Under the pieces are notes generated by a model. It was not told where the DNA came from. It was given only the letters and a program-made list of their open reading frames with translations, and made no database searches. Shown here in pieces: positions 1 to 39,628 of a stretch of DNA of 39,628 nucleotides. Each line of letters starts with the position of its first letter. The stretch's first letter is position 1. The translations under genes and the position numbers were made by a program. This DNA comes from Rubrivivax sp. (GTDB taxonomy: Bacteria; Pseudomonadota; Gammaproteobacteria; Burkholderiales; Burkholderiaceae_C). The stretch is taken from NCBI GenBank assembly GCA_026125665.1, contig JAHCKS010000043.1, forward strand, positions 1-39,628, given 5' to 3'.

Positions 1-239
1 CGCGCCAGGCCCTGGATCTCGAAGCTGAAGTCGCACTCGAGCGTGTCCTCGTAGTGCTTGCGCTGCGCATCGTTCATGATGTCGTAGACCATGGCGTGCA
101 CCGCCTTGTGGTCCAGCGCTTCGACGTTGATGCGGCGCACGTCGCCGTGCACGCGGATCATCGGCGGCAGCCCCGCCGAGAGGTGAAGGTCCGAGGCCTT
201 GTTCTTGACCGAGAAGGCCAGCAGCTGGGTGATGTCCAT
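1..239 (-). CDS. pilT: Type IV pilus retraction ATPase PilT (5' part only)
   Basis: Reading leftward from the ATG at 239, the protein begins MDITQLLAFSVKNKASDLHL and continues with SAGLPPMIRVHGDVRRI, the characteristic N-terminal PAS-like domain of PilT. PilT is the cytoplasmic hexameric ATPase that depolymerises type IV pili and powers twitching. About 79 codons are visible and the gene runs off the left edge, so the Walker motifs are not seen. It is divergent from yggS with 75 bases between the starts, an arrangement widely conserved in beta- and gammaproteobacteria. No strong Shine-Dalgarno sequence is seen before the start. PilU, a paralogue, is possible but less likely given this N-terminus and the yggS neighbour. 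Confidence 0.93.
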   Translation of the reverse strand, partial: MDITQLLAFSVKNKASDLHLSAGLPPMIRVHGDVRRINVEALDHKAVHAMVYDIMNDAQRKHYEDTLECDFSFEIQGLA

Positions 240-314
240 GCGCGGGGAGTTGCGGCTGCCGAGCGCCCGAGGGGAACTTCCGCAGGGGCGGCAGCCGGTA
301 AGCTTCGAAGGATT

Positions 315-1010
315 ATGGGCAGCATCGGAAGCAACCTGCAAGAAGTGAAGCGGCGCATCGCCGCGGCATGCGCGGCGGCTTCACGCGATGCCAACACCGT
401 CACGCTGCTCGTGGTGAGCAAGACCTTCGGTGCCGATGCGGTGCGCGAGGCGTTCGGTGCCGGCGCCCGGGCGTTCGGCGAGAACTACGTGCAGGAAGCG
501 CTGGCCAAGATGGACGCGCTCGCGGACCTGCGCGGCACGCTCGAGTGGCATCTCATCGGGCCCCTGCAGAGCAACAAGACGCGTCCGGTGGCCGAGGCTT
601 TCGACTGGGTGCATACGGTGGACCGCCTGAAGGTGGCCGAGCGCCTGGCGGCGCAGCGGCCGCCGGGCCTGCCGCCGCTCAACCTGTGCCTGCAAGTGAA
701 TGTGAGCGGCGAAGCCACCAAGAGTGGTGTCGCGCCGGCCGAGCTCCCTTGGCTCGCGGCCGCGGTGGCGGCGCTGCCGCGCGGGCGCGTGCGGTTGCGC
801 GGATTGATGTCGATCCCGGAGCCGGCGCGAGGTGAAGCTGCGCAGCGCCGGCCGCACCGGCAGCTGCGCGAGATGTTCGACGCGCTGCGCGCGCAGGGCC
901 ACGCCCTGGACACGCTGTCGATGGGCATGAGCTCCGACCTCGAGGCCGCGGTGGCCGAAGGCGCGACGCTCGTGCGCGTGGGCAGCGCGATCTTCGGCGT
1001 ACGCGGCTGA
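315..1010 (+). CDS. yggS: YggS/PROSC-type pyridoxal-phosphate homeostasis protein
   Basis: 231-residue protein with the fold-type III PLP-binding barrel signatures: VVSKTFG (the lysine normally carries PLP), AFGENYVQEA, WHLIGPLQSNK, and near the C-terminus LSMGMSSDLEAAVAEGATLVRVGSAIFG. YggS-family proteins have no known catalytic activity; they bind PLP and keep vitamin B6 and amino-acid pools balanced. The reading frame is open from 54, but the ATG at 315 gives the standard family N-terminus and the usual length of about 230. Upstream in-frame codons read through the pilT leader and lack family similarity. It is convergent with the cytochrome gene ending at 1081. Confidence 0.95.
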   Translation: MGSIGSNLQEVKRRIAAACAAASRDANTVTLLVVSKTFGADAVREAFGAGARAFGENYVQEALAKMDALADLRGTLEWHLIGPLQSNKTRPVAEAFDWVHTVDRLKVAERLAAQRPPGLPPLNLCLQVNVSGEATKSGVAPAELPWLAAAVAALPRGRVRLRGLMSIPEPARGEAAQRRPHRQLREMFDALRAQGHALDTLSMGMSSDLEAAVAEGATLVRVGSAIFGVRG

Positions 1011-1029
1011 AGCCGACCGGTCGTCGTCG

Positions 1030-1093
1030 TGCCTCGCGGCGAGGCATGCGCTCGGCGCGTCGTCCCGCCACGCGACGCGCTCAGCGCGTCGCG
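1030..1093. terminator. Two strong hairpins between convergent genes
   Basis: Between the stops of yggS and the cytochrome gene lie a 7-bp perfect stem with a 3-base loop (1030-1036 with 1040-1046) and a perfect 11+1+11 palindrome (1071-1093) that overlaps the cytochrome stop codon. Position suggests bidirectional transcription termination. Neither stem is followed by a T run, so classical intrinsic termination is unproven. Confidence 0.4.
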
Positions 1094-1731
1094 GGCGGCC
1101 GCGGCTCGGGCACGCGGTTCTTCACCGGCGGGATCGTGCGCAGATAGGCATAGATCGACGCCAGGTCGGCATCGGTGAAGTGGTTGTACACGGCGATCGG
1201 CATCGGCGGCAGCACCTCGCGGCCACGACCCATGTGCCTGCCCGTGCGGATGGTCTGCATGAAGTCGCGCAGCGTCCAGTCGCCGAGCCCGGTTTCCGCA
1301 TCGGGCGTGAGGTTGGCCGTGAAGCTCACGCCCCACGGGCCGGCGAAGGCCGTGTTGGTCACGCCGGTGACGACGAGCCACGGTCCTTCGGGCAGCGTCG
1401 GAGCCGGCGGCATCTGCAGCTGCTCGGGGTGGCCGGAGAGCGCACGGCTCATGTCGGGCTCGGGCCCCTTGGGCCCCATGTGCCACGGCGTGTGGCAGTC
1501 GTGGCAGCCGGCGGTGCTCACGAGGTACTTGCCGCGCGCGGCCTGGGCAGACGGTGCCTTCGTCGGCTTGGCCGGCGGCTTGGCCGTGGCGGCGGCCGCA
1601 GCCACCTGCGTCGGCGCGGCGTCGGCGGCCTGCGCCGCCTGCGCGAACACGAGGCCGAACGCAGCAGCCACGGCCACGTACGAAACGGCGGCCGCCGGGC
1701 GGGCGGCAAGGGGTCGGATGGAACGGTTCAT
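1081..1731 (-). CDS. Secreted monoheme c-type cytochrome
   Basis: 216-residue protein with an Ala-rich signal peptide (cleavage probably near FAQAAQA), an Ala/Pro/Lys-rich linker, then one heme c site in STAGCHDCHTPWHMGPKG. The rest resembles cytochrome c subunits that accompany alcohol or aldehyde dehydrogenases and other periplasmic oxidoreductases: NLTPDAETGLGDWTLRDF, IRTGRHMGRGREVLPPMP and YNHFTDADLASIYAYLRTIP are typical of that group. The start codon overlaps the stop of the upstream diheme gene (ATGA, 1728-1731), so the two are almost surely co-translated. Likely role is electron transfer in the periplasm; the partner enzyme is not in this window. Confidence 0.85.
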   Translation of the reverse strand: MNRSIRPLAARPAAAVSYVAVAAAFGLVFAQAAQAADAAPTQVAAAAATAKPPAKPTKAPSAQAARGKYLVSTAGCHDCHTPWHMGPKGPEPDMSRALSGHPEQLQMPPAPTLPEGPWLVVTGVTNTAFAGPWGVSFTANLTPDAETGLGDWTLRDFMQTIRTGRHMGRGREVLPPMPIAVYNHFTDADLASIYAYLRTIPPVKNRVPEPRPPATR

Positions 1732-2855
1732 GGTCGGGCTCTCCTTTCGTGGTCTACAGGGGGCGGGGGTGGGCGGGAAACGGGGTGCATCGCGACCAGC
1801 GGGTCCTGGGCGATCCAGCGGCGCACCAGCGCCAGGCCGTCGGCGTCGGGCACCTGGGTGCCGAGCGGCGGCATCTGCAGCCGCGGCTCGCGCGAGGCCA
1901 TGCGTTGCACGAGCAGGCTGCGCGCCGGGTCGCCGGGGGTGACGATCGCGTCGTGCGCCCCGCTGGCGCCGGGCGTGCGGAAGCGGCTCGTCGCGTTCAG
2001 CGTCGACGCCAGCACCTCGGCGCGGCTGGCCTGCAGGTCCGCCACGCGCTGCGCCAGGGTCAGCTTGAGCGGGACCTGGTTGCCGCTGCGGTTGTGGCAG
2101 TGGCCGCAGTTGGCGTGCAGGTAGCCGAGCGCGGCGCGTTCGGTCAGCGAGTCGGCAGCGATGCGCGGCGGCGTCGCCAGCAGCCGCGGTGGCAGGCCGC
2201 GCAGGCGACGGGTCTCCACGAGCTGGCGCAGGTCGATGCCCGCGGCGGTGCCGGCTCCCGGCTCGGCCTCGGCACGGGCCGGCGAGAGCTGCAGCGCTGC
2301 AAAGCCGAGCACCGGCACGGCGGCGCTCTCGTGGCAGGCGTGGCAATCGGCCACCGACGGCAGCGCGTAGCGGCCGCCTGGCGCGCCGGCCACCGGCCAA
2401 GCCGCGTCGCCGGCGGCCGGCACGAGGTCGGCGTCGGTGCCGTCGGCGTTCCAGGCGTAGGTCGCGAAGATCCAGCGGCCGTCGCGCCGATGCTCGATGT
2501 AGCGCGTCTCCACCGGGCGGCCGTCGACGGCGAATTCCTTCCACAGCTGCGTGCCGCGCGGAAAGCGCCAAGCATCGACGTCACGGGCGTCGATCGCCGC
2601 GCCGGGCGGCAGGCGCAGCCAGCGCCGCTTCGTGGCGCCGTCGGACCACAGCGGGTACTGCGGCGTGAAGGCGATGAGGTCGGCCGCCGGTTGCGGCGGC
2701 GCGGCGCGCTCGGCCCCGCCCGCCGGCACGCCGGCCTGCGCCCGCGCCGACGCGAACAGACCGGTGTCGCTCAGCCGCGCCGGCTGGGCCTGCGCCGCCA
2801 GCGTCGCGAACACCGCGAGCAGGCAAGCCAGCGCTCGACGCACCCCGGCGCCCAT
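1728..2855 (-). CDS. Secreted diheme cytochrome (SO2930-like family)
   Basis: 375-residue protein with an N-terminal signal peptide ending near LAAQAQPA. Two heme-binding motifs are visible: CHACH (in [12 protein letters not shown]) and CGHCH (in [12 protein letters not shown]). The text between, with [38 protein letters not shown] and the C-terminal PPLGTQVPD, matches a family of periplasmic diheme proteins often annotated as SO2930-type. The exact electron partners are unknown. It forms a two-gene unit with the downstream monoheme cytochrome through a 4-base overlap. It lies 28 bases downstream of the NmrA-like gene on the same strand and could be part of a longer transcript. Confidence 0.82.
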
Positions 2856-2883
2856 CGTCCCGCCTCCGCACCCGCCGAGCGGC

Positions 2884-3873
2884 TCAGTGCACGAGCAGCC
2901 CGGCCTCGTAGGCCGCGGCGCGCCGCTCGATCGGCAGGCGGTGCACGTTCATCGCCAGCCAGGCGTCGAAGCCGAGCAGGCCGGGGTGCAGCTCGCGTGC
3001 CGTGGTGATCGGCCGCATCGCCAGCACCTCCTCGTTGAAGTCGTGCAGGAACTGGAACATGTTGGCCAGTTCGGCCGCGCCGGGCAGCGGCAGCGCCGCC
3101 ACCTCGGCGAAGGCGGGCGAGCGGTGCTGCACCGGCTCGCCGAGCGCACGCGCCAGCGCCGCGGCCATCCGCGCGCCGTCGAGGTAGGCGCCGGCCACGC
3201 CGAGGCGCCGGCCGATCCAGCGCTGCGGGTTGTCGAACAGCGCCAGCACGATCGGCCCGACGTCGGTGACGGACATGCCCGGCAGCGGCCGGTTGCCCAT
3301 CGGCAAGGGGAACACGAGCCGGCCGCTGGCGGCGCGCTGTGGCTGCATGCCCAGGAGCAGCAGGTTCTCCCAGAAGAACGAAGGCACGAGCAGCGTGGTG
3401 GGCACGCCGCGGCGGCGGAACTGGCAGTCGGCGGCGCCCTTGGCATCGAAGGGCGGCACCTTCCAGCGGCCGCGCAGCGTGGGCAGGTGCTCGTCTTCCA
3501 GCGGCACCCAGCGCCTTGTGTCCTCCTGCGTCGACCACACGACATGCGGCACCCGCGCGGCGAGCGCCGCTTCGGCGATGTGCTCGGCCTGCCGCAACTC
3601 GACCTCGGGTGAATGGTGCTCCCAGTACGAAGTGACGGCGAAGAGGCCCTGCACGCCGGTGAAGACGGGCGGCAGCGTCGCCGGCCGGTCCAGGTCGGCC
3701 TGCACCACCTCGGCGCCGGCGCGGCGCAACGCCTGCGCGGCGGCCGAGTGCGGCCGGCGCGTCAGCGCACGGACGGCGAATCGGCCGCTCTCGAGCAACG
3801 CGCGGGCGACCGCGCCACCCTGGGCCCCGGTGGCACCGAGCACGGCGATGACGGGAAGGTTTCGGTCTGGCAT
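2884..3873 (-). CDS. NmrA/HSCARG-like NAD(P)-binding protein
   Basis: 329-residue atypical short-chain dehydrogenase. The dinucleotide-binding motif [17 protein letters not shown] is at residues 10-26, followed by [10 protein letters not shown] and [15 protein letters not shown], the hallmark of NmrA-like proteins. These bind NADP and often act as redox sensors or as reductases; the SDR Tyr-x3-Lys dyad is not evident, which fits a non-catalytic or atypical member. No N-terminal export signal is seen, so it is probably cytoplasmic. GGAG about 9 bases before the ATG is a plausible ribosome-binding site. Function in this organism cannot be deduced from context. Confidence 0.85.
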
Positions 3874-3982
3874 GGCGGCGGCTCCGGTCGAGGCGTGATG
3901 ACGACGGGGGTCATCGTGCCGACCCGGGCGCGGCCGGGCATCGCCTCATGGAGCCATCGGAGCCGGCGCGACGGGCCATCGG

Positions 3983-4019
3983 GGCGGGCCATGCCATGGC
4001 CCGCCGGGGCATGCCCGGC
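3983..4019. repeat. Overlapping palindromes in a 340-bp intergenic stretch
   Basis: The gap 3874-4213 holds no convincing gene. At 3983-4005 there is a perfect 11+1+11 palindrome (arms GGCGGGCCATG and its complement), and at 4003-4019 a 6-bp stem with a 5-base loop shares its edge. The two structures compete for the same bases. Role unknown; it could be an operator for the leftward NmrA gene starting at 3873 or a termination/attenuation signal after cnoX. Confidence 0.5.
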
Positions 4020-4129
4020 GGCTCGCACGGCGACGGCGGCCGGGCGACGGCGGCGAGGTCCGCTGCGGCGGCGCGGCGCGGGACGGATGCCGGGTCGGAA
4101 CGGCGCCCGCGACGCAGGCGCCCTGGAGG

Positions 4130-4217
4130 CGCCTAGGGCCTAGGCGTCGTGGCGCGCCTTGCCCTGCGCGCTGCCAGACCCGTTCGCACTGGCATTCGTA
4201 GTGTGAACAGGCCCTAG
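4130..4217. repeat. Inverted-repeat-bounded intergenic element at the cnoX stop
   Basis: CTAGGGCC (4133-4140) and its complement GGCCCTAG (4210-4217) bracket about 70 bases. The left end also forms CGCCTAGG-G-CCTAGGCG (4130-4146). Inside, GTTCGCACT (4182-4190) pairs with AGTGTGAAC (4200-4208) over a 9-base loop, the one non-Watson-Crick position being a G-U pair in plus-strand RNA. The right terminal repeat contains the stop codon of cnoX. The layout resembles a small palindromic repeat unit (REP-like) inserted at the 3' end of cnoX, but no second copy occurs in this window. Confidence 0.5.
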
Positions 4218-5239
4218 TTCAGGTACATGCCCAGGTAGCGCCGGCCGCGGCTGACGGCCTCGGCGTCGGGGCAGACGCCGAACCACTCGACGAGCTGCTT
4301 GCGGGCACGCTCGCGCCAGCCTTCGGGCTCGGTGCTCTTGTCGCGCAGCACCACCTCGAGGAGCTGGTCGAAGGCGGCGTTGAAGTCGCCGCCGTGCACG
4401 AGCAGCGCGGCGAGGCCGAAACGGGCCTCGAAGTCCCTGGCATTGGCGGCGATGCGCGCCTCGAACTCCTTGGCGCTGCCCGGCGGCTTGTTCCGCGCCA
4501 GCTGGATGCGCTTGAGCAGCGCCGGCTGCCGGTCGCCGCGCGCGTCTGCGGGAACGCGTTCGAGCAGCTTGGCGGCGGCGTCGAGCTCGCCGCGGGCGAT
4601 CCAGCGCTCGGCCAGGTCCATCTGCGTCGGCGCGTGCCCCGGTTCCGCCGCCAGTGCCTCCTGCAGCAGCGCCTCGGCCTCGGCCGGGTCGGTGGCCTCG
4701 GCGGCGGCCTTGCGCAGGTCTTCCAGCGGCGAGCCGGGTGGGCCGAGCTGCGCCAGGTGCTTGTCGAGGAACTGCCGGATCTGCCCCTCGGGCAGCGCGC
4801 CGACGAACTGGTCCACCGGCCGACCGCCGATGAACAGCACGACGAGCGGGATCGAGCGGATGCGCAGCGCCGCCGAGATGTTGGGCGCCTCGTCGGTGTT
4901 GATCTTGGCCAGCAGCACGCGGCCGCCGAGGCCCTTGACCACCTTCTCGAGCACCGGCCCGAGCGAGCGGCACGGGCCGCACCACGGCGCCCAGCAGTCG
5001 AGCAGCACCGGCACGTCGAGCGAAGTCTCGAGCACGCGCGCCTCGAAGTCGGCTTCGGTGACGTCGAAGACGAGCTCCTCGGGCGCGGGCGGGGCAGCGG
5101 CGCCCCCCGGCCCCAAGGCGGCCGGGGCGCCATGGCCGGCCGGTGCGGCCGAGGCAGCGGCAACGCCGCCCGGTGGCTGGCTGCCGGCGGTGTAGGGGTC
5201 GTAGGCGGCGAAGGGGTTGCGGGGGTTCGAAGCGCTCAT
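4214..5239 (-). CDS. cnoX: Thioredoxin-TPR co-chaperone CnoX (YbbN-like)
   Basis: 341-residue protein: a low-complexity Ala/Pro/Gly N-terminus (1-55), a thioredoxin domain with WCGPC at 86-90, and a C-terminal helical TPR-like half ending FGLAALLVHGGDFNAAFDQLLE ... RRYLGMYLN. This is the CnoX/YbbN architecture; in E. coli CnoX is a holdase that protects proteins from chlorine stress and passes them to GroEL and DnaK. Here both cysteines of the motif are present, unlike E. coli, so a redox activity is possible, as reported for other CnoX proteins. I choose the ATG at 5239 rather than 5248 because a -10-like CAAAAT overlaps the upstream codon and sits 7 bases before 5239. Confidence 0.9.
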   Translation of the reverse strand: MSASNPRNPFAAYDPYTAGSQPPGGVAAASAAPAGHGAPAALGPGGAAAPPAPEELVFDVTEADFEARVLETSLDVPVLLDCWAPWCGPCRSLGPVLEKVVKGLGGRVLLAKINTDEAPNISAALRIRSIPLVVLFIGGRPVDQFVGALPEGQIRQFLDKHLAQLGPPGSPLEDLRKAAAEATDPAEAEALLQEALAAEPGHAPTQMDLAERWIARGELDAAAKLLERVPADARGDRQPALLKRIQLARNKPPGSAKEFEARIAANARDFEARFGLAALLVHGGDFNAAFDQLLEVVLRDKSTEPEGWRERARKQLVEWFGVCPDAEAVSRGRRYLGMYLN

Positions 5240-5246
5240 GGATCGC

Positions 5247-5252
5247 ATTTTG
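5247..5252 (-). promoter_or_regulatory. -10-like CAAAAT before cnoX
   Basis: CAAAAT on the minus strand lies 7 bases before the chosen ATG, which places the predicted transcription start at or next to the start codon. There is no Shine-Dalgarno sequence, so a leaderless mRNA is likely. No good -35 is visible. Confidence 0.4.
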
Positions 5253-5319
5253 GGGCGAGCCGCCGCGGTGCAACGGCTGCCGGCGCCAAGAGCCCCGGCG
5301 CGCGGAGATCAGGCCACGG

Positions 5320-5562
5320 TCAGGCTGCGAACGGCAGCGCCCGGTGTCGCTTGCCGGTGAGCCGCGCCACCGCGTTGGCCCAGGGCTCGCGCATGCCCTC
5401 GGTGGTGGTGACGTCCACGCCCTTTTGAACCATGAAGGCCTCGAACGGGCTGCCGGTGAGGATGCTCTGGCTGACGATGCGGTGATCCCACGCGAGCAGC
5501 AGTTCCTGACGCGGGCCGGCGGCCCTGGTCGCGGCCGGCCGGGGCGAGGGTTGCCGACCTCC
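5320..5562 (-). pseudogene. Possible gene remnant downstream of gdhA
   Basis: In the 320-base gap between gdhA and cnoX, the minus strand is open for 80 codons directly after, and in frame with, the gdhA stop. Its second part reads like a real protein (QELLLAWDHRIVSQSIL, TGSPFEAFMVQKGVDVTT, TEGMREPWANAVARLTG) and stops at 5320-5322. A good AGGAGGT sits just after the gdhA stop, but no ATG, GTG or TTG follows at a usable distance; the first ATG is at MVQKGV. It may be a 5'-truncated remnant, a gene with an unusual start, or chance. I do not recognise the family. Confidence 0.35.
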
Positions 5563-6840
5563 TCAGGGATACAGCCCGCGCTCCTCGCGCGCCGCGAGGA
5601 TGCGCTCGCACGCCACCGCGAAGGTGGCGGTGCGCAGCGTGATCTTGTGGCGGTCGGCCGTGTCCCAGATCTTGCGCAGCGCGTCGACCATGATCTTGTC
5701 CAGGCGCACGTTGATCTCGTCCTCGGTCCAGAAGAACGAGCTGAAGTCCTGCACCCACTCGAAGTAGCTCACCGTCACGCCGCCGGCGTTGCAGATGACG
5801 TCGGGCACGACGAGGATGCCGCGCTCGGCGAGGATGTCGTCGGCGGCCGTGTGCGTGGGACCGTTGGCGCCTTCGAGCACGAGCTTCGTCTTCAGCTTCT
5901 TCGCGCGCGCCACGTCGATCTGCCCCTCCAGCGCGGCCGGGATGACGATGTCGGTCTCCAGGTTCCAGAACTCCTCGGCGCCGATCGTCTCGGCCCCCTT
6001 GAAGCCCGCGAGCGCGCCGGTGGCGCGGATGTGCGGCATCAGCTCGGCGAGGTCGAGGCCGCCGGCGTTGTGGATCGTGCAGCTGTGGTCCTGCGCGGCG
6101 ACGATGCGGCTGCCGGCCTGGTGGAACAGCTCGGCGGCGGAGCTGCCGACGTTGCCGAAGCCCTGCACCGCGACGCGCGCCCCTTCGAGCTTCAGGTTCA
6201 GGCGCCGGGCGGCCTCGCGCCCGGTAACGAAGACCCCGCGCCCGGTGGCCTTGACGCGGCCGAGGCTGCCGCCGAGGTGGATCGGCTTGCCGGTGACGAC
6301 GCCGGTGGCGGTGGCGCCGACGTTCATCGAATACGTATCCATCATCCAGGCCATGATCTGCGCGTTCGTGTTCACGTCCGGCGCGGGGATGTCCTGGTTC
6401 GGGCCGATGATGATGCCGATCTCGCTCGTGTAGCGGCGCGTCAGCTTCTCCAGCTCCTTCTGCGACAGCTTCTTCGGGTCGACACGGATGCCGCCCTTCG
6501 CGCCGCCGTACGGCAGGCCGACGGCGGCGTTCTTGATGCTCATCCACGCCGCCAGCGCCATCACCTCCTCGAGCGTGACGTCGGGGTGGTAGCGCACGCC
6601 GCCCTTGCCCGGGCCGCGCGTCAGGCTGTGCTGCACGCGGAAACCCTCGTAGTGACCGATGCTGCCGTCGTCCATCTCGATCGGCACGTCGACGATCAGG
6701 CTGCGCTTCGGGCGGCGCAGCGTTTCGGCCCAGCGCGCCAGCGGGCCGAGATACGGCACGACGCGCTCGACCTGCTCGAGGTAGGTGCCCCAGGGACTTT
6801 CGGGCGTGGGTTGGACGTAGGAGAGGTGGCTCGAGCTCAT
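5563..6840 (-). CDS. gdhA: Glutamate dehydrogenase (Glu/Leu/Phe/Val family)
   Basis: 425-residue enzyme interconverting glutamate and 2-oxoglutarate plus ammonia. Substrate-binding text [18 protein letters not shown] and the catalytic-lysine motif [10 protein letters not shown] are intact, followed by [20 protein letters not shown] and the Rossmann motif [13 protein letters not shown]; the C-terminus EERGLYP is normal for the family. Length fits the 45-kDa hexameric class; NAD or NADP preference cannot be read safely. AAAGG lies about 8 bases before the ATG at 6840. The reading frame is open far upstream, but residues before [18 protein letters not shown] do not belong to the family. It is divergent from proC. 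Confidence 0.95.
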
Positions 6841-7068
6841 CGTGTGGGCCTTTGGTGGTGGTCGTCTGACGGTGGTGCGTGACGGGGTCTCGGCCCGCCC
6901 CACGGGATCGCCGCGCGCGGGATGGGCGACTGCGCGCACGCCTGACGGCCGTCGTGCCTGCACGCGCCGGGCGCGCGTTGTCGCCGCGAGGCGGGCACTG
7001 TAGCGGCGCGCCGGCCGCTTGTGGGTACGCCGCAGCCGTGCTGCCATGCCGCGTTTGCATGGGCTGGC

Positions 7069-7074
7069 TACACT
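7069..7074 (+). promoter_or_regulatory. -10-like TACACT before proC
   Basis: TACACT ends exactly 6 bases before the proC ATG at 7081 and no ribosome-binding site is present, which fits leaderless transcription. No clear -35. The remaining gdhA-proC spacer (6841-7068) is GC-rich with one hairpin (7002-7007 with 7014-7019) and nothing else obvious. Confidence 0.4.
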
Positions 7075-7080
7075 GCCCGC

Positions 7081-7971
7081 ATGCCCGCGCCAGAACGTCC
7101 GGCCCCGCCCGCGGCGGGTCCGCTGCCCGCGCGCCGCGACGACACCGTGGCCTTCGTCGGCGGTGGCCACATGGCCTCGGCGCTGATCGGCGGCCTGCTC
7201 GCCGCCGAACGCGGCTCCGACGCGCGTGCCCGCGTCATCGTCGTCGACCCGCTGGCCGAGCAGCGCGACAAGCTCGCGCGCAACTTCGGCGTCGCGGCCC
7301 TGGCGGCAGCCGATGCCCGCCTGGCGGCGGCCGGCACCGTGGTGTGGGCGGTCAAGCCGCAGTCGTTCGCCGAGGCCGTGGCCCCTTGCGCCGCGTTCGT
7401 GCGCGGGGCGTTGCAGCTGTCGGTGATGGCCGGCATCCGCAGCGCGGCCATCGCCCGTGCCCTTGGCCTCGACGAGGCCGAGGCCGCCGTGGTGCGCGCC
7501 ATGCCCAACACGCCCGCCCTGATCGGCCGCGGCATCGCCGGCCTGCATGCCACGCCGGCCGTGCGCCCCGAGCAGCGTGCCCGCGTCGAGGCCCTGCTCG
7601 CGCCCACCGGCGCGACGCTGTGGCTGCCGCACGAGCGCGACCTCGACGCCGTGACGGCGCTGTCGGGATCGGGCCCAGCCTACGTCTTCTACCTGCTCGA
7701 GGCGATGATGGAGGCGGGCGTGCAGATGGGCCTGGCCGCGGCGCAGGCGCGCCAGCTCGCCATCGCCACCTTCGACGGCGCGGCCGAGCTGGCCCGCCGC
7801 TCGAGCGAGCCGCCGCAGGCCCTGCGCGCGCAGGTCACTTCGAAGGGCGGCACGACCCATGCCGCCATCACGTCGCTCGATGCCGACGGCGTGAAGGCCG
7901 CGTTCGTGAAGGCGCTGCGCGCCGCCGAGCGCCGGGCGCAGGAGATGGGCGACGAGTTCGGCCGTGCCTGA
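7081..7971 (+). CDS. proC: Pyrroline-5-carboxylate reductase
   Basis: 296-residue NADPH-dependent enzyme for the last step of proline synthesis. The Rossmann motif [18 protein letters not shown] is preceded by a short Pro/Ala-rich extension of about 20 residues. Further family motifs are [35 protein letters not shown], the active-site segment [18 protein letters not shown] and the C-terminal [11 protein letters not shown]. All key parts are present and the length is slightly above the usual 270 because of the extension. The frame is open from 7021, but the -10-like element six bases before the ATG at 7081 supports that start. It is convergent with ubiA. Confidence 0.96.
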
Positions 7972-7993
7972 ACGACCGCCCTGAACGACCGCC
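7968..7993. repeat. 13-bp tandem duplication at the proC stop
   Basis: CTGAACGACCGCC occurs twice back to back, the first copy holding the proC stop codon TGA. It lies in the short gap between convergent proC and ubiA. Probably a recent slippage duplication. Confidence 0.8.
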
Positions 7994-8014
7994 CGAGGCG
8001 CGGCGGCTCGCCCG

Positions 8015-8923
8015 CTACCGCAGGGCCAGGTCGAGCGCCGTGCCCGCGAAGATCGCGAAGCCGAGCCAGTGGTTCAGGCGGAAGGCCTTGAAGCAGCCCT
8101 CGCGCGTGCGGCCGCGGATCAGCGTGTAGTGCCAGGCCGCCTGCGCCGCCGCCGCGGCGATGCCGGCGAGGAACCAGCCGCCCAGCCCGAGCAGGCGGCC
8201 CAGCGCCGCCCAGCCCGCCAGGTGGATGCCGTAGAAGGCCATCACCGCCGCCACGTCGAAGCGGCCGAGCGTGATGGCCGAAGTCTTCATGCCGATGCGC
8301 AGGTCGTCGTCGCGGTCGACCATCGCGTACTCGGTGTCGTAGGCGAGCACCCAGAACAGGTTGGCGCCGAGCAGCCACCAGGCATGCGGCGGCACGGCCT
8401 CGGCGACGGCGGCGAGCCGCCACTCGCTGCCGCCGAGTGCCGCGGCGAAGGCCATCGGGATGCCGAAGCTGAACGCCACGCCGAGCACCGCCTGCGGCAT
8501 CGACACGAAACGCTTGGCGTAAGGGTAGGCCAGCGTGACGGCCAGCGCCGCGAAGCTGAGCAGGATGGCCGCCGGGTTGGTGGTCAGCACCAGCGCGAAG
8601 GCGGCCAGCGCCAGGCCGGCGCCGAGCACGAGCGCCTCGCGCACGGTGACGGCGCCGCTCGTCACCGGCCGCTGCGCGGTGCGCTTGACGTGCCGGTCGA
8701 ACTCGCGGTCGGCCACGTCGTTGACGCAGCAGCCGGCGCTGCGCATCAGCACCGTCCCGGCGACGAAGACGACGAAGAGGTGCCAGCCCGGCCAACCGTC
8801 GGCGGCGATCCACAGCGCCGAGAGCGTGGGCCACAGCAGCAGCAGCCAGCCGGCCGGGCGGTCCCAGCGGATCAGGTCGAGGTAGAGCGCGAAGCGCGGG
8901 CGCGCCAGCGCCGACGGGGCCAT
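8015..8923 (-). CDS. ubiA: 4-hydroxybenzoate polyprenyltransferase
   Basis: 302-residue integral membrane enzyme that attaches the polyprenyl tail to 4-hydroxybenzoate in ubiquinone synthesis. Both Asp-rich motifs that hold Mg-pyrophosphate are present: [15 protein letters not shown] and [12 protein letters not shown]. Several hydrophobic helices follow the family pattern ([31 protein letters not shown] and others). The substrate-site text [10 protein letters not shown] is intact and length is typical. No Shine-Dalgarno sequence; a -10-like CATAAT lies exactly six bases before the ATG. Convergent with proC, 43 bases apart. Confidence 0.96.
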
Positions 8924-8929
8924 CGGGGA

Positions 8930-8935
8930 ATTATG
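8930..8935 (-). promoter_or_regulatory. -10-like CATAAT before ubiA
   Basis: CATAAT on the minus strand (5 of 6 consensus bases) is followed by exactly six bases and the ubiA ATG at 8923. This predicts a leaderless ubiA transcript. No convincing -35 at 16-18 bases upstream. Confidence 0.5.
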
Positions 8936-8958
8936 GGCAGCGCGAGTCCGCGCCGGGC

Positions 8959-11829
8959 TCAGCCGCCGATGCGGGCCAGCACTTGCTGCGCCGCCGCGCG
9001 CTCCGGCTCGCGCGGCTGCATCGCCAGCACGCGCTGCGCTTCCTCGCGCGCCTTGGCTGCCTGGCCGGCATCGGCATAGAGCTGGGCCAGGCGCACCCGC
9101 ATGGGCACGGACTTCGGCACCAGCGCCAAGGCCTCCGTCTGCCGCGCGATCGCCGGCCCCACCTGGCCGCCGGCGGCCAGCGCCGCGGCAAGCGTGTCGA
9201 GCACCGCAGGCAGATAGGGCGCGAGCCGGCGCGCCCGCTCGGCCGTGGCCAGCGCCTGCGGGTCGCGGGCCATCACCTGTGCGTAGGCGAGGTCGTTCAG
9301 CAGCGCGGCGTCGCGCGGGTCGGCGGCATGGGCCTGGCGCAGACGGGCCACCGCCTGTGCGTAGTCGCCCCGCGAGGCCGCGCCCCGCCCGAGGTAGGCG
9401 AGGAAGACGACATCACCGGGATGCGACTTCAGCCAGGCGGCCTCGAGCTCGCGCGCCGCGGGACCACCGGCCGCCGCGGATGCCTTGGCGCCCTCCGGAC
9501 GCACCAACGCGCGGTGCAGGGCAACGGCGGTGGGAGTGCCCGGCTGCACCGCATGGGCCTCGCGCAGCAGCGCCACGGCGCGCGGCCACTGGCCGCGGGC
9601 CATCTCGTACTCCGCCTGGACCAGCCACCCGAGCGCCTCGCCCGGTGCCTGCGTGCGTGTGCGCTCGGCGATCGAGGCCACCTTGCGGGCGTCGCCTTCG
9701 AGCGCGGCGATGCGCACCGCGGCGCGCACGGCCGGCGGCCACATCGGCGCCAGCTTGTAGGCCCGCAGCACGTGGTCACTGGCAGCGGCGCGGTCGCCGG
9801 CCGCCAGCTGCGCCTCGGCCAGGCGCAGGTGCGCATCGGCCGAGTTGGGCAGCAGGTGCACCAGGCGCAGCAGGTGCGTCACGGCCTGCCGCCTCTCGCC
9901 GCCGGCGAGCTGCACGGCAGCGAGGTCCGCCAGGATCTCCGGGTGGTCGGGCAGCGCGACGAGCGCCGCCTGAGCACGCGCCAGCGCCGCGACCTCGTCG
10001 CTGTCCTTGCGGTGCAGGGCGATCGCCTGGCGCCAGATGGCGGCGTCCGCCGGCGATGCGGCCACCGCACGATCGACCCAGCGCGCCGCGTCGGCACGGC
10101 TGGCACCTTCGCGACGCGTGATGACCGCCAGCGCCATCATCGCCGGCGCCGAGCGCGGCTCGAGCTTCAGCAGCGCCTCGTAGCGGCGCCGCGCCTCGGC
10201 GGGGCGATCCTCGGCGAGGTCGAGCTCGGCCAGGCTCGACACCGCCGCGAGGTGGCGCGGCTCCCTGGTCAGCGCCACCTCGTAGGCGGCGCGCGCGCCG
10301 GCGCGGTCGCCGCGCGCCTGCAGGATGCGCCCGCGCACGTGGTGCGGCACGGCCGCATCGGGGCGCCGCTGTGCCAGGGTCGCGGCCGCCTTCAGTGCGG
10401 CGGCGGCATCGCCGCGCCGCATGTGCACGGCCACCTGCTCGAGCATGGCCTCGACCGCCGCATCTTCGCTTTGGCCGGCCACCTGCAGCTCGCGCAGGCC
10501 GAGGTCGACCTCCCCTTGCGCGATCAGCGAGCGGCCGATCTCCAAGCGCACGGCACCCGCACCAGGTGCCAGTCGGCCCGCGCGCGCGAAGGCCGCGTCT
10601 CCCGCGGCGAAGTCGCCCAGCTCGAGATGGGCACGCCCGGCAGTCGTCCACACGCTGGGGTCCTTCGAGTCGGCGGCGAGCACCGGACGCAGGGTGTCCA
10701 GCGCGTCGCGCGGCATGCCGGCGCGTGCCTGCACGGCGGCCAGCTCGCGACGCGGCTCGTGCGCGGCGGGTGCCAGCAGGACGGCGCGCGTCAGTTGGGC
10801 CATCGCCTGATGCGTCTCGCCCAGCCGCGCGTGCACGACCCCGGCCAGGTAGACGATCGCAAGCTGGTCCGGTGCCCCGCGCAAGAGGCGGTAGCTGAAC
10901 TCGCGCGCCCGCACGTACTGCCCCTGCAGGAACGCCACGACGGCCTGGTAGTACATGGCCGTGCCGTTGTTCGGCAACGCCCGCGCCATGGCCTGCACAG
11001 CCTCGGCCGCCGCGGCGACCTCGCCACGACGCAGCAGCAGCTCGATCGCCCCCGAGTACGCCACCACGAGGCCGGGCCGCAACTCGGACGCCTTGCGGTA
11101 GGCCTGCAACGCGCCGGCGGCGTCGTTGGCGAGGCGGGCCAGCACGTCGCCCTTCAGCACCCAGGCGGGCGCATTGTCGGGATGCAGCACGAGCACCTGT
11201 TCGGCCAGGCGCCGCGCGCCTTCACTGTCGCCGCGCTCAGCGGCAAGGCGGGCTCTCAGCACCAGCGCCGGCGCGTGGGTCGGCGAAGCGGCCAGCACCT
11301 GCGCGAGCTCGGCCTGCGCGGCGTCGAGCTCGCCGAGCTCCCGGTGCGCCTGCGCGAGATGCAGGCGCAGTTCCGGCGCCACCTTCTCGCCATCGAAGCT
11401 GCCGGCCTTGAACTGGCGCACGACCTCGGCCGGCTGGCGCCGCCCAAGCAGCAGCTGCGCTCGCGCCGGCGCCAGCTGCGCAGGCGCGGCGCCGAGCCGC
11501 GCCGCGCGGTCGATCTCGATCTCGGCGCCGTTCAAGTCCCCCTTGGCCAGCAGCACCCTGGCCAGCAGCAGGCGCGCCGGGCCGGACTTGTCTTCCGCCT
11601 GGACGGCGCTGCGTGCTTCGATCAGCGCGCCGTCGACGTCATCGGCAGCGAGCCGCTGCTCGACCGAAGCCAGCCGCCTTGTCTCCTGCGACGCCCCGCA
11701 GGAGACGAGGACCGCAGCCAGCAGGGCGAGCCCGACGCGGACTTGCCAGTTCGGGCGGGCGGCGGGCCACGCTCGACGAGGCAAGTCGGGCAAGAGGTGG
11801 AGTCGGCAGCTTCGCATGGGGCGAAGCAT
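8959..11829 (-). CDS. PEP-CTERM-system TPR-repeat lipoprotein (PrsT-like)
   Basis: 956-residue protein of almost continuous tetratricopeptide repeats after a lipoprotein signal: the hydrophobic run [13 protein letters not shown] ends in a lipobox with the cysteine to be lipidated, preceded by a long basic n-region. Repeats start near [19 protein letters not shown] and run to the end. Length, lipobox and TPR array match the PEP_TPR_lipo/PrsT family found beside exosortase and exopolysaccharide loci. These proteins are thought to act in envelope export or assembly of polysaccharide and PEP-CTERM proteins; the mechanism is unknown. The PEP-CTERM gene lies 149 bases upstream on the same strand. 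ATG 11829 and ATG 11817 are both possible starts; no strong ribosome-binding site decides. Confidence 0.85.
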
Positions 11830-11965
11830 GTTGCCGCAAGGCGATGCGCCTTCCGCGGGCGACAGCCGACGCGGTCGCGGCAAGCGTGCAGAAGGCCTGA
11901 AACGGCCCGCGTCGAGCCCGGCCAACCGGCCGCGCGGCGCAGGCCGAGCGAGTCGCAGCGTGTCT

Positions 11966-11981
11966 GCGCGTCAGCGCGTCA
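11966..11981. repeat. 8-bp tandem duplication at the PEP-CTERM stop
   Basis: GCGCGTCA occurs twice in tandem; the right copy contains the stop codon of the PEP-CTERM gene (read leftward), so two TGA triplets lie 8 bases apart. Similar in kind to the duplication at the proC stop. Confidence 0.7.
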
Positions 11982-12659
11982 GCGCCGCCTGCGGCGAAGG
12001 CCCACGCCCAGGCCCATGAGGGCCAGGCTCGCCAGCGCCAGCGAGCCGGGTTCGGGGATCTGGCCGCCGCAACCCGGCGTGCCCGATACGCAGCCTTCGA
12101 ACGCGATGGAACCTTCGCTGCCGGCGCCCACCGACTGGTAGCGCACGTAGAAGGGCTCGTCGAAGACGACGCCGCCCGACACCGACGACGCGAAGCTGAG
12201 CGTCATGTTGAACGTGTGGCTCTGGCTCTCGTACAGGCCGCCGGAGCTGCCGCCGGAGCAGTTCGGGCCCGAACTGGCGCAGAAGTCCACCCAGCCGACG
12301 CCGCTGGGCACGTTGCCGCCGTCCATCACGTTGAAGATGCTGCTGTTGTCGACCAGCGCACCGGTCAGGTCGGGCGTGATGACCCCGACGCCGAAGGACG
12401 TCAGGCGGTTCAACCCGTCCTGGGCCGCGGTGGTGGTGTTGGCCACACCCACCGAGAAGGTGGCGGTCGATCCCGAGAAGCTCATCAGCGTGTAGGTGAC
12501 CTGTGCACTCAGGAAGGTGCCGGGCGCATAGGCGTACTCATAGAGGGTGGTGATGGAATCACCCACCGAGTCGAACGTGAACGCCGCTTGCGAAGGCGCC
12601 GCCGCGAGGCCGGCGGCTCCAGCGACGAGGGCGGAGGCAAGGGTGCGCTTGAGGTTCAT
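11979..12659 (-). CDS. PEP-CTERM sorting-signal protein
   Basis: 226-residue exported protein. The signal peptide runs to about SQAAF (residues 1-25). The mature part is rich in Ser, Gly, Thr and Val with few charges, as expected for a beta-rich secreted protein, and has cysteine pairs in FCASSGPNC and CVSGTPGC. The C-terminus is a textbook PEP-CTERM tail: IPEPGSLALASLALMGLGVG followed by six arginines. Such tails are processed by exosortase in the inner membrane, and substrates go to the surface, often in exopolysaccharide matrices. No exosortase gene is in the window, so it must act from elsewhere. The open frame upstream of 12659 reads into the rlpA region and is not part of the gene. Molecular function unknown. 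Confidence 0.92.
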   Translation of the reverse strand: MNLKRTLASALVAGAAGLAAAPSQAAFTFDSVGDSITTLYEYAYAPGTFLSAQVTYTLMSFSGSTATFSVGVANTTTAAQDGLNRLTSFGVGVITPDLTGALVDNSSIFNVMDGGNVPSGVGWVDFCASSGPNCSGGSSGGLYESQSHTFNMTLSFASSVSGGVVFDEPFYVRYQSVGAGSEGSIAFEGCVSGTPGCGGQIPEPGSLALASLALMGLGVGLRRRRR

Positions 12660-12847
12660 GCGAGAGGCTCGAAAGGACGTGCCAAGCACAAGCAGGGTTC
12701 GCGCCAGCGCCGGCAAGTGGTTGTCGCCGTTGGGGCTGCATTGAAGCGCGGATGGCCGGCGGCATGCCGACCGCCGTCGCTGTAAAGCGGCCCGACGCCG
12801 TTTCCGCGTGAGATGCGTCACGTGCCGTTTCACGGCCACCCCGCCGA

Positions 12848-12853
12848 TACACT
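12848..12853 (+). promoter_or_regulatory. -10-like TACACT before rlpA
   Basis: TACACT lies 11 bases before the rlpA ATG at 12865, predicting a 5' leader of only a few bases. The same hexamer followed by GCC precedes proC. Confidence 0.35.
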
Positions 12854-12864
12854 GCCGAGCACAC

Positions 12865-13443
12865 ATGCGCCTTGCCCTCGCATCGGCGTCCGAGGTGGCG
12901 GCGGCCGCATTCGCCGGCCTCGTCGGGCTCGTCACCCTGCTCGCCGGTTGCGCCTCGGCGCCCGTCGACGGCCCGCCGGAGGACCCGCCCCCCGGCATCG
13001 AGCGCACGCCCGACGCCGTGCCGCGCGTCGAGCCCATCCGCGCCGGCGGACCAAACCGCCCGTACTCGATCGGCGGGCGCACCTACGTACCGCTGACCAC
13101 CGACACGCCGTTCGCCGAGACGGGCCTCGCGTCGTGGTACGGCCGCAAGTTCCACGGCCGCCCCACGTCCAGCGGCGAGCCCTACGACATGTTCGCCATG
13201 ACGGCGGCGCATCGCACGCTGCCGATCCCGAGCTATGCACGTGTGCGCAACCCGGCCAACGGCCGCGAGATCATCGTGCGCATCAACGACCGCGGGCCGT
13301 TCGCCAAGGGCCGCGTCATCGACCTCAGCTACGCCGCGGCCGCCAAGCTGGGCCTGCTCGGCGGCGTGGCCCCGGTGTCCGTGCGGCGCCTGACCTTCGC
13401 CGACATCCGCGCCGGGCAGTTGATGGGCCTCGCGTCCGAATGA
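12865..13443 (+). CDS. rlpA: RlpA-like septal lipoprotein
   Basis: 192-residue lipoprotein. The signal region ends in the lipobox LLAGC (residues about 28-32); a Pro-rich linker follows, then the double-psi beta-barrel domain with GLASWYGRKFHGRPTSSGE, FAMTAAHRTLPIPSYARVRN and IIVRINDRGPFAKGRVIDLS. RlpA of Pseudomonas is a lytic transglycosylase acting on denuded glycan at the septum; the Asp of NDRGPF is in the catalytic site. The usual C-terminal SPOR domain is absent, so septal targeting through glycan binding may be missing or supplied in trans. The ATG at 12865 starts the normal signal peptide; a longer frame from 12808 would add 19 residues in front of it. Confidence 0.92.
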   Translation: MRLALASASEVAAAAFAGLVGLVTLLAGCASAPVDGPPEDPPPGIERTPDAVPRVEPIRAGGPNRPYSIGGRTYVPLTTDTPFAETGLASWYGRKFHGRPTSSGEPYDMFAMTAAHRTLPIPSYARVRNPANGREIIVRINDRGPFAKGRVIDLSYAAAAKLGLLGGVAPVSVRRLTFADIRAGQLMGLASE

Positions 13444-13580
13444 AGCCGGTCTCGAGGCGGACCGCCAGCAGGCGCCCGGATCCCTAGCTCGGCGTACGAC
13501 GACGACGCTGCGGCCCTTGATCGCCGGCGCCACCGTGGCGATGCTCGGCGCTGCCGCAAGAACGAGGGCAGGAGACAGGC

Positions 13581-16500
13581 ATGGCCACCAGCAACGATTC
13601 GCGCCCGATCACCTTCATCGTGCCGGGCCAGCCCGTCGAAGGCGGCGTGGACCTGCCCGCGGGCGGTGGGCTCCTGGACGGCGCGGCACGCGGCGCGGCC
13701 GGCGCCGCGGCCGGGGGAGGACGCTGGCTGCCCGGGCGCGTCAAGGGCGCGGTGCGCCTGGCGACGCAGCGCGCCGCCGGCGTCCCGCAGCGCCTGACGG
13801 CGGTGCCCGGTGAAGACATCGTCGCGCTGCACATCGCCAACGGCCCGGTGCTGCTGCTGCACCCGGCCAACGCGCGCGACCTGATGCTGGCGCAGAGCGC
13901 GGCAGCGGGCGCAGGCAGCCGGCGCGGCGCGCCGGCCGAGCTTCCTGCAGACGAGGTCGAGGTCAGCGCACAGCTGCGCTGGCGTGGCCTGGAGCAGGCG
14001 TCACCACTCACACGCGGCCTCGGCGACGTGCTGCTCGGTGCCTTCGAGGTGCTCACCGGGCTCGGCAAGGACAAGGTCGTCGACTTCGCCGCCAGCCAGG
14101 TGGTACAGCGCGTGGACGCGCAGGTCGAGGCGGGCCTCTATGCGTTACGCCCCGGGCTCCTCGACAAGCTCAAGGGCAGCGGCCAGCGCGTCGCCTCGCT
14201 CGACGCCGCCACGGCCGCGGCGGGCCCGCTGCTCGTCTTCATCCACGGCACCTTCTCGGAGACGGCCGGCACCTTCGGCAAGCTGTGGAAGCTGCATCCG
14301 CAGCAGGTGCGGCGGCTGTTCGACCACTACGGCGGCCGCGTCTTCGCGCTCGAGCACGAGACGCTCGGCAAGAGCCCGCTGGCCAACGCGCTGGAGCTGG
14401 TGCGCGCCCTGCCGGCCGGCAGCCGCCTGCACCTGGTGACGCACTCGCGCGGCGGGCTCGTCGGCGAGGTGCTGGCGGTGATGGCGCACCAGCGCGCGGT
14501 GAGCGCGGCGGAAAGCGCGCTCTTCGCCGGCGCCGGGTTCGCCGCGCACCGCGCCGACCTGCAGGCGCTGGCGCGCGAGATGGCCAGGCGCAAGATCGTC
14601 GTCGAACGCATCGTGCGCGTGGCCTGCCCGGCGCGCGGCACGCTGCTCGCCTCGAAGCGGCTCGACGCCTACCTCTCCGTGCTCAAGTGGGCGGCGGACT
14701 GGGCCGGCGGGCCGCTGGCCGGCACCTTCGTCGACCTGCTGGCCGAGGTGGCGCGCCGGCGCGCGCGCCCCGACGAGATCCCCGGCCTCGCGGCGATGAT
14801 CCCCGACACGCCGCTGCTCGACTGGCTCAACGGCGCGCGCACCGAGATCGCCGGCGAGCTGCTCGTCGTCGCTGGCGACCTCGAGGGCGACTCGGTCGGC
14901 AGCTGGGTCAAGACGCTGCTGGCCGACGCGTTCTACTGGACCGACAGCGACCTCGTCGTGCAGACGCGTTCGATGTACGCCGGCGCCCCGCGTGCCGGCG
15001 GTGCCCGCTTCGTGCTCGACCAGGGCGGCCGCACGACGCACTTCGCCTACTTCGCCAACCGCCTCACCGTCGACGCGGTGGTCGAGGCGCTCGTGCAGCC
15101 GAAAGCGCCCGAGGGCTTCCGCACCATCGGCCCGCTGTCGTGGGCCGGCAAGGATGCGGCGGGCCTGCGCGCGGCCCGCCGCGAGCGCGACCCCGGCAAG
15201 CCCGCCGTCTTCGTGCTGCCGGGCATCCTCGGCAGCAACCTCAAGCAGGGCGAAGACCGCATCTGGCTCGCGCTGCGCCTGATCGGCGGCCTCGACCGCC
15301 TCGCCTACAAGCCGCAAGGGGCCGACGGCGTGCTGCCCGACGGCGCCGTCGGCCTCGTCTACGACCGCCTGATCGAGCACCTCGAGGCGACGCACGAGGT
15401 GATCGAGTTCGCCTTCGACTGGCGGCGGCCGATCGAGGAGGAAGCCGCGCGGCTGGCGCAGGCGGTGGACGCCGCGCTCGACGCGCGGCAGGCGACCGGC
15501 CAGCCGGTGCGCCTGCTCGCGCACTCGATGGGCGGCATCGTCGCACGCACGATGCAGCTGGAGGCCCCGGCCACCTGGGAGCGGCTGATGGCGCACCCCG
15601 GGGCGCGCCTCGTCATGCTCGGCACGCCCAACGGCGGCAGCTACGCGCCGATGCAGGTGCTGTCGGGCGACGACACCTTCGGCAACGTGCTTGCCGCCTT
15701 CGGCTCGCCGATGCGCGACGCGAAGGCGCGCCAGCTGATGGCCGAGATGCCGGGCTTCATCCAGCTGCAGGCCGGCCTGCTCGACCCGGCGCTTGGCCTC
15801 GACCAGGAGGCGACGTGGCGCAAGCTTGCCGACGACGACCTCGCGCGCACGCAAGAGGCCAACTGGTGGCACCGCTACGCCGGCGAGGCGATGGAAGCGG
15901 CCGACCGCTGGGGCGTGCCGCCGCAGCGCGTGCTCGACCGGGCCGTGGCGCTGCGCCGCCGGCTCGACCAGCAGCGCGACGAGGACCTGGCGAAGTGGGC
16001 CGACCGGCTGGCCGTCGTGCTCGGCCGGGCCGAGGCCACGCCGGTGGCCTTCCAGGCCACGCCGGACAAGGGCTTCGTCTACCTCGACGCCAGCGACGGC
16101 GACGGCCGCGCCCCGCGCGCGAGCGCGCTGCTGCCCGGCGTGAAGGCCTGGGAGGTCGATGCCGAGCACGGCAGCCTGCCGAGCGAGAAGAGCGCCTTCG
16201 ATGCCTACCTCGAGCTGCTGCAGGGCGGCGGCACGCAGAAGCTGCGGGCCGTGGCGGTGCGGCGCGGTGGCGCCGCCGCGCAAGCGCCGGCGGACCTGCG
16301 CCCCAGCCGCCCCGGTCGCCTGCGCCAGGCCGCACGGCCGGCCGAGTCGATGCCTTCGGTGTTCCGCACCGGCGGCGGCCGCGGGGCAGCGGCGGCGTCG
16401 GTGCCGGGCGGAGGCATCCAGCTATCGATCGGCGTGCTCAACGGCAACCTCAGCTTCGTGGCCGAGCCTTTGCTGGTCGGCCACTACGTGAGCCGCGAGC

Positions 16501-19148
16501 TCACCGGCACCGAGGCGGTGATCGACCGGCTCGTCGGCGGCACGATGTCCGCCGCACTGCGGGCCGGCATCTACCCCGAAGACCCGAGCAGGCACGCGGT
16601 GTTCGTCAACACCCGGCCGGACCCGCTGAACCCGTGGCGGCCGCCGCGGCCGCGCAGCGCCATCGTCGTGGGCCTCGGCGAAGAAGGGCAGCTGCGCGAA
16701 GCCGACCTGCAGCACGGCGTGCGCCAGGCGGTCATCGCCTGGGCCCAGCGCGTGGCCGAGGATCCGGAGCACCCTGCGGTGGCGACCGAGCTCGCCGCGA
16801 CGCTGATCGGCAGCGGCGGCATGGGCATCTCGCCCGCCGGCTCGGCGCGCGCCATCGCCCGCGGCGTGCGTGAAGCGAACCTGGCGCTGGCCGGCATCGG
16901 CTGGCCGCTCGTCGGGCGGCTCACGCTCGTCGAGCTGTACCTGGACCGCGCGTCCGAGGCCTGGCAGGGCCTGCAGGTACTGGCCGCGTCGCGCCCGCAG
17001 CAGTACCGGGTCGACCCGGTCATCAACTTCGGCACCGGGCCGCTGCGCCGGCAGCTCGATGCCGGTTACCGTGGCGTGGGCTTCGAGCTCGTCAGGGTGA
17101 CGAGCGCCGGCGGCGGCCGCGAGGGCGCGCTCGAGTTCGTGCTCGACAGCCGCCGCGCACGCAGCGAGGTGCGCGCCCAGCAGACCCAGGTGGCCCTGGT
17201 GCGCGACATGGTCCGCCGCGCGGCGACCGCAGACAACGACGACCCGGCGATCGGGCGCACGCTGTTCAAGCTGCTCGTGCCACCGGAGATCGAGCCGTTC
17301 CTCGCCGGCACCGAGACAATGCAGCTCGACCTCGATCTCGGCGCGGCGGCGCTGCCCTGGGAGCTGCTGGACGACCGCGACGCGGACGGCGGCACGGGGG
17401 ATGGCGGCGAGCGCCTGCCCTGGGCCATCCGCGCGCGGCTGCTGCGCCGCCTGCGCGTCGAGCAGCCGCGGGCCATCGGCCGCGATGCGTCGGTGCGCGA
17501 CGCGGTGCTGGTGATCGGCGAGCCCAAGGTGGATCTCGAGCGCTACGCGCCGCTGCCTGCCGCCCGGGCCGAGGCCGAGGCGGTGCGCGACGCCCTGGCT
17601 GCCGGCGGCATCGCGCGCCAGCAGCTGCTTTCCCTGATCGGCAGCGACGCCGAGTCGCCCGACGCCCAAGCCGTCATCGGCGCCCTCTTCGAGCGCGACT
17701 GGCGCATCGTGCACATCTGCGGCCACGGCGAGATGCCCGAGGAGAAGAAGCACGGCGGCGGCGTCGTGCTCTCCGACGGGCTGTTCCTCGGGCCCGACGA
17801 GATCCGCAACCTGCGCGTCGTGCCCGAGCTCGTGTTCCTGAACTGCTGCCACCTGGCCGCCTTCCGCGGCGACACGGCGATGCGCCGGCTGCCCGACCCC
17901 GGGGCCTTTGCGGCCAACGTCGCCGGCGAGCTCATCCGCATCGGCGTGCGCTGCGTGGTGGCCTGCGGCTGGGCGGTGGAGGACGAACCGGCGGCGGAGT
18001 TCGCGCGCTGCTTCTATCGCGAGCTGCTGCGCGGCGCGCGCTTCATCGACGCCGTGGCCGCGGCGCGCGAGGCGTGCCTGCAGGCCGGGCCGGCCGGCAA
18101 GACCTGGGCCGCCTACCAGTGCTACGGCGACCCGAACTGGGTCTTCCGCCAGGACATGGCCGATGCGCAGCGGCCGGGCGCCGCGCGCGGCCGCGAGGCC
18201 GACGAGTTCGCGCTCATCGCCTCTCCGGTGGGGCTGGCGCTGGCGCTGGAGTCGCTGGCGGTGGCCTCGCGCTACATGGGCGCGCGGCCGCTGGACCAGC
18301 AGGCGACGCTGCGCGCGCTCGAGGGCCGCTTCGGCGAGCGCTGGGGCACGATCGGCGCGGTGGCCGAGGCCTTCGGCGTCGCCTGGGAAGCGGCCGGCGA
18401 CCGTGCCGCGGCCGTCGGGTGGCTGCAGCGTGCCGTCAAGGCGCGCGACGCCAGCGCGTCGCTCAAGTCCGAGGAGACGCTGCAGAACCTGCGCGCCCGC
18501 GACGCGGCCCGGCGCGCGGGCCAACCGCTGGCGCAGGCGCGCCAGCAGGTGACGCACGCGCTCGCCGAGCTGGCCGCGCTGGCCAGGCGCAATCCGACGG
18601 TCGAGCGCTACAGCCTGCTCGGTTCGGCGCACAAGCGGCGCGCCCTCATCGAACGCGATGCCGGCGACGCCGGTGCGGAGCGGCAGGCGCTGCAGGCCTG
18701 CTTCGAGGCCTACCGCGAGGCGGAGGCGCTGGCCCGGCGGGCCGAGCCCGACGAGCTCTTCTACCCGGCACTCAACCGCATGGCGCTCGAGCTCGTGCTG
18801 CACGCCGGCGATGCATCGTGGCCCGGCCTGGACGCCGAGGCGAGCGCCGCTGCCCTGGCCAGCGCCGAGACGCGCGCCCGCGTGGCCCCCGACTTCTGGG
18901 GCCGCGTCAGCCTGATCGACTACGAGCTCTACCAGGCGCTGGCGCGGCGCCAGCTCGGCGCGCAGCATGCCGCGCTCGCCCAGGCCTACGGGCAGTTGCA
19001 CGACCGCGTGGCCTCGACTGCCCACTGGTCCTCGGTGCTCGACCAGGCACGACTGGTGCTGCCGGTCTTCGGCAGCCGCGGATCACGCGCCGATCGCGCG
19101 GCGGCACAGGCGCTGCTGGCCCAGATCGAGCGCTACGTCACCGGCTGA
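13581..19148 (+). CDS. Giant fusion: two alpha/beta-hydrolases, CHAT protease-like domain, helical tail
   Basis: 1855-residue protein with GGAG just upstream of its ATG. Order seen: Gly/Ala-rich N-terminus; hydrolase 1 (about 215-490) with FIHGTFSET, nucleophile elbow THSRGG (Ser289), and candidate Asp457 and His487; hydrolase 2 (about 540-870), LCAT/PGAP1-like, with VLPGILGSNL, AHSMGG (Ser649), LGTPNGGSYAP, a DGDGRAPR Asp and His863; an alpha/beta region from 946 (LSIGVLNGNLSF, PLLVGHYVSRELTG) not assigned; a CHAT caspase-like domain (about 1300-1530) with IVHICGHGEM (His1382) and LVFLNCCHLA (Cys1423), the expected His-Cys dyad; and a helical, TPR-like tail. No signal peptide or membrane helix, so cytosolic. 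It stands alone between rlpA and a convergent SDR. CHAT domains are caspase-like peptidases used in bacterial immune and death pathways; role, substrate and trigger here are unknown. Confidence 0.85.
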   Translation: MATSNDSRPITFIVPGQPVEGGVDLPAGGGLLDGAARGAAGAAAGGGRWLPGRVKGAVRLATQRAAGVPQRLTAVPGEDIVALHIANGPVLLLHPANARDLMLAQSAAAGAGSRRGAPAELPADEVEVSAQLRWRGLEQASPLTRGLGDVLLGAFEVLTGLGKDKVVDFAASQVVQRVDAQVEAGLYALRPGLLDKLKGSGQRVASLDAATAAAGPLLVFIHGTFSETAGTFGKLWKLHPQQVRRLFDHYGGRVFALEHETLGKSPLANALELVRALPAGSRLHLVTHSRGGLVGEVLAVMAHQRAVSAAESALFAGAGFAAHRADLQALAREMARRKIVVERIVRVACPARGTLLASKRLDAYLSVLKWAADWAGGPLAGTFVDLLAEVARRRARPDEIPGLAAMIPDTPLLDWLNGARTEIAGELLVVAGDLEGDSVGSWVKTLLADAFYWTDSDLVVQTRSMYAGAPRAGGARFVLDQGGRTTHFAYFANRLTVDAVVEALVQPKAPEGFRTIGPLSWAGKDAAGLRAARRERDPGKPAVFVLPGILGSNLKQGEDRIWLALRLIGGLDRLAYKPQGADGVLPDGAVGLVYDRLIEHLEATHEVIEFAFDWRRPIEEEAARLAQAVDAALDARQATGQPVRLLAHSMGGIVARTMQLEAPATWERLMAHPGARLVMLGTPNGGSYAPMQVLSGDDTFGNVLAAFGSPMRDAKARQLMAEMPGFIQLQAGLLDPALGLDQEATWRKLADDDLARTQEANWWHRYAGEAMEAADRWGVPPQRVLDRAVALRRRLDQQRDEDLAKWADRLAVVLGRAEATPVAFQATPDKGFVYLDASDGDGRAPRASALLPGVKAWEVDAEHGSLPSEKSAFDAYLELLQGGGTQKLRAVAVRRGGAAAQAPADLRPSRPGRLRQAARPAESMPSVFRTGGGRGAAAASVPGGGIQLSIGVLNGNLSFVAEPLLVGHYVSRELTGTEAVIDRLVGGTMSAALRAGIYPEDPSRHAVFVNTRPDPLNPWRPPRPRSAIVVGLGEEGQLREADLQHGVRQAVIAWAQRVAEDPEHPAVATELAATLIGSGGMGISPAGSARAIARGVREANLALAGIGWPLVGRLTLVELYLDRASEAWQGLQVLAASRPQQYRVDPVINFGTGPLRRQLDAGYRGVGFELVRVTSAGGGREGALEFVLDSRRARSEVRAQQTQVALVRDMVRRAATADNDDPAIGRTLFKLLVPPEIEPFLAGTETMQLDLDLGAAALPWELLDDRDADGGTGDGGERLPWAIRARLLRRLRVEQPRAIGRDASVRDAVLVIGEPKVDLERYAPLPAARAEAEAVRDALAAGGIARQQLLSLIGSDAESPDAQAVIGALFERDWRIVHICGHGEMPEEKKHGGGVVLSDGLFLGPDEIRNLRVVPELVFLNCCHLAAFRGDTAMRRLPDPGAFAANVAGELIRIGVRCVVACGWAVEDEPAAEFARCFYRELLRGARFIDAVAAAREACLQAGPAGKTWAAYQCYGDPNWVFRQDMADAQRPGAARGREADEFALIASPVGLALALESLAVASRYMGARPLDQQATLRALEGRFGERWGTIGAVAEAFGVAWEAAGDRAAAVGWLQRAVKARDASASLKSEETLQNLRARDAARRAGQPLAQARQQVTHALAELAALARRNPTVERYSLLGSAHKRRALIERDAGDAGAERQALQACFEAYREAEALARRAEPDELFYPALNRMALELVLHAGDASWPGLDAEASAAALASAETRARVAPDFWGRVSLIDYELYQALARRQLGAQHAALAQAYGQLHDRVASTAHWSSVLDQARLVLPVFGSRGSRADRAAAQALLAQIERYVTG

Positions 19149-19175
19149 TGGGTGGCCGAGGCGGGCGTGCGCGCG

Positions 19176-19976
19176 TCAGCGCCCGCCGGTCACGTCGAGC
19201 ACCGAGCCCGTCGTGTAGCTCGCCTCGTCCGACAGCAGCCAGACGATCGCCGCGGCCACCTCGTCGGCGCTGCCGGCACGCTGCATCGGCACCTGCGGCG
19301 CGAGCTGCCTGGCGCGCTCGGGCAGGCCGCCCGAGGCGTGGATGTCGGTCTCGATGATGCCGGGGCGCACGGCGTTGACGCGCACGCCCTCGGCCGCCAC
19401 CTCGCGCGCCAAGCCCAGCGTGAAGACGTCGATGGCGCCCTTGCTCGCCGCGTAGTCGACGTACTGCCCCGGCGAGCCGAGGCGCGACGCGGCGCTGCCG
19501 AGGTTGACGATGCTGCCGCCGGAACGCCCGTGTTTGATGCTCAGGCGCTTCACCGCCTCGCGCGCACACCAGATCGAGCCGAAGACGTTGATGCGGAACA
19601 TGCGCTCGATGCGCGCGCCGCTCATCTCGTCCACGCGCGCCGGCAGGTCCACGACGCCGGCGTTGTTGACGAGGCCGCCGAGCGGCGCCAGGCGGCCGGC
19701 ATCGATCTCGCCGTCGATGGCCGCGAACATCGCCAGCACCTGCGCCTCGTCGGCGACGTCGGCGCGCACGACGAAGGCGCGCTGCCCGGCGGCGCGCACG
19801 TCGGCGGCCACCGCCTCGGCCGCGGCGGCGTCGCGCGTGTAGTTGACGGCGACATCCCAGCCGCGCGCGGCGGCCTGGCGCGCGGCGGCGGCGCCGATGC
19901 CACGGCTGGCGCCGGTGACGAGCACCGTGCGTGAAGACTCGGGCTGGGTTCGGGCGGCGGGGCGGGGCGTGTTCAT
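19176..19976 (-). CDS. SDR-family oxidoreductase
   Basis: 266-residue classical short-chain dehydrogenase/reductase. Cofactor motif TGASRGIG is at 21-28, with LVNNAGVV, the active-site stretch GQYVDYAASKG (Tyr-x3-Lys) and VRPGIIETDIHASGGLP. An Asn after the beta-2 strand (VNYTRD) and the overall text resemble FabG-like and glucose-dehydrogenase-like members that use NADP(H). Substrate cannot be told. It is convergent with the giant CHAT gene and divergent from the desaturase. A -10-like TAGCAT lies exactly six bases before the ATG. Confidence 0.92.
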   Translation of the reverse strand: MNTPRPAARTQPESSRTVLVTGASRGIGAAAARQAAARGWDVAVNYTRDAAAAEAVAADVRAAGQRAFVVRADVADEAQVLAMFAAIDGEIDAGRLAPLGGLVNNAGVVDLPARVDEMSGARIERMFRINVFGSIWCAREAVKRLSIKHGRSGGSIVNLGSAASRLGSPGQYVDYAASKGAIDVFTLGLAREVAAEGVRVNAVRPGIIETDIHASGGLPERARQLAPQVPMQRAGSADEVAAAIVWLLSDEASYTTGSVLDVTGGR

Positions 19977-19982
19977 CGGCCG

Positions 19983-19988
19983 ATGCTA
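19983..19988 (-). promoter_or_regulatory. -10-like TAGCAT before the SDR
   Basis: TAGCAT on the minus strand (4 of 6 consensus bases) ends six bases before the ATG at 19976, with no ribosome-binding site between. Predicted leaderless start. Confidence 0.35.
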
Positions 19989-20063
19989 AGCGCGGGCCAT
20001 GCAGCGTGCCCGCGGCGCGCCCGCGGCGGGCCCGCGTCACGCTCCATGCCAGCCCCACCGCGC

Positions 20064-20069
20064 GACAAT
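20064..20069 (+). promoter_or_regulatory. -10-like GACAAT before the desaturase gene
   Basis: GACAAT ends six bases before the ATG at 20076, again without a ribosome-binding site. This spacing is a reason to prefer 20076 over the upstream in-frame ATG codons. Confidence 0.4.
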
Positions 20070-20075
20070 GCGCGC

Positions 20076-21224
20076 ATGACCTCGGCGCAGATCATCGTGC
20101 TGGCCACCCCGGTGTTCCTCGGGCTCATCGCCTTCGAGTTCGCCGTCGGGCTGGCCCGCGGCCACAACACCTACCGGCTGAGCGACGCGCTGTCGAGCAT
20201 CGGCCTCGGGGTGCTGAGCCAGGTCGTGGGCGTGTTCACGCGCCTGTTCGCCGTGGGCCTCTACACCGTCGCCTACGAGCACGTGGCGCTGCAGCGGCTG
20301 CCGGCGGATTCGTTGTGGGTGTGGCTCGGCGCGCTCGTCGGCTACGACTTCTTCTACTACTGGCTGCACCGCGCCGGCCACCGCGTCGGCGTGCTGTGGG
20401 CGGCGCACGTCGTGCACCACCAGAGCGAGGACTACAACCTCAGCACGGCACTGCGGCAGACCGGCACCGGTTTCCTTTTCGGCTGGATCTTCTACCTGCC
20501 GCTGGCGGTGCTGGGCGTGCCGCCGCTCGTCTTCGGCACCGTGGCGCTGATCGACCTGCTGTACCAGTTCTGGGTGCACACGCAGCAGGTGGGCAAGCTC
20601 GGCTGGTTCGACCGCTGGTTCTGCGCCCCTTCGAACCACCGCGTGCACCACGCGGTGAACGACCGCTACGTCGACAAGAACTACGGCGGCATCCTGCTCG
20701 TGTGGGACCGCCTCTTCGGCACCTGGGTGCCCGAGGACGACCGCGAGCCCTGCGTCTACGGCACGCGCGCGCCGCTGCACAGCTGGAACCCGATCACCGC
20801 CAACCTGCAGGTCTATCGCGACCTGGCGCTGGACAGCTGGCGCACGAAACGCTGGGCCGACAAGTTGCGCGTGTGGCTGAAGCCGCCCGGCTGGCGGCCG
20901 GCCGACGTGGCGGCGAAGTGGCCGAAGCCGGCCTTCGACATCCGCCGCGTGCGCCGCTTCGACCCGGCCATCACCGAAGCCGCGGGCTACGTCGCGGGCA
21001 CGCTCTTCGCGGTGGTGCTGCTGCTGACGATGATCTTCCTGTGGAACGCGCATCGGCTGCCCGCCGGCTGGGCGCTCGGGCTGGCCGCGGGCATCGTCGC
21101 GCTGCTGTGGGCCGTGGGCGCAGTCACCGACCCGGCGGAAGACCGACACGAACCCACCGACGACGCCGGCCCGGAAACGATGCCCGAGGGCGTGCACCGC
21201 CCGTCGCGGCCCACCCCGCTGTGA
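20076..21224 (+). CDS. Fatty acid hydroxylase / sterol desaturase family membrane protein
   Basis: 382-residue membrane protein with N-terminal and C-terminal hydrophobic helices. The di-iron histidine clusters of the family are visible: YYWLHRAGHR, AHVVHHQSEDYN, FWVHTQQVG and SNHRVHHAVNDRYVDKNYGG. Such enzymes hydroxylate or desaturate lipid chains or cyclic lipids at the membrane; bacterial members are often of unknown substrate. The C-terminal tail after the last helix is polar. Its stop overlaps the GTG start of the thioredoxin-like gene, so the two are probably co-translated. The longer frame from 19983 would add a Pro/Arg-rich leader with no family support. Confidence 0.9.
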   Translation: MTSAQIIVLATPVFLGLIAFEFAVGLARGHNTYRLSDALSSIGLGVLSQVVGVFTRLFAVGLYTVAYEHVALQRLPADSLWVWLGALVGYDFFYYWLHRAGHRVGVLWAAHVVHHQSEDYNLSTALRQTGTGFLFGWIFYLPLAVLGVPPLVFGTVALIDLLYQFWVHTQQVGKLGWFDRWFCAPSNHRVHHAVNDRYVDKNYGGILLVWDRLFGTWVPEDDREPCVYGTRAPLHSWNPITANLQVYRDLALDSWRTKRWADKLRVWLKPPGWRPADVAAKWPKPAFDIRRVRRFDPAITEAAGYVAGTLFAVVLLLTMIFLWNAHRLPAGWALGLAAGIVALLWAVGAVTDPAEDRHEPTDDAGPETMPEGVHRPSRPTPL

Positions 21225-21808
21225 CACCCCTGAGGGAACGCCGGCGCCTGCTCGCGACCGCAGCCGCCTGGCTGGCGGGCGCGCACGCGCCCGGGCATGC
21301 GCAGGCGCCGGCGGGCAGCGCGGCGTCCCCTGCCGCCCCCGAAGCGGCGGCGCAGGAAGCGAAGGCGCCGCCGCTGCCGGCCGTCGGCGCGCTCCTGACG
21401 CTGCCGGCGGCACTCGACCTGCTCGACGGCCAGCGCTTCGAGGCGGCGAACGCCCAGGGCCGCGTGCTGCTGCTCTACTGGTGGGCGAGCTGGTGCCCGT
21501 TCTGCGCGCTGACGAGTCCGCACATCGACAGGCTGTGGCAGGCGCAGCGCGCGCTCGGCCCGCGCGGCCTGCAGCTGCTCACCTTCAGCATCGACAAGCG
21601 GCCCGAGGACGCGCGGGCGCACCTGCAGCGCAAAGGCTACGCCTGGCCCGCGGCGTGGGTGAATCCGGCGCTGGCGCGTGCGCTGCCGAAGCCGAAGGGA
21701 CTGCCGGTGACCCTCGTGCGCGGTCGCGATGGGCGCGTGCTGCAGGCCGAGGCCGGGCAGCTCTTCCCCGAGGACGTCGAGGCGCTGGCGCGGCACGCCA
21801 CCGGCTGA
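21221..21808 (+). CDS. TlpA-like exported thioredoxin (redoxin)
   Basis: 195-residue protein starting with GTG, whose last two bases overlap the TGA of the desaturase gene (GTGA). It opens with an RRR-containing leader and a signal peptide ending near GHAQA, then an Ala-rich linker and a thioredoxin fold with the active site WASWCPFC. TlpA-like proteins keep periplasmic thiols reduced, for instance during cytochrome c maturation. ALTSPHIDRLW, LLTFSIDKRPEDARAHL and KGLPVTLVRGRDGRVL fit the redoxin family. Linkage to the desaturase is translational coupling by position; a functional link is not obvious. Confidence 0.85.
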   Translation: MTPLRERRRLLATAAAWLAGAHAPGHAQAPAGSAASPAAPEAAAQEAKAPPLPAVGALLTLPAALDLLDGQRFEAANAQGRVLLLYWWASWCPFCALTSPHIDRLWQAQRALGPRGLQLLTFSIDKRPEDARAHLQRKGYAWPAAWVNPALARALPKPKGLPVTLVRGRDGRVLQAEAGQLFPEDVEALARHATG

Positions 21809-21913
21809 AAGCGGGCCCCCGCCGCCGCGGCGCCGGCGGGCCGGTGAAGGCACTCATGCCGCGGCCCTCCGCGCTGCGCACAATGCCGGCGCCAACCACC
21901 GGGAGCGAGAGAG

Positions 21914-23866
21914 ATGGCCAAGGACTTCGACCAGATGGAGGACAGCAACGCCTCCGCCAACCGCAGCATCCACGGGGTCTCCGATCCGGCGCGGCGCATC
22001 GTGCTGCGCGGCGGCGCGGCGGCGGCGCTGGCTGGCTGCGTGCCCTTCCATCCCCTCGCACCGTTCGCGCTGACAGCCGCGGCGGCGGCCGCCGCCGGCA
22101 CCGCGGGCTGCGCCGGCATGGTCGCCGCGGGCGCGGGGCCGACCTTCGGCTTCAAGGGCGTGGCCGCCTCCGCCGCCGACCGCGTCACGGTGCCCGAGGG
22201 CTACACCGCCACGCCCTTCCTGCCCTGGGGCGAGCCGGTCGGCGTGCCGGGGAACATGCCGCCGTTCAAGGACGACGCCGGCAACACCGCCGCCGAGCAG
22301 GCCGTGCAGATGGGCATGCACCACGACGGCATCCACTTCTTCCCGCTGCAGGGCAGCTCGACGCACGGCCTGCTCGTGATGAACCACGAGTACACCGACG
22401 ACGGGCTGCTGCACGAAGGCGGCATGGTGCCGTGGACGGCCGAGAAGGTGGCCAAGAGCCAGGCCTCGCACGGCGTCTCGGTCACCGAGGTGCGCCTCGA
22501 GGGCCGCAGCTGGCAGGCCGTGCGCCCGTCGCGCTACGCGCGGCGCTTCACGGCCAACACCCCGTTCGCCATCGGCGGCCCGGCGGCCGGGCACGTGATG
22601 ATGAAGACCGCCGCCGACCCCGCCGGGCGGCTGGCGCTCGGCACGTTCAACAACTGCGCCAGCAGCATGACGCCGTGGGGCACCTACCTCTCGGGCGAGG
22701 AGAACTTCGCCGGCTACTTCAGCAGCGCCGACACGCCGACCGCGCACGAACGCCGCTGGGGCATTCGCAAGAACGGCTGGGGCTACCGCTGGCACGAGCA
22801 CGACGAGCGCTTCGACGCCGTGCGCCACCCGAACGAACCCAACCGCCACGGCTGGGTGGTGGAGATCGACCCGTACGACCCGCAGAGCACGCCGGTGAAG
22901 CGCACCGCGCTCGGCCGTGCCGCGCACGAAGGGGCGTGGGTGGCCGTGACGCGCGACGGCCGCGCCGTCGTCTACAGCGGCGAGGACGCGCGCTTCGAGT
23001 ACATCTACAGGTTCGTCAGCCGCGACAGGATCCGGCCCGGCGGCGCGAAGGCGAACGCCGAACTGCTCGACCACGGCACTCTGTACGTCGCTCGCTTCGA
23101 CGAGGGTGGCCGCGGCCGCTGGGTCCCGATGGTGGCCGGGCAGGGCCCGCTGGTCGGCTTCGCCGACGCCGGCGAGGTGGTCATCAAGGCCCGCCAGGCG
23201 AGCGACCTGCTCGGCGCGACGAAGATGGACCGCCCCGAGTGGCTGGCCATCGACAAGGCCACGCGCTGGGTCTACTGCACGCTGACCAACAACTCGAGCC
23301 GCGGCCAGGGCAGCAACCCGGGCGTCGACGCCGCCAACCCGCGTGCCAACAACACGATGGGCTCGATCATCCGCTGGCGCGAGGACGGCGACTTCGACGG
23401 CGAGGCCTTCGAGTGGAACCACCTCGTGCTGGCCGGCGACCCGGCCAACGAGCGCGCCGAGGCCAGGGGCAACATCAAGGGCGACGTGTTCGGCTGCCCC
23501 GACGGCGTCATGTTCGACCCGCTCGGGCGCCTGTGGGTGCAGACGGACATGGGCCCGACGGTGATGAACAAGGGCGAGTTCGCACGCATCGGCAACAACC
23601 AGATGCTCGCCTGCGACCTGGCCACCGGCGAGTTCCGCCGTTTCCTCGTCGGCCCGGTGAACTGCGAGATCACCGGCGCGGCGTTCACGCCGGACGCGCG
23701 CACCGTGTTCGTCAACATCCAGCATCCGGGCGAGACCCCGAGCGAACGCAGCAACCCGAACGAGCCGCGCAGGTACAGCAACTGGCCCGACTTCAAGCCC
23801 ACCGGCCGGCCGCGCAGCGCGACGGTGGTGGTGAGGAAGGACGATGGCGGGGTGATCGGGTCCTGA
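21914..23866 (+). CDS. PhoX-family protein (Tat-exported alkaline phosphatase-like)
   Basis: 650-residue protein of the PhoX (DUF839) family. PhoX enzymes are periplasmic Ca/Fe-dependent phosphomonoesterases exported by Tat. The N-terminus has a Tat-like ARRIVLRGGAAAALAGC (Arg pair at 27-28) inside the usual PhoX leader. Family landmarks include GLLVMNHEYTDDGLL, NNCASSMTPWGTYLSGEENF, VYSGEDARFEYIYRFVS, FGCPDGVMFDPLGRLWVQTD and FVNIQHPGET, which carry the metal ligands in known structures. Length is typical. A purine-rich GGGAGCGAGAGAG directly precedes the ATG. No Pho box was recognised, so phosphate control is not shown. Convergent with the LysR gene, 26 bases apart. Confidence 0.9.
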   Translation: MAKDFDQMEDSNASANRSIHGVSDPARRIVLRGGAAAALAGCVPFHPLAPFALTAAAAAAAGTAGCAGMVAAGAGPTFGFKGVAASAADRVTVPEGYTATPFLPWGEPVGVPGNMPPFKDDAGNTAAEQAVQMGMHHDGIHFFPLQGSSTHGLLVMNHEYTDDGLLHEGGMVPWTAEKVAKSQASHGVSVTEVRLEGRSWQAVRPSRYARRFTANTPFAIGGPAAGHVMMKTAADPAGRLALGTFNNCASSMTPWGTYLSGEENFAGYFSSADTPTAHERRWGIRKNGWGYRWHEHDERFDAVRHPNEPNRHGWVVEIDPYDPQSTPVKRTALGRAAHEGAWVAVTRDGRAVVYSGEDARFEYIYRFVSRDRIRPGGAKANAELLDHGTLYVARFDEGGRGRWVPMVAGQGPLVGFADAGEVVIKARQASDLLGATKMDRPEWLAIDKATRWVYCTLTNNSSRGQGSNPGVDAANPRANNTMGSIIRWREDGDFDGEAFEWNHLVLAGDPANERAEARGNIKGDVFGCPDGVMFDPLGRLWVQTDMGPTVMNKGEFARIGNNQMLACDLATGEFRRFLVGPVNCEITGAAFTPDARTVFVNIQHPGETPSERSNPNEPRRYSNWPDFKPTGRPRSATVVVRKDDGGVIGS

Positions 23867-23892
23867 ACGCGGCGGGCGCGTCGGCCCGACGG

Positions 23893-24873
23893 TCATCGGC
23901 CGCGGACTGACGGCGCGCGCGAGGACGCCCGCGCCCGTGCAAAGCTGGCCCGCTTGGCCGATTCGGCTGGCGGCCTCGTCCTCGACACGGGGCGGTCAAC
24001 CAGCAGCCGCGACATCAGCGCGCGCACCACCGACAGCACCTGCGGCTCGGTGCGGCGCGCCAGCGTCACCAGGCCCAGCCGCGCCGCGACGCCCAGCGGC
24101 GGCCGCATCGGCAGTTCGACCAGACCTGGCGCGCTGGCCCGGATTGCGAGCAGGACCGCGTCGCTACGCTCGGCCACTTCCACCAGGCTGGCGATGTCTT
24201 CGCAACGCACGTTGACGGCCTGCTCCGGGTCGGCGTGCGGCCCATAGCGTTCGACGAGCATGCGCGACACTTCGCGCGACAACGGGATGCTCGCCAGCGG
24301 ATAGAGCTTCAGGTCACCGAAGCCGACGGTGCGCCTGCGCGCCAGCGGGTGCCCGCGCCGGGCCATGAACGCGCCTTGCATCTCGCTGACCTGCGTCACA
24401 TCGAGGTCACTCGCCGGCTCGAGCGAACGCAGGTCGACGACCAGGGCGTCCAGCGTGCGCGCGCGCAGCCGCTGCAGCAGCAGCTCGGTGGCGCCGCGCG
24501 CCACCTCGACGCGCCACTGCGGGCGCTCGGTGGCCACCTCCAGCAGCAGCGGCGTCATCAGCATCGCCCCCGGCCCGGAGCCCATGCCGACGCGCAGCGT
24601 GCCGAAGCGTCCCTGCGCGACGGCATGCGTGCGTTCCTGGAGCTCGCGGGCGTCGAAGACCAACTGGCGCGCCCGCGGCAGGGTCTCGCGTCCCATCGGC
24701 GTGAGTTCGATGCGCCGCCCCACGCGATCGACCAGCGGCACGCCCAGTTCGCCCTCCAGCGCCCGGATGCTGCGCGACAACGCCGGCTGCGTGACGTGCG
24801 CGGCGGCGGCGGCACGACTGAACGACCCGCTGTCGGCCAGCGCGATCAGGTGCCGCAGTTGCACCAGGGTCAT
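23893..24873 (-). CDS. LysR-family transcriptional regulator
   Basis: 326-residue regulator. The N-terminal winged helix-turn-helix is clear: MTLVQLRHLIALADSGSFSR followed by AAAAAHVTQPALSRSIRALE, then a linker helix and a periplasmic-binding-like effector domain (LRVGMGSGPGAMLMTPLLLE onward). It is divergent from the Bug-type binding protein gene, the usual place for its regulator, and 139 bases of AT-richer spacer separate the starts. The ATG at 24873 gives the standard family N-terminus; an in-frame ATG at 24909 would add 12 residues and overlap the operator-like sequence. The C-terminal 30 residues after VDRPVSRT are Arg/Ala/Ser-rich and longer than usual. Confidence 0.93.
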   Translation of the reverse strand: MTLVQLRHLIALADSGSFSRAAAAAHVTQPALSRSIRALEGELGVPLVDRVGRRIELTPMGRETLPRARQLVFDARELQERTHAVAQGRFGTLRVGMGSGPGAMLMTPLLLEVATERPQWRVEVARGATELLLQRLRARTLDALVVDLRSLEPASDLDVTQVSEMQGAFMARRGHPLARRRTVGFGDLKLYPLASIPLSREVSRMLVERYGPHADPEQAVNVRCEDIASLVEVAERSDAVLLAIRASAPGLVELPMRPPLGVAARLGLVTLARRTEPQVLSVVRALMSRLLVDRPVSRTRPPAESAKRASFARARASSRAPSVRGR

Positions 24874-24904
24874 CGGTCGGGCTCGGCGGAATCCATACGG
24901 TGCC

Positions 24905-24960
24905 TGCATCCTAATCCTGAAAACAATGCATTGGACTTCGGATGGCGGCGTTCCTAGACT
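24905..24960 (+). promoter_or_regulatory. Divergent control region: palindrome and Bug-gene promoter
   Basis: A perfect palindrome CAATGCATTG (24924-24933) is nested in TGCAT-N16-ATGCA (24905-24909 and 24926-24930), the kind of dyad LysR proteins bind. Overlapping it is a possible -35 TTGGAC (24931-24936) with a -10 TAGACT (24955-24960) 18 bases on, facing the Bug gene. Binding is inferred from position only. Confidence 0.45.
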
Positions 24961-25012
24961 TTTCCGCATCGCTGCCATCCCGGCTGCGCGGCCAACTCCT
25001 GGAGACAGCCCC

Positions 25013-26011
25013 ATGCCCCGCACGTTCGCTCGCCGCACTGTCCTGGCCATGGCCCTCGCCCTGATCGCCGGCACGGCATCGGCGCAGGGCTTCCCGAGCA
25101 AGCCCGTCACGCTGCTCGTGCCCTACCCTGCCGGCGGGCTGTCGGACGTGATCGCGCGCATGGTGGAAAAGCCGCTGGCCAAGTCGATCAGCCAGGTCGT
25201 GATCGTCGACAACCTGGGGGGCGCCTCGGGCTCGATCGCCGGGCAGAAGGTGCTCAACGCCCCGGCCGACGGCCATCTGGTGTACCAGGGCTCGCCCAAC
25301 GAACTGATCCTCGCGCCGCTGGCGATGCAGGCGGTGAAGTACAAGGCCGACGACTGGCGCATGGTGCAGATCATCGGCAGCTTCCCTATGGCCTTGCTGG
25401 CCCGCAAGGGACTGCAGGCCGACACGGTCGACGAGCTCGTGGCGCTGGCCAGGAAGGCCGATGTCGCCGGCAAGCCACTCACCTACGCCAGCGTCGGCGT
25501 GGGGTCGTTCTATCACGTCGTCGGCGAGCACTTCGCCCAGACCATCGGCGCCAGGATGACCCATGTGCCCTACAAGGGCTTCGCTCCGGCGCAGCAGGAC
25601 CTGGCGGGCAACCTCGTCGACGTGGCCTTCTTCGTGGTGGACTCGCGCCTGCCCGGCTTCGTCGACAAGGGCATGTTCAAGGTGCTGGCGACGCTCGCGC
25701 ACCCCGGCAAGCCCGAGGCCGAGTTCCTGAAGAAGTACCCGAGCATCAACGAGAGCAAGGCGGTCAGGGACTTCGCCTTCGACACCTGGACGGGCTACTT
25801 CGTGCGCAAGGACACCCCCGAGGACGTGGTCGTGGCGCTGAACAAGCACCTGGCCGCCGCGATGAGTGACGCCGAGGCGCGCAAGAAGCTCGAGGACCTC
25901 GGCGGCCGCGTGCCGGCGATGTTGTCGGTGGCCGACGCGCAGAAGGAATACGAGCGGCAGACGGCGCGCTTCCGCGCTATCGCCAAAGGCATCAAGCTCG
26001 AGGCGCAGTAG
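25013..26011 (+). CDS. Bug-family (TctC-like) periplasmic solute-binding protein
   Basis: 332-residue exported protein with a clean signal peptide (RTVLAMALALIAGTASAQG, cleavage after ASA). The mature protein has the Bug/TctC hallmarks: FPSKPVTLLVPYPAGGLSDV, VIVDNLGGASGSIAGQKVLN, ADGHLVYQGS, THVPYKGFAPAQQDL and the C-terminal DAQKEYERQTARFRAIAKG. These proteins bind carboxylates or similar small molecules, and some serve as sensors. No TctA or TctB membrane partner is nearby, so it is one of the orphan Bug proteins common in Burkholderiales. GGAG lies eight bases before the ATG. The divergent LysR gene probably controls it. Confidence 0.93.
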   Translation: MPRTFARRTVLAMALALIAGTASAQGFPSKPVTLLVPYPAGGLSDVIARMVEKPLAKSISQVVIVDNLGGASGSIAGQKVLNAPADGHLVYQGSPNELILAPLAMQAVKYKADDWRMVQIIGSFPMALLARKGLQADTVDELVALARKADVAGKPLTYASVGVGSFYHVVGEHFAQTIGARMTHVPYKGFAPAQQDLAGNLVDVAFFVVDSRLPGFVDKGMFKVLATLAHPGKPEAEFLKKYPSINESKAVRDFAFDTWTGYFVRKDTPEDVVVALNKHLAAAMSDAEARKKLEDLGGRVPAMLSVADAQKEYERQTARFRAIAKGIKLEAQ

Positions 26012-26085
26012 GTCGCGCGGCAGGTCGCCGGCCGGACGTTTCCTCGTCTCCCGCGGAGAAACGCCCGCCGCGACAGGACTTCCGT

Positions 26086-26305
26086 TCACGACGGTGCTGG
26101 AGAGCGCCGTGCGCGGGCCGCCCAGCCCCGGCGCGCAGCCACCGAAGGCGAGAAGCTCCCATAGACGCTCAGGTCCAGGAACTGCGCCGCCGTTCACATC
26201 GCCGTCTGGAGAGTCTGGGCGCGGATCAACGCGCGCAGCACCGAAGAAGCAAGGGCCGCGTCGATGACGCGCGCCGAATCTCTCAGGTACCGGGGACAGG
26301 GGGAG
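26086..26305 (+). promoter_or_regulatory. Tandem glycine riboswitch
   Basis: Two glycine aptamers lie head to tail in the 356-base spacer before the DadA-like gene. Aptamer 1: CTGGAGAG (26097-26104), ACCGAAGG (26141-26148) and the right-hand strand GACGCTCAGGTCCAGGA (26164-26180). Aptamer 2: TCTGGAGAG (26205-26213), CACCGAAGAAGCAA (26239-26252) and GAATCTCTCAGGTACCGGGG (26276-26295) followed by ACAGG. These three blocks per unit, in order and at the normal spacing, are the conserved core of the glycine riboswitch class. Aptamer 2 is the closer match; aptamer 1 departs in CTC AGG flanks. A separate hairpin follows before the ribosome-binding site. Upstream, 26037-26063 can form a weak hairpin with no T run. 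Confidence 0.9.
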
Positions 26306-26306
26306 C

Positions 26307-26341
26307 GGCACGCAGGGGCTCGTCGATCGGGCCCCCGTGCC
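26307..26341 (+). promoter_or_regulatory. Hairpin after the riboswitch (possible expression platform)
   Basis: GGCACG (26307-26312) pairs with CGTGCC (26336-26341) and GGGGC (26315-26319) with GCCCC (26331-26335), leaving a two-base bulge and an 11-base loop. No T run follows. The C-rich right strand could instead pair with the G-rich 3' edge of aptamer 2 (about 26292-26303), giving two exclusive states. The ribosome-binding site AAAGGA is at 26355-26360. Confidence 0.45.
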
Positions 26342-26367
26342 CCCACTTGATCCCAAAGGACCTGAAG

Positions 26368-27624
26368 ATGAAGACGATCGTTCTCGGCGCCGGCCTGCTC
26401 GGCGTCACCTCCGCCTACTACCTGCGCCAGCTCGGCCACGACGTGGCGGTGATCGACCGCCAGGCGAGCCCGGCGGCGGAGACCAGCTTCGCCAACGGCG
26501 GGCAGATCTCGGTCAGCCATGCCGAGCCCTGGGCCAACCCGAGCGCGCCGCTGAAGGTGCTGCAGTGGCTGGGCAAGGAGGACGCGCCGCTGCTGTTCCG
26601 CCTGCGCGCCGACTTGCGGCAGTGGTTGTGGGGGCTGGCCTTCCTGCGCGAGTGCACGCCGGCGCGCACGCGCCGCAACATCGAGCAGATCGTTCGCCTG
26701 GGTACCTACAGCCGCGCGATGCTGCAGGCCCTGCGCGCCGAGCACGGCATCGCCTACGACCAGCGCACGCAGGGCATCCTGCACTTCTACACGAGCGCGA
26801 AGGAGTTCGACGGCGCGGAAGCGCCGGCCGCGCAGATGCGCGAGCTGGGCTGCGACCGGCGCGTGATCTCGACCGACGAGGCCGTGAGGATCGAGCCGGC
26901 GCTCGCCCACGTGCGTTCGATGCTGGCCGGTGCCACGTACACCGCCGAGGACGAGTCCGGCGACGCCAACCGGTTCGCGCGCGAGCTCGTGGCGCGCTGC
27001 CGCGAAGACGGCGTGCAGTTCCTGATGAGCCACACCGTGACCGCGCTGCGCGAGGCCGGCGGCGCGATCGACCACGTCGAGGCCACCGACAGCGAAGGGC
27101 GCTTCCAGCGCATCCGCGGCGACGCCTACGTGCTGGCGATGGGCAGCCTGTCGCCGCTGTACGCGGCGCCGCTGGGCATCAAGCTGCCGATCTATCCGGC
27201 CAAGGGCTACTCGGTGACGATGCCGGTGAAGGACGCGAGCAAGGCGCACCAGGTCTCGTTGACCGACGACGAGTACAAGCTCGTCTTCTCTAGGCTCGGC
27301 GACCGGCTGCGCATCGCCGGCACCGCCGAGCTGAACGGCTACGACCGCGACCTGAACCGCGTGCGCTGCGAGGCGATCGTGCGTCGCGTCGAGGAGCTGT
27401 TCCCCGGGGCGGGTGATGCCTCGCAGGCGCAGTTCTGGACCGGGCTTCGGCCCGCCACGCCCAGCAACGTGCCGATCATCGGCCGCAGCCGGCTGCCCAA
27501 CCTGTTCCTCAACACGGGCCACGGCACGCTGGGCTGGACACACTCCTGCGGCTGGGGCAAGAGCATCGCCCGCATCGTCAGCGGCCTGAAGCCGGAAGTG
27601 GACTTCGCGTTCGCGGCGTCATGA
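26368..27624 (+). CDS. dadA: DadA-like D-amino acid dehydrogenase (FAD)
   Basis: 418-residue flavoenzyme of the DAO/DadA family. The N-terminal dinucleotide motif IVLGAGLLGVTSAYYLRQLG is followed by VAVIDRQASPAAETSFANGG, the usual DadA start; GDANRFARELVARC, FWTGLRPATPSNVPIIGRS and the final FLNTGHGTLGWTHSCGWGKS are typical. DadA enzymes oxidise D-amino acids to 2-oxo acids and ammonia and feed electrons to the quinone pool, at the inner face of the membrane. AAAGGA seven bases before the ATG at 26368 fixes the start. The tandem glycine riboswitch in the leader implies control by glycine, so glycine or an amino acid linked to its metabolism may be the true substrate. No alanine racemase gene is beside it. 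Confidence 0.92.
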   Translation: MKTIVLGAGLLGVTSAYYLRQLGHDVAVIDRQASPAAETSFANGGQISVSHAEPWANPSAPLKVLQWLGKEDAPLLFRLRADLRQWLWGLAFLRECTPARTRRNIEQIVRLGTYSRAMLQALRAEHGIAYDQRTQGILHFYTSAKEFDGAEAPAAQMRELGCDRRVISTDEAVRIEPALAHVRSMLAGATYTAEDESGDANRFARELVARCREDGVQFLMSHTVTALREAGGAIDHVEATDSEGRFQRIRGDAYVLAMGSLSPLYAAPLGIKLPIYPAKGYSVTMPVKDASKAHQVSLTDDEYKLVFSRLGDRLRIAGTAELNGYDRDLNRVRCEAIVRRVEELFPGAGDASQAQFWTGLRPATPSNVPIIGRSRLPNLFLNTGHGTLGWTHSCGWGKSIARIVSGLKPEVDFAFAAS

Positions 27625-27769
27625 CGAGGCCGCCGTCGGCGTCGCTTCCGGGGCGCGCCGAGCGAGGAGGTGCTGTTCGCGTGGCCGAGGCCTGGCCCGC
27701 TGACGCCGCTGCACCGCACGGGCTACCGGCACCCGCGCTGACGGATGAGGCGGGCACCGGCGGTGGCTT

Positions 27770-28243
27770 TCACCCCACCTGCCACACGTCGAGGATGACG
27801 CGCCGCGCCTCGCGGCGGCCGCGCGCCAGCGCCATCACGCGGTTCAGGTGCTCGTAGCGCACGTCGCCGGTGGTGAAGCGCATCAGCGTGCGGAAGAAGT
27901 ATTCGTCCGGCGCCACGGCCTCGCCGCGCGCCAGCCGCGCCAGCACGTCGGGCGGGCCGTGGCGCAGGCCGTTGCTCTGCACCTCGATGCGCGCGCCGTC
28001 GGTGGTCTCGATGACGTAGTGCGCGGCGATCTCGAGCGCGCCGTCGCTGCGGTTCCACTGCCAGTCGGTGCCGCCCGGGACGATGCGGCCGTTGACCGCC
28101 GGGCCTTCGACCTCGCCGCCGAGAAGCGGCACGACGCGCCGCTCGCCCATCGGCGCCGTTCCGAGCGAGAGCACGGCTTCGACGTCGCAGCGCACCTGCG
28201 TGAGGAAGGTGAGCGACGGGGGCGCGCAGGGCGTTGTGATCAT
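27770..28243 (-). CDS. DUF3237 family protein
   Basis: 157-residue protein matching the DUF3237 (YdfN/UPF0311-like) pattern: LTFLTQVRCDVEAVLSLG, then GERRVVPLLGGEVEGPAVNG, IVPGGTDWQW, ADGARIEVQSNG-like text (TTDGARIEVQSNGLRHG), YFFRTLMRFTTGDVRYEHLN and a final ILDVWQVG. The family is a small beta-barrel of unknown function, sometimes near aromatic or terpenoid catabolism genes. No signal peptide. GAGGA lies six bases before the ATG. It is convergent with dadA; the 145-base gap between them shows nothing definite. Confidence 0.88.
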   Translation of the reverse strand: MITTPCAPPSLTFLTQVRCDVEAVLSLGTAPMGERRVVPLLGGEVEGPAVNGRIVPGGTDWQWNRSDGALEIAAHYVIETTDGARIEVQSNGLRHGPPDVLARLARGEAVAPDEYFFRTLMRFTTGDVRYEHLNRVMALARGRREARRVILDVWQVG

Positions 28244-28308
28244 GGGCGTCCTCGGTTTGCCTTGGCTCGGCTCAAATCAACTCAATGAGGCAGTTGGGGT
28301 CGTGGCGG

Positions 28309-28432
28309 GATCGGGCCGGCGGGGTGCCCTGCGCCGCGAATGTCCTCTTTCGGCGGCCCTGCTCCGCAAGCTCCGCAGGTCCCCCGAATGCCCCCTTGAT
28401 TTCGCTGCGCAGGGCACCCCGCCGGCCCGATC
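28309..28432 (-). repeat. Structured repeat, copy 1
   Basis: A perfect 26-bp inverted repeat (28309-28334 with 28407-28432) encloses a 72-base core. Read on the minus strand the core starts AGCGAAATCAAGGGGGCATT, then CGGGGGACC, a hairpin with stem CCTGC/GCAGG and a long loop, then GCCGCC and AGAGGACATTCGCGG. The core is shared with copy 2 but the 26-bp arms are not. Confidence 0.85.
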
Positions 28433-28473
28433 AGGCACCGTCGTGCACCTCGTCGAAGACAGACCACGGTTCC

Positions 28474-28588
28474 CGCCAAGGACGCCGGGTGGTCGGCGCA
28501 GCGAAATCAAGGGGGCATTGGGGGGACCAGCGAAGCTGGGCCGCCCAGAGAGGACATTCGCGGAGCCGACCGCCCGGCGTCCTTGGCG
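28474..28588 (+). repeat. Structured repeat, copy 2
   Basis: A 24-bp inverted repeat (28474-28497 with 28565-28588) has one mismatch (28490 against 28572), which is a G-U pair in plus-strand RNA. The 67-base core reads GCAGCGAAATCAAGGGGGCA, then a G run and GACC, a hairpin CCAGC-GAA-GCTGG, GCCGCC and AGAGGACATTCGCGG. Core matches copy 1; arm sequences are unrelated to those of copy 1. Confidence 0.85.
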
Positions 28589-28600
28589 CGCCACGACCTC

Positions 28601-28630
28601 GACTGACTGACTGACCTGACCTGACTGACC
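28601..28630. repeat. GACT/GACCT simple-sequence tract
   Basis: Three GACT units, two GACCT units and a last GACTGACC directly follow the composite repeat and precede the M28 peptidase stop. A short microsatellite prone to slippage; no function visible. Confidence 0.75.
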
Positions 28631-28641
28631 ACAACCGCGTC

Positions 28642-30093
28642 TCACAGCACCGCCGGCCCGAATGACACCGGCGCCTGCGCCGCGAGCCACGCCGCGGCGG
28701 CCCACGCGGCCACGTTCTGCGGCAGGCCCGCGGGGTCGATGCGCTCGATCGTGTCGTCCGCGGTGTGGTGCACGTCGAAGTAGCGGCTGCCGTCCTGCGA
28801 CAGCGCCAGCGCCGGCCAGCGGTGGCGGCGCATCAGCACCGCCGCGTCGGGGCCCGGCGAACCCTCGTTGCGGCCTTCGGTGGGGTGGGCGATGCCCAGC
28901 GGCGCCAGCACCGCGGCGATCGCTTCCATCGCCGGCAGCGCCTGCGGCGCGACGCGATGACGCACGCGGTACAGGCGCCCGGCGCCGAAGTCGCTCTCGG
29001 CCACCAGCTGGTGCGGCACGTCGCGGTAGCGGTTGCCGTAGGCGAGCGCGCCGTCGAAGCCGTTCTCCTCGTTGCCGAAGAGCACGACGCGGATCGTGCG
29101 CCGCGCGCGCCGGCCGGCCGCGGCGATCACGCCGGCAGCGGCGCTGACGATGGCCACGCCGGCGCCGTCGTCCTCGGCGCCCTGGCCGACGTCCCAGCTG
29201 TCCAGGTGCGCGCCGATGAGCACGATCTCGTGCGCGAGGTCGGTGCCGCGCCACTCGGCGATGACGTTGGCGGTGGTGGCTTCGACACCGCCCTCGGCCT
29301 GCAGCTCGACGTGCATGCGCATCGTCTGCCCGGCCGCATGCCGCGCGGCGATGAACTCGGCGTCGGGCACCGAAACGGCGAAGGCCGGGATGCGCGGCAC
29401 GCTCAGGTCGTAGCGCGTGGCGCCGGTGTGCGCGCGCGGCTCGCCACTGGTGCCGATGGAGCGGATGGCGAGTGCGAGCGCGCCGCGCCGCGCGGCCTCG
29501 ACCGGGCCGTTCGCGCGGGCGGCGACGGCGCGGCCGTAGCCGGCGCCGTCGCGCGTGCGCTCGGTGCGCTGGTCGATGAAGACGATGCGGCCGTGCGCCC
29601 TGCCACTGGTGTCGGCGCGCAGCGCCGCCAGGTCGGGGTACCAGGCGACCTCGGCCTCGATGCCCCCGGCCGGGGCGGCGACGCTGTTGCCGAGCGCCGC
29701 CATGACGAGCGACCGCGCCACCGGCACCGTGAGCCGCGCCGATGCCGGACCGCGCTGCCAGATGCGCAGCGGCAGCAGCTCGGCGCGCACCGCCTCGAGC
29801 TTCATCGCCCGGTACACCTGCTGCGCCCAGGCCTGCGCCTTCGCATCGGCCGGCGAGCCGGCCGGGCGCGCGCCGATCGTCGTGCACAGCTCGTGCAGCA
29901 GCCGCCACGCCGCGCCGTCGGCAAGCGCGCGGTCGCGCAGCGCGCGCGCGTGCGCCAGGTCGGCTTCGTCGAAGGAAGGTGGCGCCGGCATCGCTCTCGA
30001 TGCCGGCCCGGCGCAACCGGCCAGCACGAAGGCCCCGCCGGCCGCAGCGCCGAGCAGGCCGCGCCGGCGCGGCGACGACACGAGGGGACTCAT
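28642..30093 (-). CDS. M28-family zinc aminopeptidase, exported lipoprotein
   Basis: 483-residue protein. The N-terminus SSPRRRGLLGAAAGGAFVLAG with Cys27 looks like a Tat signal ending in a lipobox (VLAGC), so it is probably anchored in the envelope. A PA-like insert (about 140-270) precedes the catalytic M28 domain with GAHLDSWDVGQGAEDDGAGV (zinc His and Asp), FGNEENGFDG (catalytic Glu), VAESDFGAG and YFDVHHTADDTIERI (zinc His). All metal ligands of the family are seen, so it should be active on N-terminal residues of peptides in the periplasm. The closest relatives are the carboxypeptidase Q-like enzymes. A TACAAC lies eight bases before the ATG. Confidence 0.9.
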   Translation of the reverse strand: MSPLVSSPRRRGLLGAAAGGAFVLAGCAGPASRAMPAPPSFDEADLAHARALRDRALADGAAWRLLHELCTTIGARPAGSPADAKAQAWAQQVYRAMKLEAVRAELLPLRIWQRGPASARLTVPVARSLVMAALGNSVAAPAGGIEAEVAWYPDLAALRADTSGRAHGRIVFIDQRTERTRDGAGYGRAVAARANGPVEAARRGALALAIRSIGTSGEPRAHTGATRYDLSVPRIPAFAVSVPDAEFIAARHAAGQTMRMHVELQAEGGVEATTANVIAEWRGTDLAHEIVLIGAHLDSWDVGQGAEDDGAGVAIVSAAAGVIAAAGRRARRTIRVVLFGNEENGFDGALAYGNRYRDVPHQLVAESDFGAGRLYRVRHRVAPQALPAMEAIAAVLAPLGIAHPTEGRNEGSPGPDAAVLMRRHRWPALALSQDGSRYFDVHHTADDTIERIDPAGLPQNVAAWAAAAWLAAQAPVSFGPAVL

Positions 30094-30133
30094 CGCCGCG
30101 GGTTGTACCGCGAACGGCCGCCCCTCGTCGCGA

Positions 30134-30937
30134 TCACTGCGTGGCCGTCAGCCCGCCGTCCACGTAGATGACCTGCCCGGTGATGAACGCGGCTTCCGCG
30201 CTGCACAGGAAGTGCACCGGCGCGGCCACGTCGGCCGGCTCGGCGATGCGGCCGAGCGGGATGCGCTGCAGCAGCCGATCGCGCGTCTCGGGGTCGGCCA
30301 TCCAGTGCGCACCCATGTCGCCGCGCACCACCGTCGGCGCCACGCCGTTGACCGTGATGCCGTGGCTGCACAGCTCCACTGCGTGCTGCCGGATCAGCAG
30401 CACGAGGCCGCCCTTCGTCGCGCAGTAGGCCGAGTAGCCGCGGTCGCGCATGCCCAGCTGCGCGCGCACCGAGAGCACGTGCACCTGCCGGCCCGGCGGG
30501 CGGCCGGCCTGCACCGCCGCCACCTGATGCCGCGCCGCCGCCTGCGCCAGGAACATCGCGGCGCGCAGGTTGACCTGCACGATCTCGTCGAAGGTGGCCT
30601 CGCTGACGTCGTCGATGCGCTGCTCGCGCTGCATGCCGACGCAGTTGACGAGCAGGTCGAGGGCGCCCAAGCGCCGGGCCACGGCTTCGGTCGCAGCGCG
30701 GATCTGTGCCGTCTCGCGCACGTCGAGCGCGACGCCGAACGCGGCGTGGCCTGCCGCCGACAGCTCGGCCGCGAACGCCGCGGCCTTCTCGGCGCTGCGC
30801 CCGGCCACGGCCACCGCCGCACCGGCGCGCACCAGCTGCCACGCCACCGCGCGGCCGATGTCGCCGTAGCCGCCGGGCACGAAGGCCGCGCGTCCGGCCA
30901 GCGAGAAGGAAGCGGAGGATGTGGCGGGTGAGGTCAT
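30134..30937 (-). CDS. SDR-family dehydrogenase at the end of the rpiR-iolC operon
   Basis: 267-residue classical SDR. The cofactor loop reads VPGGYGDIGRAVAWQLV in place of the usual TGxxxGIG, followed by VAVAGRSAEKAAA; LDLLVNCVGMQ replaces the standard NNAG motif, and the catalytic YSAYCATKGG is intact. The C-terminus FITGQVIYVDGGLTATQ is normal. It ends the leftward operon with 34 bases to livH and may oxidise or reduce the imported polyol or sugar derivative (inference from context). FabG-like or gluconate 5-dehydrogenase-like activity is equally possible. Confidence 0.88.
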   Translation of the reverse strand: MTSPATSSASFSLAGRAAFVPGGYGDIGRAVAWQLVRAGAAVAVAGRSAEKAAAFAAELSAAGHAAFGVALDVRETAQIRAATEAVARRLGALDLLVNCVGMQREQRIDDVSEATFDEIVQVNLRAAMFLAQAAARHQVAAVQAGRPPGRQVHVLSVRAQLGMRDRGYSAYCATKGGLVLLIRQHAVELCSHGITVNGVAPTVVRGDMGAHWMADPETRDRLLQRIPLGRIAEPADVAAPVHFLCSAEAAFITGQVIYVDGGLTATQ

Positions 30938-30971
30938 GGTCGTGCGTGGCGGGAAGTATCGACGTCGCGCC

Positions 30972-31889
30972 TCAGTTGTCCAGCACGCTCTTGCGCCCGA
31001 AGAGGCCGCGCGCGCGGAAGGTGATGACGGCGATGAACAGCAGGTACATCGACAGCATCGACCACTCCGACGCGAACGCGCCGGCGAGCCCGACCACCAT
31101 GCCGACCATCAGCCCGGCGGCCACCGCACCCCACAACGAACCGACGCCGCCGAGCACGATGACGAGGAAGGCCGGCACCACCGCATCGACCCCCACCTGC
31201 GGCCGGATGCCCCAGATCGGCGCCATCACGATGCCGGCCAGCGCGGCCAGCGCAACGCCGAGCGCGAACACCGCCGCGCGCAGGCGCGCCAGGTGGATGC
31301 CGAGCGCACGCACCATCTCGCTGTCGTGCGCCCCCGCCTTGATGATGGCGCCGTAGGGCGTCTTCTCGAGGAAGAGCCACAGCGCGACGATGGCCGCCAT
31401 CGCGAAGCCGCAGGCGAAGAGCCGGTAGCGCGAATAGACGAGGTCGCCGAACAGCAGCGCACCGGAGATCGCCTCGGGCAGCGCCAGCTGCTGCTCGGTG
31501 GAACCCCAGACGAGGCGGATGCCCTCCTCGATGACCAGCGCGGCGCCGAAGGTGAGCAGCAGGCCGTAGAGCGGGTCGCGCCCGTAGGTGCGGCGCAGGC
31601 ACAGCTCGAGCACGAGGCCGGCGAGGCCCACGAGCAGCGGCGCCGCGAACAGCGCGATCGCGTAGCGCGTGCCGACCGGCAGCGCGACGTACGCCGCGCT
31701 CAGCTCGGGAAACCACCCCGCCCGCGGCGCCATCACGGCCAGCGCCGCGTACATGCCCAGCGCGAACAGCGAACCGTGCGCCAGGTTGATCGTCTCCATC
31801 ACGCCGACGATCAGCATGAAGCCGAGCGCGACGAGCGCGAACAGCAGCCCGAGCGTGAGCCCGTTGAACAGGTGCGGGACGAGGCTCAT
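30972..31889 (-). CDS. Branched-chain-type ABC transporter permease (LivH-like)
   Basis: 305-residue inner-membrane permease with about eight hydrophobic segments and the LivH landmarks LTLGLLFALVALGFMLIVG, ETINLAHGSLFALGMY, the EAA-like GAHDSEMVRALGIHLARLRA and VLGGVGSLWGAVAAG. It pairs with LivM (36280) to form the channel of a HAAT-class importer. It sits between the binding-protein gene and the SDR, with gaps of 40 and 34 bases. Confidence 0.93.
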   Translation of the reverse strand: MSLVPHLFNGLTLGLLFALVALGFMLIVGVMETINLAHGSLFALGMYAALAVMAPRAGWFPELSAAYVALPVGTRYAIALFAAPLLVGLAGLVLELCLRRTYGRDPLYGLLLTFGAALVIEEGIRLVWGSTEQQLALPEAISGALLFGDLVYSRYRLFACGFAMAAIVALWLFLEKTPYGAIIKAGAHDSEMVRALGIHLARLRAAVFALGVALAALAGIVMAPIWGIRPQVGVDAVVPAFLVIVLGGVGSLWGAVAAGLMVGMVVGLAGAFASEWSMLSMYLLFIAVITFRARGLFGRKSVLDN

Positions 31890-31929
31890 GCCGGGCTGCC
31901 GCGGCCTGGTGGTTCGCCCGGCGCGGTCC

Positions 31930-33255
31930 TCAGCGCTCGTAGCTCGGCGTCGCCTCGTAGCTCTCGAGCTTGCAGGCCTTCGGGGCGTCCGGGTCCATCA
32001 CGTCCTTCGGGTCGCTCTGCGTCAGGATCCTGAAGATGTCGGTCTTCTCGACCGGCGCGTCGTTGTAGGTGGCCATGTAGATCGTCTGCTGGCACTGGTG
32101 CGTGGCCGGGTCGATCCAGGCGTCGTGGTGCTGCAGGCGGTCGCGCGCGCTCATGCGGCGGCCCTCGAGCTTGCGGATCACCGCCAGGTTGTTCGTCGTG
32201 CCGGCCTCCTGCACGCAGCGCAGCAGCTCGCGCGTGGCCATGTAGCCGTTGTGGTAGACGTTGCCCGGCACCGCGATGGCCATGCCCGGGTAGGTCTTCT
32301 GGTAGGCGGCGACGAACTCCTTCACCCCCGGCAGGTCGAGCCGGTAGTACCAGGTGGTGCCGAAGACGCCGAAGATCTGCTCGGCCCCCAGGCCGTAGAC
32401 GTCGGGCCAGTCCTGCTGGTTGTTGATCCATGCGGCGCGCTTGTGCAGGCCGAGCTGCACCACCTGCTGGCGCAGCGCCTTGATGTCGTCGCCGCCGATC
32501 GCCGTGGCCACGGCCTGCGGCTTGATCTGCTGCAGCTTCAGCAGGTAGGCCGAGAAGTCGCGCGTGTTCTGCGGCACGAGCAGCTCCTCCATCACGCGGC
32601 CGCCGTTGGCTTCGAGGATGGCCTTGGTCGCCTTCGACGTGTTGTGCCCCCAGACGTAGTCGTTGGTCAGCAGCACCCAGTCCTTGCCGGCGCTTCGCAC
32701 GGCGTTCTTCACCGCGGCCTGGGCGAAGTTGCTGCCGTTGCCGTCCCAGACGAACTTCGTGCGGTGGCAGTCCTTGCCGCTCTCGGTGGGCGAGCTCGAG
32801 TTCGTGTTGAGGAAGATGCAGCCGTACTTCTGCGCCACCTGCGAGATGGCGTTGGCCACGCCCGAGTGCACCGCGCCGATGAGGAAGGCCGCGTCGTTGC
32901 GGCTGATCATGCGCTCGGCCACGCGCGAGCCGGTGGCCGGGGTCGTCTCGGTGTCCATGTGGATGGCCTCGATCGGCCGGCCGAGCAGGCCGCCCTTCTC
33001 GTTGAACTCCTTGATGGCCATCATCGCGCCCAGGCGCTCCATGCCGCCGCTGGCGCCGTACTGGCCGCTGGCGTCCATCGTCAGGCCGATGACGAGCGGC
33101 TTCGGGCTGGCGCTCTGCGCCCACAGGCGGTTCGTCGCCCATGGGCCGAAGAAGGCGCCGCCTCCGGCCAGCGCGGTGGCCATCGCGCTGACGAAGCGGC
33201 GGCGGGCGGGTTGCACTTCGGCGGCGTCCGGGGATTCGATGCGATCGGCGTTCAT
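31930..33255 (-). CDS. ABC transporter substrate-binding protein (LivK-like), Tat-exported
   Basis: 441-residue periplasmic binding protein (type 1 fold, Peripla_BP_6 group). The leader has ARRRFVSAMATALAGGGAFF, a Tat-type signal. The mature part starts KPLVIGLTMDASGQYGASGG and contains LGAMMAIKEFNEKGGLLG, FLIGAVHSGVANAISQVAQK, LLTNDYVWGHN and FSAYLLKLQQIKPQAV. The C-terminal MATYNDAPVEKTDIFRIL is like amide/urea and aromatic-acid binding members, so the ligand need not be an amino acid. AAGGAGA lies before the ATG. It is 41 bases downstream of the IolC-like gene in the same operon. Confidence 0.92.
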   Translation of the reverse strand: MNADRIESPDAAEVQPARRRFVSAMATALAGGGAFFGPWATNRLWAQSASPKPLVIGLTMDASGQYGASGGMERLGAMMAIKEFNEKGGLLGRPIEAIHMDTETTPATGSRVAERMISRNDAAFLIGAVHSGVANAISQVAQKYGCIFLNTNSSSPTESGKDCHRTKFVWDGNGSNFAQAAVKNAVRSAGKDWVLLTNDYVWGHNTSKATKAILEANGGRVMEELLVPQNTRDFSAYLLKLQQIKPQAVATAIGGDDIKALRQQVVQLGLHKRAAWINNQQDWPDVYGLGAEQIFGVFGTTWYYRLDLPGVKEFVAAYQKTYPGMAIAVPGNVYHNGYMATRELLRCVQEAGTTNNLAVIRKLEGRRMSARDRLQHHDAWIDPATHQCQQTIYMATYNDAPVEKTDIFRILTQSDPKDVMDPDAPKACKLESYEATPSYER

Positions 33256-33296
33256 CAGCGTGTCTCCTTGGGTGCGAGCGGCACGGCCGCCCGGTT

Positions 33297-35294
33297 TCAG
33301 CATCCCCCGCCGGGCGAGGGACCGGTGGGCGACCCGCGCGCCGCCTGCTGCCACAGGCGGATGAGTCGCTGGTAGCGCGCCGCGACGTCGGCGACGACGC
33401 CCGCGTCGTCGAGCGCACCTTCGAACCAGGCCTGCGCCGCTGCGGCGAAGAGCGTGCGCCCGACAGCGAAGCCCCGGCACAACGGCTCGCGCGCGGCGGC
33501 GCGGAAGGCGTCGCCGAGCTGGTCCTCGCCGGCCTCCATGCCGAGCAGCAGCACGCCGCGGCAGAAGGGGTCGTGCGCCGCGACGGTGTCGCGCAGCGCG
33601 CGCCACGCCGCGGCGCCCGGCGGCGGCAGCTTCCACCACTCGGGGCGGATGCCGGCGGCGTAGAGCTGGGCCACGGCGCGCGCGACCGTCGTCTCGTCCT
33701 GCGCCATCGCGGCCGGCGGGATCACCTCCAGCAGCAGCTCGTGTCCGCTGCGGCGGGTGGCGCGGTACAGGTCGGTCACCGTCGCGAGCTGGCGCGCAGC
33801 CAGCCCGGGCTCGTCGTCGGGGTGATGCAGCACGAGGCACTTCACGACCTGTTCGGTCGGCCACTCGGCGAGGGCCTGCCCGGCGTTGGCGCCACCTTCG
33901 AGCTGCAGCGGACGCGAGCCCGGCATCTCCATCGGCCGCGCGATCCACACGCCGGTACCGGCGAGGCGGTGCAGCACAGGCGTGCCGTGGCGCCCGTCGA
34001 CGATCACGCCCGCCGCCGGGAACGGGGCGTCGTCCGCCCGGTGCTGCGCGCGCTCGGCGGCGTGGCCGCGCTCGGCCGCCTGCGCGACGAGCTCCTTGAA
34101 TCGCGCGATGCGCGCCGCGCCGGCGCCGCAGCGCGCGGCGATCTCCTCCAGCTGGCTGCGGTGGTCGAAGGCCAGCACCGCCAGTGCGTGCGGCGTCGGC
34201 CGCCGCGTCGTGGCGCGGTGCACGTGCTCGAGCTCGTCGTCCTCGCGCAGGCGGGCGGTGACCGGCGCGCGCCCGAGGAAGAAGGCGAGCTCGGTCCAGC
34301 TCGGCATGGCCGGCGCGCAGCCGTGGCGCGAAACGACGAGCGCACCGCACGCGTTGGCGTAGCGCAGCGCCTGCGGCAGCGGCTCGTCGCGCACGTAACC
34401 GCGCAGCAGGCCGGCCATGAAGGCGTCGCCGGCGCCGAGCACGTTGAAGACCTCGACCGGGAAGCCCGGGCCCTGCAGGCCGCCCTCGACGCCTTCGGGG
34501 ATCGCGCCATCGAAGGCGACGCAGCCCATCGGTCCGCGCTTCATGACGATCAGGGCGCGGCTCACGTCGCGGATGGCGGCCAGCGCCGTGCGCGAATCGG
34601 TGCTGCCGCCGGCGATGTGGATCTCCTCCTCGGTGCCGACGACGAGGTCGCACTGGTCCAGCACCGCCTGCAGCTGCGCCGTCACCTCGGCCGATGGCAC
34701 GTAGCGCCGCTCGCCGAGGCCGGGTGACGTGAGGCCCCACAGCACCGGGCGGTAGTCGATGTCGAGCACGACGCGCCGCCCCAGCCCGCGCGCCAGCGTC
34801 ATCGCCCTGATGCAGGCGGCGCGCGTGTCGGGGTGCGACAGGTGCGTGCCGCTGATGACGACGGCGCGGGCGCGGGCCAGGTAGGCGGGGTCGATGTCGT
34901 CGGCGACGAGGCCCATGTCGGCGCAGTGGTCGCGGTAGAAGAGCAGCGGGAAGGTGTGCTCGTCGCGGATGCCGAGGAACACGAGGCCGGTGAGGCGCTT
35001 CGGGTCGGTGCGCAGGCAGCTCACGTCCACGCCCTCGGCCTGCAGCGTCTCGCGCACGAAGCGCCCGTGGTGCTCGTCGCCGACGCGGCTGACGAGGCCG
35101 GCGCGCAGGCCCAGGCGCGCCGCGCCGATGGCCGTGTTCGTCGGCGAGCCGCCGATGTACTTGGCGAAGGAGCGCATGTCCTCGAGGCGGCCGCCGACCT
35201 GTTCGCCGTAGAGGTCCACGGCGGCACGGCCGATGCAGACGACGTCGAGGTCCGGCAGGGTGCCGGCGCCGATGCCCTCGTCGGCGCGGGCCAT
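33297..35294 (-). CDS. iolC: IolC-type sugar kinase fused to DUF2090
   Basis: 665-residue two-domain protein. Residues 17-345 are a PfkB kinase: DVVCIGRAAVDLYGEQVGG, YIGGSPTNTAIGAARLGLRA, DIDYRPVLWG and the anion-hole NVLGAGDAF with base Asp290. Residues about 355-650 are DUF2090, an aldolase-like barrel starting LAVLAFDHRSQLEEI. This fusion is typical of 5-dehydro-2-deoxygluconokinase (IolC), which phosphorylates an intermediate of myo-inositol breakdown, with DUF2090 proposed to cleave the product. The other inositol genes (iolB, D, E, G) are absent here. The start ATG overlaps the rpiR stop by one base (TGATG). Confidence 0.9.
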   Translation of the reverse strand: MARADEGIGAGTLPDLDVVCIGRAAVDLYGEQVGGRLEDMRSFAKYIGGSPTNTAIGAARLGLRAGLVSRVGDEHHGRFVRETLQAEGVDVSCLRTDPKRLTGLVFLGIRDEHTFPLLFYRDHCADMGLVADDIDPAYLARARAVVISGTHLSHPDTRAACIRAMTLARGLGRRVVLDIDYRPVLWGLTSPGLGERRYVPSAEVTAQLQAVLDQCDLVVGTEEEIHIAGGSTDSRTALAAIRDVSRALIVMKRGPMGCVAFDGAIPEGVEGGLQGPGFPVEVFNVLGAGDAFMAGLLRGYVRDEPLPQALRYANACGALVVSRHGCAPAMPSWTELAFFLGRAPVTARLREDDELEHVHRATTRRPTPHALAVLAFDHRSQLEEIAARCGAGAARIARFKELVAQAAERGHAAERAQHRADDAPFPAAGVIVDGRHGTPVLHRLAGTGVWIARPMEMPGSRPLQLEGGANAGQALAEWPTEQVVKCLVLHHPDDEPGLAARQLATVTDLYRATRRSGHELLLEVIPPAAMAQDETTVARAVAQLYAAGIRPEWWKLPPPGAAAWRALRDTVAAHDPFCRGVLLLGMEAGEDQLGDAFRAAAREPLCRGFAVGRTLFAAAAQAWFEGALDDAGVVADVAARYQRLIRLWQQAARGSPTGPSPGGGC

Positions 35295-36220
35295 CAAACC
35301 GGCCTCCGCCGGCCGTTGGCCTTGCGGGCCGCGGCGGCGACGCCGCCAGCAGCGGCACGGCCCCGTGGCCGCGCGCGCGGCGCCACCAGGCACTGGCCGG
35401 TGGTCACGACGAGCGCCTGCGCCAGGCACATCGGCGCCACCAGCGAACGAACAGGCGCCGCCGCCGCGCCGGGCCCCACCTCGAGGCACACGCTGGCCAC
35501 GGGCTTCAGCGGCGACAGCGCGTGGTCGGTGACCGCCACCACCTGCACGCCGCGAGTGCGCGCCGCCTTCGCCGCCTCCACCACGTCGGGCGAGTAGTTC
35601 TTGAAGCTCGTGACGAGCAGCACCTCGCCCGGCTCGATCTGGCGCAGCGACTCGCCGAGCATGCCGCCCACGCCGTCGAGCAGCTGCACGCGCAGCTCCA
35701 GCTGCGCGAGCGCGTAGGCGAGATAGGCGGCCACCGGGAAGGCGCGGCGCTGCGCAAGCACGTGCACGCGGCTGGCGCGGCTGAGCAGGCGCGCGGCCTC
35801 GCGCAGCGTGGCGTCGGCGACGGCGTACCCGAGCTGCCGCAGGTCGGTGACGGCGAGCTCGACGAAAGGCGCGAGCCCCTGCGCCAGGCCGGCCTCCGCG
35901 CCGGCGCGGCCCGCGCGCACCGGCGGCATGGCGCTGATTCGCTCGCGGTACGTGCCGGCGCGCTCCAGCAGGCGCTCCTGGAACAGGCGCTGCAGCTGCG
36001 AGAAGCCGGAGAAGTGCATGGCGTTGGCAAAACGCACCAGCGCCGAGGGCTGCACGCCCGCCGACTCGGCCACCGTGGCGGCGGTGCCGAGCGCGAACTC
36101 GTCCGGGTGCTCGAGCAGGTGCTGCGCGATGACGCGCTGCTGCGGCGACAGCGTCGGGTAGGCGGCACTCACCGCCTCGGCGAACTGCACAAAGGTGGCG
36201 GCGGGGGTGGGAGCGGGCAC
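35294..36220 (-). CDS. RpiR/MurR-family regulator with SIS domain
   Basis: 308-residue regulator: N-terminal helix-turn-helix (about 10-85, with AATVAESAGVQPSALVRFAN) and a SIS sugar-phosphate-binding domain (about 125-260, with RVHVLAQRRAFPVAAYLAYA and VLLVTSFKNYSPDVVEAAK). RpiR proteins sense phosphosugars made by neighbouring kinases, here probably the IolC product. The first codon is GTG; a TCTAAT -10 exactly six bases upstream supports this leaderless start over the GTG ten codons later. It is the first gene of the leftward operon and faces livM across a 59-base spacer. The C-terminus is Arg/Ala-rich and probably disordered. Confidence 0.9.
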   Translation of the reverse strand: MPAPTPAATFVQFAEAVSAAYPTLSPQQRVIAQHLLEHPDEFALGTAATVAESAGVQPSALVRFANAMHFSGFSQLQRLFQERLLERAGTYRERISAMPPVRAGRAGAEAGLAQGLAPFVELAVTDLRQLGYAVADATLREAARLLSRASRVHVLAQRRAFPVAAYLAYALAQLELRVQLLDGVGGMLGESLRQIEPGEVLLVTSFKNYSPDVVEAAKAARTRGVQVVAVTDHALSPLKPVASVCLEVGPGAAAAPVRSLVAPMCLAQALVVTTGQCLVAPRARPRGRAAAGGVAAAARKANGRRRPV

Positions 36221-36226
36221 GGCACG

Positions 36227-36274
36227 ATTAGAACAAACGTGCTTGACATTGGCAACACGAGAACGGACATTCTC
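36227..36274. promoter_or_regulatory. Overlapping divergent promoters and operator-like dyad
   Basis: Leftward: TTGCCA (36250-36255), 17 bases, TCTAAT (36227-36232), six bases, GTG of rpiR. Rightward: TTGACA (36243-36248), 17 bases, GACATT (36266-36271), eight bases, ATG of livM. The two -35 boxes almost touch. GAGAA-N6-TTCTC (36259-36274) covers the rightward -10 and is a good candidate RpiR operator. Confidence 0.6.
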
Positions 36275-36279
36275 TGGGC

Positions 36280-37329
36280 ATGGAGCGCCTTGCCGCGAAG
36301 CCCGGGCCGTCCGCCGCGCCGCCGCCGACGCCGTGGCTGCCGGCCCCGATGGCCGTGACGCTGGCGGTGCTGGCCAGCGCGCCGCTGTGGCTCGAGGCGG
36401 TGGGGCTGTACCCGTACCTCGCCGCCGAGATCGTCATCTGGATGGTGTTCGCGCTCGCCCACAACCTGCTGCTGGGCCACGGCGGCATGCCGTCGTTCGG
36501 GCACGGTGCGTACTTCGGCGTCGGTGCCTACGCCTTCGGGCTGCTGCAGCAGCGGCTGGGCGCCGAGCTCTTCGGCGGCCTGGCCGGCGCGGTGCTGGCC
36601 GCGGCGCTGGCGGGCTCGCTCGTCGCGGCGTTCATCTCGCACCGGCGCGGCATCTACTACGCGCTGCTCACCATCGCGTTCGGCCAGGTGATGTGGTTCG
36701 TGGCCATCAAGTGGCACTCCGTCACCGGCGGCGAGGACGGGCTGCAGAAGATCGCGCGGCCGCCGCTGCGCCTGGGCGGCCACGAGTGGCCGCTGGCGGA
36801 CAACGCCGCCTTCTACCTCTTCGTGCTGGCGGTGTTCGCGCTCGTCGTCCTGTTCCTGTGGCGGCTCGTGCACTCGCCGTGGGGGCGCGTGCTGCGCGCG
36901 ATCAAGCAGAACGAGGTGCGTGCGGCGTTCGTCGGCCACCACGTGTGGATGTACAAGTGGTCGGCGTTCGTGCTGTCGGCGGGCCTGTCGGGCCTGGCGG
37001 GCGCGCTCTTCGCGATGGCGCAGAACTCGGCCTATCCGAACGTGATGAGCCTGCACAACTCGGGCTTCGTCGTCATGATGGTGCTCATCGGCGGCGGGCT
37101 GGTCAGCTTCTGGGGGCCGGTCATCGGCGCGACGCTGTTCATCCTCGCGCGCGACCTGCTCGGCGCGTACACCGAGACCTGGCTGCTGTGGTACGGGCTC
37201 TTGTTCATGGCCGTCGTGCTGTTCCAGCCGGAGGGCATCGCCGGGGCCTGGCAGGCGTGGCGCCGCCGCAGGAGCGCGGGGGCCCCGGCACCGGCGGCGG
37301 CGCCGTTGCCGCACAACCGGCAGGCCTGA
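36280..37329 (+). CDS. Branched-chain-type ABC transporter permease (LivM-like)
   Basis: 349-residue inner-membrane permease. After a short Pro-rich N-terminus come hydrophobic segments and the LivM landmarks YLAAEIVIWMVFALAHNLLL, GHGGMPSFGHGAYFGVGAYA, GRVLRAIKQNEVRAAFVGHH (EAA-like loop), SGLAGALFAMAQNSAYP and LIGGGLVSFWGPVIGATLF. It is the partner of LivH on the other arm. Its start lies six bases from the GC edge of the promoter, so the mRNA may be leaderless. LivG follows after six bases. Confidence 0.93.
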   Translation: MERLAAKPGPSAAPPPTPWLPAPMAVTLAVLASAPLWLEAVGLYPYLAAEIVIWMVFALAHNLLLGHGGMPSFGHGAYFGVGAYAFGLLQQRLGAELFGGLAGAVLAAALAGSLVAAFISHRRGIYYALLTIAFGQVMWFVAIKWHSVTGGEDGLQKIARPPLRLGGHEWPLADNAAFYLFVLAVFALVVLFLWRLVHSPWGRVLRAIKQNEVRAAFVGHHVWMYKWSAFVLSAGLSGLAGALFAMAQNSAYPNVMSLHNSGFVVMMVLIGGGLVSFWGPVIGATLFILARDLLGAYTETWLLWYGLLFMAVVLFQPEGIAGAWQAWRRRRSAGAPAPAAAPLPHNRQA

Positions 37330-37335
37330 AGCGCG

Positions 37336-38108
37336 ATGGCCTTCTTCGAAGCCTCTTGCCTGCACAAGCGCTTCGGCTCGCAGGTCGTGCTGCAGGACGT
37401 CTCGCTCGCCGTGGAACGCGGCGAGCTGCGCGGCATCATGGGCCCGAACGGCGCAGGCAAGACCACCTGCTTCAACGTGCTCACAGGCCGCCACCGCCCC
37501 GACGGCGGCCGCGTCGTCTTCGACGGCCGAGACATCACGGGCTTCACGCCACGCGCCGTGGCGCGCAGCGGCATCTCGCGCTCGTTCCAGGTCATGAACC
37601 TGTTCGACGAGTACTCGGCCATCGACAACGTCGTTGTCGCCCTGCCGGCCGTGCGGGCGCGCGGCTGGTCGATGTGGCGCGACCTGGCGCGACAGGCGAG
37701 CGCCTACGACGAAGCGGCGTCGATCTTGGCGCGCGTGGGCCTGGCCGGCAAGGAGCGCGTCGCGGCGCGCAGCCTCGCCTACGGCGAGCGCCGCGCGCTC
37801 GAGATCGGCGTGGCGCTGGCGGCGCGGCCGCAGCTCCTCTTCCTCGACGAGCCGACCGCCGGCCTCGGCATCGAGGGCACGGCGCGGCTGGCCGAGCTCG
37901 TGGCGACGCTGAAGCGGCAGCTGACGATGGTGGTCATCGAGCACGACATGCACTTCCTCTTCCGCCTGGCCGACCGTGTGTCGGTCATCCACTGGGGGCA
38001 GGTCATCGCCGAAGGCACACCGGCGCAGCTGCGCGCCAACCCGTGGGTGCAGCGCTCGAGCCTCGGCGGCGGGGCCGGCTCTGGCATCGACGCCGTGGGC
38101 GCCACGCC

Positions 38109-38112
<4 letters not shown>
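37336..38112 (+). CDS. ABC transporter ATP-binding protein (LivG-like)
   Basis: 258-residue ATPase. Walker A is GPNGAGKT (about 35-42), signature LAYGERRALEIGVAL, Walker B LLFLDEPTAGL, and the switch His in MVVIEHDMHFLF. QVVLQDVSLAVERGELRGIM and RSFQVMNLFDEYSAIDNV match LivG. It powers the importer together with LivF. Its stop overlaps the livF start (ATGA). Confidence 0.95.
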
Positions 38113-38843
<731 letters not shown>

Positions 38844-38844
38844 G

Positions 38845-39531
38845 GTGACGGACGCGCCGCTGCTGCACGTGCAGGGCCTGGTGAAGCGATACCGGCGCCG
38901 GCGGCGCGTCTTCGCATGGCCACGCGCCGAGACGACGTTCGAGCTGCACGCCGACTTCCGCGTGGATGCACCGGGAGTCATCGGCGTGATGGGCGCCAAC
39001 GGCGCCGGCAAGACGACGCTGTTCGAGCTCGTCACGGGTGGCAACCGGCCCACCGCCGGGCGCGTGCTCGTCGCCGGCCAGGACATCCACCGCGTGCGCG
39101 TGCACGAGCGTGCCCGCCTCGCGCTGCACTATCACCAGTCGTACCAGCTGAGGCGCTTCGGCGGCTGGCGGCCGTCGTTCACGCTGGAGCCTGCGCACTC
39201 GGCGCAGCCGCTGGTGCACCTCTTCGACGAGCCCCAGTTCAACACGCAGGACGGCTACATCGGCTTCATGCTCGACTTCTTCCGCCGCCTGCGCGGCGAG
39301 GGCAAGCTCGTGTTCCTGTGCCTGCACCCGAACGAACCGGTGCACCTGGACATCCTCGAAGAGGCCTGCGAGAGCTTCCTCTTCGTGCAGAAGGACGCGG
39401 CGCGGGTGAGCCGGCTCACGCGCGCGGGCTCGTTCGCGGAGCTGGTGTCCGAGCCAGGGGTCGTGAGCTACCTCGGCGCGCTGCTCGAGGGACGCCGGGG
39501 CTCAGCAGCCGGATCTACCGCTCATCGTTGA
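38845..39531 (+). CDS. Small ABC ATPase lacking the signature region
   Basis: 228-residue ATP-binding cassette protein starting at GTG 38845, one base after the livF stop. Walker A GANGAGKT is at 50-57, a Q-loop-like HYHQSYQ at 95-101, Walker B PLVHLFDEP at 122-130 and a switch-like LCLHPNE with His161. Only about 20 residues separate the Q-loop from Walker B, where normal cassettes have about 60 with the LSGGQ signature; no signature is seen. The frame is open and codon use matches its neighbours, so it does not look like decay. It may be a regulatory or unusual ATPase acting with LivFGHM, or a non-productive paralogue. A shorter start inside is not favoured, because VTDAPLLHVQGLVKRY is a normal ABC N-terminus. 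Confidence 0.8.
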   Translation: MTDAPLLHVQGLVKRYRRRRRVFAWPRAETTFELHADFRVDAPGVIGVMGANGAGKTTLFELVTGGNRPTAGRVLVAGQDIHRVRVHERARLALHYHQSYQLRRFGGWRPSFTLEPAHSAQPLVHLFDEPQFNTQDGYIGFMLDFFRRLRGEGKLVFLCLHPNEPVHLDILEEACESFLFVQKDAARVSRLTRAGSFAELVSEPGVVSYLGALLEGRRGSAAGSTAHR

Positions 39532-39628
39532 CGGCCGGGGTTTGAAGGCGGCTGCCCCGGGTTGGCAGAGTCCTGCCGCCGCGGCGGCGGATCACTTCGG
39601 TTCGGGCAAGGTCGTGGCGCGCCAAGGC
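39532..39628. other. Right-edge non-coding end
   Basis: 97 bases after the last ABC gene. A 5-bp stem with 4-base loop (39564-39577) and a GC-rich run are present; no start of another gene is recognised. Confidence 0.4.

Follow-up and report, generated by a model that had tools for sequence, protein, structure and literature searches.

Two neighboring inverted repeats in the window (the whole stretch of 39,628 nt of Rubrivivax sp. DNA analyzed here) were found to be the halves of a single element of about 300 bp, which is repeated across its own genome and has homologues in other families of Burkholderiales and in Lysobacteraceae. Our favored reading, to which we assign a probability of about 0.5, is that of a dispersed non-autonomous mobile element with strand-specific DNA hairpins, which would resemble REPINs and BIMEs in its working and not by shown descent. 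Direct support comes from the family of copies, the pairing and covariation of their arms, a strand-specific excess of wobble pairs, the location and orientation bias of the copies among genes, and the presence of empty sites. We found no name for the element, which recurs as a structural feature in the genomes of environmental beta- and gamma-proteobacteria.

Table 1. Features of the element in the window (positions are those of the window).
Feature	Position	Strand	Basis
Whole two-hairpin element	28298..28603	.	Extent common to other genome copies (e.g., query 549-854 of window:27750-29200)
Half A, long hairpin, arm type A (GATCGGG..GGGGTGCCCTGC)	28309..28432	-	Inverted repeat, fold and arm typing
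Half B, long hairpin, arm type B (CGCCAAGG..GGGTGGTCGGC)	28474..28588	+	Inverted repeat, fold and arm typing
Half A, conserved core 5' motif GCGAAATCAAGGGGGCATT	28387..28405	-	Core pattern search
Half A, conserved 3' motif AGAGGACATTCGCGG	28334..28348	-	Tail pattern search
Half B, conserved core 5' motif	28501..28519	+	Core pattern search
Half B, conserved 3' motif	28549..28563	+	Tail pattern search
Outer closing arm GGTCGTGGCG, complementary to 28589-28598	28298..28307	+	Read from sequence; similar in many copies
Outer closing arm CGCCACGACC	28589..28598	+	Read from sequence; similar in many copies
Inter-half spacer, with GGCACCGT..ACGGTTCC as a possible third stem with one mismatch	28434..28473	+	Read from sequence

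The sequence-only reading had described two inverted repeats with a common core, and both are present as claimed: the stretches 28309-28340 and 28401-28432 are 97% complementary, those at 28474-28505 and 28557-28588 are 91% complementary, and the 19-base core occurs twice in the window against no occurrence in 100 shuffled sequences when up to three mismatches were allowed. The exchange that it saw in the inner hairpin (CCTGC/GCAGG against CCAGC/GCTGG) is likewise real. The 15-base tail alone was not significant, with three matches in the window and an equal count in 29 of 100 shuffles. Folding of the core strand against shuffled sequences gave z-scores of -9.70 and -8.78 for the two halves, and an unrestricted fold of the whole unit pairs the two halves with each other. 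We discarded the outer and spacer stems as general features of the element. Across genera, complementarity of the outer arms is weakly above partner-shuffled controls (a complementary run of at least 6 bp was present in 35% of 78 elements compared to 20% of partner shuffles), and the stem within the spacer is weak as well. The spacer has a median length of 53.5 bp between arms and shows poor likeness between genera. Short GACCT/GACTGAC direct repeats adjoin the end of the element in the window (28595-28629), and three other loci (L011, L025, and L036) carry their own outer end in a tandem repeat (CTTGGCGCGCCACGACCTC).

Many further copies, which the earlier reading had called for, were found in this genome and in its order. 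The genome assembly (6.28 Mb in 268 contigs, 88.6% complete) contains 86 matches to the 19-base core with up to three mismatches and none to the reversed pattern. These matches defined 53 loci, of which 48 were kept after dropping five that overlapped others. Two halves in inverted order were found at 39 of the 48 loci and a single half at the remaining nine. All 39 complete elements consist of one A half and one B half (L024 and L033 each have one untypable arm). The two "copies" of the window are therefore the halves of one element, and 101 of 102 neighboring halves share the same minus-plus order; the sole pair in the same orientation (minus, minus) lies at L100, positions 2271-2524. The proposal that the arms are taken from the insertion site is ruled out by the existence of two fixed arm types. 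The other half of that proposal, exchange of arms, is possible: two of the single halves (L038 and L051) are hybrids of A and B and resemble the products of a deletion between the halves, and an orthologous Variovorax site (L252) carries a whole arm pair that by eye is of differing type. A third arm type was observed at L040, and at L024, near position 1561, an A half lacks its 3' arm and has another palindrome (GACACGAACAGTCCAGTGGACTGTTCGTG) in its place. The unlike sequences of the A and B arms may prevent one half from annealing to the other, although the unrestricted fold of the whole unit does pair them.

Because A and B are fixed types across the genome, the unlike arms of the window do not by themselves constitute covariation, as had been proposed for the two supposed copies. 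Covariation does appear among the many copies and across genera. Among 46 halves of the same genome (from 86 coordinate sets), 97.5% of the cells are paired, compared to 82.1% when shuffled and 33-45% when slid, and double changes are present at 27 of 39 pairs compared to 15.9 in shuffles. We then examined an alignment of 108 halves taken from outside this genome (a search of 77 loci, with E-values up to 1e-7), which was fitted to the structure and leans towards it: all 39 pairs present at least one double change, and the covariation score is 0.639 against 0.158 for shuffled and at most 0.112 for slid alignments. Homologues whose arms differ in sequence and yet stay self-complementary occur in other families of the order and in Lysobacteraceae. 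The short stem beside the arms reads GCGAAAT/ACATTCGC in 166 of 270 distinct halves and GCGAAGT/ACATGAGC in 60, the latter form replacing two Watson-Crick pairs with a tandem G.A step. Compensated variants (GTGAGGT/ACACGAAC in nine halves and GTGAAAT/ACATTCAC in seven) and mixed forms such as GCGAAGT/ACATTCGC (eight halves) were also identified. The 5' motif of many other genera includes a Shine-Dalgarno-like AAGGAGGAG within an internal loop, where the window's genome mostly has AAGGGGGC.

The wobble pairs indicate which strand folds. In 159 non-redundant halves out of 321, which were selected by their Watson-Crick pairs only, the arms present 282 G-T pairs and 26 A-C pairs when read on the core-bearing strand, with individual halves leaning 123:4 in the same direction. 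Since the two readings are mirror images of each other on the two strands, one strand must be the folded one. Strand-biased cytosine deamination could account for part of this excess. Together with the covariation within the genome and across genera, this result strongly supports the earlier claim of selection on a folded single strand. An apex was detectable in 259 of 270 halves (distinct, not independent); 196 of them are triloops and 162 of these are of the form C(GNA)G, a count that ignores relatedness. By comparison, three of 134 triloop hairpins outside the elements have this form, with either strand counted. Loops of the C(GNA)G type are exceptionally stable in DNA. RNA, too, may stably hold G-T wobbles, tandem G.A pairs and small loops. 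The sequence GCGAAGC appears in work on DNA aptamers stabilized by a mini-hairpin (PMC4686876). We infer that the folded molecule is more likely DNA than RNA.

The element is widely distributed. When 300 genomes of the order were searched with a model built from the halves of the window's genome alone (R1), 13 of them, including the window's own, contained homologues; matches outside the genus reach E-values of 1e-13 and many of them form inverted pairs. A gapped pattern yielded at least 118 stretches in named genomes. Variovorax, Ramlibacter, Rubrivivax, Hydrogenophaga, Rhodoferax, Ideonella, and Sulfurisoma are among the matches listed, as are Lysobacter, Luteimonas, Thermomonas, [Pseudomonas] hibiscicola, and others. 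A broader model (R2) found the element in at least four of 369 genomes of the class and at least 11 of 398 genomes of the phylum, numbers that are lower bounds given our strict filters. All R2 carriers belong to the window's family or to one other family of the class, and the R1 search of the order added two further families of the order. One contig labelled Bacillus subtilis SK7B5 (L136) also carries the element and is perhaps mislabelled or contaminated. We rejected a phage origin: a single pattern match was found in viral contigs, at a contig end, and neither the window element nor one Variovorax element matched any phage record. The window element had no match in plasmids; the plasmid search identified the Variovorax form in three large Variovorax replicons.

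We then analyzed the genes around the element, called with a purpose-made caller based on codon usage. Among 94 independent sites (pairs of halves only), 57 are tandem, 28 convergent, three divergent, and six undetermined. Element-free gaps of at least 80 bp comprise 132 tandem, 16 convergent, and 70 divergent cases, and all neighboring gene pairs of the same loci comprise 349, 43, and 51, respectively; the latter set is the fairer base for convergent sites, since convergent genes normally lie close together. In 63 tandem pairs, with the extent of the unit taken as the core motifs plus 45 bp, the median distance is 29 bp from the upstream stop to the unit and 44 bp from the unit to the following start. 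The element avoids divergent promoters and tends to sit just behind genes. It is also oriented: the halves run A-then-B along transcription at 43 of 51 independent tandem sites (43:8, p = 7e-7). Before removal of orthologous sites, the same order was found in 32 of 33 Variovorax-type pairs (32:1) and in 20 of 25 pairs of this genome (20:5), the window copy being one of the five exceptions. Typing by arm consensus left out 21 of 131 pairs, including three read as BB and one as AA.

This orientation bias is unexpected of a purely selfish element and argues against the mobile reading. It may indicate that a polar orientation is purged, that insertion tracks the strand exposed behind the transcribing polymerase, or that the element functions in operons. 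The last of these leads to the main rival of the mobile reading, an element acting at the RNA level in operons and at 3' ends, which would be co-transcribed with the upstream gene and whose hairpins would protect the upstream mRNA end, set its processing, or block Rho. Such roles have been proposed for intercistronic REP and BIME sequences. We regard this explanation as possible, with a likelihood clearly below that of the mobile reading. The tight placement between tandem genes, the near absence from divergent gaps (3/94), and the orientation along transcription are all in line with it. However, in tandem-gene settings (not thinned for redundancy), the G-T to A-C ratio is 99:2 for the half in sense and 121:6 for the half that is antisense to the mRNA. 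The same excess exists on the other strand, which argues that the fold of the antisense half is not kept for that mRNA and that read-through transcripts do not explain it. The window copy has, moreover, the minority orientation, and a search of 28244-28641 detected no terminator-like site. Elsewhere in the window, a tandem pair of glycine riboswitch aptamers (Rfam; 26087-26309) directly precedes a gene at 26347-27624 whose product looks, by eye, like a D-amino-acid dehydrogenase.

Comparison with relatives revealed empty sites. At the window site, the element is missing from three related genomes, two of the same genus (G1073 and G1076) and one that holds a contig labelled Rubrivivax (G1055), with 29-53 bp between the aligned flanks compared to at least 406 bp in the window. 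All three genomes present many element matches elsewhere. At a second site, in Variovorax, five of 12 genomes have the element, one has a remnant and two have abutting flanks; in one further genome a contig end interrupts the site, and three lack a flank match among the matches listed. No target duplication is readable at either site, and at both of them the element was gained or lost together with additional flanking sequence. Gain is the simpler reading of the window site, and the Variovorax site could reflect gain or loss; the mobile reading would take each empty site as a gain.

Multiple copies and empty sites would also be expected of a conventional MITE derived from a DDE insertion sequence by gene loss, whose ends would be the outer inverted repeat. 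Within a lineage, inverted ends do exist: GTTCRGGGCG..CGCCCYGAAC in Variovorax and GGTCGTGGCG..CGCCACGACC in the window's genome. Yet these ends differ between genera and are weakly complementary overall (35% against 20% in shuffles), target duplications were not seen at the two sites, and an origin of this type leaves unexplained the presence of two internal hairpins, the covariation of their arms, and their strand-specific wobble. We therefore consider it improbable. Finally, two small RNAs transcribed outward from the spacer, each with the core strand in sense, would agree with the outward direction of both cores and account for the equal wobble bias of both halves, but the spacer (median 53.5 bp) is poorly alike between genera and no sigma-70-like promoter was found in 28244-28641 (a weak test, as shuffles gave none either), so that this idea appears the least probable of all.

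No mover was found, which counts against the mobile reading. A linked transposase or reverse transcriptase, as suggested from the sequence alone, was not found by a Y1 family search or by inspection of neighboring ORFs. The 25 largest ORF clusters in 118 loci look, by eye, like common host genes. The family search for Y1_Tnp identified no gene in the window's genome (88.6% complete) or in two other copy-rich genomes (G171 and G187). A Y1_Tnp gene was found in 13 of 16 relatives, including 10 of 12 other carriers of the element. In addition, 17 Y1_Tnp loci of ~3.3 kb each contained no significant element, with a sole R1 match at E = 0.91. These 17 bare loci led us to reject RAYT as a linked mover. 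A RAYT that acts at a distance, or that has since been lost, may still be the mover.

We compared the element to known families of short repeats. ERIC/RU, Correia, RUP, and other short bacterial repeats are short, intergenic, and often palindromic; we know of no description of ERIC/RU, Correia, or RUP that includes two separate covarying hairpins with unlike arms. Like REP, BIME, and REPIN sequences, the element is high in copy number, extragenic, and composed of two inverted hairpins with a short spacer. A strand-specific folded single strand, which the wobble pairs (282 G-T to 26 A-C) suggest for the element, is a further likeness, as TnpAREP binds single-stranded REP and not iREP (PMC8266576). 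REP dimers with unlike stems and structured spacers have been described as well, with REP stems of 5-13 bp (PMC3733652). In contrast, the halves of the element measure ~90-130 nt; their arm has 24 bp, and they contain internal loops as well as loops of conserved sequence. The GTAG tag of REPs was found in the 16-nt foot of the 5' arm in two of 306 halves, in that of the 3' arm in one, and anywhere in the half in 29. Given the missing GTAG, the absence of Y1 from three copy-rich genomes, and the 17 bare loci, we describe the element as REPIN-like in its working and do not class it as a REPIN. CGTC-tagged repeats are also mostly inverted dimers that are not associated with a transposase, with stems of 8-9 bp (PMC3733652). 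The element shares the predominance of inverted dimers and the lack of association with transposase genes; it differs by its 24-bp arms, and CGTC is present in the arm foot of 12 (5') or 14 (3') of 306 halves and anywhere in 142 of them.

Searches of Rfam and of the literature gave no name. The only above-threshold Rfam matches in the window are the two glycine riboswitches, which lie elsewhere than the element; eight relative loci gave no match, and a permissive search of 28250-28650 returned nine matches (eight miRNA and one c-di-AMP), all below threshold. We recognized no paper describing the element among those within reach, most subscription papers being beyond it. The Burkholderiales-1 motif of Weinberg et al. 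(2010) is listed in their Table 1 as ambiguous as an RNA and has no Rfam number (PMC2864571). By that table, the motif shares with the element the order, Burkholderiales. The element may be Burkholderiales-1 itself, which limits any claim of novelty.

Our preferred mobile reading may be summarized as follows. Two inverted hairpins, about 250-300 bp in all, would be moved by a factor that we infer to act in trans. This factor would recognize each half as folded single-stranded DNA or as an extruded hairpin, on the strand that carries GCGAARTMAAGGRGG..GGRGGACATKMGC. Copies would survive just behind genes, and the A-then-B orientation would be tolerated or favored between co-directional genes. 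It is also conceivable, although we hold this only tentatively, that the element represents a new RAYT-independent class of mobile single-stranded DNA hairpins spanning Burkholderiales and Lysobacteraceae, in which the arms keep the halves apart, a dedicated recombinase or binding factor recognizes the halves on opposite strands, and one orientation prevails in operons. The element offers a clean case in which to ask how short palindromic repeats could spread when no RAYT is resident, and whether the orientation that they prefer behind genes reflects a tolerated scar or a function.

Open reading frames run through the element in the window, and the element may underlie some spurious predicted proteins. 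In Luteimonas (L161, 573-4463), two opposite elements ~3.5 kb apart flank four called genes. At another locus (L078, 1501-2339), the halves lie 650 bp apart with a small gene between them whose product resembles, by eye, a membrane protein. Both arrangements looked incidental.
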